From positions 1,984,001 to 2,048,000 of the forward strand of contig NZ_CP026949.1 in the NCBI RefSeq assembly GCF_003065425.1: DNA of 64,000 nucleotides. The letters run 5' to 3'. Shown piece by piece: positions 1-64,000 of this stretch. A program made the position numbers and the translations under genes. This stretch comes from Mycetocola zhujimingii. GTDB lineage: Bacteria > Actinomycetota > Actinomycetes > Actinomycetales > Microbacteriaceae. Every line of letters begins with the position of its first letter. Position 1 is the first letter of the stretch. The notes beneath the pieces were generated by a model, which was not told where the DNA came from, did no database searches, and saw nothing but the letters and a program-made list of their open reading frames with translations.

Positions 1-141
1 CCGCAGGCAACTCGACTTTCCTGAACCGGACGCACCGACGAGGAAGACGAATTCTCCCTTGGCGATTTCCAGGTCCATGCTGTCGATTGCCGGACGCTTG
101 GTACCGGAGTATTTCTTCGTAACGTTCTCAAACCGAATCAT
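1..141 (-). CDS. ftsE: Cell-division ABC transporter ATPase FtsE (N-terminal fragment, cut by window edge)
   Basis: Only the first 47 residues are in the window; the gene runs off the left edge. They read as the start of an ABC ATPase: beta-strand MIRFENVTKKY, then the Walker A P-loop GASGSGKSS at about residues 37-45. FtsE with FtsX forms the divisome ABC complex that controls peptidoglycan hydrolases at the septum. The call rests on the close match of the N-terminus to actinobacterial FtsE and on prfB lying just upstream on the same strand, the usual prfB-ftsE-ftsX-smpB order. The ATG has AAGAGG a few bases upstream and a TAGGCT hexamer at 151-156, so it may have its own promoter besides read-through from prfB. 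Confidence 0.85.
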   Translation of the reverse strand, partial: MIRFENVTKKYSGTKRPAIDSMDLEIAKGEFVFLVGASGSGKSSCLR

Positions 142-225
142 GACCTCTTGAGCCTAGGCAGCGATCCGGGCATTGCCGGCATGACACGCCTGCCGGGCAG
201 GACTCGGCTCCGAGGCCGGGTCCGG

Positions 226-1335
226 CTAGCTGTCGACGGGCTGCTTGCGCCAGCGGATGCCCGCGGCGATGAAACCGTCGAGGTCACCGTCGAAGACGTT
301 CTGCGGGTTGTTCACCTCGAAGTCGGTGCGGAGGTCCTTGACCATTTGGTACGGCGCGAGCACGTAGGAGCGCATCTGGTCGCCCCAGCTCGCCGTGATG
401 TTGCCGGCGAGTTCCTTCTTCTTCGCGTTTTCCTGTTCACGCTGCACGAGGAGAAGGCGCGACTTGAGCACGCGCATGGCTGCGGCGCGGTTCTGGATCT
501 GGCTCTTCTCGTTCTGGCAGCTCACGACGATTCCGGTCGGCAGGTGAGTGATGCGCACAGCGGAGTCCGTGGTGTTGACGGACTGACCACCGGGGCCTGA
601 CGAACGGAACACGTCGACGCGGATGTCGTTGTCGGGGATGTCGACCTCTTCGGTCTCGGCCATCAACGGAACGACTTCGACGGCAGCGAAGCTGGTCTGG
701 CGCTTCCCCGCCGAGTTGAACGGGCTCATCCGCACGAGACGGTGTGTGCCCGCCTCAACGCTGAGCGTTCCAAAGGCATACGGCGCGTCGATCTCGAACG
801 TTGCGCTCTTGATTCCCGCTTCTTCGGCGTAGCTCGTGTCGAGCACTGTCGCCTTGTACTTGTGCTGCTCAGCCCAGCGCAGGTACATCCGGAACAGCAT
901 GTCAGCGAAGTCAGCAGCATCGACTCCGCCGGCTCCCGCACGGATGGTGACGACCGCCGGCAGCGGGTCGTACTCACCGTTGAGCAACGTCTGCACCTCG
1001 AGGTTGCCGATCTGCTTCTGCAGGTCGGCGAGTTCAGTGCGCGCTTCGGCGGCAGAGTCTTCATCGCCCTCTGCATTGGCCAGTTCGATGAGCACCTCGA
1101 GGTCGTCGAGTTGCTGCTCGATCGCGACGATCCGGGCGAGCTCCGACTGTCGGTGGCTGAGCGCGCTGGTGATCTCCTGCGCTTTCTCGGTGTCGTCCCA
1201 CAGGTCGGGAACACCGGCCTGTGCACTGAGGTCGGCGATCTCGGCGCGCAACCCGTCGAGGTCGACAACCTCACGGATGTCGTTGAAGGTCGCGCGGATG
1301 GAGGCGATTTGGGCACTCAGGTCTAGATCTAACAT
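226..1335 (-). CDS. prfB: Peptide chain release factor 2
   Basis: Release factor 2 terminates translation at UGA and UAA. At 369 residues it is the normal length. It carries the catalytic GGQ loop ([12 protein letters not shown], about residue 245) that triggers peptidyl-tRNA hydrolysis, and the SPF tripeptide ([15 protein letters not shown], about residue 203) that reads the stop codon. The reading frame is continuous from the ATG. The in-frame UGA with programmed +1 frameshift that autoregulates prfB in many bacteria is absent, as is common in Actinobacteria. A TAGGCT hexamer at 1345-1350 (reverse strand) sits 9 nt before the ATG, so the 5' leader is very short or absent. It probably co-transcribes with ftsE. 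Confidence 0.97.
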
Positions 1336-1378
1336 GTCAAGCCCAGCCTACCTTCGGCACGGCATCCGTTCGCGGGCA

Positions 1379-1384
1379 TACACT
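1379..1384 (+). promoter_or_regulatory. -10 element for leaderless start of the MFS gene
   Basis: TACACT lies 5 nt before the GTG at 1390 (8 nt before the alternative ATG at 1393). There is no Shine-Dalgarno, which suggests a leaderless transcript. Confidence 0.5.
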
Positions 1385-1389
1385 GAAAA

Positions 1390-2667
1390 GTGATGACAGA
1401 GAAGAAGACCGACGAGTTCTCGTTCCGCGGTGTCGCTGTCGTCGTCTTCCTCCCCACCCTGTTGTTTTCCATCGGTGAGGGCGCGCTGATCCCGCTGATT
1501 CCCGCGGCGGCAACCAACCTCGGCGCGAGCCTCGCGATAGCCGGCGTGATCTCCGGCATGGTGATGATCGGTGAACTCGTCGGTGACATCCCGAGCGGCT
1601 GGCTCGTTCACAAGATCGGGGAACGCGTCGCCATGATCGGCGCAGCGGCCGTCTCGGTCCTCGCGGTACTCGGAGCCGTCCTCGCACCGAACGCATGGAT
1701 CCTTGCCGCATCCATCTTCGTACTCGGGCTTTCCACCGCCGTGTTTGCCCTCGCCCGGCACGCGTTCATGACGAGCTATGTCCCGATCCAGTACCGCGCT
1801 CGGGCTCTGTCGACCCTCGGCGGCGTCTTCAGGGCCGGCCTCTTCATCGGCCCCCTTCTCGCGGCCCCCGTGATTCACTTCACCGGCGGTACACAGGGCG
1901 CGTTCTGGATCATGGTGATCTCGTGCCTCGCCGCCGTCGTGATCCTCATCCTGCTTCCTGACCCCGAGTCGATGTTCGGTCACGCCCGCCGCTCCCCCTC
2001 GGCCGACGGGATCGACGAGACCGCGGCTGATGAGACGGCAGCACCGCAGAACCCTGGCCTGTTCACCACCATCTGGACCTTCCGCGGGGTTTTGCTCCGC
2101 ATGGGCTCCGGCGCGGCCATGATCTCGGCAATGCGCGCCGCCCGCACTGTCATCCTTCCGCTGTGGGCAGTCAGCCTCGGCGTGAGCGAGGTGAACACCG
2201 CGCTCATCATCGGCATCGCCGGTGCCGTCGATTTCGCCCTGTTCTATGCGAGCGGGCAGATCATGGATCGATTCGGCCGCATGTTCAGCGCCATTCCCTC
2301 GATGACCGGACTCGGCCTGGGGATGCTCGTGCTCGCGTTCACCCACGACGCACCAAACGCCGTTGCGTGGTTCATCGCTGCGGCCGGCATCCTGTCCGTT
2401 GCGAACGGCATTGGCAGCGGCATCCTCATGACGCTCGGTGCCGACCTTGCCCCCGTTGGCCGGCCCGCGCCGTTCCTCGGCGCCTGGCGCTTCACTGGAG
2501 ACGTCGGTGCGGCCGCCGCGCCGCTCGTGGTCGGTGGACTCACGGCCGCGGTCTCCGTGTCATTCGCCTCCGGCCTGATCGGGGTGGTCGGCATCCTGGG
2601 CGCGGTTCGGCTGGCGAGGATCATGCCTCGATACCTCAAGCCGCGCCCTGGACGCCGATTTCCCTGA
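1390..2667 (+). CDS. MFS transporter
   Basis: A 425-residue integral membrane protein with about 12 predicted hydrophobic helices, in the major facilitator superfamily. The loop between helices 2 and 3 carries a motif-A-like sequence (GDIPSGWLVHKIGERVAMIG), and there is a long hydrophilic central loop (about residues 190-225) as expected between the two six-helix halves. The substrate cannot be told from the sequence; the family includes drug and sugar exporters. The start is GTG at 1390 or ATG at 1393. The gene diverges from prfB across 54 bp and ends 2 bp before the stop of the convergent small membrane protein. Confidence 0.85.
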   Translation: MMTEKKTDEFSFRGVAVVVFLPTLLFSIGEGALIPLIPAAATNLGASLAIAGVISGMVMIGELVGDIPSGWLVHKIGERVAMIGAAAVSVLAVLGAVLAPNAWILAASIFVLGLSTAVFALARHAFMTSYVPIQYRARALSTLGGVFRAGLFIGPLLAAPVIHFTGGTQGAFWIMVISCLAAVVILILLPDPESMFGHARRSPSADGIDETAADETAAPQNPGLFTTIWTFRGVLLRMGSGAAMISAMRAARTVILPLWAVSLGVSEVNTALIIGIAGAVDFALFYASGQIMDRFGRMFSAIPSMTGLGLGMLVLAFTHDAPNAVAWFIAAAGILSVANGIGSGILMTLGADLAPVGRPAPFLGAWRFTGDVGAAAAPLVVGGLTAAVSVSFASGLIGVVGILGAVRLARIMPRYLKPRPGRRFP

Positions 2668-2669
2668 TC

Positions 2670-3011
2670 TCAGCGGAGCGATTCGGCCTGGATGCTGCTC
2701 ACGAGAAAGACCGCGAGCAGGCCGACCACGGCGATCCCCACGAAGAGCGACGCCATCATGGCGAGCCGTGCGCGCCCGGCTCCGATGCGGAATCGCGCGA
2801 CCAGCAACCCAAGAAACAGCAGTACCACGAGTCCGATGCCCACTCCGGCGATCATCGCATTGAGCGCGAGCATCGGTACGAGTACGGCGATGACGACGGC
2901 GCTCATGATCGCGCCGGTCACGATCCAGATCGCGCCGGTCGAGGTTTGAAGGGCGGGCTGGTTGCGGACCCGCGTCGGGTCGTCCTCCGGTCGGTTACGT
3001 GGATCTGTCAC
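2670..3011 (-). CDS. Small four-helix membrane protein, function unknown
   Basis: A 113-residue protein with a polar N-terminus of about 28 residues followed by four hydrophobic stretches (IWIVTGAIMSAVVIAVL; MIAGVGIGLVVLLFLGLLV; MMASLFVGIAVVGLLAVFLV and a short lead-in). I recognise no family motif. The GTG at 3011 is preferred because it overlaps the stop of the upstream SDR gene by 4 bp (GTGA), a typical translationally coupled junction; a longer frame would run deep into that gene. It is therefore probably co-transcribed with the dehydrogenase. Confidence 0.7.
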   Translation of the reverse strand: MTDPRNRPEDDPTRVRNQPALQTSTGAIWIVTGAIMSAVVIAVLVPMLALNAMIAGVGIGLVVLLFLGLLVARFRIGAGRARLAMMASLFVGIAVVGLLAVFLVSSIQAESLR

Positions 3012-3814
3012 TGTGAGTCCGCATCCCGCCAGGTGTCGTTCTCCAAGTGCGAACCGGCCTGCGGACCCATCTGCAGCATGCCGCCGTCGACGACCCATGA
3101 CGCGCCGGTGACATAGGCCGATGCCGGAGACGCCAGGAAAGCGATAACCGAAGCCACCTCACGAGCGTCGCCTGGCCGGCCGAGCGGAATGCCCGGGCGG
3201 GACGTACCCCGTGGGTCCTCATCGGTTTGCCCGGTCATCGGCGTCGCGATCTCACCGGGAGCGACAGCGTTGGCCGTAATGCCGTACTGCCCAAGCTCGA
3301 GCGCAACAGTCTTGATCAGCCCGCCGAGCCCGTGCTTCGCGGCGTCGTACGCGGCGGAACCGACACGCGGCTGGTGTTCGTGCACGCTCGTCACACCGAT
3401 GATCCGGCCACCGTTGCCAGCGGCGACCATCCGACGCGCGGCACGCTGGATGCAGACGAATGCTCCGTCGAGGTCGGCGGCCATGGTGTGCCTCCAGTCC
3501 TCGAGCGGCATCTCCAGAAACGGTCCGTTGTCGCCGGTGCCTGCGTTGTTCACGAAAACGTCAAGCCCGCCGAGTTTGTCGGCGAGCGCGTCGACGGCGT
3601 CGCCGACCCCATCGAGGTCTGTCGTGTCCAACCGGGCCGTGATGGCCTCCCGCCCGAGGTTCCGCACCTCGCGCGCGGTCTCCTCCGCGCCTTCTTCGTC
3701 ACTGTGCCAGGTCACCCCGACGTCCATCCCCGCTTCGGCGAGCGCGACAGCCGTCGCGCGGCCGATTCCTGAGTCGGCTCCCGTAACAATCGCGAATCGT
3801 GGCTCAAAGCTCAT
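3008..3814 (-). CDS. SDR-family NAD(P)-dependent oxidoreductase
   Basis: A classical short-chain dehydrogenase of 268 residues. The Rossmann cofactor motif TGADSGIG is at about residues 11-18, followed by NNAG, the catalytic serine in GVTSVHEH, and the YDAAK (YxxxK) pair. The C-terminus VTGASWVVDGGM is typical of the SDR family. The substrate is not predictable; enzymes of this type reduce ketones or oxidise alcohols in sugar, polyol or fatty-acid metabolism. The ATG at 3814 is chosen because it has a strong ribosome site (GAAGGAGC, spaced about 7 nt) and the Rossmann strand begins at residue 5. It is the first gene of a two-gene unit with the small membrane protein. Confidence 0.9.
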   Translation of the reverse strand: MSFEPRFAIVTGADSGIGRATAVALAEAGMDVGVTWHSDEEGAEETAREVRNLGREAITARLDTTDLDGVGDAVDALADKLGGLDVFVNNAGTGDNGPFLEMPLEDWRHTMAADLDGAFVCIQRAARRMVAAGNGGRIIGVTSVHEHQPRVGSAAYDAAKHGLGGLIKTVALELGQYGITANAVAPGEIATPMTGQTDEDPRGTSRPGIPLGRPGDAREVASVIAFLASPASAYVTGASWVVDGGMLQMGPQAGSHLENDTWRDADSQ

Positions 3815-3949
3815 CAAGCTGCTCCTTCGGTCGGGCACGCACGCCGAGTGCGTGCGGGGTCGACCTCTACGCAACACCGCCCGTCCGCGCGGCTCAACCC
3901 CTTGACACTTCTCTGAGGCCTGCATGAGTGCCCCCGCCCGCCGCGACGG

Positions 3950-4396
3950 TCAGCCGAAGACACTCCGCGCCACACTGGTGACGTCGAGACGGATGCCGTC
4001 AGGCACGAAGGCAGTGATCACCGGCGGTCTCCAGTACGACGAGAGCGTCACGGTTGCGCTCTTCCCGTCTACGCTCACCGCCTGCTCCAGCCGCAGCTCC
4101 TCGAACTTTCCGCTGGGGTGCCCGTCGAGGAAGTCCTCGACCGCGGCGTGAACATCCCCGGATGACAATTCGACGCTTGGCACCCCATCCGCGAGTGACA
4201 CCGTCGACAGGTCGAATGCCTCAGCGCCGACGAGTGCAGCGGAGTCGGCCAGGCTGAACAGCCGTTTACGTTCCAGATACAGCGACGTTGCTGCCGAAAC
4301 CACAAGGATCAGAATCAGTGCGAGCATTCCGTAGAAGATCACCAGGATCAGAGTCGAACCCTCCTCCCCACCAACCCGCCGCCGGAACACGATCAT
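3950..4396 (-). CDS. TadG-like pilus-assembly protein (Flp pilus-assembly TadE/G-like)
   Basis: A 148-residue protein with a short basic N-terminus, one hydrophobic helix (STLILVIFYGMLALILILVV), and an extracytoplasmic domain beginning ERKRLFSLADSAALVGAEAF. That layout is characteristic of actinobacterial TadE/G-like minor pseudopilins. After the glycine (GEEG|STLIL) there is no glutamate at position +5, unlike the two TadE proteins upstream, which fits the TadG-type member. The ATG overlaps the upstream TadE stop by 4 bp (ATGA). It is the last gene of the tad operon and presumably sits in the membrane as part of the pilus assembly platform. Confidence 0.85.
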   Translation of the reverse strand: MIVFRRRVGGEEGSTLILVIFYGMLALILILVVSAATSLYLERKRLFSLADSAALVGAEAFDLSTVSLADGVPSVELSSGDVHAAVEDFLDGHPSGKFEELRLEQAVSVDGKSATVTLSSYWRPPVITAFVPDGIRLDVTSVARSVFG

Positions 4397-4887
4397 TGTC
4401 CGGTCCAGAACCGTGACACGCGCTGGGTCGCGGTCGACTCAACGGGAACACTCGCTCCCGTTGAGAGGTCGAGCACGTCAGGTACGAGCGGGAGCGGAAT
4501 TGCCACCCTGACCGTCACGGTCACCGTCGCGTTGCGGGCGGGACAGGCAGGGGCGCCGGTGCAGTGGACCGCGACCGTGGCCGCGGACGAGTCGACGCCA
4601 TAATCGGCCAGGCCAAACTCAACGGCACGCCCCGCCCGGATCGCTGCCTCCTCCTGGTTCGGCGCCTGCACGTAGACCCTGGCCGCCTGACGTGCGGCGC
4701 CTTCCACCGCGAGCGTCCCGGCCTGGAGTGCGGCGAGCGCGAGAACGAGGTAGACGAGGGGCACAAGAAGGATGAGACCGACCGTGATGAATTCGAGGGA
4801 TGCCGTCCCTCTCTCTCCGCGGAACATCCGGCGCAAGGACCGGCACCTGCGCCTAAGCGTTGTCGTCGAGCGTTTCCACGGCGGCAT
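4393..4887 (-). CDS. TadE-family pseudopilin (second)
   Basis: A 164-residue TadE-like protein. A basic leader of about 28 residues precedes ERG|TASLEFITVGLILLVPL, with the conserved glutamate at +5 after the glycine, as in pseudopilins processed by a TadV-type peptidase. A periplasm-side domain with a Cys pair (CTGAPACPA) follows. The ATG at 4887 overlaps the upstream gene by 35 bp, but it is preceded by a near-perfect ribosome site (GGAGGTGA, 6-nt spacing) inside that gene, which argues for it over the internal ATG at 4827. TadE proteins are minor pilins needed for Flp pilus biogenesis. Confidence 0.85.
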   Translation of the reverse strand: MPPWKRSTTTLRRRCRSLRRMFRGERGTASLEFITVGLILLVPLVYLVLALAALQAGTLAVEGAARQAARVYVQAPNQEEAAIRAGRAVEFGLADYGVDSSAATVAVHCTGAPACPARNATVTVTVRVAIPLPLVPDVLDLSTGASVPVESTATQRVSRFWTGQ

Positions 4888-5257
4888 GCGCGGTCACCTC
4901 CAACCCGCTGCCAGGCCCGAGCAGGCCGATGAGCGGCAGCGTCGTCACCACGCGGACCTCCGCGCTCGGGTGACCACGGTACGTGCCGTAGCTCGCGGTG
5001 ACGTCGTCGGCGTAGTCCGGCCCTACTGCTGCCGCGATCAACTGCCGTGTTCTCTCGACCCCCTCGGCCAGGCCGTTGTCCGCGAGCGCTGCATACCGCG
5101 CACCCTCCGCTGCAGCGTCGGTGACGGTGTTGCGAACGTGGAGCGCAAGGCCGAGCTGCATCACCGAAACGGTGAGCAGTGTCAGCAGAACGGTGACAAG
5201 CGTGAACTCGACGACGGCGGAACCGTCGTCGCTTCGCCAGTCGGGCTGCCTGATCAC
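4853..5257 (-). CDS. TadE-family pseudopilin (first)
   Basis: A 134-residue TadE-like protein: short hydrophilic leader, then DDG|SAVVEFTLVTVLLTLLTV with glutamate at +5 after the glycine, then AALHVRNTVTDAAAEGARYAA, the alpha-helical spine segment typical of TadE. The start is GTG at 5257, one base after the stop of the pilin gene. The 3' end contains the ribosome site and start codon of the next TadE gene, so the two are translationally coupled. Confidence 0.85.
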   Translation of the reverse strand: MIRQPDWRSDDGSAVVEFTLVTVLLTLLTVSVMQLGLALHVRNTVTDAAAEGARYAALADNGLAEGVERTRQLIAAAVGPDYADDVTASYGTYRGHPSAEVRVVTTLPLIGLLGPGSGLEVTAHAAVETLDDNA

Positions 5258-5258
5258 C

Positions 5259-5444
5259 TCACAGCCCGGAGACCCTGCTGATCGCCTGCTCGAAGATTTG
5301 GCTCAGAGCGGGGCCGGCAAGCCCCCAAATGACGATCACGAGGCCAGCCGTCATCAGGGTGATAAGTACCCAGCCCGGCACATCACCCGCATCGTCGGCG
5401 AGTTGCCCTGTGGCTGATCGGTGAAGGCGCCGCAGTGTTTTCAT
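5259..5444 (-). CDS. Flp-like small pilin/membrane peptide of the Tad locus
   Basis: A 61-residue peptide with a 20-odd residue basic/polar leader, the segment DAGDVPGWVLITLMTAGL, and a single transmembrane helix. Size and position, between tadC and the TadE genes, match the Flp-type (type IVb) major pilin slot. The usual G/xxxxE processing signature is not clear, so pilin is inferred from context; it could be a small accessory peptide of the pilus platform. The ATG at 5444 has an AGAGGA ribosome site 6 nt upstream. Confidence 0.7.
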   Translation of the reverse strand: MKTLRRLHRSATGQLADDAGDVPGWVLITLMTAGLVIVIWGLAGPALSQIFEQAISRVSGL

Positions 5445-5478
5445 GAGGTTCCTCTCTCGTTGTGGTGGTGCGCGTGTG

Positions 5479-6417
5479 TTAGAAGCCGGCTTGAAGGACG
5501 AAGATGCCAGGGAAGATCGCGAAGAGAATCGACAGCGGGAGGATGAGGAAGACGAGGGGCACAAGCATGGCCACCTCTTTCTTCCCCGCCACCTCGAGCA
5601 GCGCTCTTTTCGCCTCGTCTCGAGCGTCTTGCGCCTGGGCACGGAGCACCTCGGCGAGGGGCGATCCGCGTTCGAGCGCAGCGACGATCTGCTCAATGCA
5701 GCGTGTGAGCGAGGGGACGTCGGCGCGGCGTGAGACATCCGTCAGGGCGGTGGCCAGCGGAATCCCGGTATTGACCGCTGTGACGACCGCACGAAACTCC
5801 TGGCTCAGTTCGCCCGAGCCGATTGCACCCATCCGCCGGAGTGCATCGAGGATCCCCTCCCCCGCTGACAGGCTCAAACTCAGGAACTCGAGAACTGTCG
5901 GCAACTCAGCTGAGATACGGGCAACCCGGGCAGTCGCCTGCCGAGTGAGAATGGTGTCACGGAGGACGAGCCCGACGATGCCGCACGCTGGTGGAAGCGC
6001 GACAACGAGCGGAAGAGGCAGGAGCTGGTTGCTGCCTCCGATGCCGGCGCAGATCACACCGACACCGGTCCCCGCAAGAAACCACAGCACCTGTTCCATC
6101 CGGAACCGCTGCACATCCCCGTCGGAGCCGGCACGGTCGAGGTTGCGCCGCACGGTGGCGTTACCCCCGAGCGCCGCAGTGAGAACCGCCGTAAGGCGAT
6201 GCACGACAGGACTGAACAACCGCCCGAGTATCGGCAGCGGGTCGGTAAACCGCTTCTCGCTGTATTTGCGCGCCCCCTCGGATACATCGACGAGATACGG
6301 GGCAACCCGGTCCGCCAGCGTTGGACCGCCGAACCTCGGCAGCATCGCCACGATCGACCAGAGCCCAAGTCCGAGTGTCACACCGAACACGAGTCCCCAC
6401 GCCACAGCCGTGGTCAC
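5479..6417 (-). CDS. tadC: Tad pilus platform protein TadC (type II secretion F domain)
   Basis: A 312-residue inner-membrane protein. Hydrophobic helices near residues 5-25 and 115-150 flank a cytoplasmic T2SF domain (LPTVLEFLSLSLSAGEGILDAL ... IPLATALTDVSRRADVPSL ... RCIEQIVAALERGSPLAEVLRAQAQDAR), and two closing helices end in LVPLVFLILPLSILFAIFPGIF. TadB and TadC form the membrane platform driven by the TadA ATPase. The GTG at 6417 overlaps the tadB stop by 4 bp and is preferred to upstream in-frame starts inside tadB. Confidence 0.9.
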   Translation of the reverse strand: MTTAVAWGLVFGVTLGLGLWSIVAMLPRFGGPTLADRVAPYLVDVSEGARKYSEKRFTDPLPILGRLFSPVVHRLTAVLTAALGGNATVRRNLDRAGSDGDVQRFRMEQVLWFLAGTGVGVICAGIGGSNQLLPLPLVVALPPACGIVGLVLRDTILTRQATARVARISAELPTVLEFLSLSLSAGEGILDALRRMGAIGSGELSQEFRAVVTAVNTGIPLATALTDVSRRADVPSLTRCIEQIVAALERGSPLAEVLRAQAQDARDEAKRALLEVAGKKEVAMLVPLVFLILPLSILFAIFPGIFVLQAGF

Positions 6418-7277
6418 GTGAACCACCGTCTCTCCTGCGGGAGCCGACCAAGCGCCAGCATCAACCGATATGCCACCACCGACACCGCCGCTCCAACCAC
6501 GATGAGCACAGACCCGCCCGCTGAGTTGTACGCGAGCGATGCCTCCGGCCTGGTCGACAGCAAAAGCAGGATCAACCACGGCGCAGCGACACCGAGCTTG
6601 GCTGCACTCTTGATCCAGGACTGCCGGGCTTCCACCTCGGAGCGGATCGCGTTGTCTGACCTGAGATAGCTGGAGAGGCTCCGCAGGACCGTGGTGAGGT
6701 CAGCTCCGCCAACCTCTCGAGCCATCCGCAGCGTCTCGATGATGCGATCAGGAACCGGATCAGCCAGTGCATCCTTCAAACGATCGAGGCTGCCACCGAA
6801 CGATCCCGTGCTGCGGTAGTCGCGCTCGAACGAAACGAACTCTCCACGCAGCGCTTCCGGCCCTGTGTGTGCGAGGGACGCGACGGCATCGGGCAGCGCG
6901 AGTCCTGACCTGACGGAACCAATCAGGTGATCGACGACGTCCGGCCAGAGTGCACGGTGCGCCGCACGTTTCACGCGCGCGCGCCACCGCACGAGCAGCA
7001 CAGGAATCGCGCCACCGAGAACCGCGGCGCTCACGGCGAGGGCGACAACGCCAGTGACGGCGAACGCGACGGCGGCGAACAAGACACCGGTGAGCACGGA
7101 GAGGGCCAGGAAAACACCGACGGGAACTGCGCCGAACCCGGCTGCAGACAGCGTGGTCGTGAGTCTCCCTGTCCGCCGTAGCCGGGGCTCTGGCCGGGGT
7201 GCTCGCGGGGGAAAGAGCCACGGCGATGCGGTCAGCACCACGCCGGCGGCGAGCAGGCAACCCAGCAGCAGCGTCAC
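6414..7277 (-). CDS. tadB: Tad pilus platform protein TadB (type II secretion F domain)
   Basis: A 287-residue protein with an N-terminal helix, two further helices (GVFLALSVLTGVLFAAVAF; VALAVSAAVLGGAIPVLLV), and a T2SF cytoplasmic domain (LWPDVVDHLIGSVRSGLALPDAVA ... TLRMAREVGGADLTTVLRSL) followed by C-terminal helices. It pairs with TadC in the pilus platform. The GTG at 7277 overlaps the tadA stop by 4 bp (GTGA) and tadC overlaps its own stop, so tadA-tadB-tadC are translated as one coupled unit. Confidence 0.9.
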   Translation of the reverse strand: MTLLLGCLLAAGVVLTASPWLFPPRAPRPEPRLRRTGRLTTTLSAAGFGAVPVGVFLALSVLTGVLFAAVAFAVTGVVALAVSAAVLGGAIPVLLVRWRARVKRAAHRALWPDVVDHLIGSVRSGLALPDAVASLAHTGPEALRGEFVSFERDYRSTGSFGGSLDRLKDALADPVPDRIIETLRMAREVGGADLTTVLRSLSSYLRSDNAIRSEVEARQSWIKSAAKLGVAAPWLILLLLSTRPEASLAYNSAGGSVLIVVGAAVSVVAYRLMLALGRLPQERRWFT

Positions 7278-8506
7278 CCGAGTCCCCTCCGCAGGATGGG
7301 CAGAGGATCGATACCGGCCGCCTCGAATTTTCCGGTCCGTGTCGGGTAACTCCCGCTCGGCTCGAGAAGTCCGTCACGCACCGCGAACAACCGGCTTGTC
7401 TCAATTACGGGGCCGGTGACGACACCCGTGACAGCGAGGATCTCATTGACGCGTCGGAGCCCACGTCGGTCAATATCGAGGTGCACCACCAGGTCGATGC
7501 AGGAGGCCACCGTGGGCTGGACGAAAGACGAATCGATGTTGCGGCCGGCGAGGAGCGGAAGGGTGGCCAGCTTGACCAGGGCGTCTCGCCCCGAATTGGC
7601 GTGAATCGAGCACATCCCTGGCAGTCCGCTGTTGAGCGCGATGAGCAGGTCAAGGCTCTCCGCCTCACGCACCTCACCGACGATGAGTCGGTCGGGCCGC
7701 ATTCGGAGCGCCTCCTTGATGAGCCGCCGCAGGGTGATCTCGCCGGAGCCCTCGAGGTTTGCCTGCCGACACTGCATCGCAACGACATCCTGTGCGGACA
7801 AATCAAGCTCGAATGTTTCCTCGACGGTGACGATGCGCTCCCGCGCCGGCGCGGTTCCGAGCAGAGCGCCGAGGAGCGTGGTCTTTCCTGCCTGGGTCGC
7901 CCCCGACACCAGGATGTTCAGGCCCGCGCCCACCGACGCCCGCAGGAATTCCGCCGCCTGCGCACTCAGCGACCCGAGGGCCACCAGCTGCGCCAGGTCA
8001 CGGACGCTGCGCCGGAACTTCCGGATATTGACGGACATGTGTTTTCGAGTCACGTCGGGGATAACGACGTGCAGGCGAGAGCCGTCAGGGAGTGATGCGT
8101 CGACGAACGGAGAACTGAGGTCGACGCGGCGGCCCGTGGATTGCAGCATCCGTTCCACGAGGTCCCGCACCCCAGCCTCGGTGAGAACCGTGTTCGTCAG
8201 TTCAGAGACACCATCGCGTGCGATGAAGATCCTGGTCGGTGAGTTGATCCAGATCTCCTCGACGCTCGGGTCGTCGAGGTACTCCTGGAGCGGCCCGAGG
8301 CCGGTGAGTGAGGCCACAACCTCACGCTCTGTCGCAGCCTCGTCGTCGATGAGCGGATGGGCTCCGGCCAGCGCTCTCTCGCTGTATCGCCGCACCTCGT
8401 CACGAACATAAGTCTGGGCCAGTCCTGTCGACGTCGAGAGATCAGCACCATCTCGACGCACGCGCTCACGAACACGGTCCGTGATGATCTGCGCCGCCGA
8501 CGACAT
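7274..8506 (-). CDS. tadA: Tad/CpaF pilus assembly ATPase TadA
   Basis: A 410-residue hexameric secretion ATPase of the CpaF/TadA family that powers Flp pilus assembly. It has an N-terminal domain (IITDRVRERVRRDGAD ... DPSVEEIWINSPTRIFIARDG), Walker A GATQAGKTTLL at about residues 212-222, the Asp-box region VTVEETFELDL, Walker B DRLIVGEVREAES and the His box GMCSIHANSGRDALVKL. It heads the pilus operon. The ATG at 8506 has no Shine-Dalgarno; a CAGAAT hexamer at 8513-8518 (reverse strand) lies 6 nt upstream, suggesting leaderless translation, and a CTGTGGATAACT motif sits 36 nt upstream. No tadZ lies between it and the tRNA. Confidence 0.93.
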   Translation of the reverse strand: MSSAAQIITDRVRERVRRDGADLSTSTGLAQTYVRDEVRRYSERALAGAHPLIDDEAATEREVVASLTGLGPLQEYLDDPSVEEIWINSPTRIFIARDGVSELTNTVLTEAGVRDLVERMLQSTGRRVDLSSPFVDASLPDGSRLHVVIPDVTRKHMSVNIRKFRRSVRDLAQLVALGSLSAQAAEFLRASVGAGLNILVSGATQAGKTTLLGALLGTAPARERIVTVEETFELDLSAQDVVAMQCRQANLEGSGEITLRRLIKEALRMRPDRLIVGEVREAESLDLLIALNSGLPGMCSIHANSGRDALVKLATLPLLAGRNIDSSFVQPTVASCIDLVVHLDIDRRGLRRVNEILAVTGVVTGPVIETSRLFAVRDGLLEPSGSYPTRTGKFEAAGIDPLPILRRGLG

Positions 8507-8542
8507 GGACGAATTCTGCACGAAGCGGAAAGCTCCCGTGTG

Positions 8543-8554
8543 AGTTATCCACAG
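8543..8554 (-). promoter_or_regulatory. Shared 12-mer CTGTGGATAACT upstream of tadA (DnaA-box-like)
   Basis: On the coding strand of tadA the sequence reads CTGTGGATAACT, ending 36 nt before the ATG and 24 nt before the putative -10 hexamer. It contains a perfect DnaA-box 9-mer (TTATCCACA on the plus strand, 8545-8553). The identical 12-mer occurs at the same distance and orientation before the lipoprotein gene (30078-30089) and the E1/ThiF-like gene (40987-40998). Confidence 0.6.
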
Positions 8555-8642
8555 GCCCCGCTGCGGGTCCGGAGATCGAAGCATCCGTGACCCTGCGAAT
8601 CCGGTTCGCGAACGCCCGCTTCCCCCTAGACTTGTTGCGCCA

Positions 8643-8724
8643 GCGGGAGTGGTGAAATTGGCAGACACGCAGGATTTAGGTTCCTGTGCTTTCGAGCGTG
8701 TGGGTTCAAGTCCCACCTTCCGCA
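8643..8724 (+). tRNA. tRNA-Leu (anticodon UAG)
   Basis: An 82-nt tRNA. Acceptor arm GCGGGAG pairs with CTTCCGC, followed by discriminator A at 8724. The D-arm region GGTGAAATTGGCAGAC is typical of leucine tRNAs. The anticodon stem CAGGA/TCCTG encloses TTTAGGT with anticodon TAG. A variable arm (TGCTTTCGAGCG region) and a T-arm GTGGG-TTCAAGT-CCCAC follow. CCA is not encoded. It lies 63 nt upstream of the DedA gene. Confidence 0.95.
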
Positions 8725-8787
8725 CGGAACCGGTGGCGTAAGCCGCTCTGACCATCCACGAGCACGACCTACGGAGTAGTAGCCGCC

Positions 8788-9549
8788 ATGATTTCGACAG
8801 GCCTCATTCCCTGGCTGGACCCTGAGAGCATCATCAGCGCGGCCGGACCATGGGCGCTCGTCGTTGTGTGCTTCATCGTTTTCGCCGAGACCGGATTGCT
8901 GATCGGATTCCTCCTTCCCGGAGATACGCTCCTCGTCATCACCGGGCTGCTCACGTTCCACGGCATGCACTCGGCCACGACTGCCGGCCTCGAGCTCGAC
9001 ATCTGGTGGGTGGCGCTCGCCATTGGGTTTGCCGCGTTCCTCGGCGGTGAGGTCGGCTATCTGATCGGCCATAAGGCAGGCCCCCGGATATTCGAGCGCA
9101 AGGAATCAGGGCTCTTCAGTGTGAAGAACGTCCAGCGCACCAACGCGTTCTTCACCCGATTCGGCGGCCTCGCCGTGATTCTCGCCCGCTTCGTGCCGAT
9201 CGTTCGCACCTTCGCCCCCGTCGCTGCGGGCGTCGGCCACATGGACTACAAGAAGTACTCGTTCTACAACTTCGTCGGCGCCATCATCTGGGGTGTCGGA
9301 CTCACCTACTTCGGTTACCTTCTTGGCTACATCCCGCCGGTCGCCACCTTCGTCCAGGAGTACATCGACGTCATCCTGATCGGCGCCGTCGTGATCACCC
9401 TGATTCCGACGGTCTGGCACTACGTACAGTCGAGCCGCAAGGCGAAGCGCGAGATGGCCGCGGGACCCGATGGCCTCACCGACGCTGAAGAAGCCGCCCG
9501 GCTCGTGCTTGACCCGGAGACCTTCAACAAGAAGCCTGATCTTCCCTAG
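8788..9549 (+). CDS. DedA-family membrane protein
   Basis: A 253-residue DedA/SNARE-associated membrane protein. Family marks are the re-entrant segment ETGLLIGFLLPGDTLLVITG near residues 35-55 (conserved E and the F/LPGD/E motif), GEVGYLIGHKAG, and the RFVPIVRTFAPVAAGVGHMDY motif near residues 132-152 with the conserved arginines. Members act in undecaprenyl-phosphate or phospholipid translocation and proton-dependent membrane homeostasis. A GGAG ribosome site precedes the ATG. The stop overlaps the convergent cation-efflux gene: both stops lie in a single CTAG palindrome at 9546-9549. Confidence 0.9.
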   Translation: MISTGLIPWLDPESIISAAGPWALVVVCFIVFAETGLLIGFLLPGDTLLVITGLLTFHGMHSATTAGLELDIWWVALAIGFAAFLGGEVGYLIGHKAGPRIFERKESGLFSVKNVQRTNAFFTRFGGLAVILARFVPIVRTFAPVAAGVGHMDYKKYSFYNFVGAIIWGVGLTYFGYLLGYIPPVATFVQEYIDVILIGAVVITLIPTVWHYVQSSRKAKREMAAGPDGLTDAEEAARLVLDPETFNKKPDLP

Positions 9550-10454
9550 GGGTGCTGCGGATGCTCGTGGCCGGCGTGTTTCGCCGGCTCGAGCTGGAAC
9601 GTGGAGTGCTCAACGTCGAAGTGGCCGCTCAGGCACTCGGACAGCGTGTCGAGCATTTCTCCGGTTCTCCCCTCGCTGAACACCTCGGAATCGACGACCA
9701 CGTGGGCGGTGAACACCGGTTCGCCCGACGTGATCGACCAGACGTGGACGTCATGCACATCGACGACGCCTGGCGCGCGCCTGATGTGGTCGCGAATCTG
9801 CTGCACATCGGTGTCTGACGGAGACGATTCGTTGAGCACCCGCCACACGTCCCGGAGCAGGACCCACGCGCGGGGAAGGATGCCAGCGGCGATCAGCAGC
9901 GACGCTATGGCATCCACCTGGACCAGGCCGGTGAACAGGATGATGATTCCGGCGATGAGAACGCCAACCGACCCGAGCAGGTCGCCGAGCACCTCGAGGT
10001 AGGCACCGCGCATGTTGAGGGATTCTTTGGCGCCACTGCGCAGGACCATCATCGATACCGCGTTCGCGACGAGACCGATGGCTGCGACGACGAGCATGGG
10101 CGCGGCGAGGATCTCGATCCCGCTCGGGTCGATCAGGCGCTGGATGCCCTGGAACGCGATTCCGACGGCGACCACGACGAGCAGCAGCCCGTTGAGCAGC
10201 GCGCCGAGCACCTCGGTGCGGCGGTAGCCATAGGTATGCCGTTCGCTCGCCGGCCGGGCAGCGATGATCAGAGCGACGAGGGCGATGACCAGCCCGGTGA
10301 GGTCACTGAGCATGTGTCCGGCGTCGGCGAGCAGGGCAAGCGATCCGGTCAGGATGCCGCCGACAACCTCCGCGACGAGCACGACAGAGACGATCGCGAT
10401 GACGATGAGCAGCCGCGAGCGGTTGACGTCGTGTGGGGCGTGGTCATGGGCCAT
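9546..10454 (-). CDS. Cation diffusion facilitator (CzcD/ZitB-like zinc/cobalt efflux)
   Basis: A 302-residue CDF exporter with six membrane helices and a C-terminal cytoplasmic metal-binding domain (APGVVDVHDVHVWSITSG). His-rich ends (MAHDHAPHD and HAGHEHPQHP) suit Zn(II). The metal site in helix 2 is the canonical HxxxD (DAGHMLSD). In helix 5 the usual HxxxD is ExxxD (YLEVLGDLLGS), a visible substitution in the transport site. It exports divalent metal in exchange for protons. The ATG is probably leaderless: TAGCGT at 10461-10466 (reverse strand) ends 6 nt before it. Confidence 0.9.
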   Translation of the reverse strand: MAHDHAPHDVNRSRLLIVIAIVSVVLVAEVVGGILTGSLALLADAGHMLSDLTGLVIALVALIIAARPASERHTYGYRRTEVLGALLNGLLLVVVAVGIAFQGIQRLIDPSGIEILAAPMLVVAAIGLVANAVSMMVLRSGAKESLNMRGAYLEVLGDLLGSVGVLIAGIIILFTGLVQVDAIASLLIAAGILPRAWVLLRDVWRVLNESSPSDTDVQQIRDHIRRAPGVVDVHDVHVWSITSGEPVFTAHVVVDSEVFSEGRTGEMLDTLSECLSGHFDVEHSTFQLEPAKHAGHEHPQHP

Positions 10455-10460
10455 ACCTCA

Positions 10461-10466
10461 ACGCTA
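10461..10466 (-). promoter_or_regulatory. -10 element for leaderless CDF efflux gene
   Basis: Read on the reverse strand, TAGCGT lies 6 nt before the ATG at 10454, with no Shine-Dalgarno between. Confidence 0.5.
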
Positions 10467-10593
10467 GGCCGAGCGGGACCCATCCGCCACACGGCAACGC
10501 TTGATGCTAACGATGGCCATTCTCATTCCGGTGCGCCCGATCGGCCAGCGCAACTGCTGGCCGCACTGGCTCGTGTGATGAGGGTTCGGTGAT

Positions 10594-11205
10594 TCAGGCG
10601 GATGCGACGGATTGCAGGGTCGGGATGAGATCGGCGAAAGCCCTCGCTCGATGGCTGATTTCGTTCTTCGTCTCGGGTGGCAGCTCGGCCGACGATACGT
10701 CGTACCCCGATGGGATGAAGATCGGGTCGTAGCCAAAGCCGTTTTCGCCCCTGGCCTCTGTTGCGAGCGTCCCTGGCCACACTCCGACCGAAACGTGCTC
10801 GAATCCCTCTCGGTCCTGATTTCCAGGAACCACGAGCGCGATGTGGCAGTGGAACTCTGCCCCGCGGTGCTCGGGGGCGATGTCAGACAGCTGCGCGAGC
10901 AAGAGATTCAGGTTGTCTCTGTCGTCGTGCCCCGGGCCTGACCACCGCGCCGAGAAGATCCCCGGCGCGCCGCCAAGAACGTCGACGGAGATACCGCTGT
11001 CGTCGGCCATGGCGATGCGACCGGTGTGCGCGGCGGCTGTGCGCGCCTTGATCAGCGCATTTTCGCTGAAGGTCACGCCGTCTTCGACGGGTTCAGGGCC
11101 GTCGTAGGCGAGAACGGTGATCTCCGGCATGGCCGCGCTGAGGATCCGCTGGAACTCCTGGACCTTGTGCTGGTTATGGGTTGCCAGCACGACCTCGATC
11201 GTCAC
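10594..11205 (-). CDS. rdgB: RdgB/HAM1 non-canonical purine NTP pyrophosphatase
   Basis: A 203-residue XTP/dITP diphosphatase that removes ITP and XTP from the nucleotide pool so they are not built into DNA or RNA. Signatures are the N-terminal [14 protein letters not shown], the substrate/metal segment [44 protein letters not shown] and the C-terminal SHRARAF. The ATG overlaps the rph stop by 4 bp, so the two are one operon, the usual rph-rdgB pair. Confidence 0.95.
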
Positions 11206-11945
11206 TCTGCGCTCCGAGCGAGAGACTTCACCTGGAGCGCGGTGAGGTCCGCGGCGCCACCGACGGCAAGGTCAAGCAGTGCGTCGAGCTCCCGGCGATC
11301 GAACGGTGCGCCCTCCGCGGTGCCCTGGACCTCAACAAAGAGACCGCGACCGGTCACAACGACGTTCATGTCGGTTTCGGCGCGGACGTCCTCGACGTAT
11401 GCGAGATCCAGCATCGGCTCTCCGTCGATGATGCCAACCGATACTGCAGCGACGCTGTCGATGAGTGGAGTTGCCTTCTGCCCGATGAACTTCTTCTCCC
11501 GCGCCCACTCGATCGCGTCAGCGAGAGCGACGTACGCACCGGTGATCGCTGCTGTGCGCGTTCCGCCGTCAGCCTGAAGCACGTCGCAGTCGATGACAAT
11601 GGTGTTCTCGCCGAGGGCTTTCGTGTCGATGACCGCACGAAGGCTGCGCCCGATCAGGCGGGAGATTTCGTGGGTGCGGCCACCGATCCTGCCCTTGACC
11701 GATTCCCGGTCCATGCGGCTGTTCGTCGACCGTGGAAGCATCGAGTACTCAGCGGTCACCCATCCCTTGCCCTTGCCTGCGAGCCAGCGGGGTACGCCGT
11801 TGGTGAAGGATGCCGTGCAGAGAACCTTCGTCTTTCCGAACGAGATGAGCGCACTGCCTTCGGCCTGGTCGCTCCATCCGCGCTCAATGGTCACCTCCCG
11901 CAGCTGGGTGTTGGTGCGGCCGTCTTTGCGGATGGTGTCTGTCAC
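11202..11945 (-). CDS. rph: Ribonuclease PH
   Basis: A 247-residue phosphate-dependent 3'-5' exoribonuclease that trims tRNA 3' ends. Family motifs run through the protein: [19 protein letters not shown] at the N-terminus, [39 protein letters not shown], the phosphate-site segment [20 protein letters not shown], and [17 protein letters not shown]. The GTG start at 11945 is preceded by a CAGGAG ribosome site. It is first in the rph-rdgB operon and lies downstream of murI. Confidence 0.96.
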
Positions 11946-11996
11946 GGGTACTCCTGAGAAAAGCGCCGACGATCGGCGGATGTGGAAAAAGACTGG

Positions 11997-12833
11997 CTAA
12001 GAACCGTATGCCCTGAGCGCCGCGAGATCGATGACACCTGTCTGGACCAGGTCGACGTGGGATATCTCCCGACCGATCAGACGGTGGGCGAGTTCGAGGA
12101 ACTCAGCCTCGCTGGGTCCGGTCGCCTCGTAGTGGTGCGCCGGCGGCCTGGGGCTCGTACGTTCCATATCCCCGGAGACCAGCACACGGTACACATCGTT
12201 TGCGGTCTCGGTGTCGCTCGAGACGAGCGTCACCCCTGGGCCCATGACGTACGAAATCGCACCCTTGAGGAACGGATAGTGGGTGCATCCGAGAACAACG
12301 GTGTCGACATCAGCGGATACGAGCGGACGGAGATACTCCTGAGCGGTTGCCAGCACCTCGGGTCCCGTGGTGATCCCCGCCTCAACGAATTCGACGAACC
12401 GCGGGCATGCTGCCGTGAACAGCTGCAGTTCCGGCGCAGCGGCGAACGCGTCTTCATAAGCTCGGGAGTTGATGGTCCCCTCGGTGCCGATGACACCGAC
12501 GCGCCCATTCCTGGTGCTCGCCACAGCGCGGCGCACAGCGGGCTGGATCACTTCGATCACCGGGACGGAGTAACGCTCCCGCGCGTCCCTGAGCATGGCG
12601 GCGGACGCCGTGTTGCAGGCAATGACGATCATCTTGACACCCTGTGCCACGAGGTCGTCCAGCACCTCGAGCGAGAACCGCCTGACGTCAGCGATGGGCT
12701 TCGGGCCGTATGGCGAGTGCGCGGTATCGCCGACGTAGAGGATTTCTTCGTTGGGCAGCTGGTCCTGAATCGCACGAGCGACTGTCAGCCCGCCGACTCC
12801 GGAGTCAAAGATTCCGATTGGCGCATCATTCAC
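11997..12833 (-). CDS. murI: Glutamate racemase
   Basis: A 278-residue racemase that makes D-glutamate for peptidoglycan. The two catalytic cysteines are visible in [10 protein letters not shown] and [11 protein letters not shown], with the N-terminal [17 protein letters not shown] and GDTAHSPYG segments. The GTG at 12833 is preferred: the conserved strand begins at residue 5, and TAGGCT at 12841-12846 (reverse strand) sits 7 nt upstream, so the message looks leaderless. An upstream start would also overlap the divergent pncB promoter. Confidence 0.95.
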
Positions 12834-12840
12834 GCGTTCC

Positions 12841-12846
12841 AGCCTA
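12841..12846 (-). promoter_or_regulatory. -10 element for leaderless murI
   Basis: Reverse-strand TAGGCT, 7 nt before the GTG start of murI. It belongs to a divergent promoter pair with pncB. Confidence 0.5.
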
Positions 12847-12908
12847 CCGGCTCCATACGGCCGCAACCCGGCACGCGCAAGCGGGCACCGGATGCCTGAC
12901 GCCATCGA

Positions 12909-12914
12909 TAGGCT
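12909..12914 (+). promoter_or_regulatory. -10 element for leaderless pncB
   Basis: TAGGCT, 6 nt before the GTG at 12921, with no ribosome site. Confidence 0.55.
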
Positions 12915-12920
12915 GGCGGG

Positions 12921-14255
12921 GTGAGCCACTCGACGTCATCGGAAACCTCAACAGCCCTCTTTACCGACCGTTATGAACTGACGATGGTCGATGCTGCGCT
13001 CGCGCACGGCACCGCCGACACGGAGTGCATCTTTGAGGTGTTCGGGCGCCGGCTGCCCGGTGCCAGGCGCTACGGCATTGTCGCGGGCACCGGTCGCCTC
13101 CTCGAGCTGATCCGCGACTTCCGTTTCGGCGACCCGGAACTCAGCTGGTTGCGGGAGAACAACGTGGTGTCGGCACGCACTCTCGACTGGCTGAGCAATT
13201 ACAGGTTCTCCGGAGACATCTGGGGGTATCGCGAGGGTGAGGCATACTTCCCGAACTCTCCCGTGCTCACCGTTGAGTCGACGTTCGCGGAGGGGGTCCT
13301 CCTCGAAACCCTCATCCTCAGCGTCCTCAACTACGACACCGCGGTCGCGAACGCGGCAACGCGCATGGTGACGGCGGCCCACGGCAGGCCGGTTGCCGAA
13401 ATGGGCTCCCGACGTGCAAACGAGCACTCGGCGGTGGCGGCCGCACGTGCCGCGTACATCGCCGGGTTCGACGCGACGAGCAACCTGGAAGCCGGCCGTA
13501 CCTGGGGCATCCCGACGATGGGGACGGCTGCGCACGCCTTCTCCCTGCTGCACGAAACCGAGGAGGAAGCGTTCCGTGCACAGATCGCTGCGTCCGGGCC
13601 GGAGACAACGCTCCTCGTCGACACCTACGACGTGGAGCAGGGCATCACGACGGCGGTGAAAGTGGCGGGTCCCGAACTCGGCGCGGTCCGGCTGGACTCG
13701 GGCGACCTGCCCACCCTCGTCCTCGAGGTTCGCGAACAACTCGATTCGCTCGGTGCGACCCAGACAAAGATCACCGTCACCAACGACCTCGACGAGCATG
13801 CCATCGCCGCCCTCGCGGCAGTGCCGGTTGATTCCTACGGGGTAGGGACGTCAGTCGTCACCGGGTCTGGATCGCCCGCCGCTGGCATGGTCTACAAGCT
13901 CGTCGCCCGAAAGGACAACGACGGCGGCTGGGTGGCCGTCGCCAAAACGTCTGAGGGCAAGGTCGGGGTCGGCGGACGCAAGTTCCCGGTGCGCCGGCTG
14001 AATGGCTCCCGCGTGGCTGTGGAGGAACTCATCTACGTCGGTGACGGACCCGAGACGACGTCCGCAAGGAGTGAACTCGAACGCCCCCTGCTCGTGCAAC
14101 TGGTGAGCGGCGGCAGGGTTGACGAACGGTACACCGGCCCCGCTGGCACGGCACTCGCTCGAGAGCATCGCGCGCACATCCTCACAGAACTTCCTGCGGA
14201 TTCCGCCCGGCTGGGTCGCGGGGACCCCGCCTTGCCGACGCGGTTCGCGAAGTAA
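12921..14255 (+). CDS. pncB: Nicotinate phosphoribosyltransferase
   Basis: A 444-residue enzyme of the NAD salvage (Preiss-Handler) pathway that joins nicotinate to PRPP. Family motifs include [14 protein letters not shown] at the N-terminus, [32 protein letters not shown] (with the conserved GSRR), MGTAAHAF and [16 protein letters not shown], with the phosphate-binding region [13 protein letters not shown]. The GTG at 12921 is set by the leaderless-type TAGGCT element 6 nt upstream. It is divergent from murI. Confidence 0.95.
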
Positions 14256-14266
14256 GGCGCCGGCGT

Positions 14267-14557
14267 CTACTCGGACTTCATCTTTTCGTAGATGTCCTTG
14301 CAGGTCGGGCACACGGGAAACTTCTCCGGGTCACGTCCTGGCGTCCACTTCTTGCCGCAGAGCGCCTTGACGGGCTTGCCGCTGATGGCCGACTGAAGGA
14401 TTTTGTCCTTCTTCACGTAGTGGGAGAACCGCTCGTGATCGCCGGGCTCAACGCCCTCGCTGTTGAGAAGTTCTTCAAGTTCACGGTCGAGGACTGAGGT
14501 GCCACCGGCATCCGGCCGGGATCCGGGATCTGCGATGCTCACGCGTGCGTCAATCAT
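14267..14557 (-). CDS. DUF3039 domain protein (small zinc-ribbon-like)
   Basis: A 96-residue protein matching the actinobacterial DUF3039 family: GGTSVLDRELEELL, then GDHERFSHYVKKDKI, KPVKALCGKKWTP and the C-terminal FPVCPTCKDIYEKM. The single Cys plus CxxC with nearby His residues suggests a metal-binding fold. The molecular role is unknown. TACAAT at 14564-14569 (reverse strand) lies 6 nt before the ATG, a very good -10 for a leaderless message. It converges on pncB with 11 bp between stops. Confidence 0.85.
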   Translation of the reverse strand: MIDARVSIADPGSRPDAGGTSVLDRELEELLNSEGVEPGDHERFSHYVKKDKILQSAISGKPVKALCGKKWTPGRDPEKFPVCPTCKDIYEKMKSE

Positions 14558-14563
14558 GATCCA

Positions 14564-14569
14564 ATTGTA
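14564..14569 (-). promoter_or_regulatory. -10 element for leaderless DUF3039 gene
   Basis: Reverse-strand TACAAT, 6 nt before the ATG at 14557. It is the closest match to the TATAAT consensus among the leaderless promoters here. Confidence 0.6.
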
Positions 14570-14584
14570 CGCCGTGGCCGTTAC

Positions 14585-16168
14585 CTAATGGCTGACGGCA
14601 AACGCGACGATCTCGGGGCCGCGGCGGTCGAAGACGCGTCCGCCTGCCCAAACGCCGAGAACCAGCGTGAACACACCAAGGCCCACTCCCGCCCAGAGGG
14701 CGAGCACGTGCCATGACGCATCGTCGGTGAACCCCAGCCAGGCGAGCACACCCGCGGGGGTCGCGACGAGAACGGATGCGAGGAGCCCTGCCGCCTGCGA
14801 CACGCCGCCGGAGGCGCCACTGGACTGCGGCTGCTGGAACGGGCTGTCTCCCGGCAACGCTACCGGATAGGGAAAGCGCGCAGAGATGAAGCTGGACAGT
14901 CCGAGGCCACCGAGGAACAGTGCAGAGGAAACCCCGATCATCGAGGGCAGAACGACCCAGTCGCCGTAGAACTGAATGCTGATCATGGAGCCGACGACCA
15001 CAAGCGGAACGCCGATCAGGGCCACCGGGAAGAGACGGCCAAGTCGGTCAGCGTAGCCCCGCACTCCCGAGGCGAAATGCAGCCACACGGCGGTCGAGTC
15101 AAAGGCGAGGTCGTTGTGCACCGACCAGCCGAGGAAGATCGCCATCACCGGAAGCGGCAGGAGTGCGAGCGGTTCGATCGGCACCCCGACAACGAGGAAC
15201 GGCACCATCATCACAAACGGCACGATCGGGATGATCACGACCGACATGAGATAACGGGGGTCGCGGGCCCAGTAGGTCATGCTTCGAGCTGCCACGGCTG
15301 CGCCTGGCCGCGCGGGCATCAGGTCGAACCAACCCATTCCCGCGCTGGAGGTGGTCACCACATCGCGTCCGGGATTAACGAGCATGTACGCAACGAGGCG
15401 GTCCCAGACAAACCAGAGACCTGCGACTGTTGCCGCGGCGATCAGGAATTTGAGGATGGCGGCGCCGCCATCGCCGATGGCCACATCGCCGGGGAATGAC
15501 CAGACCGCGCCGAACGGTGTCCAGCTGATGACGTCAGCAGCGCTCCCGAGCACTGCCGCACCGTCTCTGCCCCAGTTCACGCTCGACAGCAGGATGACCG
15601 CGGGTGCCAGCAGCACGAGAACGGCAATACCGATGAGGCCCGTGAGTTCCTTCGACCGGCGGGAAGCGAGCAGTAGTGAGGCCGCGGCGGTGGCGATACG
15701 GGCCGCGATTACGCAGGTGGCAACAGCGAGCACGGCAGAAAGAAGCGCGAGCATCACGGGCAGGAACCCGCGTGAACCGCTGACCGCGGTTGTGAGGCTC
15801 AGGACCAGAACGATCAACACGAGAATGAGCGACGGCACACTCACGAGTGCGGCCACGAGCAGACCGGTGGAGAGCGAGCGGTCGCGCACCCCGAACAGTG
15901 CAAACGAGCGCGGGTCAAGGTCGTCCTCGACCCCGAAGATCAAGGGGATGAGAATGAAGCCGAGGATGACGAACGACCCGAGCAAGACAAGAGTGTTCCT
16001 CGTGAGTTCGTCTGGAGCGGACCGCAACGCGGCGAGCGTGGCACCGAACAGGTAGAGGAGCGCAAACCCTGCGGCAGCGATCACGACCGCGCCTATCACC
16101 CGCCTGGGGCTCTGTCGGAACAGGTTGCCGAGGAACTGAAGCCTCAGTCGGAGAAGCTGTGCAACCAT
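14585..16168 (-). CDS. ABC-2 type transporter permease (large membrane subunit)
   Basis: A 527-residue membrane protein with roughly 12 hydrophobic segments, starting with a short amphipathic run (MVAQLLRLRLQFLGNLFRQSP). It has no ATPase motifs. The first 25 bp overlap the end of the ABC ATPase gene, so the two are co-translated and form one exporter. The central hydrophilic stretch (NPGRDVVTTSSAGMGWFDL ... GAAVAARSMTYWARDPRYL) resembles that of actinobacterial ABC-2 permeases of unknown substrate. The substrate cannot be told from the sequence. Confidence 0.8.
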   Translation of the reverse strand: MVAQLLRLRLQFLGNLFRQSPRRVIGAVVIAAAGFALLYLFGATLAALRSAPDELTRNTLVLLGSFVILGFILIPLIFGVEDDLDPRSFALFGVRDRSLSTGLLVAALVSVPSLILVLIVLVLSLTTAVSGSRGFLPVMLALLSAVLAVATCVIAARIATAAASLLLASRRSKELTGLIGIAVLVLLAPAVILLSSVNWGRDGAAVLGSAADVISWTPFGAVWSFPGDVAIGDGGAAILKFLIAAATVAGLWFVWDRLVAYMLVNPGRDVVTTSSAGMGWFDLMPARPGAAVAARSMTYWARDPRYLMSVVIIPIVPFVMMVPFLVVGVPIEPLALLPLPVMAIFLGWSVHNDLAFDSTAVWLHFASGVRGYADRLGRLFPVALIGVPLVVVGSMISIQFYGDWVVLPSMIGVSSALFLGGLGLSSFISARFPYPVALPGDSPFQQPQSSGASGGVSQAAGLLASVLVATPAGVLAWLGFTDDASWHVLALWAGVGLGVFTLVLGVWAGGRVFDRRGPEIVAFAVSH

Positions 16169-18978
16169 TCCATTCCTTCTGCGGCCTTGCGCCCGCCAGC
16201 CAGCTCGACGAAGCGCTCTTCGAGCGTTCCGTCACGCCTGACATCGTCAACAGCACCCGCGTCGAGCACCTCGCCGTTCACGATGATGGCGACGTGGTCG
16301 CACACCCTCTGAATCAGGTCCATTCCGTGGCTTGACAGCACGACGGTGCCGCCATTGGCCACATAGTCCTGAAGAATCTCAATCACATTCGCAGCGGAGA
16401 CCGGGTCCACCGACTCGAACGGCTCATCGAGAACGAGCAGGCGCGGAGAGTGAATCAGGGCGGATGCCAGGGCGACCTTCTTGGTCATTCCCGCTGAGTA
16501 GTCGGCAACCAGGCGGTTGAGGGCGTCTTCGAGACCGAACGCGGATGCGAGGTCCTTCACCCGCGCCCGTACCGTCCGGCCGTCAAGGCCGCGGAGGACT
16601 CCCGAGTAGTAGAGCAGCTGTGCGCCAGTGAGCCGGTCGAAGAGGCGCAGTCGGTCAGGGAGCACGCCAATCGTTTTCTTGGCCTTCGCCGGGTCTTTCC
16701 ACACGTCGAGCCCGTTCACGCTGATGGTCCCGGAGTCTGGCCTGAGCAGCCCGGTGACCATCGACAGCGTCGTGGTCTTGCCCGCGCCGTTAGGGCCGAC
16801 GATCCCGTAGAACGAGCCGCGGCGTACGTCGAGATCGATGCCGTTGACCGCGACCGTGTCACCGAAGCTGCGCGAGAGATTCCGGATGCTCAGGACGACG
16901 GGCGACTCGTCAGGTACTGTGTCCCCCGCGAGCGCCGGACTCTCGGCACGACCAACAGGTTCGCCGGCTTCGACACCTTCGACAGCAGACGGAACAGGCT
17001 CAACGTTGTCCAGCGGCCGGGGCATCACCTCGGTTGCGGAGTCCGCAACCGGAAGAACAACCGTCGACGCCTCTGTGGCGAAAACTTCGGTCTCAGCGTC
17101 GTCGTTCGCCAGGAGTTCGATGGTGACGTCGTCGCCGATGGGGTCGTGGGAGGCCGGCACCTCGGAATCGGCCCACGCGGTGCCGTCCCATGCCGTCTCA
17201 GTCCACGCGGCATCCGCCCACTCGGGATCGGCCGATCCAGCGGCGGCCTCATCGGCCGGGTGGTCATCGACGGCCAAAGGCTGTTCGTCCGCAGCGGTGA
17301 AGCGCGGTTCGGCGGCCGCTCCGATGTCGGGAACGACCGTGCCGTCGATCGCGGCGTCGCCGGCAACGGGATCGGGCGTGAACGGATCCCGGGGCTCATC
17401 CTCGACCGCGATGGCGCGTTCGTCGCGATCACCGTTGTCGGTATCGAAAACAGACCAGTCGTCCGCCGTCGGCTCTGCACGGCCGCCGAGGTCACCCTCT
17501 GCGGTGCCAGCGTCGCCCTCTGCGGTGCCAGGCGTTGCGCGAGCCTCCGGCTCGTCGACTTCGGACCCCGCTGCGGTGGCCGGAACGAGCGTGAGGAACG
17601 GCCAGCGTTTACTCCAGACGAACTTGAGCGGCTCGTGCTCCTCGAGGCCCGTCGCTTGCTCCGCGGCATCCGGCATCGTTTCGAAGCGGAGGGCGGCTTC
17701 TTCCGCGGACATCGGAGGAAGCGGGGGCAGATCGTCGGTTACCCGGGGCGTCACGACGGTCTCGTCGACGAGCCGTGCGCTCTCAGCCACCGGCGAATCG
17801 CCAGCCGCATGGGAGGGAGCGCCCTCGGGTGCTGCGCCCGTCAGTGCATCGACAGCTTCGTCACTCCCCTGGCCATCGGCGGCGACCGGAGAGACCGCCT
17901 CTGCCGGGAGCGGTGGCACGGGAGGAACGACGGGAAGAGGCGGCGCGGGGGGAATATCCAACTGAGCCGGAGCGACGTGCCCAGCGATACCGGAGGGCGA
18001 CTTCGCCACCGCGGCAGCGGCCTGCGCGCGAGGGGTCCCGGTTTTCGATCCGGCAGCCTTATTCGTGCGCGCTGACGCTGCCACCTTCTTCGTCGCGGGT
18101 TTTTTCTTCGGCACCGTCGGAGTCGCTTCGGCGGGAGCGGGGGTACCGCTGTCGTCGAACGCAGTGGTTCCGCCGGAGGGTGGCTGAGTTTGCGATTCGG
18201 ATGCCGGGGTCGTCGCCGGCGCCTCCACTGAGGCGCTGTCGTTTGAGGCGCTGTCGTTTGAGGCGCTGTCGTTTGAGGCGCTGTCGTTCGCGAACGACGG
18301 GTCAACTGCCGCTGACGCCGTTGCTGCCGTCTTCGCCGTGCTCCGCCCGGGAGTCGTGGCCGGCTTTGTCCTTGGTGGCGTCTTTGCCGGTTCGCTCCCG
18401 GCCTCAGTCCCGGTACCGGCAGCGGGGGCGTCGGTCTGCTTCCTGGCGGCGGTCGACCGGGTCGTCTTCTTTGCAGTCGTGGGCGTCGGCGCAGAGGCCG
18501 GAACCGCAGCCCCTGAGGAGGCGTCAGAGCCTTCCGCGACCGGAGAGCCAGCGGGAGCCGATGTCCCGGCCTTCGTGCTTGGCGCCCGTGGCGCCCTGGG
18601 CTTCGTTGTGCGTGGGGCAGCCTTCTTTACAGAGGGACGCGCTTCATCGGGCTGACCGCTCTCGCCGTCGCCCGCTCCAGCGGCTGTCGCCTCTGCCTCC
18701 GCAGGCGAGACCGTCTCCGGAGCGCGCTTAACAGGTGTTTTCCTCGGCGCCGAAGCAGTCCGGGGCTTGGCAGGCGTTTTGGGCTTGGCAGGCGTCGCGG
18801 GCTTGCCGGCTGACGTGCCAGTGGTGTCCTTGACCAGCCCGGTTTCCACGTCGAGGCTGTCGCCGGATACAGGACTTGTCCGGGTCTCGTGCGCATCGCT
18901 CAGCGAACTGTCGGGACGTGAACCGTTCTCGGGGTCTTCTGGTGTGTCGTCGGGGAAAGCGCGCGGCACAATAGTCAC
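16144..18978 (-). CDS. ABC transporter ATPase with a very long disordered N-terminal extension
   Basis: A 944-residue protein. The last ~250 residues are an ordinary ABC ATPase: Walker A GPNGAGKTT, signature YSAGMTKKVALASAL (LSGGQ variant), Walker B LLVLDEPFESVDP and switch His in VVLSSHGMD. The first ~690 residues are low complexity, rich in Ala, Pro, Thr, Ser, Glu and Lys. A basic front part has TPAKPKTPAKPRT-like repeats and the rear part is acidic. Four NDSAS repeats are encoded by a 15-bp DNA repeat. The frame is open throughout with no internal ribosome site that clearly isolates the ATPase, so it appears to be one protein. TAGGTT 6 nt before the GTG suggests a leaderless message. Confidence 0.8.
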   Translation of the reverse strand: MTIVPRAFPDDTPEDPENGSRPDSSLSDAHETRTSPVSGDSLDVETGLVKDTTGTSAGKPATPAKPKTPAKPRTASAPRKTPVKRAPETVSPAEAEATAAGAGDGESGQPDEARPSVKKAAPRTTKPRAPRAPSTKAGTSAPAGSPVAEGSDASSGAAVPASAPTPTTAKKTTRSTAARKQTDAPAAGTGTEAGSEPAKTPPRTKPATTPGRSTAKTAATASAAVDPSFANDSASNDSASNDSASNDSASVEAPATTPASESQTQPPSGGTTAFDDSGTPAPAEATPTVPKKKPATKKVAASARTNKAAGSKTGTPRAQAAAAVAKSPSGIAGHVAPAQLDIPPAPPLPVVPPVPPLPAEAVSPVAADGQGSDEAVDALTGAAPEGAPSHAAGDSPVAESARLVDETVVTPRVTDDLPPLPPMSAEEAALRFETMPDAAEQATGLEEHEPLKFVWSKRWPFLTLVPATAAGSEVDEPEARATPGTAEGDAGTAEGDLGGRAEPTADDWSVFDTDNGDRDERAIAVEDEPRDPFTPDPVAGDAAIDGTVVPDIGAAAEPRFTAADEQPLAVDDHPADEAAAGSADPEWADAAWTETAWDGTAWADSEVPASHDPIGDDVTIELLANDDAETEVFATEASTVVLPVADSATEVMPRPLDNVEPVPSAVEGVEAGEPVGRAESPALAGDTVPDESPVVLSIRNLSRSFGDTVAVNGIDLDVRRGSFYGIVGPNGAGKTTTLSMVTGLLRPDSGTISVNGLDVWKDPAKAKKTIGVLPDRLRLFDRLTGAQLLYYSGVLRGLDGRTVRARVKDLASAFGLEDALNRLVADYSAGMTKKVALASALIHSPRLLVLDEPFESVDPVSAANVIEILQDYVANGGTVVLSSHGMDLIQRVCDHVAIIVNGEVLDAGAVDDVRRDGTLEERFVELAGGRKAAEGMEWLHSFSD
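18230..18289. repeat. 15-bp tandem repeat, four copies, inside the ABC ATPase gene
   Basis: Four head-to-tail copies of GAGGCGCTGTCGTTT (the last ends in C). On the coding strand they specify NDSAS repeats in the disordered region. The copies are identical over 14 bp, so the array is recent or kept homogeneous and may vary in copy number. Confidence 0.95.
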
Positions 18979-18984
18979 TGATCC

Positions 18985-18990
18985 AACCTA
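18985..18990 (-). promoter_or_regulatory. -10 element for leaderless ABC ATPase gene
   Basis: Reverse-strand TAGGTT, 6 nt before the GTG at 18978. Confidence 0.5.
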
Positions 18991-19237
18991 CCCCTTTGGC
19001 CCTGCCTGATTCGAGGCCGATGCAATTTTTCCGTTACAACCGAACCTGTCAATACGCCGAGTGCCTTATTACGATACGGCAACAACGACCGCCCTGATGC
19101 TGACCCCACTACAGGTGCCGCGCTAACGTAGGCGAAGGCATAACGGGGTGTCGTTTCATCTACTTTCAGGTTAACTCCGCGTAAATTCCGCCACAGCAGG
19201 CGGCCGGACAACGTGAATCAATCTTGAGGAGAATCTC
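18991..19237. other. Divergent regulatory region between ABC exporter and polymer cluster
   Basis: 247 bp without a gene. It holds the leaderless promoter of the ABC operon at its left end. Toward the right it is relatively A/T-rich, with a TAAATT hexamer near 19183 that could serve as -10 for the nucleotidyltransferase gene, giving a leader of about 50 nt that ends in a GAGGAGA ribosome site. I see no riboswitch-like structure. Confidence 0.4.
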
Positions 19238-19930
19238 GTGACCACCCAGGTTGTAATTCTGGCAGCAGGTATGGGAAGCCGACTCGGCCGTTCACTGCCA
19301 AAGCCACTCACCGAGTTGAGCGACGGCCGCACCATCATGCAGCAGCAGTTCGACAACATCCACCACGCGTTCGGCAAGAACGTCAAGGTGACGATCGTCG
19401 TCGGCTACAAGCTCGAGCACATCATCGAAGCCTTCCCCGAAGCATCGTTCGTTTACAACGAGCAGTACGACCAGACCAACACTTCGAAGAGCCTCATGCG
19501 CGCCCTGAACTCGTCGCAGCCCGGTGGCGTGCTGTGGATGAACGGCGACGTGGTGTTCGACCCCGCAGTTCTCGATCGCGCCGCAGTAATGATGGCGCGC
19601 GACCAGTCGTTCGTCACCGTCAACACGTCGAAGGTGTCTGACGAAGAGGTCAAGTACACGACAAGTGCCGAGGGCTACATTCAGGAACTCTCCAAAACCG
19701 TCAAGGGCGGACTCGGCGAGGCTGTCGGCATCAACTACGTATCCCGCGACGACAAGGCCAACCTGCTCCGCCAGCTGGCTCGTGTCGACGACCAGGACTA
19801 CTTCGAGCGCGGTATCGAGCTCGCAATCGCCCAGGACCGGATGCTCGTTGAGCCTGTCGACATCTCCGACCTGTACGCCGTCGAAGTCGACTTCGCAGAA
19901 GACCTCGAGCGAGCGAACCTTTACGTTTGA
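19238..19930 (+). CDS. LicC-like nucleotidyltransferase (sugar/alcohol-phosphate cytidylyltransferase family)
   Basis: A 230-residue GT-A-fold nucleotidyltransferase. The N-terminal VVILAAGMGSRLGRSLPKPL carries the NTP-binding G-x-G-S-R and the PKPL motif. Later NEQYDQTNTSKSLMRAL and LWMNGDVVFDP (metal-binding Asp) match phosphocholine/inositol-phosphate cytidylyltransferases better than glucose-1-phosphate enzymes. It should activate a phosphorylated alcohol or sugar as a CDP or UDP derivative in the cytoplasm. Two CDP-alcohol-type enzymes in the facing operon could use such a product. The ATG has a strong GAGGAGA ribosome site. Confidence 0.75.
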   Translation: MTTQVVILAAGMGSRLGRSLPKPLTELSDGRTIMQQQFDNIHHAFGKNVKVTIVVGYKLEHIIEAFPEASFVYNEQYDQTNTSKSLMRALNSSQPGGVLWMNGDVVFDPAVLDRAAVMMARDQSFVTVNTSKVSDEEVKYTTSAEGYIQELSKTVKGGLGEAVGINYVSRDDKANLLRQLARVDDQDYFERGIELAIAQDRMLVEPVDISDLYAVEVDFAEDLERANLYV

Positions 19931-20001
19931 TCCTCATCGTTCGAACGACCGGCACGCGTCACTGACCGTGCCGGTCTTCGTTTGCGGATATGTTTGAGCC
20001 T

Positions 20002-20808
20002 GTGAGTTTTGATCCCGGCGCGCACCGCAGACAGCGGTCGTACCTCACCCGATATCGCAATGCTCTCTGGCTTCTGACGAAGCGGGATCTCCGCGTGCGT
20101 TACTCGACGAGCGCGCTCGGCTACGTGTGGTCCATCCTCGACCCGCTGGTCATGGCGTTCATTTACTACTTCGTTTTCGTTGTGGTGTTCGGGCGTGGCG
20201 GCTCGGTGGGCGAAGACCCGTACATCGTCTTCCTTCTCGCCGGACTCCTCCCCTGGATGTGGTTCAACGGCGCCGTGTCTGACAGCACGCGCGCGTTCAT
20301 TCGCGAGGCTAAGCTCGTCCGCTCCACGTCGATCCCCCGCACGATCTGGGTCAACCGGCTCGTACTGTCCAAGGGGATCGAATACGTCGCAGCTCTTCCC
20401 GTCCTCGCTGCGTTCGCGATCTTCACGGGGGCATCCGTCAGCTGGGACGTGCTCCTCTTCCCGCTCGCGATCCTGATACAGGCGACGCTCACGGTGGGGA
20501 TCTGCCTCATCGTCGCCCCACTGGTTGTGTTCTTCAGGGATCTCGAACGCGCCGTGAAGCTCGTCCTCCGGTTCCTCTTCTACGCGTCCCCGATCGTCTA
20601 CGGTTTCAGCGATCTCCCCGCCGAACTTCAGCCGTTCGCCGCCTTCAATCCCCTCGGCGGCATCTTCTCGCTGTACCGGTCCGCCTTCTTCCCGCAGCAA
20701 CTCGACTGGTACCCCGTTATCGTCTCCGCGATCATGAGCATCCTCTTCCTGCTGGTTGGCCTGTGGGTATTCAAGCGTTCCGAGCGCACCGTCCTGAAGG
20801 AGCTGTGA
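20002..20808 (+). CDS. Polysaccharide/teichoic acid ABC exporter permease (Wzm/TagG-like)
   Basis: A 268-residue ABC-2 permease with six membrane helices and the typical opening YRNALWLLTKRDLRVRYSTSALGYVWSILDPL. The segment FFRDLERAVKLVLRFLFYASPIVYG is also typical of exporters of O-antigen, teichoic acid or galactan. It moves undecaprenyl-linked polymer across the membrane with the ATPase that follows. Start: GTG at 20002 is preferred because TATGTT at 19989-19994 sits 7 nt upstream (leaderless type) and there is no ribosome site; the ATG at 19990 would add four residues. The stop overlaps the ATPase start (TGATG). Confidence 0.87.
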   Translation: MSFDPGAHRRQRSYLTRYRNALWLLTKRDLRVRYSTSALGYVWSILDPLVMAFIYYFVFVVVFGRGGSVGEDPYIVFLLAGLLPWMWFNGAVSDSTRAFIREAKLVRSTSIPRTIWVNRLVLSKGIEYVAALPVLAAFAIFTGASVSWDVLLFPLAILIQATLTVGICLIVAPLVVFFRDLERAVKLVLRFLFYASPIVYGFSDLPAELQPFAAFNPLGGIFSLYRSAFFPQQLDWYPVIVSAIMSILFLLVGLWVFKRSERTVLKEL

Positions 20809-21551
20809 TGTCAGGACAAGCCCCGGTCATCAGCGTCGTCGACGCCGGCATCCGCTTCCGCCGCAACCGCGGCGGTCGGCGCAATTTCAAGGACCTGTTC
20901 TCCGGCAGTACTCGTCGGTCGCGCCCAGGGGAATTCTGGGCGTTCCGGAACGTGAGTTTCGACGTCTCGCCCGGTGAAGCGATCGGCGTGGTCGGCCGGA
21001 ACGGTCAGGGCAAATCAACTCTGCTGAAGCTCGTCGCCGGCGTCGTCCTTCCCGACGAGGGCCAGGTCACGGTAGCGGGCGGCGTCGCTCCCCTCATCGA
21101 GATCACCGGTGGCTTCGTCAATGACCTCACCGTTCGCGACAACGTGTTCCTGACTGCCGGCCTGCACGGTATGACCAGGCGTGAGATCGAAGCGCGATTC
21201 GACGACATCATCGAGTTCGCCGAGATCAGTGACTTCATCGACACCCCGTACAAGCACCTGTCGAGCGGGATGAAGGTGCGAATCGCCTTCAGCGTCATCT
21301 CGATGCTGGAAGAGCCGATCATTCTCGTCGACGAGGTCCTGGCGGTCGGCGACCGTGGGTTCCGCGAAAAGTGCTACAAGCGCATTGAAGAACTGCTCGC
21401 CGGCGGACGCACGCTGTTCTTCGTTTCCCACAACGAAAAGGACCTGCGCCGCTTTTGCACACGCGGTCTGTACCTCGACAAGGGCAAGCTCGTCCTGGAC
21501 GGCCCGATCAACGAGGTCCTTGACCGGTACAACGCCGAGTACCACAGCTGA
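20808..21551 (+). CDS. Polysaccharide/teichoic acid ABC exporter ATPase (Wzt/TagH-like)
   Basis: A 247-residue ATPase. An N-terminal amphipathic stretch (FRRNRGGRRNFKDLF) is typical of polymer-export ATPases. Walker A is GRNGQGKST, followed by PLIEITGGFVNDLTVRDNV, signature LSSGMKVRIAFS and Walker B PIILVDEVLAVGD. It is short, lacking the C-terminal carbohydrate-binding domain of O-antigen Wzt proteins that recognise a capped chain end, so export is probably coupled to synthesis in the TagGH manner. The ATG overlaps the permease stop and has an AAGGAG ribosome site. Confidence 0.9.
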   Translation: MSGQAPVISVVDAGIRFRRNRGGRRNFKDLFSGSTRRSRPGEFWAFRNVSFDVSPGEAIGVVGRNGQGKSTLLKLVAGVVLPDEGQVTVAGGVAPLIEITGGFVNDLTVRDNVFLTAGLHGMTRREIEARFDDIIEFAEISDFIDTPYKHLSSGMKVRIAFSVISMLEEPIILVDEVLAVGDRGFREKCYKRIEELLAGGRTLFFVSHNEKDLRRFCTRGLYLDKGKLVLDGPINEVLDRYNAEYHS

Positions 21552-21634
21552 CGGAGACCGCTGTCAAGCCCGACAGTCTCTCAGCGTACGAACCTAAGCT
21601 TGAAGTCCTGCGCCACGCGTCATTGGGGAGTTCC

Positions 21635-22489
21635 ATGAGTACACAGTCCGAACAGGTCCGGATCGTCGACGACGCATTCACCGCAACGCCGCCGATGGAC
21701 GCCGCCAGGGGCCCGCTCTGGCTTCGCGGCATCGACAAGACCCTCTCCGTGCAGCGGCCCGTGGTTGTTGCGCACGTTCGCGCCGTCCGCCGCCAGTACC
21801 CGGGAGCCACTCCCGAGCAGCTCATCCGCGTTCTGGAAAAGCGGTATCTGGCCGCCATCACGTCGGGCGGTGCCGCTGTCGGCGCGACCGCGATGGTACC
21901 GGGGTTCGGGACAGGAATCACTATCGCGCTTTCCGGTGCTGAGACGGTCGGGTTCCTCGAAACCACAGCCCTCTTCGCACAGTCGATCGCCGAGGTGCAC
22001 GGTATCGCGCTGGACGACCCGGTGCGTTCCCGCGCGCTCGTCATGACGCTCATGCTCGGCAAATCCGGCACAGACCTCGTGAAACAGTTCACAGGGCAGG
22101 CGTTGAGAGGTGGACCGCCGCGCACGAAGTACTGGGGCCAGCTGGTGGCCTCGAACGTGCCGCAGGCCGTCATGGGTCCCGTCGCAGACGAGCTGAAGCG
22201 GCGCTTTCTCAAGCACTTCGCACGGAACCAGGGCTCCTCACTCGTCGGCAAGGCGATGCCGTTCGGTATCGGCGCGGCGATTGGCGGCATCGGAAACCAT
22301 CTGGCAGGCAAACAGGTGATCGAAGCATCGAGAAGCGCCTTCGGGCCTGCTCCGCTCGTGCTGCCGCTCGAGTTGGAAGCCAGGCAGGGACCGGGACGCG
22401 TGTCGACTACCGTTCGTGCGTTGCGCGAGCGGATGCCGACACGGTCACGTCAGGCGAAGGCCAGCCGCTCTACCGAGCGCCCCGACTGA
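21635..22489 (+). CDS. EcsC-like membrane-associated protein, function unknown
   Basis: A 284-residue protein with a central Gly/Ala-rich hydrophobic segment (GGAAVGATAMVPGFGTGITIAL) and the stretch HGIALDDPVRSRALVMTLML. That stretch is reminiscent of EcsC-type proteins, which are often encoded near ABC exporters. A second Gly-rich stretch is MPFGIGAAIGGIGNHLAG. The tail is basic and disordered. The ATG at 21635 has GGGGAG closely upstream. It follows the exporter by 83 bp and ends 14 bp from the stop of the convergent TagF-like gene. Family assignment is tentative. Confidence 0.55.
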   Translation: MSTQSEQVRIVDDAFTATPPMDAARGPLWLRGIDKTLSVQRPVVVAHVRAVRRQYPGATPEQLIRVLEKRYLAAITSGGAAVGATAMVPGFGTGITIALSGAETVGFLETTALFAQSIAEVHGIALDDPVRSRALVMTLMLGKSGTDLVKQFTGQALRGGPPRTKYWGQLVASNVPQAVMGPVADELKRRFLKHFARNQGSSLVGKAMPFGIGAAIGGIGNHLAGKQVIEASRSAFGPAPLVLPLELEARQGPGRVSTTVRALRERMPTRSRQAKASRSTERPD

Positions 22490-22503
22490 CCGAAGCCGCT
22501 CGC

Positions 22504-23838
22504 TCACACCTCGTCGTCGTCCTCGCCCGTTCCACCGGGGGGAACGTCGCTCTGCACGGCCCTGGTCGCAGCGACCGAAACCTGCGGCGCCGAGATCTGC
22601 TGCTCCTCATCCGGGGAGTGAAGTTCAGCGAAGTAGTCCCAGCGGTCCATGAGCTGCTGCACTGCCGCGTGGAAACGGGCGGTGGCCGCCCCGGGAGTTG
22701 TGTCTCCGAAGTATCTCTCAACCCACTCCGCCAGGCGTCCGACGGCATCCGGATCATGGAGGAGCCTGTCGGTGTGGCGGACAATATTCGGGGCCTCGTC
22801 TGCGTCCAGCCACTCGCACGCCGAGAGATAGCCGCCGAGGTCGATCTTCGCTTCCGGGTCGACCGGACGTGTGATCATGAGCGGTTTGCCGCTCGCAAGC
22901 CGGTCATAGACCATGGCGGAGATGTCGACGATTGCGACATCCGCCGAAGCGAGCTGCCAGCCGAGCTCTGAGCCGGTGTCGTGCACGTGCCCTGCAGCCG
23001 GGTCTGAGGCATTCGCCGCGGCAATCATACTGATGATCTCGCGGTTGGCGGCACCGTATGTGTGCTCGACGACACCGCTCCGCGGGTGCGGTCGGTAGAT
23101 GACGCGGTGTTTACCCGTCGCGAGAAGCGCACGGACCAGCGCGACACCATGGCTTGCGATCGACCCGTACGCGGCCGATCGGCGGTCGCCCTCCCAGGTC
23201 GGTGCGTAGAGCACCACTGTGCGTTCGTCGGGGGTGTACGGGAGCACCCCGGAATAGTGGTCGGCCTGAGGGCGCCCAATCTTGATCGCGCGCTTGTCGA
23301 AGTCGTAATCCCAGAGCACCTTTTCGAGGCGTGCAAGCGCAGCGTCACCGGCGACGAAGCTGTAGTCATACGCCTTGAACTGGTTGGTGGTCATGTACAT
23401 CTTGTCGCTCTCACCGTGGTTGATGAAAACGTGCCACCGCTGTCCGTAGCGGAACATCTGGAAATTCTTGGTGTTCTGGTTGACGTAGAACACGATGCGG
23501 ATGTCCTGTTCCGCCAGTGTCTGCTCGAGCGACGCGACGGTCCGAACGTAAGCGACCGGCAACGGCGACTCCTCGAAGAGCCGCGTGGCCGCTGTCGCTC
23601 CCCTGCTCAGCACGACGACGGGCCAGGTACGAGCCAGTTCTGCCAGCGGTTTGTACCACTGGCGGATCTGGTACATGTTCACCTCGCCGTCGGCGAAATA
23701 GACAGCGATCTTGTACTTGCCCGGCTGAAGCGGAGGCAGCTTCGCGAGCCGCTGCGACAGTTCACCCCTGGCACGTCTGTTGGCCAGAAGGTTCCTGCCC
23801 ATCTTGACGGCTTTGCGCGCGTCGCCGAGTACACCCAT
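22504..23838 (-). CDS. CDP-glycerol glycerophosphotransferase-like protein (TagF/TagB family)
   Basis: A 444-residue GT-B-type enzyme. YKIAVYFADGEVNMYQIRQWY and HVFINHGESDKMY (the HGxxxK-like motif), then VVLYAPTWEGDRRSAAYGS and HRVIYRPHPRSGV (RPHP), then ASADVAIVDISAMVYDRLASGKP are the sequence marks of teichoic acid polyol-phosphate polymerases and primases. It should transfer glycerol-phosphate or a similar unit from a CDP donor to a lipid-linked acceptor at the inner face of the membrane. The C-terminal ~35 residues are acidic and disordered. It is the last gene of a four-gene operon, 18 nt after the GT2 gene. TACCCT lies 7 nt before the ATG, so it may also be transcribed alone. Confidence 0.82.
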   Translation of the reverse strand: MGVLGDARKAVKMGRNLLANRRARGELSQRLAKLPPLQPGKYKIAVYFADGEVNMYQIRQWYKPLAELARTWPVVVLSRGATAATRLFEESPLPVAYVRTVASLEQTLAEQDIRIVFYVNQNTKNFQMFRYGQRWHVFINHGESDKMYMTTNQFKAYDYSFVAGDAALARLEKVLWDYDFDKRAIKIGRPQADHYSGVLPYTPDERTVVLYAPTWEGDRRSAAYGSIASHGVALVRALLATGKHRVIYRPHPRSGVVEHTYGAANREIISMIAAANASDPAAGHVHDTGSELGWQLASADVAIVDISAMVYDRLASGKPLMITRPVDPEAKIDLGGYLSACEWLDADEAPNIVRHTDRLLHDPDAVGRLAEWVERYFGDTTPGAATARFHAAVQQLMDRWDYFAELHSPDEEQQISAPQVSVAATRAVQSDVPPGGTGEDDDEV

Positions 23839-23856
23839 GCCTTCAAGGGTACCGAA

Positions 23857-24735
23857 CTAGATGACGGGCGGCCGCCCAGCGCGGGCCATCCGCACAACTG
23901 TGCGCCACTTCATCGGCCGCCGTTCGCCGGGGTACACGCGCCACCCTTCGCGCCAACCGGCGAACCATGCTTTCAGTACGGCGGGGTTCCTCCACCAGCG
24001 CAGTAACTGGATCCCGGTCCACGTCGCAACGTAGATCGGAACGAGCACGACCGGCAGATTGCGTCGCGCAAGCCACACCCTGTTGCGCGCGTTGAGCCGG
24101 TAGTAGTCAGCGTGACGCGTTGGCTGGACCACCGGGTGGTTCGCCTCCAGGTCTCCCGCGTACCAGACGCGCTTTCCCTGGTCCCACACCCGCCAGGCGA
24201 GCTCAATGCCCTCATGCGCGTAGAAGAACTCGTCCGCCCACCCTCCGGTGGCATCGAAAACGGACCTCGGCAGGAAGACAGCGGCTTCGAGACAGGAAAA
24301 CACGTTGCTCGGATGCCGCGGGTCTCCTTTTCGGATCCGGGGAACCCAGCGCAGGGGCGGGGTGATGCCCGTCGGGTCATCGAGCCTCGGCTGCACCAGG
24401 CCAATGTCAGGCTGCTGCGTCACAAGGTCGATGCACGCGGTAAGGAATCCGGCATCCGGGATCGAGGCGTCGTCGTCGAGGAAGAAGATGTATTCACCGC
24501 TGACCACGGCGGCTCCGCGATTGCGGCCGGCCGGAATCCCGAGGTTCTCAGCGAGACCGAGAGCCCTGACGCCGTCGGGAAGTCCCGTCGGCTGCCATCC
24601 GTTGCCCACAACAACGATGTCGAGATCGACAGCATCCTGTGCCTGAACACTGCGGATGCCGCGGGCGAGGTCGTCGGGACGGGTTCCCTGGGTGAGGATC
24701 ACCACGCCGACAGTGGGGCGGCGGGAGTCAGGCAC
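23857..24735 (-). CDS. Glycosyltransferase family 2
   Basis: A 292-residue GT2 enzyme. It has the N-terminal TVGVVILTQGTRPDDLARGI Rossmann half, the nucleotide-binding DIVVVGNG, NLGIPAGRNRGAAVVSGEY and the metal-binding DDDAS (DxD) near residue 91. An FYAHEGIELAWRVWD stretch resembles the ED-type acceptor motif of rhamnosyl- and galactofuranosyl-like transferases. It probably adds a sugar to the lipid-linked polymer. The GTG at 24735 overlaps the CDP-alcohol gene by 8 bp and has GAGG 7 nt upstream. An earlier TTG at 24774 is possible but would overlap more. Confidence 0.85.
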   Translation of the reverse strand: MPDSRRPTVGVVILTQGTRPDDLARGIRSVQAQDAVDLDIVVVGNGWQPTGLPDGVRALGLAENLGIPAGRNRGAAVVSGEYIFFLDDDASIPDAGFLTACIDLVTQQPDIGLVQPRLDDPTGITPPLRWVPRIRKGDPRHPSNVFSCLEAAVFLPRSVFDATGGWADEFFYAHEGIELAWRVWDQGKRVWYAGDLEANHPVVQPTRHADYYRLNARNRVWLARRNLPVVLVPIYVATWTGIQLLRWWRNPAVLKAWFAGWREGWRVYPGERRPMKWRTVVRMARAGRPPVI

Positions 24736-25543
24736 GAACGCGCCTCGACGCCATGATCGCAACGAAGTGGCCAAACAGCGTAACGATACCGAGGGCGAGC
24801 AGAATCACAAGGACCCAGCGCATGGCGAGGACCTCGCCGACGAACAAACCGACAACCGCTGCAACGAAAATCACCATGGTCAGTTCGACCGAGTGGAAAA
24901 TGCGGTGGAACGGCAGGAACCTGGCGACGCGTCTGGCGACAGCCAGTATCCCGGGGCTCGGGGCTGACTCGCTCTCGCTATAGGTGAGCTTCGCCGCGCC
25001 GTAGTTCGCCCGCGCCACCCTGACCATGTCGTTGAGCGCCTTGTTGAGCACGATGACAAGCGCAAGCAACGCGCCGAGGGTCGTGTAGAGATAATCGGCA
25101 GGCGCCTCGAACGGATACCCGGCCGCCCGGATCGCGAGAGCCAGCGGGATGAGCGACTCTGTTGAGTAGTGCCCGACCGCGTCGAGGAACGCACCGGCCG
25201 GCGACGACGTCCGCCGCCACCTGGCGACTTCACCGTCACTGCAGTCGACGAGCATCTGCAGCTGGCCGAGGACCAGACCGAGAAGCGCGCCCCAGATTCC
25301 GGGGATGAGCAGCGCTCCGGCGACACTCCACCCGGTGAGAATCATGAGACCGGTGACTCCGTTCGCGGTAATCCGCGTTCGGAGCAGCAGCCAGGTCAGG
25401 TATGGCGAGATATCGCGCAGGTAGAGCGATGCAGTCCAGTGCTCTGCGTTGCGCCTGCTCCGGACCTCCGGCGGCTGGGCAACATCCCGCAGTTCTGAAA
25501 TCGAGCGTGGTTTGAGGGGGCGTTCAGCCGACGCTTCCGACAC
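24728..25543 (-). CDS. CDP-alcohol phosphatidyltransferase-family membrane enzyme with altered active-site motif
   Basis: A 271-residue membrane enzyme with about six helices. The catalytic CDP-alcohol motif is clear: DCSDGEVARW ... G ... LDAVGH. The consensus is D-xx-DG-xx-AR-x8-9-G-xxx-D-xxx-D; here the last aspartate, thought to be the catalytic base, is histidine (LDAVGHYSTE). Members join a CDP-activated alcohol to a second alcohol with release of CMP. In this operon it may use the product of the LicC-like enzyme, which is inference. It overlaps the upstream GT2 by 20 bp and the downstream GT2 by 8 bp. Confidence 0.82.
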   Translation of the reverse strand: MSEASAERPLKPRSISELRDVAQPPEVRSRRNAEHWTASLYLRDISPYLTWLLLRTRITANGVTGLMILTGWSVAGALLIPGIWGALLGLVLGQLQMLVDCSDGEVARWRRTSSPAGAFLDAVGHYSTESLIPLALAIRAAGYPFEAPADYLYTTLGALLALVIVLNKALNDMVRVARANYGAAKLTYSESESAPSPGILAVARRVARFLPFHRIFHSVELTMVIFVAAVVGLFVGEVLAMRWVLVILLALGIVTLFGHFVAIMASRRVRA

Positions 25544-26621
25544 TCGAACCTCCGGTTCTTTCGTTCTTCAACGCTGAGATGTTGCTGGCCAGCGAGAGGA
25601 AGCCGAGCACAAAGCCGACTCCCCAGCAGAAATGAATACAGGGCAACACTACGAGAAACCAGAGCTGCGTTCTGACGCCGTCATGCCGCGCCACGGTGAA
25701 CGTGGCTCCGATGACGAGCAGAAGATAGAGGGCGGGGATCGCCCAGCCCAGGGTCAGAATTGCGGTACCGCCCAGCGCCGCCTGAACCAGTCCGATGATT
25801 CCCAACACCACACCGATGGCCACGCCCAGCACCATGACGGGTGGCGCGAAGTACCGAAGCGTGTTTTTGCTCGGGAACCGCCGCGTCAGTTCGCCGCGCC
25901 ACATTCCCGTCGAGAAGAATTGCCGGGCCAGTGCCGACAGTCGCGGTCGCGGCCGATAGGTGACCCTGAGCTCGGGGGTGAACCAGACCACGCCTCCCGC
26001 AGCACGCAGGCGGCGATTGAGTTCCCAGTCCTGGCCACGTTTGATGCGCTCATCGAACATGCCCACCCGTTCGAGAGGCTCCCGGCGAAACACACCGAGA
26101 TAGACCGTGTCGGCAGGCCCTTCGGCCCCGCCGACATGGTGGGGCGTACCGCCGAGCCCGACCTTGCTGCCATACGCACGTGCAACGGCGCGCTCGAACG
26201 GCGTCGTCCCCTGCGCATCCATGATGCCGCCAACGTTGGCCGCTCCGGTGCGAGCGATCGCATCCACCGCGAGCCGGGCGTAGTCGGATGGAAGTACTGA
26301 GTGAGCGTCGACCCTGACCACGACGGGGTACGTCGTCGCACGGATGGCGATGTTCAGTCCGGCGGGAGTCGACCCGACCGGGTTCTGGATCACACGGATC
26401 CGAGGGTCTGCGCGGGAAAGCTCGTCGACCAGCTCGTTCGTACCGTCGATACTCGGCCCGACGGCAATGGCAATCTCGAACGGCCCCTGGTAATCCTGCT
26501 CAAGCAGGCTGGTCACCGCTGCCTTGACGTGGGTGACATCGTTGAGAACCGGCATGACATATGAAACACCGACAAGTTCGGCGGTTCCGCCAACTGATGA
26601 GTTCTCAGTCATGGTCTCCAC
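25524..26621 (-). CDS. Glycosyltransferase family 2 with C-terminal membrane helices
   Basis: A 365-residue GT2. The N-terminal GT-A domain has GVSYVMPVLNDVTHVKAAV, AVGPSIDGTNELVDEL, the DxD-type VVRVDAHSVLPSDY, and the catalytic/acceptor motif RGQDWELNRRLRAAGG (ED-like plus the QxxRW equivalent further on). Three to four C-terminal helices (about residues 255-345) anchor it in the membrane. It resembles succinoglycan/exopolysaccharide-type GT2 enzymes. It is first of the GT2-CDP-alcohol-GT2-TagF operon. The start is GTG at 26621 or the ATG at 26612; the GTGGAG between them could serve the ATG only at short spacing. Confidence 0.85.
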   Translation of the reverse strand: METMTENSSVGGTAELVGVSYVMPVLNDVTHVKAAVTSLLEQDYQGPFEIAIAVGPSIDGTNELVDELSRADPRIRVIQNPVGSTPAGLNIAIRATTYPVVVRVDAHSVLPSDYARLAVDAIARTGAANVGGIMDAQGTTPFERAVARAYGSKVGLGGTPHHVGGAEGPADTVYLGVFRREPLERVGMFDERIKRGQDWELNRRLRAAGGVVWFTPELRVTYRPRPRLSALARQFFSTGMWRGELTRRFPSKNTLRYFAPPVMVLGVAIGVVLGIIGLVQAALGGTAILTLGWAIPALYLLLVIGATFTVARHDGVRTQLWFLVVLPCIHFCWGVGFVLGFLSLASNISALKNERTGGSSVGSVG

Positions 26622-26710
26622 TCGCTGAATTGGTCGGCTAGAGCCTACCAGTGAGGATTTGAGCGTCTCCTGCGAGACACACGCCCCGACGGCGCGGAGC
26701 GCTCACGACC

Positions 26711-26742
26711 AAGCGCCCGCGGGCAGATGCCCACGGACGCTT
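26711..26742. terminator. Hairpin between htrA and the GT2 operon
   Basis: A stem of about 14 bp with two G.U-type pairs (AAGCGCCCGCGGGCA against TGCCCACGGACGCTT), 13 bp past the htrA stop on the minus strand. There is no clear T-tract, so termination is probable but not certain. Confidence 0.5.
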
Positions 26743-26755
26743 GAATTCGATGTCG

Positions 26756-28453
26756 CTAGAGAACGAGCTGCCCCAGCGTGACCGTTGCGGTCCTGGTGTC
26801 GCCGTCGCGCACGTACGTAACTTCTGCTTCGTCGCCGGCCGCGAGAGCCCGCACCTGTGCGGTCAGGTCGGTCGCCCCCGTGATCGGGTACCCGTTGAAG
26901 TTGGTGACGATGTCTCCTGACCTGAGCCCGGCCTCTTCGGCCGCGCCACCGGGCGTGACTTCATTGATCAACGCACCGACGACAGGGCTTCCCTCTGCGC
27001 TGGCCGCATCTCCGACCGTTGCACCAAGGAGCCCGTGAGTCGCTTCGCCGTCTTCGATGATCTCCTCGGCGACGCGCTTCGCGACGTTCGACGGGATCGC
27101 AAACCCGACGCCGATGCTGCCGCCCTGGCTCGAATCGGAGCCAGCGGTCGCAATCGCGACATTGACACCGATGAGCTTCGCCTCAGCATCAACGAGCGCA
27201 CCACCGGAGTTACCGGGGTTGATTGCGGCATCCGTCTGGATGACCGACAGTGAGATGACGGCCTGCTCACTCGGGGTCGTCTCCGGCGTCTGACCGGGGA
27301 TGTCGAAGCCCCACACGTCGTACGGGTCCTGTTCGGTGTCGTCTCCGTTGGAGCCCTCTTCAGGAACCGCGGACGAAGCCACGGTGATGCTTCGGTTCAG
27401 GGCGCTGATGATGCCGTCGGTGACGGAACCCGCGAGACCGAGCGGCGCACCGATCGCAACCGCGAGGTCACCCACGTTGAGCTTGTTTGAGTCGGCGAAT
27501 TCAATCGGGGTGAGCCCCGATGCGTCTTCGAGCTGGATGACGGCCAGGTCGTACGCGGGGTCAGTGCCGACAACTGTGGCGTCGTAGAGCTTGCCGTCGT
27601 TGCTGGTCACCCGGATCGCGGGATCTCTGAGCTGCCCATCGAGGGTAACGACGTGGTTGTTGGTCAGAACGTAGCCGTCATCGCTCAGGATGATTCCGGA
27701 GCCACTCCCCGCGCTCTCGCTGCCCTCAACGGACAGCGTGACAACACTGGGCGACGCCTTGGCTGCGATGGCGGACACGAGCGAGACATCCGACGTGTCG
27801 TTGATCGTGATGTTCTCGGAACCGGTGGCGTTCGGACTGACGGTGCCAGACTCATTGGACATGATCAGGGCGGACGTTCCCGCGCCGGCAGCCCCACCGA
27901 CGAGCGCGCCAACGGCGAGACCGGCGATCAACAGTCCCACGTTTGACCTACGCTTTTCGCGAGGGGCCGGTGGCTGCGGGTGCGACCCTGGCGCGTAGCC
28001 GGTTGAGTCATACCCGGTGTTCGCCGACGCTCCCTGTGCCGGATAGGCGTTGCCCGCAAAGTGGGAGGTGCCGTCATAACCGTTTGCCGTTGGGGCGCCC
28101 GGGTACTGGTGAGTCGGGTACTGGGCAGCCGTTGGCACCGTCGGGTCGTGCCGCGGTGAGTGTTGCGCAGACGGCGTTCCCAACTGGTGACCAGCGGGTG
28201 TGGGAGCACCGTCCGCCGCGCGTGCCCGGTCAGCGCTGCCGTGAACAGCCGGCCCGCTTTCACTCGATCCCTGCCCGGCGGCCGCCTGCGGCAGATTCGG
28301 AGCGGGGGGCGCGCTCTCCTGTGCCTGAGTACCGGCGCTGGGCTCGCCGGACGACGCGGGGCCCGTTTCGGGCGACACGGCGGCATCAGGGTTCTGCGCA
28401 GAGGGAACCTGAGGGCTTCCCTCTGGACTGGAATCCTTCGAGTGATCGGTCAT
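26756..28453 (-). CDS. HtrA/DegP-like serine protease with PDZ domain
   Basis: A 565-residue membrane-anchored protease. The first ~170 residues are a Pro/Ala/Gly/Gln-rich cytoplasmic stretch, followed by one membrane helix (NVGLLIAGLAVGALVGGAAG), a trypsin-like domain and a C-terminal PDZ domain (GLLGATVGDA ... GLRSGDIVTNFNGYPI). The catalytic triad is visible: His in YVLTNNHVVTLDG, Asp in DPAYDLAVIQLE, Ser in INPGNSGGALVD. It cleaves misfolded or regulatory proteins outside the cytoplasmic membrane. The ATG at 28453 has an excellent GGAAGGAG ribosome site. The actinobacterial PepD/HtrA family looks like this. Confidence 0.92.
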   Translation of the reverse strand: MTDHSKDSSPEGSPQVPSAQNPDAAVSPETGPASSGEPSAGTQAQESAPPAPNLPQAAAGQGSSESGPAVHGSADRARAADGAPTPAGHQLGTPSAQHSPRHDPTVPTAAQYPTHQYPGAPTANGYDGTSHFAGNAYPAQGASANTGYDSTGYAPGSHPQPPAPREKRRSNVGLLIAGLAVGALVGGAAGAGTSALIMSNESGTVSPNATGSENITINDTSDVSLVSAIAAKASPSVVTLSVEGSESAGSGSGIILSDDGYVLTNNHVVTLDGQLRDPAIRVTSNDGKLYDATVVGTDPAYDLAVIQLEDASGLTPIEFADSNKLNVGDLAVAIGAPLGLAGSVTDGIISALNRSITVASSAVPEEGSNGDDTEQDPYDVWGFDIPGQTPETTPSEQAVISLSVIQTDAAINPGNSGGALVDAEAKLIGVNVAIATAGSDSSQGGSIGVGFAIPSNVAKRVAEEIIEDGEATHGLLGATVGDAASAEGSPVVGALINEVTPGGAAEEAGLRSGDIVTNFNGYPITGATDLTAQVRALAAGDEAEVTYVRDGDTRTATVTLGQLVL

Positions 28454-28676
28454 GGTGGCGCTCCTTCCAAAGCACAATCAGCATCCCGTTCGGAGCTGTG
28501 CGTTTCATTCACGCTGCCTGTGAGCGGGCCAAGTGTCGACTGAGACGTCAAAGCCGCTCGAAGAAACCGGCGTGGAGCGGGATCTCACATCATCAAAGAC
28601 TACCTACTCTGCCCTAATCGAGCCCGGGACCTTCGTCCTGTCACGGGTTCGACTGCTCCGGAGATACGCGCAGGTG

Positions 28677-29492
28677 TCAGCAGCCTGGACCCCGCGGATT
28701 TCTGGTGCACTCTTTGTCTACGAGGACCGTCCTGGCGTCGCCCGCGAGTGCCGCGATGGTGACCGCGGGTGACGAAAGAGTGCCATCGATCGTTATCCAG
28801 GATGCGCCAGCCGCTCGGTATTCCACGGCGAACGCGACGGTCACCGTGACGGCGTAAACGCCCGTGTCCGCATAAATGTGGCTGGTCGCGGTTGGTGAGA
28901 ACTCGGGCAGCCCGAGCTCGGCCCACGTCGCGCCCGGAACTGTGGTCCGGGAGCGCGAACCATCTCCCCACGACCAGTGATAGCTCACCGGTGTGAAGCG
29001 AACCTCGATAGGTACGTCGAAGAGAACACCCGGTTGAACATGACGGCTCGTATCCGCGATGAAATTTGCCGGAAGGCCGGTTACGAGCCAGCCGTCAGGC
29101 TCCATCGTGAGCGTCGGAGCGGTCGGGCTGAAGCGCGCGAGGTCGCTCAGCGTCACTACATCGGGAAGACAGAGCGTGCCCGAGACACACTGCAGGCTGC
29201 GGTCGATTCCTCCCGGCCCGTCGGAACCATCCGCGTTGCCATTGTCACCAGTTCCGCCATCGTCGTCGCCGCCGTCGTCGCCGCCGTTCTGACCGCCGCC
29301 ACCCCCTCCGCCGCCGTTGTCCTGATCACCACGGATGATGGCCTCGCCGTTCTCGAGACTGCCGCCGGTGCAGAATCCATTCAGCTTGTCCACCACGTCG
29401 CAATTAGCGGCCTCCGCGACCTCTGCCCCGGGCATAAGTGCCACTGCTGCTGCGAACACCAGCGCAGTCAACAGGCGACGTCTTCGGTCCAC
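28677..29492 (-). CDS. Secreted PKD-domain protein with Gly/Asp-rich linker
   Basis: A 271-residue exported protein. The signal peptide (RRRRLLTALVFAAAVALMPG) ends near AEAAN. A Gly/Asp/Asn-rich linker of about 45 residues follows, then a segment with paired cysteines (LQCVSGTLCLPD), then a PKD-like domain with the WSWGDGS and SHIYADTGVYAVTVTV motifs. Such domains mediate surface adhesion or protein contacts. The GTG at 29492 lies inside the lipoprotein gene (25-bp overlap), so the two are made together. The last residues contain one Cys pair (ECTRNPRGPGC). No enzyme motif is seen. Confidence 0.75.
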   Translation of the reverse strand: MDRRRRLLTALVFAAAVALMPGAEVAEAANCDVVDKLNGFCTGGSLENGEAIIRGDQDNGGGGGGGGQNGGDDGGDDDGGTGDNGNADGSDGPGGIDRSLQCVSGTLCLPDVVTLSDLARFSPTAPTLTMEPDGWLVTGLPANFIADTSRHVQPGVLFDVPIEVRFTPVSYHWSWGDGSRSRTTVPGATWAELGLPEFSPTATSHIYADTGVYAVTVTVAFAVEYRAAGASWITIDGTLSSPAVTIAALAGDARTVLVDKECTRNPRGPGC

Positions 29493-30040
29493 GATTCGAC
29501 TTTCGATACAAGTAGCTTTCTCGGATCCTCATTCGCTGAAGTCAGCGTGACCGAGAGCGGGAGAACACTCGAACGCTCCACAGGCGTTACGTCTGAACCA
29601 TCGGCTGCAACGATTCTCACTTGGGAGACATCGCGACAGAGGTTCAATATGACCTCGGCTCGCTCTCCCTCCTGCTTGAAGCGATCGATACTGGCGGGGG
29701 TGAACGTTGAGATGCCTGTTGTGTGCCATCCGTTCTCTTGAAGAACTCCAGGTACGCCCAAGTCCATGAGGTGCGCATCCGTCACGTAGGGAGCCACGGA
29801 CGACATGTCCTTCCCGCCGAGCGAGTTGCTCAGGTCGTAGGCCGCAGAGTACTTCGCGTACGTGTCCGTCGCTGCAGCGAGCGCCTCGTCCTCGCTCGCG
29901 AAGATGGCCGTCGGCGTTGGAGTGGGTTGTGCGGACGGCTGCGCACAGGCGAAGAGGGACACCGCCCCGCCAGCGATCGCGAGACCGGCCACGACAGCGC
30001 GCAACAGCGTCGGCATCCGGTGTCGCGCGCCGCGTTCCAT
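29468..30040 (-). CDS. Lipoprotein, function unknown
   Basis: A 190-residue lipoprotein. The signal peptide LLRAVVAGLAIAGGAVSLFAC ends in a lipobox (LFA|C) at about residue 32. A Pro/Thr linker is followed by ASEDEALAAATDTYAKYSAAYDL, a conserved opening of actinobacterial surface lipoproteins with an NTF2-like fold. The ATG is probably leaderless (TAGCGT at 30047-30052 on the reverse strand, 6-nt gap). The DnaA-box-like CTGTGGATAACT lies 37 nt upstream, exactly as before tadA. It overlaps the downstream PKD gene. Confidence 0.75.
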   Translation of the reverse strand: MERGARHRMPTLLRAVVAGLAIAGGAVSLFACAQPSAQPTPTPTAIFASEDEALAAATDTYAKYSAAYDLSNSLGGKDMSSVAPYVTDAHLMDLGVPGVLQENGWHTTGISTFTPASIDRFKQEGERAEVILNLCRDVSQVRIVAADGSDVTPVERSSVLPLSVTLTSANEDPRKLLVSKVESWTEDVAC

Positions 30041-30046
30041 GCAGTC

Positions 30047-30052
30047 ACGCTA
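30047..30052 (-). promoter_or_regulatory. -10 element for leaderless lipoprotein gene
   Basis: Reverse-strand TAGCGT, 6 nt before the ATG at 30040 and 25 nt after the CTGTGGATAACT motif. Confidence 0.5.
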
Positions 30053-30077
30053 GAGCAGGTCAGCCTGATCCCGCAGA

Positions 30078-30089
30078 AGTTATCCACAG
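30078..30089 (-). promoter_or_regulatory. Shared 12-mer CTGTGGATAACT upstream of the lipoprotein/PKD pair
   Basis: On the coding strand of the lipoprotein gene the 12-mer ends 37 nt before the ATG. The plus strand reads AGTTATCCACAG and contains a perfect TTATCCACA at 30080-30088. It is also 94 bp upstream of the divergent aminotransferase, which may share it. Confidence 0.6.
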
Positions 30090-30183
30090 ACCGAGATCCG
30101 TCTGCCAGGCGCCGGCGCCATACTCCGCCGGATAGCCTAGGAATGCGACAGACAACGAACGTCTGCCCGCGAAAGGATTACGC

Positions 30184-31380
30184 ATGACTGTGCACGGCTC
30201 CTGGCAGCGGACAGCGGAAGGTGCCGGGCTCCTCCGGCCCGATGGCTCCATCGCCGCCACCATCTTCGCTGAAATGAGTGCACTGGCTTCCTCAACCGGA
30301 GCCATTAACCTCGGACAGGGGTTCCCGGACGAGGACGGTCCGCGCGAGGTCCTGGATGAAGCGCACCGTGCAATCAGCGATGGGATGAACCAGTACCCTC
30401 CTGGCCGCGGCACACCCGAGCTCCGCGCGGCGATCTCCGAGCATCAGCAGCGTTTCTACGGCATCCCCTCCAACCCTGACACCGACGTTCTCGTCACAGC
30501 GGGTGCCACCGAGGCGCTGGCGGCGACGATCCTCGCCCTCACCGACGCCGGCGACGAAGTGCTCACCCTCGAGCCTTTCTACGACGCGTACGGCGGTCTC
30601 ATCGCGCTGGGCCGCGCCAGGCACACCACTGTGCAGTTGCGCTGGCCCGATTTTCAGCCAGACCATGATGAACTGCGCCGGGCGGTCACTGACCGAACCC
30701 GGATCATTCTCATCAACAACCCGCACAACCCAACGGGCTCAGTGCTCTCCCGCGAAACGCTGGAACTTCTCGTGGAACTGGCGCATCAGCACGACGCGAT
30801 ACTGGTCACCGACGAGGTCTACGAACACCTCACCTTCGGCGTCGAGCACGTGCCGGTCGCCAGTCTGCCCGGCGCGTGGGACCGAACGGTCACGATCTCT
30901 TCCGGTGGCAAGACGTTCAACACGACGGGGTGGAAAATCGGCTGGGCCGTTGGACCGGCCGCGCTCATCACCGCGATTACCACCGTCAAGCAGTTCCTTA
31001 CCTATGTGAACGGCGCACCGTTCCAGCCAGCCATTGCGGCGGGACTCAGGCTGGGTGATGACTACTTCGCCGAGGTCGCCGACGGCCTCCAGCACAAACG
31101 CGATCTTCTGGCATCCGGACTCGATGCAGCCGGATTCGCCCTGTCCAGGCCCGACGGCTCGTATTTCATCGTCGCGGATGCCGCAGCGCTCGGCTTCCAC
31201 GATGCAACCGAATTCTGCCGTCGCCTCCCAGACCTCGCCGGTGTCGTCGCTGTTCCACTCGCGGCGTTCGTGAGCGCGGAGCACCTCGCCGACTATGCGT
31301 CGCTCGCCAGGTTCGCATTCTGCAAGAAGGTCGATGTGCTCCAACGGGCTGCGGCTCAATTGGCTCGACTCGGTCGCTGA
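30184..31380 (+). CDS. Class I/II PLP-dependent aminotransferase
   Basis: A 398-residue fold-type I aminotransferase of the kynurenine/methionine/aspartate type. It has AINLGQGFPDEDGP and NQYPPGRGTPELRAAI near the N-terminus, VTAGATEAL (cofactor phosphate loop), LINNPHNPTGSVLS, VTDEVYEHLTF, and the PLP lysine in ISSGGKTFNTTGWKIGW (about residue 240). The C-terminal arginine in the LARFAFCKK context can bind the substrate carboxylate. The substrate is not fixed by motifs. The ATG has an AAAGGA ribosome site. It is followed, convergently, by a nitrilase-family amidase; omega-amidase plus transaminase pairs are common in methionine or glutamine transamination salvage. Confidence 0.9.
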   Translation: MTVHGSWQRTAEGAGLLRPDGSIAATIFAEMSALASSTGAINLGQGFPDEDGPREVLDEAHRAISDGMNQYPPGRGTPELRAAISEHQQRFYGIPSNPDTDVLVTAGATEALAATILALTDAGDEVLTLEPFYDAYGGLIALGRARHTTVQLRWPDFQPDHDELRRAVTDRTRIILINNPHNPTGSVLSRETLELLVELAHQHDAILVTDEVYEHLTFGVEHVPVASLPGAWDRTVTISSGGKTFNTTGWKIGWAVGPAALITAITTVKQFLTYVNGAPFQPAIAAGLRLGDDYFAEVADGLQHKRDLLASGLDAAGFALSRPDGSYFIVADAAALGFHDATEFCRRLPDLAGVVAVPLAAFVSAEHLADYASLARFAFCKKVDVLQRAAAQLARLGR

Positions 31381-31393
31381 CCGTGTGCCCCGC

Positions 31394-32209
31394 TCAGGTT
31401 CGAGGGACGACCTGGAACCGCCGTAACTCGAGAGCGGGGTTGGACTCACGGACCTCAGCGACCCGGTTCGCTGAGGCGAAAGCCACGGCAACATCGATCT
31501 CCACGCCGATACCGGCTACTTGAACGCCCGCGGGATCCACGATCATGCTGTTGCCGACGCCGATGGGCGGTGTGTGGTCCGCGCCAGCAACATAGACGGC
31601 GTTCTCTATCGCTCGTGCGGTGATGAGCGTCTTCCAGTGGTGCTCCTTGAGCGGACCGCGCACCCACTCAGCCGGAACCAGCACGACCTCCGCACCGGCG
31701 TCGACGATGCGACGGGTCACCTCGGGGAATCGGATGTCGTAACAGGTCTGGATCCCCATTCGCAGCCCGCCGACGGTGAAGGTCTCGGGATCCGACAGGT
31801 CACCGGCGACAACGTAGTCACTCTCGGTCTGCCCGAAAGCGTCGTAGAGATGTTGCTTGCGGTAGCTGGCCACGAGCTCAGCCTGCGGGGAAACAGCAAT
31901 GATCGTGTTGGAAAAGCGGCTGCTGTCCCCCGTGCGCTCCACCATGCCAGCGACGAGATGGATTCCCAGGTCCTGCGCCATACCGGCCAGACTCTCCACG
32001 AACACACCATCAAGCGGCTCTGCCCGCGCGACCAATTCCGGCCCAAGGGGATTGATAAAGGCGCTGGAGTACTCCGGGAACACGACGACATCCGCCCCAC
32101 GGTCGGCCGCGCGCTCAGCGAGTACCCGAATGTCCAGGAGATTCGCCTCCACATCAGCGTCAGGGGCGAACTGGGCAACGGCAATACCTATCGGAGCATG
32201 CTCGGTCAT
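31394..32209 (-). CDS. Carbon-nitrogen hydrolase (nitrilase superfamily, amidase/omega-amidase-like)
   Basis: A 271-residue hydrolase with the Glu-Lys-Cys triad: Glu in VVFPEYSSAF, Lys in SYRKQHLYDAF, and Cys in QTCYDIRFPEV. It probably cleaves a small amide such as an omega-amide of an alpha-keto acid or a carbamoyl compound. The aminotransferase that converges on it (stops 13 bp apart) makes an omega-amidase role attractive but unproven. The ATG at 32209 is preferred: the family's N-terminal strand IGIAVAQFAPD begins within a few residues, and TATGCT at 32216-32221 (reverse strand) lies 6 nt upstream (leaderless type). Confidence 0.88.
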   Translation of the reverse strand: MTEHAPIGIAVAQFAPDADVEANLLDIRVLAERAADRGADVVVFPEYSSAFINPLGPELVARAEPLDGVFVESLAGMAQDLGIHLVAGMVERTGDSSRFSNTIIAVSPQAELVASYRKQHLYDAFGQTESDYVVAGDLSDPETFTVGGLRMGIQTCYDIRFPEVTRRIVDAGAEVVLVPAEWVRGPLKEHHWKTLITARAIENAVYVAGADHTPPIGVGNSMIVDPAGVQVAGIGVEIDVAVAFASANRVAEVRESNPALELRRFQVVPRT

Positions 32210-32215
32210 GCGCCC

Positions 32216-32221
32216 AGCATA
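32216..32221 (-). promoter_or_regulatory. -10 element for leaderless amidase gene
   Basis: Reverse-strand TATGCT, 6 nt before the ATG at 32209. Confidence 0.5.
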
Positions 32222-32284
32222 GACACCGGGAGGCGTTTCGGCCCAGATGCGGACAATGCATGCCCTGTCGTGCAGAATGATCCC

Positions 32285-32617
32285 ATGGGATACCTCGTCT
32301 ACGGCGACGGCACGGAATACGAAATCGATGACCGCGCCCTTGCTCACCTCAAAATCGTTATCGGCTCGAAGCTCCGCCGTCAGGAGGGGTTTTTCGTCAG
32401 CTGGGAGCACCGTCCCGAAGACGGATCCGGTCGCGTCTCGGTTTGGGTATCCCCCGCTATCCCTCTTCAGTTCCGGTTCGTGGGAAGCAAACCGCCACAG
32501 CTCAACCGTCACTGGCTTGAAGTCCTCGCTGATTCATCGTTCGGACCGCGCGGCCTGCACCTCGTGAGTGAAGCGGAAGCGGACAAGATGCCGCCCGTTC
32601 GCTCGAACGGAGCCTAA
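32285..32617 (+). CDS. Small DUF7882-like protein
   Basis: A 110-residue soluble protein: MGYLVYGDGTEYEIDDRALAH, LKIVIGSKLRRQEGFFVSW, then VWVSPAIPLQFRFVGSKPP and LNRHWLEVLADSS. It resembles a small actinobacterial family that occurs in several copies in Microbacteriaceae genomes, now called DUF7882 and sometimes mislabelled as DNA ligase. There are no catalytic motifs and the role is unknown. The start is the ATG at 32285; CAGAAT ends 6 nt upstream, again the leaderless arrangement. It is followed by a strong terminator hairpin. Confidence 0.75.
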   Translation: MGYLVYGDGTEYEIDDRALAHLKIVIGSKLRRQEGFFVSWEHRPEDGSGRVSVWVSPAIPLQFRFVGSKPPQLNRHWLEVLADSSFGPRGLHLVSEAEADKMPPVRSNGA

Positions 32618-32626
32618 GCCCAGCTG

Positions 32627-32658
32627 AACCTCGGATTCAGTTTCCTGAGTCCGAGGTT
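32627..32658 (+). terminator. Hairpin terminator after the DUF7882-like gene
   Basis: A 14-bp stem (AACCTCGGATTCAG against CTGAGTCCGAGGTT, one G.U pair) with a TTTC loop, 10 nt after the stop. The T-tract is poor. Confidence 0.7.
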
Positions 32659-32954
32659 CGTCATCCGCAGGATACTGTGCGCTATTCGCCGATCCCACAC
32701 AGGTTCTTGCCGTTTTCCGCGTCGTAAACGTGTTATTTGCGAATTGTTCACGTTATAAACCTGTTATAAATCTGCCATTTAAGATGCAATGCCCAGTGAT
32801 TTAGCGTAGCCTTGGGCACGTCCACCGGCCTCTTCAGCGCCAACGGATGCCAGGTGAGGCGCCTCGAGTCGTCTCCTCAGCTGGAGAAACCCGAACTACC
32901 GTGAATGACGACGCAATAGCCCGTAATTGTCCCTGAGGCCCGGAGAAAAACACT
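32659..32954 (+). other. Long 5' regulatory region of the M23 peptidase gene
   Basis: About 300 bp with no gene. The left half (roughly 32720-32790) is strikingly A/T-rich for this genome and holds GTTATAAA direct repeats and possible -10 hexamers TAAGAT and TAGCGT (about 32780-32808). That implies a leader of 130-150 nt before the TTG start. The leader contains a palindrome GAGGCGCCTC near 32855 and a GGAG ribosome site just before the TTG. I looked for the c-di-AMP (ydaO) riboswitch often found before actinobacterial cell-wall hydrolase genes and did not see its conserved core. Confidence 0.5.
32752..32770 (+). repeat. Direct repeat GTTATAAA-N3-GTTATAAA (11-bp period)
   Basis: Two perfect GTTATAAA copies spaced one helical turn apart, upstream of the peptidase promoter. 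This is the arrangement bound by OmpR/MtrA-type response regulators. A related AACGTG/CACGTT inverted pair flanks it on the left (about 32727-32756). Confidence 0.55.
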
Positions 32955-34328
32955 TTGGCGAATACTGCTGCCCCCCAGCCATCGAACGTCCAGTCGACCC
33001 CTCGAGGCACCGAGCAGCAGTCCCCTACCCTCACCACCGGTGAGCAGCTCCCCAGCCGCCGCAGCCGCAGAATGCAGGCAGCGCTTGAGGCAGAAGCAGC
33101 ACTCCTCGCCGAACAGGCCGTCGCCACCGCGCTCGCACACTCGGAAGCCGTGGCCGCTGCGGTCGCCCAGCCGGAAGAGGCGCCGCTTCTTCGCCGCCGC
33201 CGCAACCGCACGCCCGCGCCGCTCGTGGAGCGCACCGCACCGGCCACCGAGGCCGAGTCGACCACTGTCTTCCCTCCCGCCGTTGCACCGGATGCTGAAC
33301 CCCAGCCCGTCGAGATCGACGAGATAGTCCTGCCGACACCGGCGTGGACCGAAACTCCAGAGGTCGTAGCGGCTGCCCCCGCTTTCAGCCAGGAGGCCAA
33401 GCCTGAGCAGAGCGTCGAACCCCCCGTGCTCGCCAACGACACCTCGGCATTCCTCGCCGCAGCATTCATTGCGCCGCCCACCTCCGCACACGCTCCCCGC
33501 GCCACCGCTCGCCGGCTCTCCGCCGATGCTGCCATCAGCTCGACCGTTCCGGCCTCCTCGGTCGCACGCGACACCGAGAGCCTGCTACCGGGCGAACGCA
33601 AGAGCCGCTGGAACTCCCTGCGCTCGACGAGCATCGTAGCTCTCGCCATTCCCGGCCTCCTCGCAACCGTTGCCCTTCCGGCATACGCTTTTGCCCCCTC
33701 TGACGGCGCTGTCGCAGATGCCAACGCCCAGATCATGAGCAGCGCGGTGAAGGGCCAGTCACTCACCGTGAGCGGCGACGTCACACTCGCAGAGCTCGAA
33801 CGGGACGGCTACTCAGCAACCAGCGAGGAAGAACTCGACGCCGCGTACGCGTCGAGCACGTACATCTTCGACAACGCGACCGCGCTCGCTGCGTACCTCG
33901 CCCCATCGGCAAGCGGCTGGTGGCGTCCGCTTCCGGGTGTCATCACGTCGAAGTACGGGCCGCGCGGTCTCATTTGCAACAGCGTCGGATGCTCCAACTC
34001 CTTCCACGAAGGAATGGACTTCGCCGGCGCCTGCGGAACACCGATCAAGGCAACCGCCGCCGGTCGCGTGACCTTCGTCGGCAATGCCGGCGCGTACGGC
34101 AACCGCGTCATCATCGACCACGGTGATGGCACTGAGACCATCTACGGCCACCTGCTGAGCGGTTCATACTCGGTTGCGGTTGGCGACACGGTTGCCGGTG
34201 GCGACGTTATCGCCGAGGTCGGAGCCACGGGCGTTGTGAGCGGATGCCACCTCGACCTCAAGGTAAACGTCGACGGCGAGCACACGAACCCGGCTCCGTT
34301 CCTCCGCGAAAAGGGCGTCGTGGTCTAA
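32955..34328 (+). CDS. M23-family peptidoglycan endopeptidase (LytM domain), membrane anchored
   Basis: A 457-residue protein. A long cytoplasmic Ala/Glu/Pro-rich region (about 220 residues, disordered) is followed by a membrane helix (SIVALAIPGLLATVALPAYAF), a linker, and a C-terminal LytM domain. Metal site: HEGMDFAGACGTP gives HxxxD, and IYGHL gives the catalytic His. The usual HxH of the third motif reads CHLDLKV, so the last zinc ligand is Asp instead of His. It should cut peptidoglycan cross-bridges, or act as a hydrolase activator if inactive. The start is TTG at 32955 after GGAG. Expression is probably controlled by the A/T-rich region upstream. Confidence 0.87.
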   Translation: MANTAAPQPSNVQSTPRGTEQQSPTLTTGEQLPSRRSRRMQAALEAEAALLAEQAVATALAHSEAVAAAVAQPEEAPLLRRRRNRTPAPLVERTAPATEAESTTVFPPAVAPDAEPQPVEIDEIVLPTPAWTETPEVVAAAPAFSQEAKPEQSVEPPVLANDTSAFLAAAFIAPPTSAHAPRATARRLSADAAISSTVPASSVARDTESLLPGERKSRWNSLRSTSIVALAIPGLLATVALPAYAFAPSDGAVADANAQIMSSAVKGQSLTVSGDVTLAELERDGYSATSEEELDAAYASSTYIFDNATALAAYLAPSASGWWRPLPGVITSKYGPRGLICNSVGCSNSFHEGMDFAGACGTPIKATAAGRVTFVGNAGAYGNRVIIDHGDGTETIYGHLLSGSYSVAVGDTVAGGDVIAEVGATGVVSGCHLDLKVNVDGEHTNPAPFLREKGVVV

Positions 34329-34367
34329 GCACACTGCCCGGGCACACTGCCTGGGCACACCGCTCGG
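34329..34367. repeat. 13-bp tandem repeat, three degenerate copies
   Basis: GCACACTGCCCGG, GCACACTGCCTGG and GCACACCGCTCGG, head to tail, immediately after the stop codon of the M23 gene. Confidence 0.85.
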
Positions 34368-34738
34368 GCGCTCCGTCAGGCATGCCCTCGCGGCGTGCCA
34401 CCATCGCCGTGACGTCCTGTCTTTCTCCCAGCTCAATGGGACCGCGGACACGCCGACAATCGATGTTGAATCGCGGGGTTGCACCGTTAGGCCGGATGCC
34501 CCGTCCGGACACAGCTCCGACCCATGCCGGTCGGATGCCCTGCGCTCTTCAGCGCTGCACCAGCTCCCCAGAAACGGGTCAGGCGGCCAGCCACCGCGGC
34601 GCTGCGATCCTGCCGGCCTGGGGGCACTTCTCACGCCCCGAGGGCGCTGCGCAGGCCTCCCGCGTCGCTCCTTCCGCGTGACGCCGCACTCCCCCGCCTG
34701 ACCCGCACACGGGCGCTCTGACGCACACACGTAGCCTC

Positions 34739-34772
34739 GCCTTGCACGCGGCGTCTGGCCTTGCACGCGGCG
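34739..34772. repeat. 15-bp direct repeat (19-bp period, two copies)
   Basis: GCCTTGCACGCGGCG twice, separated by TCTG. Confidence 0.85.
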
Positions 34773-34799
34773 AGCCTGGCCTGCGTACAGCGTTACAGC

Positions 34800-34832
34800 A
34801 GCGCACAGCGCACAGCGCACAGCGCACAGCGC
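34800..34832. repeat. 7-bp tandem repeat (AGCGCAC, four copies plus partial)
   Basis: Four perfect AGCGCAC units and a partial fifth, ending 8 bp before the tRNA terminator. A likely slippage site. Confidence 0.9.
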
Positions 34833-34839
34833 CAAAGCA

Positions 34840-34871
34840 AAAGGCCCGGAATCTTTCGATTCCGGGCCTTT
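34840..34871 (-). terminator. Terminator of initiator tRNA copy 1
   Basis: A perfect 14-bp stem (AAAGGCCCGGAATC/GATTCCGGGCCTTT) with loop TTTC. On the minus strand it begins 4 nt after the tRNA 3' end and is followed by TGCTTTG. An almost identical hairpin follows copy 2. Confidence 0.9.
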
Positions 34872-34875
34872 ATTG

Positions 34876-34949
34876 TTGCGGGGGCAGGATTTGAACCTAC
34901 GACCTCTGGGTTATGAGCCCAGCGAGCTACCGAACTGCTCCACCCCGCG
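34876..34949 (-). tRNA. Initiator tRNA-fMet (CAU), copy 1
   Basis: A 74-nt tRNA without encoded CCA. The 5' end CGCGGGG faces CCCCGCA, giving the unpaired C1-A72 that marks initiator tRNA. The D-arm is GGAGCAGTTCGGTAGCTC, the anticodon stem with the GGG/CCC pairs encloses CTCATAA (anticodon CAT), and the T-loop is TTCAAAT. A TAGAGT -10 lies about 14 nt upstream. It is identical to copy 2. Confidence 0.97.
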
Positions 34950-35048
34950 GCACAAGAAACAACTCTAGCATGGGACCGAAGCACCCCCTGACCGAGGGCC
35001 GGAGCCGAAACCGGGACCGCCTTGTCAGATCCGCAAGAGGGCAAAGCA

Positions 35049-35080
35049 AAAGGCCCGGAATCTTCCGATTCCGGGCCTTT
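35049..35080 (-). terminator. Terminator of initiator tRNA copy 2
   Basis: The same 14-bp stem as at 34840-34871 with loop TTCC in place of TTTC. It lies between the two tRNA copies, so each copy is its own transcription unit. Confidence 0.9.
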
Positions 35081-35084
35081 ATTG

Positions 35085-35158
35085 TTGCGGGGGCAGGATT
35101 TGAACCTACGACCTCTGGGTTATGAGCCCAGCGAGCTACCGAACTGCTCCACCCCGCG
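35085..35158 (-). tRNA. Initiator tRNA-fMet (CAU), copy 2
   Basis: Identical over all 74 nt to copy 1, 209 bp away, with the same flanking CCGCGGCACAAGAAA segment upstream and the same terminator downstream. The upstream -10 (TAGAGT) is also kept, but the sequence beyond it differs. This is a local duplication of the whole transcription unit. Confidence 0.97.
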
Positions 35159-35245
35159 GCACAAGAAATTACTCTATCACGGCGCTCACTGACGCGCGAA
35201 TCGAGGGCAGCAGAGATGGGAGTCGCCAGCGCCGTTAACTGAAGA

Positions 35246-35277
35246 TGGGGTGATGACCACTCTCGGTCACCACCCCA
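35246..35277 (-). terminator. Possible terminator of the UPF0182 gene
   Basis: A 13-bp imperfect stem (TGGGGTGATGACC/GGTCACCACCCCA, one mismatch), 14 bp past the stop on the minus strand, followed by ATCTTCAG without a strong T-tract. Confidence 0.5.
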
Positions 35278-35291
35278 CACGTCAGACTTCG

Positions 35292-38225
35292 CTAGCCGAT
35301 CAGCGTGATCGCCCGTGCGAGGGCTTCAGAGAGCCGCTTGTCGGCTTCACCGTACGCGGTCCAGTCGCCGGCCTGGAGGGCCGCATCGCGCTCTGCCATC
35401 GCGGTCCTGGCCTCTTCCAGCGCGGCCTTGATCTCGGCGTCTGTCGCGGGGTCGCCGGTCTCGGTTCCACCGGTACCGCCGTCACCCGCCTCAGTATCAG
35501 GATCCGCCTCGCCACCGGCATCCGTTTCAGGAACGATCGGATCGTCGGTCGGCGGCGTATTCGTGTCACCGGCGGTTGCGCCGGAGTCACCACCGAACAG
35601 CGAGTCGAGCGCCTCATCGAGCGTGTTCTCAAATGCGATCTGGTCACCGAAGGCAACGAGAACCTTCTGGAGCAGCGGATAGCTTGTCTCACCGGTCGAC
35701 TGCACATACACCGGCTGCACGTAGAGCAGTCCGCCTCCGACAGGAAGAGTCAGCAGGTTACCGTTGAGGACCTTCGACTGTCCCTGCTTGAGCAGGTTGA
35801 TGAGCGACGACACTTCGGGGTCGGTGTTGAACGCGTTCTGCACCTGGCCCGGGCCCGGAACCGTCACTTCCTTCGGAAGCGTCAGCAGTCTCATCTTGCC
35901 GTAGTCGTCGCCGATCGTTCCGTCCTCGGCTCCAGCGTCAGCGTCAACGGCCAGGTAACCGGTCAGGACGCTCGACGCGCTGTCACCCGTTCCTCGCGGA
36001 ACGAAGGTCGAGTAGAGCGAGAAGGTCGGAGCTTCCTGTCCCGGCATCTGCAGGGTCAGGTAGTACGGCGGCTGGAGCAGGTTCTCGGCGGCCTCCGACT
36101 GCGGGTCAGCCGGGGTCGACCATGCGTCGGTCTTGGAGTAGAACTTGCCGGCGTCGGTCACGTGGTACTGGCCGAGGATGGACCGCTGGACCTTGAACAG
36201 GTCTGCCGGGTAACGCACGTGACTCATCAGGTCGCCGCTCATCTCGGAGATCGGCTGGAGTGACGACGGGTAGATCTTCTGCCAGGTCTTGAGGATCGGG
36301 TCCTCGGTGTCCCAGGCGTAGAGAGTGACCGAACCGTCATAGGCGTCGACAGTCGCCTTCACCGAGTTACGAATGTAGTTGATGTTGTCGAGCGCGAACC
36401 GCTGGTCGTTGTCCTCGCTGTCAGCGATGGCTGTCGACAGTCCCACGGTTCGTGAGTACGGGTACGCATCTGACGTGGTGTAACCGTCAACGATCCAGAC
36501 CACTCGACCGTCAACGACGCTCGGGTACGGGTCGGAATCGAGCGTCAGGTACGGGGCGACCTTCTGCACTCGCGTCGACGGGTCACGGTCGTACATGATC
36601 TGCGACTCGTTGGTGACGGCATCCGACAGGAAGATCTGTTCCGACTGGAACTTCAGCGCGTAGACCAGCTTGTTCAGCACGCTGTCGAGCTTCGGCCCAC
36701 CGTCACCCTCGAAGGTGTTGTAGGTTTCCGAGTTGCCCTCTTCACCTGACGGGTAGTCGAGCTCAACGGGGGTTGAGTCTTTGGGTGCACCGACGATCGA
36801 GTACTCAGGAGAGGCCTCGCCGAAGTAGATCCGCGGCTCGAAGTCACCGAGTGCGCCTGTGGTCGGGATACCCGACTCGAGGAACACCGGCTGGCCGTCG
36901 ACGGAACGCTGGTTTCCGTACGCGGCAACAAGACCGTAACCGTGGGTGTAGACGAGAGTGTTGTTGACCCAGTTGTCCTCGGCGTCCTGCCTGAGTTCAC
37001 GGAGGGCGATGACCGTGTCCTGGCTCTCACCGTTGATGGAGTAGCGGTCGACGTCGAGGTCTTCGGAGAACGCGTAGTAGTTCTTGAACCGCTCGAGCTG
37101 CGAAATCGACGGGCTGACGAGCGCCGGGTCGATGATCCGGATGGATGCCGTTGTCTCGGCATCTTCGCGGAGCGCACCGGCGGTGGTGTCGGTCTTCGCG
37201 TTGAAGGGGATCTCCTCGACGTCCTTGACGTCGTAGGCCTCACGGGTCAGGTCGATGTTGCGCTGAATGTAGGGCTGCTCGAGGCTCTTGGCGTTCGGGT
37301 CGACCTGGAAGCGCTGCACCACCCACGGGTAGGCCGTTCCGATAAGGAGTCCTGCCACGAGCAGAAGCGCGGTTCCGACAACCGGCAGGCGCCAGCGTCC
37401 GATGAAGGCAGTGACGAAGAAGAAGAGGGCGACGAGCGCAGCGATTCCGGCGAGGATGACACGTCCGGGGATCGTCGCGTTGTCATCGGTGTAGTTTGCG
37501 CCGGTGATGAGGTCGCCGGTCTGGTTGAGCGTCGCGTACTGGTCGAGCCAGATGGAAACGGCCTGGAGGGCGAGGTACAGCCCGGCGAGAACCGCGATCT
37601 GGATTCGCGCAGCTTTGGAGATGCGCAGTTCGCGCCCCGAGGCGTGGATCGAACCGTAGAGGTAGCAGACGGCGACGGTGAGGAGCGTCGCGATGAGGAC
37701 GACGGCCGAGGCAAATCCGACGAGGCCACGGTAGAACGGCAACTCGAACATGTAGAACGACACGTCGAGACCGAACTGCGGGTCAACGGTTCCTGCCGGC
37801 GTGCGGTTGAACCAGACCCACACGGTCTCCCACCGAGTGGCTGCGGAGAAACCGGCGAAGAGGCCGAGCAGCGCGGGGATGCCGTAGGTCGCGGCGCGGC
37901 GAAGCGGCTCAACGAGCTCCTGGTACCTGTCGAGCTGGCTGGAGAGCTTGGCGTAGCCGGGGCGGAGGCGGTATGCGAGCTGAATCGCAACGTAGACCGG
38001 CACTGCCATGCCCAGGAAGCCGATGACGAACATGATCGCGGAGGCGTACCACTGGGTGGTCAGCACGTTGGTGAATCCAACCTGCTGGAACCACAGGAAA
38101 TCAGAGTACAGACCCGCGAAGATGAAGAACGCCACCACGAGGGCGCCGACAACAGCAGCGGTAATCGCCAGCGGTGCTCGAGTCTTGTTCGGTGCTGTGG
38201 AACTTGCGGATGTAGCGGAAGTCAA
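35292..38225 (-). CDS. UPF0182 family large membrane protein
   Basis: A 977-residue protein of the UPF0182 (COG1615) family, conserved across Actinobacteria. Seven hydrophobic helices lie in the first ~320 residues (for example ITAAVVGALVVAFFIFAGL; LPVVGTALLLVAGLLIGTAYPW). A large extracytoplasmic domain follows with YIQRNIDLTREAYDVKDVEE, TLVYTHGYGLVAAYGN, FLESGIPTTG and RSVKAT-like segments. The C-terminal ~110 residues are acidic, with a Thr/Gly/Glu/Asp-rich run and a terminal helix. Its function is unknown. The start is TTG at 38225 with AGAGG upstream. It lies next to the PDZ/S16 protease, an order kept in many Actinobacteria. Confidence 0.92.
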   Translation of the reverse strand: MTSATSASSTAPNKTRAPLAITAAVVGALVVAFFIFAGLYSDFLWFQQVGFTNVLTTQWYASAIMFVIGFLGMAVPVYVAIQLAYRLRPGYAKLSSQLDRYQELVEPLRRAATYGIPALLGLFAGFSAATRWETVWVWFNRTPAGTVDPQFGLDVSFYMFELPFYRGLVGFASAVVLIATLLTVAVCYLYGSIHASGRELRISKAARIQIAVLAGLYLALQAVSIWLDQYATLNQTGDLITGANYTDDNATIPGRVILAGIAALVALFFFVTAFIGRWRLPVVGTALLLVAGLLIGTAYPWVVQRFQVDPNAKSLEQPYIQRNIDLTREAYDVKDVEEIPFNAKTDTTAGALREDAETTASIRIIDPALVSPSISQLERFKNYYAFSEDLDVDRYSINGESQDTVIALRELRQDAEDNWVNNTLVYTHGYGLVAAYGNQRSVDGQPVFLESGIPTTGALGDFEPRIYFGEASPEYSIVGAPKDSTPVELDYPSGEEGNSETYNTFEGDGGPKLDSVLNKLVYALKFQSEQIFLSDAVTNESQIMYDRDPSTRVQKVAPYLTLDSDPYPSVVDGRVVWIVDGYTTSDAYPYSRTVGLSTAIADSEDNDQRFALDNINYIRNSVKATVDAYDGSVTLYAWDTEDPILKTWQKIYPSSLQPISEMSGDLMSHVRYPADLFKVQRSILGQYHVTDAGKFYSKTDAWSTPADPQSEAAENLLQPPYYLTLQMPGQEAPTFSLYSTFVPRGTGDSASSVLTGYLAVDADAGAEDGTIGDDYGKMRLLTLPKEVTVPGPGQVQNAFNTDPEVSSLINLLKQGQSKVLNGNLLTLPVGGGLLYVQPVYVQSTGETSYPLLQKVLVAFGDQIAFENTLDEALDSLFGGDSGATAGDTNTPPTDDPIVPETDAGGEADPDTEAGDGGTGGTETGDPATDAEIKAALEEARTAMAERDAALQAGDWTAYGEADKRLSEALARAITLIG

Positions 38226-38309
38226 TTTTGGCCTCTGTCAATACTCGGACGGACTTTCATTCTATTGGGGAGATCAGCCGCTCTGGCCCTGTGGCCCAGC
38301 GGTCACCGC

Positions 38310-39461
38310 TCACTCACAGGTAGCGAGCATCTCAAGTCCAGATTCGTCGGCGATCGCCTCAAGAACGGTGACGGCGTCATCGAGGGTCGCGACGCTGAAG
38401 ACGCTCAGTCCATCGGGCACGTGGCCGACAACTTCGTTGCAGTTGGCCTCGGGAGCGAGGAAGTATTCGGCCCCCGCGTCTTTCGCGCCGAACAGTTTCT
38501 GGCGGATGCCCCCGATGGCGCCGACAGCACCCTCGGCGTCGATGGTCCCTGTGCCAGCGACATCCGCTCCTCCGTTGAGTTCACCCTCGGTGAGCTTGTC
38601 GACGATTCCCAAGGCGAACATCATGCCAGCGCTCGGGCCGCCGACATTATCGAGCTGGATAGTCACGTCGATCGGGAAGTCGTAGACCATCTTGGTTGCG
38701 ATTCCGATCACCCCGGTTTCTGTGCCGTCGGCCGCCGTTGCCGGCGTCGGGGTGATCGAGATCGTCATCGGGACGCCGGCACGCACGATGTCGAACGCGG
38801 CGGGTTGCTCTGTGCCGTTGTCGGCAATGGCCTCACGGAGCGAGGCGAGGTCTGTCACCGGCACGCCATTCACGCCCATGATTTCGTCCTCGACCTTGAG
38901 CTCCCCCTCCGCCGGGGCGCCGTCAGCAATCTGGCCGACCGTCAGCTGTGCGGGAAACTCGTAACCGAGTTCGGTGAGCGCAGCAGCGACGGCATCCTGC
39001 TGCGAATCGACCATCAGCGCGGCGTTCTGCGCATCGCGTTGCTCGGTCGTCTCGCCCACCGGGAAGACCGATTCGAGGGGAACAACGGTTTTGCTCGGGT
39101 TGAACCACGCGAGGGTGATTTCGAACCAGTTGGGTCGCTGCTCAGGATTACCGACGGCCTGAACCGTCAGCATGTCGAGGGCACCGCTCGTCTCGAACGT
39201 CTCTGCGCCTTCGACGGTGATCATCGGCACCTTTTTGTCGTCGATCTCGACGGTTCCGAGGGTGTTGAACACCGGGCCGGGCTGCTGGATCACATACGAG
39301 CTCGGCCAGAGCGCGAGCGCGAGCAGGATGACGAACGACAGCCCGAGCGCCAGCCAGCCACGCTGCGACCGTTTCTGGGCGCGTTCCAGGCGTGCGAGGT
39401 CGGCATCCGTCGCCAGATACTGCTCGTCCGGTTCAGGCGTCGAGGGGAGATAGAGGGTCAC
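38310..39461 (-). CDS. PDZ-domain Lon-like (S16) membrane serine protease
   Basis: A 383-residue protein with an N-terminal membrane helix (RGWLALGLSFVILLALALWP), a PDZ domain (IADGAPAEGELKVEDEIMGVNGVPV), and a C-terminal Lon-type proteolytic domain. The catalytic serine is in GGPSAGMMFALGI and the lysine in the GGIRQKLFGAKDAGAEYFL segment (Ser-Lys dyad). No ATPase domain is present, so it resembles the secreted YlbL/S16 proteases. Start: GTG at 39461 is preferred for its AAAGG ribosome site 5 nt upstream; GTG at 39536 would add 25 residues. Confidence 0.88.
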   Translation of the reverse strand: MTLYLPSTPEPDEQYLATDADLARLERAQKRSQRGWLALGLSFVILLALALWPSSYVIQQPGPVFNTLGTVEIDDKKVPMITVEGAETFETSGALDMLTVQAVGNPEQRPNWFEITLAWFNPSKTVVPLESVFPVGETTEQRDAQNAALMVDSQQDAVAAALTELGYEFPAQLTVGQIADGAPAEGELKVEDEIMGVNGVPVTDLASLREAIADNGTEQPAAFDIVRAGVPMTISITPTPATAADGTETGVIGIATKMVYDFPIDVTIQLDNVGGPSAGMMFALGIVDKLTEGELNGGADVAGTGTIDAEGAVGAIGGIRQKLFGAKDAGAEYFLAPEANCNEVVGHVPDGLSVFSVATLDDAVTVLEAIADESGLEMLATCE

Positions 39462-39580
39462 TGCGGCCTTTCGTGCTGTTCGCGGCGGGCGGACACCGGC
39501 AAGCCGAAGCCACGCGAAACTCAGAGGTTCACGCACTAGCGTAGATCGAGCAACCGCACGATGTCTGAAAGGTGGCCTCA

Positions 39581-40954
39581 GTGCCCGACGTACCTGACAA
39601 CAATCCTGAAGACGAATTCCGCGACATGCTCCGGGATTTCCTGTCGGGAAAGGGCGGAGTCGACCCGAGCCAACTCGCCGGTGCTGCTGGCCTGCCGTCG
39701 GATCCAGCGAGCATCCAGGCCATGCTCGCCCAGCTGCAGAACGCCATGCGCGGTGCGTCTGATGGTGGCATCAACTGGCAGGTGGCAACGGACCAGGCGG
39801 TGAAGATCGCTACGGCGAGCGCCGTACCCACCTCACCCGAGCAAAGGGCCCAGCTCGACCAGGCCTTTCACATTGCGGCCCTGTGGCTCGACGACGTGAC
39901 CCAGATCACCGAGCTGACCAACGTTCCAGGTCTCATGACGCGCGGGGAATGGGTCCGGGCGACGATGCCGGTGTGGACCCAGCTCGCTGAGCCGGTAGCG
40001 ACAAGCATCTCCGACGCGCTGACGCGGGTCCTGAGCGAACAGGCGCCGGAGGAAATGCAGGGCATGGTGCAGGGCGCGAGCAGCCTGCTCCGAAGCATCG
40101 GAGGAGCGCTCTTCGCCATGCAACTGGGCCAGGTCGTCGGCCAGCTCTCAACCGAGGTGGTGTCAGGCGGAGATATCGGCATCCCTCTCCTCGACGACAA
40201 CCAGGCCGCACTGCTCCCCCAGAGCGTTTCAGCGTTCGGTGAGGGCCTCGACATCCCCGACGACCAGGTCCAGATCTACCTGGCTGTCCGCGAACTCGCG
40301 CACGCTCGCCTGTTCCGGCACGCGCGGTGGCTGCGCCTGCACCTCATCACCTCGATCACGGAGTTCGCTCGCGGCATCCGGATCGACACAGACCGACTCG
40401 AGGGCCTTGCAGACAGCTTTGACCCCGCGAACCCTGAGGAACTCAGGCAGGCGATGGTCGACGGTTCGCTCATCCCGCCGAAGACGGACGCCCAACTGGT
40501 CACCCTTGCCAGGCTCGAGACGATTCTCGCCCTCGTGGAGGGCTGGGTCGACGTCGTCACCGGTGCCGCAACAGCCCGGCTCCCCAAGTCCGATGCCGTC
40601 GCTGAGACCGTGAAACGCCGTCGTGCGACCGGGGGTCCGGCCGAATCCGCCTTCTCGACCCTGGTCGGACTCGAGCTGAGGCCCCGCCGGCTGCGCGAGG
40701 CCGCCGCGATGTGGCAGAAGATCACGGATGCCGTCGGCAACGAGCAGCGCGATTCGCTCTGGTCCCACCCCGACCTCATCCCAACCGCCGAAGACATCGA
40801 CGACCCGACCGCCCTCATCCAGCGGCTCGAAGCCAGCGCGCGTGGCGAAGCGCCCGAACCCGACGAGTTCGACACGGCGCTCCAGGACCTCCTGCGCGGC
40901 GAGGAAGACGGAACCGGCACGACAACAGACGGCGAAACCCCGCCGAACGTCTGA
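39581..40954 (+). CDS. DUF2342 zinc-dependent metalloprotease-like protein
   Basis: A 457-residue protein of the actinobacterial DUF2342 family (annotated as a zincin or as F420-biosynthesis associated). The diagnostic segments are AFHIAALWLDDVTQI, PLLDDNQAALLPQSVSAF, and the helix LAVRELAHARLFRHARWLR, where an E-x-A-H replaces the classical HExxH. The N-terminus is Asp/Pro-rich and disordered, as is the acidic C-terminus. The substrate is unknown. GTG at 39581 is chosen because GAAAGG lies 8 nt upstream; GTG at 39572 is an alternative. It is divergent from the PDZ/S16 gene. Confidence 0.85.
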   Translation: MPDVPDNNPEDEFRDMLRDFLSGKGGVDPSQLAGAAGLPSDPASIQAMLAQLQNAMRGASDGGINWQVATDQAVKIATASAVPTSPEQRAQLDQAFHIAALWLDDVTQITELTNVPGLMTRGEWVRATMPVWTQLAEPVATSISDALTRVLSEQAPEEMQGMVQGASSLLRSIGGALFAMQLGQVVGQLSTEVVSGGDIGIPLLDDNQAALLPQSVSAFGEGLDIPDDQVQIYLAVRELAHARLFRHARWLRLHLITSITEFARGIRIDTDRLEGLADSFDPANPEELRQAMVDGSLIPPKTDAQLVTLARLETILALVEGWVDVVTGAATARLPKSDAVAETVKRRRATGGPAESAFSTLVGLELRPRRLREAAAMWQKITDAVGNEQRDSLWSHPDLIPTAEDIDDPTALIQRLEASARGEAPEPDEFDTALQDLLRGEEDGTGTTTDGETPPNV

Positions 40955-40986
40955 GTCCGCGCGATCACGTCTGAGCCCGGCCCGCT

Positions 40987-40998
40987 CTGTGGATAACT
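40987..40998 (+). promoter_or_regulatory. Shared 12-mer CTGTGGATAACT upstream of the E1/ThiF-like gene
   Basis: The 12-mer ends 37 nt before the ATG at 41036 and 24 nt before the CAAGAT hexamer. It has the same sequence, strand relation and spacing as the copies before tadA and the lipoprotein gene. It contains TGTGGATAA, the complement of a perfect DnaA box. Confidence 0.6.
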
Positions 40999-41035
40999 TC
41001 CCGGAGCTCGTACCGGCTCGGGCAAGATGGCGTGC

Positions 41036-41896
41036 ATGGTGCTCAGACTCGACCCGCGATATCCGCTCGTCTGGCGCGACCCGCTGTCTCTCCAGATCGG
41101 CGCAGAGACACCCGTCGTCACCCTCGAGCAGGTGAGCGGACCGGTCGAACGGCTGATCGGTGCCCTGATGGCCGGCATCAGCCGGGCGGAACTCGACAGG
41201 CTGGCTGCCCGACTCGGCATCGAGGAGAACGAGGTGTCCCGTCTGGTCAGCCAGGTCGGGCCCGCGCTTCTTCCCGAACCTGGCCCACCGCCTGACGCGA
41301 GCTGGATCGTCGAGGGATCGGGACCGACGGCCGCACGACTTGCGTCCCTGCTGACGGCGACCGGGATTCCTGGCCGTGAACCCGACGACCCGCGAAGCCC
41401 CGGTCTCGCCATCATCATCGCCCACCACGTCATCGACCCGCGCCGCTATGTCCGCTGGCTGAGTCGCGACATCCCCCACCTCGCCCTCGTCTACACGGAT
41501 ACCGGCGTGCGCGTCGGCCCCCTCGTCGAGCCAGGAACGGGGCCGTGCCTGCACTGTCTCGCCAGAGACACGGCGGAACGCGATCCGGCATGGCCGGCCA
41601 TCGCCTCGCAACTGCTCGGACAGGAAACGTCGTCCGAGCGCGAGCCCCTCATCAGCGTCGTTGCCGGTCTCGCCGCCCGGGTCAGCGAGTCACGGCTGAT
41701 CGGCGGAGTGAACGACCTCGCGTCGGCGACGCTCAGCTTTGACGCGCGCTCGCAGTCGGGGCGCCGCGCCTGGCACCGGCAACACCCGCACTGCGGATGC
41801 CGATCTCTGTCAGGAATCGAGACCGCTCACGTGGCTGTGAGCCACGACCGGGCTGTTCTCCCCACGACAGAAAGAGCCGCGAGCGGGCTCGGGTGA
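41036..41896 (+). CDS. E1/ThiF-like (TOMM-cyclodehydratase-type) zinc protein
   Basis: A 286-residue protein with the layout of actinobacterial E1-like proteins. A winged-helix-like N-terminal region (LDRLAARLGIEENEVSRLVSQVG) is followed by a Rossmann segment (SWIVEGSGPTAARLASLL ... LAIIIAHHV), then GPCLHCLARDTAERDPAW and C-terminal HPHCGCRSL. The CxxC and CxC would form the structural zinc site of the family. No ATP-binding GxGxxG is clear, so adenylation is doubtful; it may only bind a partner peptide. The ATG at 41036 has a CAAGAT hexamer 7 nt upstream (leaderless type). The last 164 bp overlap the end of the convergent uvrD-like gene. Confidence 0.75.
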   Translation: MVLRLDPRYPLVWRDPLSLQIGAETPVVTLEQVSGPVERLIGALMAGISRAELDRLAARLGIEENEVSRLVSQVGPALLPEPGPPPDASWIVEGSGPTAARLASLLTATGIPGREPDDPRSPGLAIIIAHHVIDPRRYVRWLSRDIPHLALVYTDTGVRVGPLVEPGTGPCLHCLARDTAERDPAWPAIASQLLGQETSSEREPLISVVAGLAARVSESRLIGGVNDLASATLSFDARSQSGRRAWHRQHPHCGCRSLSGIETAHVAVSHDRAVLPTTERAASGLG

Positions 41897-43481
41897 TCCC
41901 GACGTAGAGCAGCCGGCGTTCCTCGTCGATCTGCTCGAACGTTTTCGCATAGCTGATCGGGACGAGGCCCTCGCTGAGGCCGGGCAGGTAGACGACATCC
42001 CACTCGAGCCCCTTCGCGGAGTGCAGCGTTGCCAGGGTCACCGCAGACACCGTCGGTTCGTGCTGCCCTGCCTGCCGCTCGAGCAGTTCATCGGTGAATT
42101 CGCGGAAGGTGGTTCCGGGCGGCATCGTGTCGACGAGGCCCATGATCGCGTTGAGTGACTCCCACTTGTCGCGGACCGCTCCGGCGGTCTCCGGCGCCTT
42201 CTGGGTCCAGCCGAGGGAGCGCAGCACATCGGACACCGATTTGAACAGCGGTTCGCCGGTGACCGAGACCGACGCTCCACGCAGGGTCAGGATCGCCTGG
42301 CGCACCTCGGGCAGGTCGAAGAAGCGTTTGCTTCCCCGCAGCAGGTACGGCACTCCGACATCACCGAGAGCTGTTTCGATCGCGGCGGACTGCACGTTGA
42401 TCCGATAGAGGATCGCGATGTTCTCAGGTTTCACGCCGGAGGCGATCTGCTGCAGCACCGACTGGGCGATCGCGCGTGCTTCCGCGTGGTCGTGCGGGTA
42501 CGCCGTCACCTCGGGCGCCGGCTGGGCGTCGCCCGATCGGTCGGCCTGCAGGGTGAGCGCTCCGGTCCTCCCCCGCATCAGCCGGTTGGCGGTGTCGACG
42601 ATCTGCGGGGTCGACCGATAGTTGTGCTCAAGGCGCACGACGGTGGCATCCGCGTGCCGTGAGGGGAAGTCGAGGAGGTAATCACTCTTTGCCCCCGCGA
42701 ACGAGTAGATGGTCTGGCTCGCGTCGCCGACGACACACACATCGTTGCGGTTTCCGATCCAGAGGTCGAGCAGTTGTTGCTGGAGTGGCGAGACATCCTG
42801 GTACTCGTCAACGACGAAGAACCGATACTGCTCGTGCACCTGCATCGCGACGGCTGGTTCGGTTTCGATCATGCCGGCGCAGGCGAGCAGGACGTCCTCG
42901 AAGTCGAGTTGCTTGCGTTCGTCCTTGAGGTCCTCGTACGCCTGCTGCATGTCTGCAACCTGCTCGACGGTGAGCGCCTGCGGCGTCGGTCGGCCGGCCG
43001 CGGCGTACTGCTCGATACTCAAACCGGATACCTTGCGCCACTCGACCTCTGCGGCAATGTCACGAAGGGTGGCCGTGTCGAGCTTGAGCCGAAGTCGCTC
43101 AGCGGCGTGACCGAGCATGCGGCCCTTGCTGTTGATGAGGGCGGGCATCGTGCCCCCGACCGTGTGCGGCCAGAAGTAGTTGAGCTGGCTGAGCGCGGCA
43201 GCGTGGAAAGTACGGGCGTGCACGGACCCGGCGCCGAGGTTGCGAAGCCTCCCCCGAAGTTCCGCCGCGGCACGGTTGGTGAAGGTCAGCGCCATCACCC
43301 GGTTCGCCGCGTAGGTTCCCGTCGCGACGCCGTAGGCGATCCGGTGCGTGATGGCTCGCGTCTTTCCCGTTCCCGCACCCGCCAGGATGCACACGGGTCC
43401 CCTGAGGGCCTCGGCCGCGACCCGCTGGTCATCGTCGAGTCCGGCGAGTAATGCCGCTGGTTCTGTAACGGATGCCGTCAT
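41733..43481 (-). CDS. UvrD/PcrA-type superfamily 1 DNA helicase
   Basis: A 582-residue 3'-5' helicase. Motif I is LAGAGTGKTRAITHRIAYG, Ia MALTFTNRAAAEL, II FFVVDEYQDVSPLQ, III CVVGDASQTIYSFAGA, IV region VRLEHNYRSTPQIV, V LATLHSAKGLEWDVVYLPGL, VI RRLLYVGITRARSRL. It is shorter than the mycobacterial UvrD2 at the same place in the gene order, and the C-terminal HRDC domain is missing; the protein ends about 50 residues after motif VI. The ATG overlaps the nudC stop by 4 bp. Its 3' end overlaps the convergent E1-like gene by 164 bp. Confidence 0.92.
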   Translation of the reverse strand: MTASVTEPAALLAGLDDDQRVAAEALRGPVCILAGAGTGKTRAITHRIAYGVATGTYAANRVMALTFTNRAAAELRGRLRNLGAGSVHARTFHAAALSQLNYFWPHTVGGTMPALINSKGRMLGHAAERLRLKLDTATLRDIAAEVEWRKVSGLSIEQYAAAGRPTPQALTVEQVADMQQAYEDLKDERKQLDFEDVLLACAGMIETEPAVAMQVHEQYRFFVVDEYQDVSPLQQQLLDLWIGNRNDVCVVGDASQTIYSFAGAKSDYLLDFPSRHADATVVRLEHNYRSTPQIVDTANRLMRGRTGALTLQADRSGDAQPAPEVTAYPHDHAEARAIAQSVLQQIASGVKPENIAILYRINVQSAAIETALGDVGVPYLLRGSKRFFDLPEVRQAILTLRGASVSVTGEPLFKSVSDVLRSLGWTQKAPETAGAVRDKWESLNAIMGLVDTMPPGTTFREFTDELLERQAGQHEPTVSAVTLATLHSAKGLEWDVVYLPGLSEGLVPISYAKTFEQIDEERRLLYVGITRARSRLFLSWGEQPGRGSQPRERSRFLTEIGIRSAGVAGARRGAPTASARQS

Positions 43482-44446
43482 CGCGCGCTCTTCGCTGCCT
43501 CGTCGAGGCTCGGTCCGCCATCTGCGGCAAGCCAGTGCTCGATGAGGGCGCGTGCGATGGACGTGGAGCCGGGGAGCAACAGGGTTCCGGCTTCGGCGCG
43601 GAGCTCGGCGCGGCTCAACCAGCGCAGGTCGACGATCTCGAGTCCGTCTGGTTCAATTCCGGCAGGGTTTTGCCCCGGTGCGACCCGAGCCGAAAAGCCC
43701 AACATGATCGAGCGCGGGAACGGCCAGGCCTGCGAGCCGAGGTACTGCGGGCTGTCAACACGGACCCCCGCCTCCTCGAAGATTTCCCGGACGACGGCCT
43801 GCTCAAGCGACTCGCCCGCTTCGACGAACCCGGCGAGCAGCGAGTACCGCCCCTCCGGCCAGAGAATGTTCGAGCCGAGCAGGAGCCGGTCGTCATCGTC
43901 GAGCACGAGAACGATGACGGCGGGGTCTGTGCGAGGGAAGATCTGGTTGTTGCACGCCACACAGCGCCGGGCCCACCCGGCGCTTTCGGGCTCGGTCGCC
44001 GACCCGCAGCGGGGGCAGAACGCCGAGCTGAGGTGCCAGTTCGACAATGCAGCAGCCTCGATCATGAGGCTCGAGTACGGCTCACCGACCAGCGGTGCCG
44101 CCGAGCGGAAACTGACCCACTTCTCCTCGTCCGGCTCGATCGCGAGAGCCACGTCGTCGGTGGCGATCACCAGCACCACCCGGGTCCCGGCCGACAGCGA
44201 AGGAGAATCGGCGATAGTCCTGCCCAGATAGACGAGCGTGGACTGCCCGGTGGCGATGTCGGCCGGGCTGAGTCGCACGGCATCACCGTCGAGAACCAGG
44301 CGGCCGCGCCACAGAACCAGCGTCCGCGTCGCCGGGTCTGCCGCGAGGTCCGTGAAAATCTCGGACAGCTCTCGCGCGTCAGCGTCGCGGTCGACAGCGC
44401 TTGGCGCCAGGAGCAGATTAGCTAGCGCGCCAGGAATCAACGACAT
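43478..44446 (-). CDS. nudC: NAD+ diphosphatase (NudC-type Nudix hydrolase)
   Basis: A 322-residue NudC that hydrolyses NAD(H) to NMN and AMP and can remove NAD caps from RNA. The zinc ribbon is CPRCG ... CVACN (about residues 145-170), the Nudix box is GFVEAGESLEQAVVREIFEE, and the NAD-specific signature is SQAWPFPRS (SQPWPFPxS consensus, P to A at position 3). The ATG at 44446 has a GGAG ribosome site. It is first in a nudC-uvrD operon and divergent from the phosphotransferase-like gene. Confidence 0.93.
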   Translation of the reverse strand: MSLIPGALANLLLAPSAVDRDADARELSEIFTDLAADPATRTLVLWRGRLVLDGDAVRLSPADIATGQSTLVYLGRTIADSPSLSAGTRVVLVIATDDVALAIEPDEEKWVSFRSAAPLVGEPYSSLMIEAAALSNWHLSSAFCPRCGSATEPESAGWARRCVACNNQIFPRTDPAVIVLVLDDDDRLLLGSNILWPEGRYSLLAGFVEAGESLEQAVVREIFEEAGVRVDSPQYLGSQAWPFPRSIMLGFSARVAPGQNPAGIEPDGLEIVDLRWLSRAELRAEAGTLLLPGSTSIARALIEHWLAADGGPSLDEAAKSAR

Positions 44447-44498
44447 ACACTCCGGTTCAGAAGGGCGTGGCGTGTGGCTGCCATCCCGTTTGGCGACC

Positions 44499-44504
44499 TA
44501 ACCT
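44499..44504 (+). promoter_or_regulatory. -10 element for leaderless phosphotransferase-like gene
   Basis: TAACCT, 7 nt before the ATG at 44512. Confidence 0.5.
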
Positions 44505-44511
44505 AGATGCC

Positions 44512-45903
44512 ATGGCCAGATCGCATCTAACTCTAGCCGCGTTGGCAACTTCAGCTGTCGCGGACCTGCAGCTCGTCGGCAGCGGCCCGTTCGGTCACGG
44601 CCAGACCGGCGACTTCGACTCCGCGCTCCTTCGCACGAGCGACGACAGGGAACTTGTCGTCCGGGTGCCCGCCAACGATCAGTCTGCGAGTGACCAGTCG
44701 GTCGAACTCATCGCGCTCCAGGCCATGACCGCCGGGATCCGCAGCCGCCTGCCGTTCGTGGTCCCCACCATCGTCGGCCAGACATCCGTCCGCGGAACAC
44801 GCGCTGTCGTCTATGACTACCTGCCCGGGTACGGTGTTCCCGCTGAGCACATCCCGGCCGGCGATGGAGTCGCGACGTCCATCGGCGCTGCGATCGCCGC
44901 CATCCACTCTCTCCCTGGCTCGTTTGTGGCCGAGGTCGGTCTGCCGTCGCTGACCGCAGCCGACTGCCGCACCGAAGCCCGCAATGTCATCGAGCGCGCC
45001 GCGGCAACCCGGCTGCTCCCCGCAGCGGTCAAGCAGCGCTGGACGGACGCCGCCGCTGACGAGTCGCTGTGGCAGTTCCAGCCGACGGTCATCAATGGCT
45101 CCCTGAGCGCTGAATCGTTCGTCGTCACCGATCACAATGTTGGCCCGATCGTCACCGGAATCATCGGCTGGGGTTCGCTGCGCGTTGGCGACCCGGCACG
45201 CGACCTGCACTGGCTGAGCGGAGCGGGTGAGGCCGCCGACAGCGTCCTCGCCGCCTACCGGTTGAGCGCTGCACGGCACCCGGATCGGCTCATCAGTCAG
45301 CGATCGATGCTGCACGCCGAGCTCGAGCTCGCGCGCTGGCTGCTGCACGGCGTCGACACGAAGGACCAGCAGGTCATTGACGATGCTGTGGCGCTCCTCG
45401 ACGGTCTGGTCGATCACGTGCTCGGTGACCTGATGCACCCGCTGTCACCCCAGACCGGCCCGATCATGGCCGTTGCAGATGTCGAAGAGATGCTCTCACG
45501 CACCCCGCAGACCGCGGCGGCCGCGCAGGCGCACGGCTTCGCCATGGAGACCGACAGCTACGACCGGTCCCAGTTCGAGGCGGCGCTGGCCGAGGACGAC
45601 GCTGAAGGAACGCGCGACGAGAACGACGGCACACACAATACGGATGCCATCGAGACCGGTCCGATCGACCTTGCCGCCGTCGAGAAAGCCCGCGCGGCCG
45701 CTGCCGACGCGAACGATGCCGCGCGCGACCAGCCAGCATCCGGCTCACCCGCAACCGGCGCAACCGACGCAACCGGCACTCCAACAACCGGCACAACCGG
45801 CGACGGCTACACCGCCGAGCTGGACTTCGCTGCGCTCGAGGCTGCGGAATCGGGCGAGATCACTCCGCTGACCCAGCGGCGACCGAGTTCCTCCGCCGAG
45901 TAG
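44512..45903 (+). CDS. Aminoglycoside/macrolide phosphotransferase-like (APH family) protein with disordered tail
   Basis: A 463-residue protein with a kinase-like fold of the APH type over residues 1-300. SALLRTSDDRELVVRVPAND forms the N-lobe strand, VVYDYLPGYGV the hinge, and TVINGSLSAESFVVTD and IGWGSLRVGDPARDLHWL occupy the catalytic and metal loops. The catalytic HGDxxxxN motif is degenerate: INGSLSAESF has N-G-S in place of H-G-D. It may therefore be a pseudokinase. The last ~130 residues are acidic and Ala/Thr/Gly-rich. The last 97 bp overlap the 3' end of adnB on the other strand. An antibiotic-resistance role should not be assumed; this is a conserved chromosomal neighbour of adnAB. 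Confidence 0.7.
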   Translation: MARSHLTLAALATSAVADLQLVGSGPFGHGQTGDFDSALLRTSDDRELVVRVPANDQSASDQSVELIALQAMTAGIRSRLPFVVPTIVGQTSVRGTRAVVYDYLPGYGVPAEHIPAGDGVATSIGAAIAAIHSLPGSFVAEVGLPSLTAADCRTEARNVIERAAATRLLPAAVKQRWTDAAADESLWQFQPTVINGSLSAESFVVTDHNVGPIVTGIIGWGSLRVGDPARDLHWLSGAGEAADSVLAAYRLSAARHPDRLISQRSMLHAELELARWLLHGVDTKDQQVIDDAVALLDGLVDHVLGDLMHPLSPQTGPIMAVADVEEMLSRTPQTAAAAQAHGFAMETDSYDRSQFEAALAEDDAEGTRDENDGTHNTDAIETGPIDLAAVEKARAAAADANDAARDQPASGSPATGATDATGTPTTGTTGDGYTAELDFAALEAAESGEITPLTQRRPSSSAE

Positions 45904-48900
45904 AGGTTCTCCGGCCTGAGGACGAGGTCGTCAGCGACGTAGTAGAACACGGCGTCGATGAGTTCGGGGTCGACGCCTTTCCACTCGGCATAGGCCTGCC
46001 GGTACAGCGCGAGCTGGAACTGGCGGTCGTCGAGCTCGGCGGCCGTCTTCGGCGCGCGACCCGTCTTCCAGTCGACGATCTGGAACCTGCCGTCGCGCTC
46101 ATACACCGCGTCGAGCTTGCAGATGATGATCTGGCCCTCGAGCACGAAGTTGATCTCGCGTTCCACGTCGATCGGAGCGAGGTCTGCCCACTCCGACCTC
46201 TCGAAGGTGCGCTGAAGCACGTCGAGCGCCTCCCGTTCCTGCTGCTCGATCGGCATCAGAGTGCCCTCCCCCGACCCGAGGATTGCGTCGGGGTCGAGGT
46301 CCATCTGGAACGGATCCGAATCGAGACTCTCCTGGCCGCCCGCGATACCTGACCGCTGCTCGACCCAGCTGTGGAAGAGGGTTCCGAGCCGGGTCTGGCG
46401 GTACGGCTTTTCGGGGAGCGGGCGGCGCATGCGAGCGGCGAGACCGGAAGCATCCGTCACGTAGTCCTTGAAGCGCGACGCAGGAACGCGATCGGGGATC
46501 GGCACGAACTCCTCGGCGTGCATCCGGCGGTTTCGTTCGGCGAGCAGCAGGTCGATGTCTCCCGACCAGACGGTGTCTGCCGCGGAGTTTGCTTCGGCGA
46601 CGGATGCTGCGGCAGCGTGGACGGCATCGGCGCGGGTACCGAGCGGATTCAGCGGCCAGACCTCGAACTTGTCGTCGGCCGCAAGCGGGTTCTCCTCGGC
46701 CTGTGGGCTCTCCGGGAGGTCGTCACAGCTCGACGGGACGGCGCCGACGATCTCACGGAGGAAAGATCCTGGACCACGGGGCTGCTTCTGGGTTGCCCAG
46801 AAAGACCCGGTGACGAGGAGTGCGTCCTTCGCCCGAGTGACGGCGACGTACGCCAGTCGTCGTTGCTCGGCGTCGTTTCGGGCCTCGAGTTCTTCGCCGA
46901 ACCGCACGTACGCGTCGTCGACATCCGCCTGGGTGACGGCTCCACGCCAGGCGAAGACCGGAAGCTCGTGCCGATCGCCCCGGAATTCGAACGGAAGCTC
47001 TCCGAAAGCCGTCCAGCCGCGCTTGCTCCGAAGCGGCGATGGCAACTCGCCGTGGACCATGCGCGGCACGACAACACTGTCCCACTCGAGTCCTTTTGAA
47101 CCGTGAATGGTGAGGATCTGCACGGTCCCCGGTTCGGGATCCTCAGCGCGGGGGCTGAGGTTCTCGCGCTGCTCGGCGTCGGCGAGCCACGACAGGAACG
47201 ACCCGAGCGAGCCGTTCTCGTCGACCGAGAGGTACGACGAGATCTGGTCGGTGAACTCGTCGAGGCTCGGCTGGCCCAGAGGCGCGTGCGCATTGGCGGC
47301 CACCTCGACGTCGAGCAGGAACTCCTGCACGACGAGATTGACAAGGTCGTAGAGGTCGAGTCCCGAGCGACGGCGAAGCGCCGTCAGCTGGCGGGAAGCC
47401 GCTCGCATCCGTTCAAGACCGGTCTCGCTGAACTGCTGAAGAGCCTTGTGGCCGGCCGGGGCGTTCTGCAAAAAGTCGAGTGCGTCGACGATCGACTTGC
47501 CGTCGTCAGATGCTGCGGATTCGAACAGCTTCTGCTTGACCTCGGCAGGGATGGGCTGCTGCGACAGATCGCGATCGGCGAGCCAGCGGGCCAGCGAGCT
47601 GAGCGCCTGGATGTCGCGGGCACCGATCCGCCAGCGCGCACCGGTGAGCAGGCGAATCAGCTCGCTGCCCGCCGTCGGGTCGTGGAGAACGCGGAGAGCG
47701 CAGACCAGGTCGACGATGACCGGCTGCTCGAGCAGGCCCGCGACTCCGAGGATGTGGAACGGGACCTTGTGACGGGCGAGCGCCTCGGTGAACACCGCGA
47801 CGTTTTTGAGCGAGCGGCAGAGGAGAGCAGCGGTGCGGCGAGATCCGTTGGCCGCAGGCCGGGACAGCTCGGTGGCGAGCCAGCCAGCGACGACATCGGC
47901 TTCGTCTGTGACGGTCTCGGGAAAGACGACCCGGACGTCGCCGTCGCCAGCCCAGGGCGGAGAGGTGAGCCGCGAGACGGGGACCGATGCCGAGACCGGA
48001 AGCGGAGCCACAATGGCGTTCGCAGCGTCAAGCACGCGGGCTGAGTTCCGCCAGCTCGTCGACAGCGCAAACGTGCCCGCCCCATCGCTGCCGCCGAAGT
48101 CCTCGGCAAAACGGGCGAGGTTCGCGCTCGACGCACCCCGCCAGCCGTAGATCGACTGGTTCGGGTCGCCGACCGCCATGACGGGGTGCCCGGAGAACAG
48201 CAGCGCGAGCAGGTCGGTCTGCACGACGGCGGTGTCCTGGTACTCGTCGAGGATCACGACCTTGAACCGCGAGCGGTACTCGTCGATCACGCGGGGCACG
48301 CGGCGGCAGATCTCCAGGGCGAGCGCCACCTGGTCACTGAACTCCATGAAGCCCCTGCGCTCCTTCTCGTCGGCGAACCTGCCGGCCAGCTCGAGCAGGA
48401 CACCCAGGGCGTCCACGTCTCGGACGGCATCGACGACCGACGTGAACGGAGTCTTCTTGGATCGACTGCCGTCGTGGATGTCGAGGGTGACGAGATCGTG
48501 GAATTCTTCGGAGAACCGCCGAACGGCATCCGCTTCGCCCGCTGCATCGTTGTCGCTCAGCGCATGGCTCAGAGAAATAACCGCTGCGGTGAGCTGGTCG
48601 ACGCTCTTCTCGATGGCCGGGAGGCGGTCGTCGGTGCTCGCGACGACGAGACCGCGAGCGAGGCGCCACGCCGAGGCCTCGGTGATGACCGTCTGGTCGG
48701 GTTCGCGGCCGATGAGGCGCGCGTACTCACGAAACAGGCTGCTGGCGAACGAGTTGTATGTCGCGATCGACGGCGCCTCGAGGACGTCGATGTCCTGGGC
48801 GTTCTCGTCATCGGCGATGGCATCCTGGAGCTGCCCGATCCGCTCCCGGACGCGTGTCGCCAGTTCGCCCGCGGCCTTGCGCGTGAACGTGAGACCGAGG

Positions 48901-49115
48901 ATTTCGGGGACCCTCAGGTAGCCATTGGCGAGAAGCCAGACGATGCGGTTGGCCATGGTCTCGGTTTTGCCGCTGCCTGCACCGGCGACGACGAGGGCTG
49001 GTGTGAGCGGGGCTTCGATGACGGCGACCTGCTCGTCTGTGGGCTGCGGCAGCCCCAGCAGGGTCGCGATGTCGCGCGCCGAGTAACGGGGTTCGGCCAT
49101 CGGCAGGTCACTCAC
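45807..49115 (-). CDS. adnB: AdnB: helicase-nuclease subunit of the AdnAB DNA end-resection motor
   Basis: A 1102-residue UvrD-type helicase fused to a C-terminal RecB-like nuclease. Motor motifs are intact: I VAGAGSGKTETMANRI, II VILDEYQDTAVVQ, III AVGDPNQSIYGWRGA, V TIHGSKGLEWDSVVV, VI RLAYVAVTRAKDALLV. The nuclease domain has GTLFHSWVEQR, then ICKLDAVYERDGRFQIVDWKTGR (given here in part: D-x13-DWK) and QLALYRQAY. AdnAB is the actinobacterial RecBCD/AddAB counterpart that processes double-strand breaks. Size and gene order match mycobacterial AdnB. The GTG overlaps the adnA stop by 4 bp. Confidence 0.93.
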   Translation of the reverse strand: MSDLPMAEPRYSARDIATLLGLPQPTDEQVAVIEAPLTPALVVAGAGSGKTETMANRIVWLLANGYLRVPEILGLTFTRKAAGELATRVRERIGQLQDAIADDENAQDIDVLEAPSIATYNSFASSLFREYARLIGREPDQTVITEASAWRLARGLVVASTDDRLPAIEKSVDQLTAAVISLSHALSDNDAAGEADAVRRFSEEFHDLVTLDIHDGSRSKKTPFTSVVDAVRDVDALGVLLELAGRFADEKERRGFMEFSDQVALALEICRRVPRVIDEYRSRFKVVILDEYQDTAVVQTDLLALLFSGHPVMAVGDPNQSIYGWRGASSANLARFAEDFGGSDGAGTFALSTSWRNSARVLDAANAIVAPLPVSASVPVSRLTSPPWAGDGDVRVVFPETVTDEADVVAGWLATELSRPAANGSRRTAALLCRSLKNVAVFTEALARHKVPFHILGVAGLLEQPVIVDLVCALRVLHDPTAGSELIRLLTGARWRIGARDIQALSSLARWLADRDLSQQPIPAEVKQKLFESAASDDGKSIVDALDFLQNAPAGHKALQQFSETGLERMRAASRQLTALRRRSGLDLYDLVNLVVQEFLLDVEVAANAHAPLGQPSLDEFTDQISSYLSVDENGSLGSFLSWLADAEQRENLSPRAEDPEPGTVQILTIHGSKGLEWDSVVVPRMVHGELPSPLRSKRGWTAFGELPFEFRGDRHELPVFAWRGAVTQADVDDAYVRFGEELEARNDAEQRRLAYVAVTRAKDALLVTGSFWATQKQPRGPGSFLREIVGAVPSSCDDLPESPQAEENPLAADDKFEVWPLNPLGTRADAVHAAAASVAEANSAADTVWSGDIDLLLAERNRRMHAEEFVPIPDRVPASRFKDYVTDASGLAARMRRPLPEKPYRQTRLGTLFHSWVEQRSGIAGGQESLDSDPFQMDLDPDAILGSGEGTLMPIEQQEREALDVLQRTFERSEWADLAPIDVEREINFVLEGQIIICKLDAVYERDGRFQIVDWKTGRAPKTAAELDDRQFQLALYRQAYAEWKGVDPELIDAVFYYVADDLVLRPENLYSAEELGRRWVSGVISPDSAASSAAKSSSAV

Positions 49116-52100
49116 GCTGACACCGCCGCAACGAGGTGGATGCGGTACATGAATCCTGCTTTCGGGTCGCGTTCGTCAAGGTCGTGCACGCCGAGGAACT
49201 CGGCTGCCGCCATACCCCGACCGGCCTCGACCACTCGCTCGGCGAACTCCCTGCGTTGTTCGTCGGTCATTGCTTCCTGACTCAGCACCTTGTAGTTCTT
49301 GCCCCGTGCTCCACCCGAGACGTACAGCAGCGCAGCGCCGCCGGAGGAATCTTCAGCGGTCGTGCCGTCAATGGCGTTTGCCGCGAGGGCGAGCTGGTAG
49401 CCACCGAGTTGCGGATTGAGCGCCACCTGGGCCTTGGTCGGCGCTGTCTTGCCGGTCTTGAGGTCGACGATGACGACGTCGCCGTTCGGCATCCGTTCGA
49501 CCCGGTCGATCTTGCCGGACAGCGTGACCTGGCCCAGCTCGACGGCGAACGTTCCCTCGGCGCTCACGGTCTCACTGCCGGCGGCAATGAAGTCGGTGAG
49601 GTACTGGCTGAGTCCCTCGACGAGCTTGTGGGTGGCGCGCCGTTGTCGTTCGGCGAGCCACGGCGACTCGAAATACAGCTCGGACCAGTGGGCGTCGATC
49701 TGTTCCCAGAGCGCGTCGACCGTGACGTCGGCCGGGGTGAGTTCGGCGGTGGGAATGTGGCCAGCGTGTTCCATGGCAGCGTGCACGACAGTGCCGATGC
49801 CTGCGGCGAGGCCCGATGGTGCTGCAGCCATGGTGTCGATGAACCACGCGAGTGGCGACTTCTCGAACGTCTCCAGCTTGGACGGCGACACCGAGACACG
49901 GGCGTCCGGGTCGCTGAGGTCGACCAGCGGCTCGGTCGTCGATGGGTCGAGCAGTCCGTACCACTGGGTGGGGTCGGCGCCGGGGACCCCCTCGGCGGCC
50001 AGCCGTGCGAGAGCCGCAGCAGCCCCCGGGTCTCCTGTGGTCACGAGACGCCTGCGCAAAACGCCCACCATGCCGCGAAGCGATAACGGATGCCGCTGGT
50101 CGGCGGCGTTCCGCAACTCGGCGTTCCGGATCGCGGGGAACCGCAGGAACGGTGACGGTTGTTCGTCGTCGTTCACCGTCGCGCTGAAGACGACCTGGTG
50201 GCGTGCCCGAGAGACCGCGAGGGCAAACATACGGAGTTCGTCTGAGAGCACCTCGGCACGCGCGTCGAGGTCTGCGACCGGGAGTCCAGCGACGACCTGG
50301 CTGAGCTGCTGCGGGTAGAGCAGGGTTCCCCTGACCTGCGGGTTCGGCCATGCGCCGTCCTGCAAACCGGCGAGCACGACGATGTCGAACTCAGCACCGA
50401 CGACGCCGCTCGGCGTGCCGACGAAGACCGCGTCGCTCGCCGCCTGTGGCGTGAGCGAATCCTCCGGCACTTCGGACGCGAGTACCTCATCGATGAACCG
50501 ACCGGCGGGCTCTGTCGGGTTGCGCTCCACGAACCGCTTTGCGGCGGTGAAGAGAGCCATCACGCTGTCGAGGTGGCGGTTTGCCTCGTCGGCGGCAAAG
50601 CCAGATCCGAGGGCCTGCGCCGACCATCCTGATGCCAGTCCGCTTCTCTCCCAGAACATCCAGAGGAGCTCTTCGACGCTTGCTCCCGCTGCGCCCGCCG
50701 CTGTCGCCTCGGCGAGAGTCGTCGCGAAGCGACCGACCTGCCGCGCGGCGGCCGAGTCGATCGTCGCGAACCGTCCGGGCTCCGCGAGGGCGTCGAGGAG
50801 AAGCTCATCACCTGACCGGTTGCCGCCTCCGGCGATCTCCTCGTGGCGCAGTGCGAGTCGTACCCGTCGCAGTGCCACGGGGTCGAGGCCGCAGAGCGGC
50901 CCGGTGATGAGCCGGGTCAGAAGCTCGATGGCGGGCTCCATACGACCGACCGCAAGGGCCACAGCATCAATGAGCTGGCCGGAGGCGAACTCCGAGCGAA
51001 TGTTCCTGCCGCCGGCCGGCGTCGTCGTCGGCACCTCGGCGAGCGCGAGCGAACGGGACAGTTGCGCGATCGACGCGCCAGATCGCACGATGATCGCCAT
51101 CCTCTTCCAGGGGATGTCGCCGAACAGGTGATGCTCCCTGAGAACTCGAGCGATCGCCTGGTGTTCTGTAGCCGGCGACGTGGCTTCGATCCGGAGCACA
51201 GGAGTGATGACAGCCTCGTCGACATCGGACCCCTCGGTCACTGCCGCGCTGGCCGCCCGGTGACCGACGGTCCCCGCAGCTCCGACGCGACCGGTGATCT
51301 GCTGCACCACAGTGCGAAGCGCGCCCCCGTGGCGGTAGACGGTTCCGAGCCGAAGCGGCGCGACGGGCACACCGAGCGTGCGGCCAAGTGACCCGAGTGC
51401 CGCTGGGTCCGAACCGCGGAACGTCGTCGCCGCGACATCCGGATCACCGAACGCAATAATCGACACGCCACGTCGCGCGAGCACCCCGAGGAACGCGAGA
51501 GCGGCAGACCCCTGCTCCTGAAGGTCGTCGACGACAACGAGCCGAACGCCGTCGAGCCCGAACCCGCCGTCGAGTTCTGCCGTCGCCTGGGCAACGAGCT
51601 CTGACGAGTCGAGGTACCCGGTACCGAAACTGTCGACGACGCGTTCGTATTCGTCGATGAATCTTGCCGCCGCCGACCACTCCGGGCGGTCATGTTTCGC
51701 TCCGAGTACGTCGAGATCGCGAGGGCGGAGCCCTCCCTCGACGCTCCGCATCATGAGCTCACGCAACTCTGTGCGAAAACCCTTGAGCCTGCGAACCTCG
51801 GCGACGAGCGGATCGGGCCACAGCGGACCGGTCGCGTCGAGTTCATGTCCGGCGAGCAGTTCGGCGATCACCGTGTCTTGCTCGGCACCGGTGAGCAGTC
51901 GAGGCGGCTCGCTCCCCTCGAGAGCGGCTCGAGCCCCGACGATCTGGAAAGCGATCGAGTTCAGGGTGCGTGCGAGAGGGCCGGGGGTCGGCACTCCGAT
52001 CCGCAGGGCAAGGCGGTCGCGCAGCCGCGCGGCTGCACGACGGTTCGGTGCGAGGACGAGTACCTCGGCCGGAGCGTAGTTCCGGTTGAGGATTCGGTCG

Positions 52101-52267
52101 GCCACGAGCTCGACGACGACGGTGGTCTTGCCGCTCCCTGGTGCACCCGAAACCGCCGCGCATGTGGCATCGCCCAGCGCCAGGATGGCCCGCTGCGTCG
52201 CGTCGAGCGAGAGATCCGCGCTCTCGCTGCGCTCAGCGCGCTCGATCTGGAATCCTCTGATGGCCAC
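49112..52267 (-). CDS. adnA: AdnA: helicase-like/nuclease subunit of the AdnAB DNA end-resection motor
   Basis: A 1051-residue partner of AdnB. Walker A is intact (SGAPGSGKTTVVVE), but motif II reads VVVDDLQEQG in place of DExQD, and motif III reads FGDPDVAATTFRG, lacking the conserved Gln, so this motor is degenerate. The C-terminal RecB-like nuclease keeps VVHAAMEH, GKIDRVER, VIVDLKTGK and QLGGYQLAL (QxxxY). The GTG at 52267 is preferred to the ATG at 52297: TAGCGT at 52275-52280 (reverse strand) lies 7 nt upstream, the leaderless signature. It heads the adnA-adnB operon. Confidence 0.92.
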   Translation of the reverse strand: MAIRGFQIERAERSESADLSLDATQRAILALGDATCAAVSGAPGSGKTTVVVELVADRILNRNYAPAEVLVLAPNRRAAARLRDRLALRIGVPTPGPLARTLNSIAFQIVGARAALEGSEPPRLLTGAEQDTVIAELLAGHELDATGPLWPDPLVAEVRRLKGFRTELRELMMRSVEGGLRPRDLDVLGAKHDRPEWSAAARFIDEYERVVDSFGTGYLDSSELVAQATAELDGGFGLDGVRLVVVDDLQEQGSAALAFLGVLARRGVSIIAFGDPDVAATTFRGSDPAALGSLGRTLGVPVAPLRLGTVYRHGGALRTVVQQITGRVGAAGTVGHRAASAAVTEGSDVDEAVITPVLRIEATSPATEHQAIARVLREHHLFGDIPWKRMAIIVRSGASIAQLSRSLALAEVPTTTPAGGRNIRSEFASGQLIDAVALAVGRMEPAIELLTRLITGPLCGLDPVALRRVRLALRHEEIAGGGNRSGDELLLDALAEPGRFATIDSAAARQVGRFATTLAEATAAGAAGASVEELLWMFWERSGLASGWSAQALGSGFAADEANRHLDSVMALFTAAKRFVERNPTEPAGRFIDEVLASEVPEDSLTPQAASDAVFVGTPSGVVGAEFDIVVLAGLQDGAWPNPQVRGTLLYPQQLSQVVAGLPVADLDARAEVLSDELRMFALAVSRARHQVVFSATVNDDEQPSPFLRFPAIRNAELRNAADQRHPLSLRGMVGVLRRRLVTTGDPGAAAALARLAAEGVPGADPTQWYGLLDPSTTEPLVDLSDPDARVSVSPSKLETFEKSPLAWFIDTMAAAPSGLAAGIGTVVHAAMEHAGHIPTAELTPADVTVDALWEQIDAHWSELYFESPWLAERQRRATHKLVEGLSQYLTDFIAAGSETVSAEGTFAVELGQVTLSGKIDRVERMPNGDVVIVDLKTGKTAPTKAQVALNPQLGGYQLALAANAIDGTTAEDSSGGAALLYVSGGARGKNYKVLSQEAMTDEQRREFAERVVEAGRGMAAAEFLGVHDLDERDPKAGFMYRIHLVAAVSA

Positions 52268-52274
52268 GAAAACC

Positions 52275-52280
52275 ACGCTA
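52275..52280 (-). promoter_or_regulatory. -10 element for leaderless adnA
   Basis: Reverse-strand TAGCGT, 7 nt before the GTG at 52267. It would exclude the upstream ATG at 52297. Confidence 0.5.
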
Positions 52281-52404
52281 TAACCGACCCCCGACATCCC
52301 CCGGAGGGAGCGCCGTACTGTTCGCTCTCGGCGAGTGCGCCACGGCCCGGGCAGCTGATCAACTGCCGTAATGTTGGGCGTAACGCAACGAAAGGGTCTG
52401 CCAA

Positions 52405-52629
52405 GTGGAAATCCGTATCGGTATCACCAACAGCGGTCGCGAGCTCAGCTTTGAGTCGTCCCAGTCAACAGCCGAGATCGAGAAGCTCATCGCCGATGCG
52501 CTCGACTCGAGCAAGAGCTTCTTCACCATCAGCGACGACAAGGGCAAGATGTACATCGTGCCCACCGCTGGCCTCGCCTATGTCGAAATCGGCAGCGAGG
52601 AAACCCGCCGCATCGGTTTCGTCGGATAA
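52405..52629 (+). CDS. DUF3107 protein
   Basis: A 74-residue protein matching DUF3107: MEIRIGITNSGRELSFESSQ, AEIEKLIADAL, DDKGKMYIVPTAGLAYVEIG and RRIGFVG. It is a conserved small actinobacterial protein found beside the adnAB/rhlE cluster, with no known activity. The start is GTG at 52405 with AAAGGG upstream. It diverges from adnA across 137 bp and is followed after 6 bp by a small membrane protein. Confidence 0.88.
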   Translation: MEIRIGITNSGRELSFESSQSTAEIEKLIADALDSSKSFFTISDDKGKMYIVPTAGLAYVEIGSEETRRIGFVG

Positions 52630-52635
52630 CCGGTC

Positions 52636-52923
52636 ATGGAGCTTCTCTTTGTGATGCTCTTCGGCATCGCCATCGGGATCGGAGCGCGGTATGTCATGCC
52701 GCAGCGTGACACGCATGGTGTCGCACTCATCCCTGCGATCGGCGGCATCACCGCTGGAGTGGTCTGGGTCGGACTGACCTGGCTCGGCTGGGCGTGGGAC
52801 GGCGGATGGATCTGGGTCGCGACCCTCTTCGTCGCTGCCATCGTCTCCGTCGCATCCGCGTTCATGATCGGGCGTGTTCGCGCCGAATCAGACCGGAAGC
52901 GCCTCGTGGCGCTCGGCGGCTGA
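52636..52923 (+). CDS. Small three-helix membrane protein, unknown
   Basis: A 95-residue protein with three predicted helices (LLFVMLFGIAIGIGARYV; ALIPAIGGITAGVVWVGLTW; WIWVATLFVAAIVSVASAFM) and a short basic cytoplasmic tail (RVRAESDRKRLVALGG). No recognisable motif. It is probably co-transcribed with the DUF3107 gene 6 bp upstream and is followed by a hairpin. Confidence 0.7.
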   Translation: MELLFVMLFGIAIGIGARYVMPQRDTHGVALIPAIGGITAGVVWVGLTWLGWAWDGGWIWVATLFVAAIVSVASAFMIGRVRAESDRKRLVALGG

Positions 52924-52943
52924 CACCGACGAACAACATTCAC

Positions 52944-52969
52944 TGGCCGGGCGCGCAAGCGTCCGGCCA
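52944..52969 (+). terminator. Terminator after the small membrane protein
   Basis: An 11-bp stem TGGCCGGGCGC/GCGTCCGGCCA (one G.U pair) with GCAA loop, extended by flanking GAACAA/TTGTTC and followed by TTGTTCGTTCT. Confidence 0.75.
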
Positions 52970-53055
52970 TTGTTCGTTCTGACGCCAGCGAGGGTGGCGT
53001 TCCCGCGCGGGTAACGGGACGCGGGAGATCCCGCTCGCCTCGATCGACGACCTTC

Positions 53056-53769
53056 TCAGGCTGTAAGGCCGAGTGCGTCCATCCTGCGGGTGTGCGTTGC
53101 GATGAGCTCGGTGAAGACGGGCTCGATGCGAGCCTCCTCCGACTCGCTGTGTCCCTCAAGAACGAGGGCGGACTGAGCGAGCAGGAGGGTGTCACCCAGC
53201 AGCCGCCTGCCGCACATTGCAAGGAAGTGCGCCCGCTTCGGATCAACGGTGATGGCATCCGTCAGCAACGACACAATCCCGGATGTCCCGGAGTCTGCGC
53301 CGAGAAGGCTGGCATACCTCGCCCCGACATCGTGCGGCAGCCCATCGGAGAGACTGATGAAGAAATCGTCGAGGAAACCCTGTGTGATGTAGATGCTCAG
53401 CAGATTCTCATTGACGGATGCCCCGCGCGTCAGGAGGAGGAAGTCATCAACCCGCGAGACGTACGGCGCCATGACCTCTGTCGGGTCTTCGCCGCGTCGA
53501 CGGATCTCGGCAACGAGCCCCTGGTGCTTGGAGAGGGCGAAACCTGCAGCCGTTGACAAGGTCTCCTTGGCCGCCAGCTCGCTGATCGCCGAGACCATGG
53601 AGATCGACTGGAAGAACCCGAGCTGGAGGTAGGCAACGAGACCGAGGTAGCCGGAGGTGTCTGGCGCGAGTTCCGCGAAGTCCACTTTCGTCTTCACAAC
53701 ATGGCTCGTGCGGGACCGCAGACGGGGCAGCGGTGCACGCGGCCGGGAGTATCGAAACCTTGAAACCAC
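53056..53769 (-). CDS. Ferritin-like domain protein
   Basis: A 237-residue, mostly helical protein. A basic N-terminus (VSRFRYSRPRAPLPRLRSRT) is followed by a four-helix-bundle-like domain: YLGLVAYLQLGFFQSISMVSAISELAAKETLSTAAGFAL (quoted in two parts of the same helix pair), EIRRRGEDPTEVMAPYVSRVD, then GRRLLGDTLLLAQSALVLEG and IEPVFTELIATHTRRMDALGL. Glu and His residues at helix positions could make a di-iron site, as in the tRNA-hydroxylase-like ferritin family. This family sits beside rhlE in many Actinobacteria. The GTG at 53769 is fixed by TACACT 6 nt upstream. It diverges from rhlE. Confidence 0.72.
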   Translation of the reverse strand: MVSRFRYSRPRAPLPRLRSRTSHVVKTKVDFAELAPDTSGYLGLVAYLQLGFFQSISMVSAISELAAKETLSTAAGFALSKHQGLVAEIRRRGEDPTEVMAPYVSRVDDFLLLTRGASVNENLLSIYITQGFLDDFFISLSDGLPHDVGARYASLLGADSGTSGIVSLLTDAITVDPKRAHFLAMCGRRLLGDTLLLAQSALVLEGHSESEEARIEPVFTELIATHTRRMDALGLTA

Positions 53770-53775
53770 GGCTCC

Positions 53776-53781
53776 AGTGTA
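53776..53781 (-). promoter_or_regulatory. -10 element for leaderless ferritin-like gene
   Basis: Reverse-strand TACACT, 6 nt before the GTG at 53769. Confidence 0.55.
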
Positions 53782-53863
53782 GGTGCTCCGGTAGGCTGGG
53801 ATTGTCCCGGCACCGGATCGGGACCCTACGCCTGGGTCAACATGCAGGGCGTAGACCGCTTTT

Positions 53864-55333
53864 ATGCATGAACAGGCAACTATAAACGTGAACTTTACTG
53901 ATCTCGGCGTCGAGCAGGACATGGCAGACGCCCTCGCGGCGAAGGGCATTCTCGAGCCATTCCCCATCCAGGAACAGACCATCCCCCTCGCACTCGACGG
54001 CCAGGACATCATTGGCCAGGCGAAGACGGGAACAGGCAAGACCTTCGGCTTCGGCCTCCCGCTCCTCCAGCGCATCGGCAATGACCCCGCACCGGGCGTC
54101 GTAGCTCTCATCGTCGTCCCTACCCGTGAACTCTGCGTGCAGGTGACCGAAGACATCGAGCTCGCGGCCGCTAACCGCCCGACGAAGATCGTCTCGATTT
54201 ACGGCGGCAAGGCGTACGAGGGTCAGATCGAGCAGCTCAAGGCCGGAGCGCAGGTCGTCGTCGGCACACCGGGTCGGCTCATCGACCTCAACAACCAGCG
54301 CCTCCTCGACCTCTCGAACGTCCGCGAAATGGTGCTCGACGAAGCAGACAAGATGCTCGACCTCGGCTTTCTCGCCGACATCGAGAAGCTTTTCTCCAAG
54401 ACACCGCCGACGCGTCACACCATGCTCTTCTCGGCGACGATGCCAGGTCCGATCGTGGCCCTCGCCCGCCGCTTCATGTCGAAGCCGATCCACATCCGCG
54501 CTTCCGACCCCGATGAGGGCCTCACGCAGGCCAACATCAAGCACCTCGTCTACCGTGCCCACAACATGGACAAGGACGAAGTCATCGCCCGCATCCTGCA
54601 GGCCGAGGGTCGCGGCAAGACCGTGATCTTCACCCGCACCAAGCGCGCGGCCGCCAAGCTCGTCGAAGAACTCAACGACCGCGGCTTCAACGCCGCCGCC
54701 GTGCACGGTGACCTTGGCCAGGAGCAGCGCGAACGCGCCATGGCCGCGTTCAAGGCCGGCAAGAAGGACGTCCTCATCGCAACGGATGTTGCTGCTCGCG
54801 GAATCGACGTCAACGACGTCACCCACGTGATCAACCACACCATCCCCGAAGACGAGAAGACCTACCTCCACCGCGTCGGTCGCACCGGCCGCGCCGGGAA
54901 GACCGGTATCGCCGTAACCTTCGTCGACTGGGACGACCTGCACAAGTGGGCGCTCATCAACAAGGCGCTGGACTTCGGCCAGCCCGAGCCGACGGAGACC
55001 TACTCGTCGAGCCCGCACCTGTTCGAAGACCTCGACATCCCGGCCGGAACCAAGGGCCGCCTGCGTCCGTCGACGCTCGTTGCGGCACCGCCGCGTGGCC
55101 CGCGTGAAACCGGTTCGCGTGACTCGTCGAATCGTGCTCCGCGCGAGGGCGGTTCGCGGGATTCCTCGCGTGGCGGACGGGGACGCACCAAGGCTGCCGC
55201 TCCCGCTGCTGCCGGTGACGCTCCCGTTGTCGCCGCTGGCACCCACGACGGCCAGGGCCACGAGCACCACGACGGCAACAGCGCACCACGCCGCCGCACA
55301 CGCACGCGTCGCCGCACCAACCGTCCGGAGTAG
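53864..55333 (+). CDS. rhlE: DEAD-box ATP-dependent RNA helicase (RhlE type)
   Basis: A 489-residue DEAD-box helicase. Q motif FPIQEQTIPLAL, I AKTGTGKT, Ia VPTRELCVQV, Ib TPGRL, II VLDEADKML, III SATMP, then the second RecA domain with IFTRTKRAA, IATDVAARGIDV and VI HRVGRTGRAGK. The C-terminal ~100 residues are Arg/Gly/Ser-rich with GSRDSS repeats and end in a basic RRRTRTRRR tract, an RNA-binding tail. It unwinds short RNA duplexes in ribosome or mRNA metabolism. The start is the ATG at 53864. A TAGGCT hexamer near 53792 implies a leader of about 60 nt. Confidence 0.95.
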   Translation: MHEQATINVNFTDLGVEQDMADALAAKGILEPFPIQEQTIPLALDGQDIIGQAKTGTGKTFGFGLPLLQRIGNDPAPGVVALIVVPTRELCVQVTEDIELAAANRPTKIVSIYGGKAYEGQIEQLKAGAQVVVGTPGRLIDLNNQRLLDLSNVREMVLDEADKMLDLGFLADIEKLFSKTPPTRHTMLFSATMPGPIVALARRFMSKPIHIRASDPDEGLTQANIKHLVYRAHNMDKDEVIARILQAEGRGKTVIFTRTKRAAAKLVEELNDRGFNAAAVHGDLGQEQRERAMAAFKAGKKDVLIATDVAARGIDVNDVTHVINHTIPEDEKTYLHRVGRTGRAGKTGIAVTFVDWDDLHKWALINKALDFGQPEPTETYSSSPHLFEDLDIPAGTKGRLRPSTLVAAPPRGPRETGSRDSSNRAPREGGSRDSSRGGRGRTKAAAPAAAGDAPVVAAGTHDGQGHEHHDGNSAPRRRTRTRRRTNRPE

Positions 55334-55344
55334 CGCTACTCCCC

Positions 55345-55384
55345 CACAAAGGCCCGTCCGACTGATGTCGGGCGGGCCTTTGTG
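55345..55384. terminator. Bidirectional terminator between rhlE and the PHP gene
   Basis: An 18-bp stem (CACAAAGGCCCGTCCGAC against GTCGGGCGGGCCTTTGTG, one G.U pair) with TGAT loop, 11 bp after the rhlE stop and 5 bp from the convergent PHP stop. It can serve both strands. Confidence 0.9.
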
Positions 55385-55389
55385 CGCGC

Positions 55390-56286
55390 TCAGCCGGAGA
55401 GTTTCTCGTCGCTTGCGACCGGGTAGACGGGCTGTGACCCGGTGCCCTCATCGATGATCGCCTGCACGACGGCATCCGGTGTCGTGTTTTCACCGAGCCG
55501 ATTGGGTTTTCCCGCACCGTGGTAGTCGCTCGAGCCCGTGAGCACGAGTCCGAACGTGTCGGCGAGTTCCCGCAACCGGACCTTGCCGTCAGCGGTGTTC
55601 TCCCGGTGCTCCAGTTCGAGCCCGAACAAACCGGCGTCGACGAGTTTGCGGAGGCTCTCTTCGTCGACCATGGCATCACGCCCCCGGGTGGCGGGGTGGG
55701 CAATCACCGGCACTCCTCCCGCACTCCGCACGAGCGAAACGGCGCGGAGCGGATCGGGCGCGTAGTGGGGCATGTAATAGCCGTTGCGCGGGTGAAGGAT
55801 GCCGGTAAACGCGTCACTGCGGGTCGGCACGTGGCCGCGCGCCACGAGCGCGTCTGCGATGTGCGGTCGTCCGACCGTCGCCCCTGGCGTCGTCTGGGCG
55901 AGCACGTCGTCCCAGTCCAGCGCGTAGTCGGCGCCGATGCGGCGGACAATGGACTCCGCCCGCTTGAGCCTCGACTCACGGATCCGCGCGGTCTCTGCAA
56001 CGAGTTCTGCCGAGGTCGGGTCGAAGAGGTAGGCGAGCAGGTGAACGCTCTTATAGCCAACCCGGGTGCTGAATTCCATGCCGGGGATGAACGTGATGTT
56101 CTGCTTCTGCGCCTCGCCCGCCGCTTCATGCCACCCGGCGGTTGAGTCGTGGTCGGTGAGGGCGACAGCGCCGAGGCCGGAAGCCGCTGCCTCGCGCACG
56201 AGCTGGGACGGCGATTCGGTACCGTCCGACACCCGCGAGTGGGTGTGCAGGTCACTCGGCCCGCGGAACAACATATCCCCTGACAT
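55390..56286 (-). CDS. PHP-domain metal-dependent phosphoesterase
   Basis: A 298-residue PHP-fold hydrolase. Metal ligands are visible in SDLHTHSRVSDGT (HxH), ALTDHDSTAGW, FIPGMEFST, VIAHPATRGR and TGSSDYHG. It is related to RNase AM/YciV-type 5'-3' exonucleases and nucleoside 3',5'-bisphosphate phosphatases; the exact substrate is not fixed by the sequence. The ATG at 56286 carries TAAGCT 6 nt upstream (leaderless type), although a second ATG four codons later follows GGGGAT. Confidence 0.88.
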   Translation of the reverse strand: MSGDMLFRGPSDLHTHSRVSDGTESPSQLVREAAASGLGAVALTDHDSTAGWHEAAGEAQKQNITFIPGMEFSTRVGYKSVHLLAYLFDPTSAELVAETARIRESRLKRAESIVRRIGADYALDWDDVLAQTTPGATVGRPHIADALVARGHVPTRSDAFTGILHPRNGYYMPHYAPDPLRAVSLVRSAGGVPVIAHPATRGRDAMVDEESLRKLVDAGLFGLELEHRENTADGKVRLRELADTFGLVLTGSSDYHGAGKPNRLGENTTPDAVVQAIIDEGTGSQPVYPVASDEKLSG

Positions 56287-56292
56287 AGTCCC

Positions 56293-56298
56293 AGCTTA
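56293..56298 (-). promoter_or_regulatory. -10 element for leaderless PHP gene
   Basis: Reverse-strand TAAGCT, 6 nt before the ATG at 56286. Confidence 0.5.
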
Positions 56299-56344
56299 TG
56301 GCTCGGGAGAACACGCCACGGACGCAGAGTCCACTCACAGTCCG

Positions 56345-57385
56345 ATGTGGGTAATGTGGCTGGAAATGCTCAAGTTTCTCGGCGCGATTCTGACCATCGC
56401 GATAGCTGTTCTCCTGCTCGTTGTGACCTGGCCTGAACTGTTCGACCTTCAGACCACCTGGATCCTCGCCCAGGTGACGAGCATGCGCTCACTCGTGACC
56501 GCCCTGTCTGTTGTGGCGATTGTCGTGTTCGCCCTTCTTACGCTGGCGAAGTCCATCCGCGCATTCGCGGGGACCATCGCCGTTCTCCTCGTCCTGTTCG
56601 TTGCGGCCAATGGCGTCATCCTCTCCGATCGCGGCTTCGGAAACACGGACTTCGCTGAAAAGACTCCTGAATCGATTACCGTGCTCAGCTGGAACACGCT
56701 CGGCGATGCTCCTGGCTCCGCCGCGGTCGCGCGTCTGGCCGTCGAATCCAACGCCGACGTGATCTCGCTGCCCGAGACGACACAGGAAACGGGTATCGAG
56801 ATCGCCGAGGCCATGCGTGAGGCGGGCCGGCCGATGTGGGTGCATACCGAGTGGTTCGACCAGATTTCGCCCGCACGATCGACAACGGTGCTCGTCAGCC
56901 CCGACCTCGGCGACTATATGAAGGTCACGAGCAACTCGGAGCGCAGCGAGAACACGAAGGTACTGCCGACGGTCATTGTCGAACCGATCGACGGCAACGG
57001 CCCGACGATTGTCGCTGCGCACGCCGTCGCACCCATTGAGGGCCAGATGGACAACTGGCGCGACGATCTGAACTGGCTCGCCGACCAGTGCGCCTCGGGC
57101 AACGTGATCATGGCCGGCGACTTCAACGCCACGATCGACAACATGGCCGGTCTCGGCACGGCTGAAGTCGCCGCACTGGGCAACTGTATCGACGCGGGCA
57201 CGCAGTCGGGTAACGGGGCGGTCGGTACCTGGCCAAGCAGCATCCCCGCCCTCCTCGGCGCTCCGATCGACCACGTCATGGCGACACCCGACTGGAGCGT
57301 CACAGGAATGCGGGTTGCCACAGAGGCCGACGGTACGGGCAGCGACCACCGGCCCATCATCGTTCAACTCAGCCCGCGCGGCTGA
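56345..57385 (+). CDS. Membrane-anchored endonuclease/exonuclease/phosphatase (EEP) family protein
   Basis: About 346 residues. Three N-terminal helices (LGAILTIAIAVLLLVVTW; LVTALSVVAIVVFALLTLA; FAGTIAVLLVLFVAANGVIL) are followed by an extracytoplasmic EEP domain: ITVLSWNTLGDAPG, VISLPETTQE (metal-binding Glu), IMAGDFNATID and the C-terminal GSDHRPIIV. The fold covers nucleases, phospholipases and inositol phosphatases; the membrane anchor favours a surface phosphodiesterase. The start is uncertain: ATGs at 56345, 56354 and 56366 are in frame, and TAATGT 8 nt before the last fits a leaderless start. Confidence 0.82.
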   Translation: MWVMWLEMLKFLGAILTIAIAVLLLVVTWPELFDLQTTWILAQVTSMRSLVTALSVVAIVVFALLTLAKSIRAFAGTIAVLLVLFVAANGVILSDRGFGNTDFAEKTPESITVLSWNTLGDAPGSAAVARLAVESNADVISLPETTQETGIEIAEAMREAGRPMWVHTEWFDQISPARSTTVLVSPDLGDYMKVTSNSERSENTKVLPTVIVEPIDGNGPTIVAAHAVAPIEGQMDNWRDDLNWLADQCASGNVIMAGDFNATIDNMAGLGTAEVAALGNCIDAGTQSGNGAVGTWPSSIPALLGAPIDHVMATPDWSVTGMRVATEADGTGSDHRPIIVQLSPRG

Positions 57386-57438
57386 TCCGGCACCGCTGGT
57401 TACTCGTTCCTCCCAGCGAACGGGTAGACAATAGAGGG

Positions 57439-58881
57439 ATGCAGAACGCAACAGAAACGATCCAGTCCGCCACCGGTGTTGCCCCGGCAAGCGAAGAGAC
57501 CACGAGCGAAGAGCCTCGAGGCACCTCCAACCGCTCCACAACGCCGGCATCAACCGAATTCCAGGACTACATCGGATCCAACTGGGCCGACCGCGTCGAT
57601 GTCCTCCCTGAGCCGCGTGCACAGGCACCGTTCGCAGCACAGCGCCGGGAGCGCGTCTCGGCTGCCTTCGTTGGCAAGCGCGTCGTTGTGCCGGCCGGCT
57701 CGCTCAAACAGCGCTCAAACGACACCGACTATCCGTTCCGCGCCCACTCCGCCTTTGTGCATCTCACCGGATGGGGTGCCGACAGCGAACCGGACTCCGT
57801 GCTGGTCCTCGAACCCGCAGGGAGCGGCCACGAGGCCACACTGTACTTCCGCGAACGTGCCGACCGCTCGTCGAACGAGTTCTACGCAAACCCCGCCATC
57901 GGTGAATTCTGGATCGGCCCACGTCCGTCGCTCGCGCAGGTCGCCGCTGATCTCGGCATCGCCACCGCCCCCATCGACAGCTTCCAGCCGACGGATGCCG
58001 ACCTCACGGTCGAACAGGACGAGGAACTGACCACTTTCCTGTCCGAACTGCGCCTCGTCAAAGACTCATTCGAGATCGAGCAGATCAGGCTCGCCGTCGA
58101 CGCGACGGCCCGCGGCTTCAGCGACGTGATCGCTGACTTCCCGAGAATCACCGCGTCGGAGCGCGGTGAGAGGGTCGTCGAGGGCGTGTTCTACACGCGG
58201 GCTCGACTCGACGGAAACGCCGTCGGTTACGACACGATTGCGGCATCTGGACCTCACGCCTGCATTCTGCACTGGACGCGCAATGACGGCCCGGTGGTTC
58301 CAGGGGACCTCATGCTCGTCGACGCCGGCGTGGAGGTCGACACGCTCTACACCGCCGACATCACCCGCACCCTCCCGTCCAGCGGCCGGTTCACCGACGT
58401 GCAGCGCGCGGTCTACGAAGCCGTCCGCGAAGCCGCAGACGCCGCGTTCGCCATCGTGCGCCCCGGCATCGTGTTTCGGGATGTCCACGCCGAAGCCATG
58501 AAAGTCATCGCGAAGCACACCGCGGCGTGGGGCATGCTCCCCGGTACCGCCGAAGAATCCCTCGAGGTGACCAAACAGTTCCACCGCCGCTACATGGTGC
58601 ACGGCACGAGCCACCACCTGGGTCTCGACGTTCACGACTGTGCTGCCGCACGCCGTGAGATGTACCACGACGGTGAGCTCAAGGAGGGCATGGTCTTCAC
58701 GATCGAGCCTGGACTTTACTTCCAGCCGGACGACCTCACTGTTCCCGAGGAGTTCCGCGGAATCGGAGTGCGGATCGAAGACGACATCCTCGTCACGGCG
58801 ACGGGCGCGGAGAACCTCTCAGCGGCGATCCCTCGCACCGCGGACGAGGTCGAGGACTGGATCGCCGGTCTCAACGCCTGA
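57439..58881 (+). CDS. Aminopeptidase P family (M24 Xaa-Pro peptidase)
   Basis: A 480-residue M24 peptidase. A ~35-residue Thr/Ser/Glu-rich N-terminus precedes the AMP_N domain (FRAHSAFVHLTGWGADSEPD) and the pita-bread catalytic domain. The five metal ligands are present: Asp in LMLVDAGVEVD, Asp in TADITRTLPS, His in GTSHHLGLDVHD, Glu in VFTIEPGLYF, Glu in GVRIEDDILV. It releases N-terminal residues preceding proline. GACAAT ends 6 nt before the ATG (leaderless-like). A strong hairpin follows the gene. Confidence 0.93.
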   Translation: MQNATETIQSATGVAPASEETTSEEPRGTSNRSTTPASTEFQDYIGSNWADRVDVLPEPRAQAPFAAQRRERVSAAFVGKRVVVPAGSLKQRSNDTDYPFRAHSAFVHLTGWGADSEPDSVLVLEPAGSGHEATLYFRERADRSSNEFYANPAIGEFWIGPRPSLAQVAADLGIATAPIDSFQPTDADLTVEQDEELTTFLSELRLVKDSFEIEQIRLAVDATARGFSDVIADFPRITASERGERVVEGVFYTRARLDGNAVGYDTIAASGPHACILHWTRNDGPVVPGDLMLVDAGVEVDTLYTADITRTLPSSGRFTDVQRAVYEAVREAADAAFAIVRPGIVFRDVHAEAMKVIAKHTAAWGMLPGTAEESLEVTKQFHRRYMVHGTSHHLGLDVHDCAAARREMYHDGELKEGMVFTIEPGLYFQPDDLTVPEEFRGIGVRIEDDILVTATGAENLSAAIPRTADEVEDWIAGLNA

Positions 58882-58927
58882 GACACCGAGCTGACGTGAC
58901 CCGGCTTACGGTCCGGTCACGAACGTA

Positions 58928-58956
58928 AAAGCCCCGCCTCATTGAGGCGGGGCTTT
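58928..58956 (+). terminator. Terminator after the aminopeptidase P gene
   Basis: A 13-bp stem AAAGCCCCGCCTC/GAGGCGGGGCTTT with a 3-nt loop, followed by CTCGTTC. It lies between convergent genes and may act in both directions. Confidence 0.85.
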
Positions 58957-58996
58957 CTCGTTCGGTCCTGTCGGACGCAGAAGCTGGAGCGTCAGG

Positions 58997-59497
58997 CTAC
59001 TGCTTGGTCGGAGCGCTCTCGAGCAGGTTGCGTGCGCGGTTCGCCAGTTCGGGATCCACGGTCACCGTGTAGCTCGTCGCGATGACCTGCATGATCGAGG
59101 TGAAATCACGGCGCCTCCTGTTGAGCGCGTACGACACAACCGAGAACATCATGCCGAACGCCGCACCGATGAGCACGGCGGCACCGACAAAACTGAGGTT
59201 GGCGGCGGGATTGATGATGATGAGCAGGAGCCCGAAGAACAGGCCGAGCCATGCGCCGCTCAGGGCGCCGGCGCCCGCGGTACGGCCGTAGCTGAGACGG
59301 CCGGTCACCCGCTCGACGCTCTTGAGCCCGTCACCGACGATCGACACCTGCTTGACGGGGAAATCCGCCTGGGCGAGAACGTCGACCGCGTTTTGCGCTT
59401 CCCTGTAGCTCTCGAAACTGGCGACGGTTTCGCCGCGCGGAATCATCGACTCGAACGGGTACCGGTCTGCGCCTCGGCGCTGCTGCTGATTGCTCAC
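58997..59497 (-). CDS. General stress protein (YflT/GSP17M-like domain) with two membrane helices
   Basis: A 166-residue protein. The N-terminal IPRGETVASFESYREAQNAVDVLAQADFPVKQVSIVG region (positions about 19-54) is the general-stress-protein 17M-like domain. A helical hairpin (GAGALSGAWLGLFFGLLLI; VGAAVLIGAAFGMMFSVVSYAL) follows, and a soluble C-terminus ends SAPTKQ. The role is unknown, probably envelope stress. The GTG at 59497 has GAGAAT 6 nt upstream and also a GGAGGGG run directly before it, too close for a normal ribosome site. Confidence 0.8.
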   Translation of the reverse strand: MSNQQQRRGADRYPFESMIPRGETVASFESYREAQNAVDVLAQADFPVKQVSIVGDGLKSVERVTGRLSYGRTAGAGALSGAWLGLFFGLLLIIINPAANLSFVGAAVLIGAAFGMMFSVVSYALNRRRRDFTSIMQVIATSYTVTVDPELANRARNLLESAPTKQ

Positions 59498-59573
59498 CCC
59501 TCCATTCTCACACCGGCGCCCGCGAACCGCAGCCCCGAACGTTGGCCCCCCTCCCCCATACAGGGAACGGCAC

Positions 59574-59579
59574 TAAGTT
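59574..59579 (+). promoter_or_regulatory. -10 element for leaderless MgtE-N/CBS gene
   Basis: TAAGTT, 6 nt before the GTG at 59586. Confidence 0.5.
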
Positions 59580-59585
59580 AGAGGG

Positions 59586-60869
59586 GTGAGTGGATCGAGA
59601 GTTTTCGTCGCCCGGCTTGCCGGCTGCACAGTCTTCGACCCGGCGGGCGACCGCGTGGGCAAAGTGCGCGATGTGCTCGTCGTGTACCGCAAGAGCGACC
59701 CGCCACGTGTTGTCGGGCTCATCGTCGAGATCCCCGGCAAACGACGCGTCTTTGTGTCGATCGGCCGCGTCACCTCGATCGCCGCCGGCCAGATCATCAC
59801 AACGGGTCTCATCAACGTGCGACGGTTCGAACAGCGCGGCGGCGAGGTGCGCGTGATCGCCGAGCTCCTCGGCCGGAAGGTCGAATTCGTCGACGGATCC
59901 GGTGAAGCGACCATCGAAGATATCGCCATCGAAGAGGTCGGCCCGGGCGCGTGGGCGGTCAGCCAGTACTTCGTTCGGCGGCCCAAGCTGTCACCCTCTC
60001 CCTTTGCCAAGGGCACGACGACGTTCGCGACCTGGCGGGAAATCCGGGAGAAGCAGTCCGGGCCTGAGGGGCAGTCCGCCGAGCAGCTCATCGCCACATA
60101 CTCAGACCTCAAGCCGGCTGACCTCGCGAATACCCTGCTCGACCTGCCGCAGGACCGGATGATCGAAGTCGTCGAGGAACTTCCGGACGACCGCCTCGCC
60201 GACGCGCTCGAGGAGATGCCGGAGACCGACCAGGTCGCCATCCTCACCGAGCTCGGCGACGGCCGCGCGGCCCACGTGCTCGATCAGATGCAGCCGGACG
60301 ATGCGGCCGACCTCATCGCACAGCTTCCCCTCGACCGCGGCGAACACCTGCTCGAGCTGATGGAGCCCGAAGAGGCCGAGGACGTGCGCATGCTCCTCGC
60401 GTTTGCGCCTGACACCGCCGGTGGCCTCATGACCACGGAACCGGTCATCCTGTCCGCCGATTCCACGGTCGCCGAGGCCCTCGCGCTCATCCGGCGCCCC
60501 GAACTCCCGCCGGCACTCGGCGCAGCGGTCTGCGTGACCCTCCCGCCGTACGAGCCGCCGACCGGCAGGTACCTCGGCATCGTGCACTTCCAGCGGATGC
60601 TGCGTTACCCGCCGCACGAACGGCTCGGCACGATCATGGACCAGAGCCTCGACCCGGTGACGGCGAAGGCTTCGGCGGCCGAAGTCTCCCGGATCCTGGC
60701 CAGCTATGACCTCGTGTCGGTTCCCGTCGTCGATGACACGCACAGACTCGTCGGGGTGGTGACAATTGACGATGTCCTCGACTACCTGTTGCCCGAAGAC
60801 TGGCGAAGTCAGAACGACGAACCGGTGATCACGCACAAACCACAGGGAAGGAGGGCGACTCATGGCTAA
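59586..60869 (+). CDS. MgtE N-terminal/CBS-domain protein with PRC-barrel-like start (no transporter domain)
   Basis: A 427-residue soluble protein. An N-terminal PRC-barrel-like part (LAGCTVFDPAGDRVGKVRDV ... GRKVEFVDGSG) is followed by an MgtE intracellular N-domain of repeated helices (LDLPQDRMIEVVEELPDDRL ... LQMQPDDAADLIAQL-type repeats) and two CBS domains (GGLMTTEPVILSADSTVAEAL; VPVVDDTHRLVGVVTIDDVL). The membrane channel of MgtE is absent, so this is a stand-alone Mg/nucleotide sensor module. The next gene, which overlaps it by 8 bp, encodes a DUF1003 membrane protein and may be its membrane partner. Confidence 0.88.
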   Translation: MSGSRVFVARLAGCTVFDPAGDRVGKVRDVLVVYRKSDPPRVVGLIVEIPGKRRVFVSIGRVTSIAAGQIITTGLINVRRFEQRGGEVRVIAELLGRKVEFVDGSGEATIEDIAIEEVGPGAWAVSQYFVRRPKLSPSPFAKGTTTFATWREIREKQSGPEGQSAEQLIATYSDLKPADLANTLLDLPQDRMIEVVEELPDDRLADALEEMPETDQVAILTELGDGRAAHVLDQMQPDDAADLIAQLPLDRGEHLLELMEPEEAEDVRMLLAFAPDTAGGLMTTEPVILSADSTVAEALALIRRPELPPALGAAVCVTLPPYEPPTGRYLGIVHFQRMLRYPPHERLGTIMDQSLDPVTAKASAAEVSRILASYDLVSVPVVDDTHRLVGVVTIDDVLDYLLPEDWRSQNDEPVITHKPQGRRATHG

Positions 60870-61374
60870 GATCCGCAGGAACGACGTGCGCCTTGACGCC
60901 CCCAAGGGCCTCCGTCCGTCCATGCTCCCCGGCCGGGGACGCGAGTCGAGCGACAGATTCGGTCGGTTCACCGAGTGGGTGGCCCGCGCCATGGGTACCC
61001 CGGCGTTCCTCGCTGGCCTCACCGTGTTCTGTCTCGCCTGGATTGCGTACAACACCTGGGGCCCCGAGGACTTCCGCTTCGACTCGGCAGCCCTCGGCTT
61101 CACCGCGCTGACGCTCATCCTCTCCCTCCAGGCCTCGTACGCTGCCCCGCTGATCCTCCTCGCCCAGAACCGCCAGGACGACCGTGACCGGGTGCAGATC
61201 GAACAGGATCGCCAGCGCGCCGAACGCAACCTCAACGACACCGAGTACCTCGCCCGTGAGGTCGTGGCCCTGCGACTCGCGATGAAGGACATGGCATCGA
61301 AGGACTTCATCCGCCAGGAACTCCGGTCGCTTCTCGAAGAGCTCGAGAAGGACAAGGACGATGCCAGGAACTGA
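60862..61374 (+). CDS. DUF1003 membrane protein
   Basis: A 170-residue protein. Two helices (AFLAGLTVFCLAWIAYNTW; FTALTLILSLQASYAAPLIL) with the LILSLQASYAAPLILLAQNRQ signature are typical of DUF1003. The C-terminal coiled region (RDRVQIEQDRQRAERNLND ... LLEELEKDKDD) is highly charged. The function is not established. It has a strong AAGGAGGG ribosome site and overlaps both neighbours (8 bp with the MgtE-N gene, 14 bp with mrp). Confidence 0.87.
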   Translation: MAKIRRNDVRLDAPKGLRPSMLPGRGRESSDRFGRFTEWVARAMGTPAFLAGLTVFCLAWIAYNTWGPEDFRFDSAALGFTALTLILSLQASYAAPLILLAQNRQDDRDRVQIEQDRQRAERNLNDTEYLAREVVALRLAMKDMASKDFIRQELRSLLEELEKDKDDARN

Positions 61375-62533
61375 CCTCGAACGCCGCATTGCCGACGAAC
61401 TCGCCACGGTGATCGACCCTGAGATTCGCAGGCCGATCACCGAACTGGGCATGGTTGGCGACATTGCGGTCGCCGCGGATGGGGCGGCATCCGTCGCCAT
61501 CAAACTGACGATCGTCGGTTGCCCCGCTGCCACGGCGATTGAACGCGATGTCACGGCAGCGGTGTCCCGGGTGCCGGGCGTCACGAGCGCGAACATCGCC
61601 GTCGGCGTGATGACGCCGGAGGAACGGCGCGCGCTCACCGAGTCGCTCCGCGGCCCGAAGGCCGCGAGGGTGATGCCGTTCGGGCCTGGCACGCTCACCA
61701 AGGTTTACGCCGTAACGAGCGGGAAGGGCGGCGTCGGTAAGTCGACGGTCACCGCGAACCTCGCAGCAGAACTCGCCGCGAGGGGCCTGAGCGTCGGCAT
61801 CGTCGACGCTGACGTCCACGGTTTCTCGATCCCAGGCCTCCTGGGTTTGACGGATGCCACGGCTGACGAGACGTCGCTCAGAACGCCGACGCAGGTAGGC
61901 GACATGATCCTGCCTCCCATCGGGTACGGCGTGAAGGTGATTTCGATCGGCATGTTCCTCGGCAAGGCAGACGGACAAGCGACACAGGCCGTTGCCTGGC
62001 GCGGCCCGATGCTGCACCGCACGATCAGCCAGTTCCTCACCGACGTGTACTTCGGCGACCTCGATGTCCTCCTCCTCGACCTGCCGCCGGGAACGGGCGA
62101 CGTCGCGATCTCGCTCGGCCAGCTGTTGCCGAACGCCGAGGTCCTCGTCGTCACCACCCCGCGGCCGGCAGCGGCCGACGTCGCCGAGCGCAGTGGAATC
62201 GTGGCCAGGCAGACCGGTCAGAAGGTGATCGGGGTGATCGAGAACATGGCGGGGCTCGTGCAGCCGGACGGCAGCGTCCTCTCGCTCTTCGGCTCCGGCG
62301 GCGGCGCTGAACTCGCCCGCCGGCTGAGCGCAACGCCCGACGCCCCCGAGGTCCCGCTGCTCGCGAGTGTTCCCCTGAGCGTCCCGCTCCGGTCGGGAGG
62401 CGACACCGGGGTGCCCGTTGTCCTGTCGCACCCGGATGACCCGGCGAGCGTCGCCATCCGTTCGGTCGCCGACCAGTTGCTCGCCCGTGGACGCGGCCTC
62501 GCCGGCCGTCGGCTCGGACTGGCCCCGGCCTGA
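61361..62533 (+). CDS. mrp: Mrp/ApbC-type P-loop ATPase (iron-sulfur carrier family)
   Basis: A 390-residue protein with an N-terminal MIP18-like domain (LATVIDPEIRRPITELGMVGD, IVGCPAATAIERDV) and a P-loop NTPase domain (TSGKGGVGKSTVTANLA, GIVDADVHGFSIPGLLG, LLLDLPPGTGDVAI). The CxxC that binds the bridging Fe-S cluster in proteobacterial Mrp is missing: the corresponding stretch is ENMAGLVQPDGSVLSLFGSGGG. From memory, mycobacterial Mrp is also without it. The ATG lies inside the DUF1003 gene with AAGGA upstream. Confidence 0.9.
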   Translation: MPGTDLERRIADELATVIDPEIRRPITELGMVGDIAVAADGAASVAIKLTIVGCPAATAIERDVTAAVSRVPGVTSANIAVGVMTPEERRALTESLRGPKAARVMPFGPGTLTKVYAVTSGKGGVGKSTVTANLAAELAARGLSVGIVDADVHGFSIPGLLGLTDATADETSLRTPTQVGDMILPPIGYGVKVISIGMFLGKADGQATQAVAWRGPMLHRTISQFLTDVYFGDLDVLLLDLPPGTGDVAISLGQLLPNAEVLVVTTPRPAAADVAERSGIVARQTGQKVIGVIENMAGLVQPDGSVLSLFGSGGGAELARRLSATPDAPEVPLLASVPLSVPLRSGGDTGVPVVLSHPDDPASVAIRSVADQLLARGRGLAGRRLGLAPA

Positions 62534-62545
62534 TCGGCGGATGCT

Positions 62546-63376
62546 GTGCGGCGGGGTATCCTTGCGGGACTCGCCGCTTCGCTCGTGCTTCTGGCGGGCT
62601 GTTCAGCCCCGCCGGCGAACCCGGCTGACGACCTCAGCTTTGAGGTGATGCAGGGCCGAACCGATTATGCGAGCGGCACCCTCGTCCTCCGCGTCGTCAA
62701 CGGCGGCACCGAGAGCATCACTGTCGACGACGCCGTCCTTACCTGGGAGGGGTTCGCCGAACCGGCGCACTGGTCGGGAACCACGATCACGGCGGGCCGC
62801 ACGGTTGACCTCCGCACGGCGGCGCCAGGCGCGAAATGTACGACAGGAAAGGCAGACCCACCGGCCCCGTCGCTCGCTGTGGAATTCGGCACGGGCCCTG
62901 CCGTCGTCACGACCCCCCTCGATCCTCTCGACACGCTCCAGCGGCTGCATCAGACCGGGTGCGTGTCCGCCGCCGTTGAGCGGGTCGCCACGGTCTCTGT
63001 CGACGGCCCTCTCGTTATCGACGGAACAGGACCGGATGCTGTCGCCAGGCTCACACTGCTGTTTACACCGACGCGCGGGGAGGGAACTGTGCAGTTCTCG
63101 TCGGTCGCCTCGACGCCGCTGCTCGCACCGGCGGACGGCTCTGAAGGCTGGCCGCTCTCACTGGCTCTCGCCGGAGCATCCGCCCCTCAGTCCGCGGTGC
63201 TGTCGATCCGGCCGGCACGCTGCGACCCACACGCCGTCGCCGAAGACAAAATCGGAACGGTGCTGGTCGTGACGGTCAGCGTCGACGGCGCCGATGGACG
63301 CTACAGCTTCCCGGTCGACGACGCGACCCGCGATGCCCTCTACGGTTTCGTGAGATCTGCGTGTGGCATGCCGTGA
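62546..63376 (+). CDS. Lipoprotein, function unknown
   Basis: A 276-residue lipoprotein: signal peptide RRGILAGLAASLVLLAGC with lipobox LLAG|C at residue 19, then beta-rich segments (DDLSFEVMQGRTDYASGTLVLRVVN-type, read in parts) and four further cysteines (KCTTG, TGCVSA, ARCDPH, SACGMP) that could form disulfides outside the membrane. No enzyme motif. GTG at 62546 follows the mrp stop by 12 bp, so it belongs to the mgtE-N/DUF1003/mrp operon. It converges on tatB with 17 bp between stops. Confidence 0.75.
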   Translation: MRRGILAGLAASLVLLAGCSAPPANPADDLSFEVMQGRTDYASGTLVLRVVNGGTESITVDDAVLTWEGFAEPAHWSGTTITAGRTVDLRTAAPGAKCTTGKADPPAPSLAVEFGTGPAVVTTPLDPLDTLQRLHQTGCVSAAVERVATVSVDGPLVIDGTGPDAVARLTLLFTPTRGEGTVQFSSVASTPLLAPADGSEGWPLSLALAGASAPQSAVLSIRPARCDPHAVAEDKIGTVLVVTVSVDGADGRYSFPVDDATRDALYGFVRSACGMP

Positions 63377-63393
63377 CCGGCCGATGCTTCGCG

Positions 63394-63825
63394 TCAGGTG
63401 GCTTCGAGGTCGAACGGTGGCGCCGCCACGGCGTTGCCCTCGAGGATCTGCCGCTGCCGATCTGACGCGCGGCTTGTTCGAGGCTTTTGCCACACAACAT
63501 CATCATCATCGGTGGGAACGGCAGCGGTCTTGTCGAAACTCGGCGGGGCGATGACCGGTTCGGGCGGAGAATCATCGAGCAGCGCCTCACGGATGATCCG
63601 GCGCGGGTCGTACTGACGCGGGTCGAGTTTCTTCCAGTCGACCTCGTCGAACTCGGGCCCCATCTCCTCGCGCATGCGTTCCTTGGCCCCCTGGGCCATG
63701 TCACGGAGCGATCGGATGAGCCTCGCAAGCTGTGCTGCGTACGTCGGCAGGCGCTCGGGTCCGAGCAGGAAGACAGCGATCACCCCGATGATGAGGAGCT
63801 TCTCGAAAGTGAGGCCGAAGAACAC
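63394..63825 (-). CDS. tatB: Twin-arginine translocase subunit TatB
   Basis: A 143-residue TatB. The N-terminal helix MFFGLTFEKLLIIGVIAVFLLGPERLP (the FG/LGPERLP hinge; the helix is residues 5-21) is followed by an amphipathic helix (YAAQLARLIRSLRDMAQGAKE) and an acidic, disordered C-terminus. TatB with TatC binds twin-arginine signal peptides of folded exported proteins. The glutamate in the membrane helix (TFEKLL) and the LGPERLP hinge support TatB over TatA. The GTG at 63825 has TAGTCT 6 nt upstream (leaderless type). tatC is not in the window. Confidence 0.92.
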   Translation of the reverse strand: MFFGLTFEKLLIIGVIAVFLLGPERLPTYAAQLARLIRSLRDMAQGAKERMREEMGPEFDEVDWKKLDPRQYDPRRIIREALLDDSPPEPVIAPPSFDKTAAVPTDDDDVVWQKPRTSRASDRQRQILEGNAVAAPPFDLEAT

Positions 63826-63831
63826 GAGTTC

Positions 63832-63837
63832 AGACTA
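63832..63837 (-). promoter_or_regulatory. -10 element for leaderless tatB
   Basis: Reverse-strand TAGTCT, 6 nt before the GTG at 63825. The divergent O-methyltransferase promoter (TACTCT at 63876-63881) lies close by. Confidence 0.5.
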
Positions 63838-63907
63838 TCGCGCCGCGCCTGACAAAACGCACGACACGGCTCCGCTACTCTTGGGCGAACCACCACCGGG
63901 AGCTGAA

Positions 63908-64000
63908 GTGTCAGAACAAGATTCGAACTGGAAATACGCCGACTACATCGTCACCGAGTCCGATTCGATCCAGAAGGCCCGTGCACAGTCTCTTGAGCTC
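63908..64000 (+). CDS. Probable O-methyltransferase, N-terminal fragment
   Basis: Only 31 residues are inside the window (opening MSEQDSNWKYADYIVTESDS). The opening and the SIQKARAQSLEL segment resemble the N-terminus of actinobacterial SAM-dependent O-methyltransferases found next to tatB/sigE, but no catalytic motif is visible yet. The GTG at 63908 has a GGGAG ribosome site 5 nt upstream and a TACTCT -10 at 63876-63881, giving a leader of about 20 nt. The gene continues past the right edge. Confidence 0.6.
   Translation, partial: MSEQDSNWKYADYIVTESDSIQKARAQSLEL

Follow-up and report, generated by a model that had tools for sequence, protein, structure and literature searches.

The window analyzed here, a 64-kb stretch of Mycetocola zhujimingii DNA, holds exactly three exact matches to the 12-mer CTGTGGATAACT. 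The first stands ahead of a gene for a tadA ATPase, the second ahead of a predicted lipoprotein gene that is followed by a gene for a PKD-domain protein, and the third ahead of a gene for a ThiF-like protein. The features concerned are these:

6414..7277, minus strand: gene with a T2SSF domain (Pfam; TadB/C-like), downstream of tadA
7274..8506, minus strand: tadA ATPase (translation; Pfam T2SSE), its ATG 6 nt past the -10-like hexamer and so leaderless-like
8513..8518, minus strand: -10-like hexamer CAGAAT of tadA, read from the sequence
8537..8538, minus strand: CG at offset 16-17 of the tadA site
8543..8554, minus strand: tadA site, exact 12-mer
28677..29471, minus strand: PKD-domain protein (Pfam PKD), downstream of the lipoprotein gene
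29468..30040, minus strand: predicted lipoprotein P0002, named by eye
30047..30052, minus strand: -10-like hexamer TAGCGT of the lipoprotein gene, read from the sequence
30078..30089, minus strand: lipoprotein-gene site, exact 12-mer
40987..40998, plus strand: ThiF-like-gene site, exact 12-mer
41023..41028, plus strand: -10-like hexamer CAAGAT of the ThiF-like gene, read from the sequence
41036..41896, plus strand: ThiF-like protein P0003, with a weak likeness to TOMM precursor leader peptide-binding protein

The tadA product scores 272.8 bits against TIGR03819 (TadA-family), under the cut-off of 373.15, and the T2SSF-domain gene at 6414..7277 is likely to form one operon with tadA. Lipoprotein P0002 has no match in Pfam or NCBIfam. 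P0003 reaches 34.3 bits against TIGR03882, for which the cut-off is 36.9, and many of its homologs are named cyclodehydratase-domain proteins.

From the 12-mer to the ATG the gap is 36, 37 and 37 nt for the ATGs at 8506, 30040 and 41036, and the hexamers CAGAAT, TAGCGT and CAAGAT begin 24, 25 and 24 nt past the 12-mer, with 6, 6 and 7 nt between the hexamer and the ATG of the tadA, lipoprotein and ThiF-like genes, respectively. A first-pass annotation had described these copies, positions, spacings and hexamers, and the window search returned all of them as described; its remark that the 64 kb contain no further copy is true even at two mismatches, where we found no CTGTGGATAACT copy in the window beyond the three exact ones. 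The earlier claim that three copies exceed chance also stands, since a first-order Markov model gives an expectation of about 0.001 exact copies per 64 kb and a probability of about 1e-10 for at least three. Shuffled controls at up to two mismatches averaged 1.32 copies and contained at least three in 17 of 100 shuffles; because these looser shuffles often reach three, it is the exactness and the position of the copies that are striking.

Across the whole 3.19-Mb genome there are 7 exact copies, 4 with the -10/ATG geometry and 3 without it, so that the notion of a sequence confined to promoters is true of the window and fails for the genome. The 4 with this geometry precede leaderless-looking genes, namely tadA, the lipoprotein gene, the ThiF-like gene and, at C1:830286, a gene for an Hfq-like protein near a SecA-like gene (named by eye). 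The other 3 lie in the dnaA-dnaN region, at C1:15229 (15 kb, before a class E sortase gene) and adjoining rplI, with dnaA, dnaN and rplI named by eye, and all 3 sit amid other DnaA-box-like sequences. At up to two mismatches the genome contains 104 sites, of which 92 distinct ones were read and about a dozen left out, and the -10/ATG geometry is found in 7 of these 92 against a background of 1.5%, an enrichment at promoters as opposed to a genome-wide scatter. One of the 7, at C1:2782840, was flagged by its geometry as an eighth promoter and rejected, as no convincing gene follows it, and a site at C1:2218225 before nrdH lies inside a box cluster and was therefore left uncounted.

Further site-bearing genes in this genome extend the set toward the pilus. 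A one-mismatch copy at C1:2516984 precedes a DUF559-type nuclease (Pfam just under cut-off) and a two-mismatch copy at C1:2120974 precedes a prepilin peptidase, both with the same -10/ATG geometry. At C1:831337, TTGTGGATAACT precedes an operon of a SAF-type protein (Pfam under cut-off), a ParA/TadZ-like protein and a histidine kinase; here a -10-like CACCAT follows after 24 nt, and the leader behind it contains a ribosome site of the AGGAGG type. In the other direction the site faces an HTH_17 gene that is divergent from the operon and seems to have a leaderless promoter of its own. In the HTH-SAF intergenic regions L171-L187 such leaderless-like promoters are frequent for the HTH_17 gene, with CGATTAT by its start codon on the other strand. 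Prepilin peptidase and tadZ had been guessed to carry the site, correctly as judged from the genome itself and from the genus and family loci, and the predicted gene set (ATPase, prepilin peptidase and TadZ/SAF operon) points to Tad-pilus assembly.

In the genus, we ran the pattern TGTGGATAAC-N24-28-ANNNT-N4-8-ATG forward and reversed on 6 genomes. The forward pattern occurs at 32 places, 4-7 per genome, and the reversed pattern at none in the same 6 genomes. Translation covered 30 of the 32 places, the remaining two being in G005, and 29 of the 30 belong to six gene families, with gene names assigned partly by eye: tadA (6), prepilin peptidase (5), lipoprotein (5), ThiF-like (5), SecA-side or Hfq-like (5) and DUF559-type (3), with 1 other. 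The pattern thus finds the element before the lipoprotein gene in 5 of 6 genomes. Counted by gene, the site is present in 6/6 genomes before tadA, before prepilin peptidase, before the ThiF-like gene and in the SAF/HTH intergenic region.

Orthologues were sought in 59 genomes, and within the family Microbacteriaceae a site was counted when it matched at least 9 of 11 positions, for which the background is 0.1% per 70 positions and 0.7% per 300. By this measure tadA has the site in 20 of the 22 Microbacteriaceae genomes with a main tadA, including G013, G026 and four genomes that lack the HTH gene, and the best score in the other two, G019 and G029, is 8 of 11. In most family genomes the tadA site lies 48-58 nt ahead of the aligned start; the tadA genes of G014, G017 and G031 have a longer leader after the site, and tadA has a leader in some reduced genomes. 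G029 has its tadA in two parts with about 11 kb between them (C1:1287587-1299607), and the first part has CTGTGGACAGT 49 nt ahead of its ATG. The ThiF-like gene has the site in 25 of 34 family genomes, reduced ones included, and 9 of 34 are without a good match, while the site of the SAF/TadZ operon reaches 9 of 11 in 17/17 family loci, where the SAF/HTH intergenic region contains TGTGGATAA each time. Genomes of 0.9-1.8 Mb retain the site or a close variant, the reduced genomes being scored by their best match across 240-550 nt. The motif is therefore kept before orthologous tadA and ThiF-like genes, and the original proposal of a promoter-linked element common to the Tad pilus, the lipoprotein and the ThiF-like gene is supported. 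A chance repeat as the origin of the three window copies is ruled out by the Markov expectation, the reversed-pattern control and the 9-of-11 background.

Beyond the Microbacteriaceae, TGTGGA or TCCACA occurs within 230 nt upstream of tadA in 19/19 loci and in 4/6 later-added ones (23/25), compared with 13 of 282 control windows, which at this order level are GC-rich and mostly coding DNA; G042 and G045 have no core within those 230 nt. For the HTH gene, 17 of 21 other-family loci have the core no more than 160 nt away, versus 24 of 351 controls; it is absent there in G042, G048, G051 and G064. Strand and distance vary in these families, and the core is often on the opposite strand, so that the strict geometry is a trait of the Microbacteriaceae. 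Five Micrococcaceae-type tadA promoters, from Micrococcus and relatives (L302-L306), have two opposite-strand copies 23-52 nt apart.

The element itself consists of CTGTGGATAAC, five bases, often a CG, then a -10-like hexamer and then the ATG, with the hexamer usually starting 35-37 nt from the site start and the ATG usually 6-7 nt beyond. We collected 76 sites and retained for statistics the 68 that match at least 9 of 11 positions; all 8 excluded sites belong to ThiF-like promoters, the 68 leave out the tadA genes of G013, G014, G017, G019, G026, G029, G031 and G034, and, stemming from related genomes, they are not independent of one another. Across the collected sites TGTGGA hardly varies, and neither does the A at offset 8. 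A -10-like hexamer and start codon at 35-37 nt accompany 35 of 38 gene-collected sites (tadA 13/14, ThiF-like 16/18, prepilin peptidase 6/6), the 13 lipoprotein, Hfq-like and DUF559 sites being no test of spacing, as it was fixed there by the search pattern. These 35/38 sites have the -10 hexamer 4-7 nt before the start codon, our measure of a leaderless promoter; in the SAF/TadZ operon, which has leaders, the start codon is at the leaderless position in just 2 of 17.

By its core letters alone the element is indistinguishable from a DnaA box. TGTGGATAA is a perfect one, in agreement with the first-pass annotation, and is equal to boxes in the genome's own dnaA-dnaN region, one of which has TGTGGATAACTTTCTCG in common with the SAF promoter. 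If DnaA were to bind a single box per promoter, then pilus expression would be tied to replication or to the DnaA level. The universal presence of DnaA would fit the retention of the site in reduced genomes, and the variation at positions 7-9 of the promoter sites resembles the degeneracy of Streptomyces DnaA boxes, which we counted in favor of DnaA. What separates the two classes lies around the core. A tandem partner is found at 0 of 68 promoter sites and at 14 of 28 replication-type boxes (P 1.7e-9), although the other 14 of those 28 boxes are likewise without one, and the CG at offset 16-17 is conserved at 41 of 68 promoter sites and scarce at replication-type boxes (2 of 22, P 2e-5); the boxes were chosen by us from dnaA-dnaN, nrdH, rplI and neighbouring clusters, and the two comparisons differ in the regions and letters allowed. 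The CG is present at the window's tadA site, and the window's ThiF-like site has no CG at offset 16. Furthermore, the site-bearing genes are not replication genes, and in E. coli the sites that DnaA binds are reported to be almost exclusively pairs with 2-3 bp between them (PMC11317965). Tandem DnaA-box-like pairs 3 bp apart occur in dnaA-dnaN, near 11.6 and 15.2 kb and by rplI (L010:9342-9420, L008:1483-1510, L008:11579-11600 and L008:15230-15255), the rplI pair being about 0.3 Mb from the contig's dnaA end. The likeness to the DnaA regulon is thus an identical 9-mer, TGTGGATAA (TTATCCACA), and the differences are solitary sites, a near-fixed distance to the -10, a CG at offset 16 and a position before pilus genes. 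We consider DnaA a rather unlikely reader of these promoters, and of the earlier suggestion that DnaA or some other activator binds, the CG and the lack of a tandem partner disfavor the first part, leaving another activator as our preferred reading.

A protein encoded near one of the sites is a candidate for such an activator. This HTH_17 protein (excisionase-type, Mlut_14660 family), divergent from the SAF/TadZ operon, might bind the site and control both the pilus genes and itself. The site between the two transcription units, universal in the 17 family loci and with its core enriched in the other families (17/21 versus 24/351), argues for this, as does the joint occurrence of the gene with the main tadA in the 59 genomes: both in 36, tadA only in 5, HTH only in 1 (a weak match) and neither in 17. 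We take Mlut_14660 to be a homolog on three grounds: it has an HTH_17 domain, it is likewise divergent from a SAF/TadZ/histidine-kinase operon, and its residues match those in a Micrococcus relative. The comparison was made via Micrococcus sp. EYE_212 (G061) and not the M. luteus genome itself; the HTH protein of G061 has S27, S46 and R64 (counted by eye). In an M. luteus screen for raised comEA/EC promoter activity, changes at the Mlut_14660 locus were reported for most of the mutants, and reinsertion of 13-M93 (in the HTH protein) and of 13-M1090 (before it) reproduced the effect whereas that of 13-M89 did not (PMC8467076). A placement of SNP 13-M89 inside the site was rejected, as the G061 core is about 120 nt before the start and the SNP at about -44.

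If the HTH_17 protein were the reader, site loss would be expected alongside its loss, and this is not what the genomes contain. The ThiF-like promoter site is present in 12/16 genomes that lack the HTH gene and in 12/17 that have it, the tadA site is retained in 4 of 5 HTH-lacking genomes with the fifth scoring 8 of 11, and the putative DNA-reading helix varies, by eye, among genomes with an identical SAF site. We therefore think control by the HTH_17 protein quite improbable. The Mlut_14660-Mlut_14650/40/30 locus of M. luteus resembles the one described here in its divergent HTH_17 gene and SAF/TadZ/histidine-kinase operon and in the genetic link there between Tad genes and transformation (PMC8467076). 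The same paper proposes transcriptional interference, and the sections covered mention no shared operator (PMC8467076). Here, unlike in that account, a cis-element joins the SAF locus to tadA and other genes and outlives the HTH gene. Since the site persists equally with and without HTH, a third, widely kept protein, neither DnaA nor HTH_17, is the more likely site reader.

It is also conceivable that polymerase itself reads the element, either with an alternative sigma factor or with the housekeeping sigma and a WhiB-type partner, and that no separate DNA-binding activator takes part. The tight spacing to the -10 and the CG in the -35 region speak for such a reading. Against it, about 37 nt separate the end of the core from the ATG, which is upstream of the usual place of a -35 hexamer, the -10 hexamers look housekeeping-type, and the core switches strand in other families. 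We regard this explanation as very improbable.

What we observe directly is an element of defined sequence at a near-fixed spacing before a recurring gene set, conserved over genera and families and different from tandem DnaA boxes. We put the probability at roughly 60% that the 12-mer is the core of a conserved promoter element serving as operator for one putative activator, which would switch the Tad-pilus and partner promoters jointly. If transcription starts at the ATG, then the site would lie at about -48 to -37 and the CG at about -32/-31, and the activator would overlap or abut a weak -35 region and aid the housekeeping polymerase. The retention of the site or a close variant in genomes as small as those described above suggests that this activator may be family-wide. 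In the present genome its predicted regulon would comprise the tadA operon, the SAF/TadZ/histidine-kinase operon (with a leader), the prepilin peptidase, the lipoprotein/PKD pair and the ThiF-like, Hfq-like and DUF559-type nuclease genes. For the Microbacteriaceae, and more loosely for other families of the order, we would give even odds to the broader proposal that an unrecognised family-wide activator reads a sequence resembling a DnaA box, at about -43 in leaderless promoters, and governs a dedicated Tad-pilus regulon together with the Hfq-like, ThiF-like, lipoprotein and nuclease genes.

Rhodoluna lacicola belongs to the Microbacteriaceae. Its putative tad genes and other competence genes except comEA are reported to rise within 1 h of darkness, and in the same study the tad/competence genes of Aurantimicrobium photophilum had no coordinated pattern (PMC8591293), so of these two relatives only the first shows co-regulation of tad. 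In M. luteus, tad loci are reported to be essential for transformation (PMC12849477). The suggestion that comEA also bears the site finds no support in the genus, where no core lies just upstream of it in G000, G001, G003, G004 and G005 (the start in G002 being unreadable); in three Micrococcaceae-type loci (L328, L331 and L332; genomes G060, which is Micrococcus lylae, G065 and G066) a TCCACA does precede the comEA start by 57-58 nt, in the opposite orientation to the tadA-type site, so that a link to DNA uptake may exist. A separate sequence, CTGCACAGG, recurs before comEA in Micrococcus and the genus, in 6 of 9 readable loci (L326, L327, L328, L335, L336 and L337); in the genus it lies within a terminator-like hairpin, where G000 and G005 carry TTCACAGG.

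In the ComK-type competence regulons of Bacillus, one operator class stands before pilus and prepilin-peptidase genes, as it does here. The present set differs in that comEA is outside it in this genus wherever readable and in that the site is asymmetric. Among the literature matches listed (titles and abstract starts, with few subscription journals covered) we found no description of the element, and a 2026 paper on M. luteus states that both the signal upstream of competence and its regulatory cascade await identification (PMC12849477). Box-matching alone can mislabel operators of this kind as DnaA sites. The element connects the pilus with several genes that are conserved but uncharacterised, and, at about 18 bp and with named targets, it would serve as bait for the missing regulator of Tad pili in high-GC Gram-positives.
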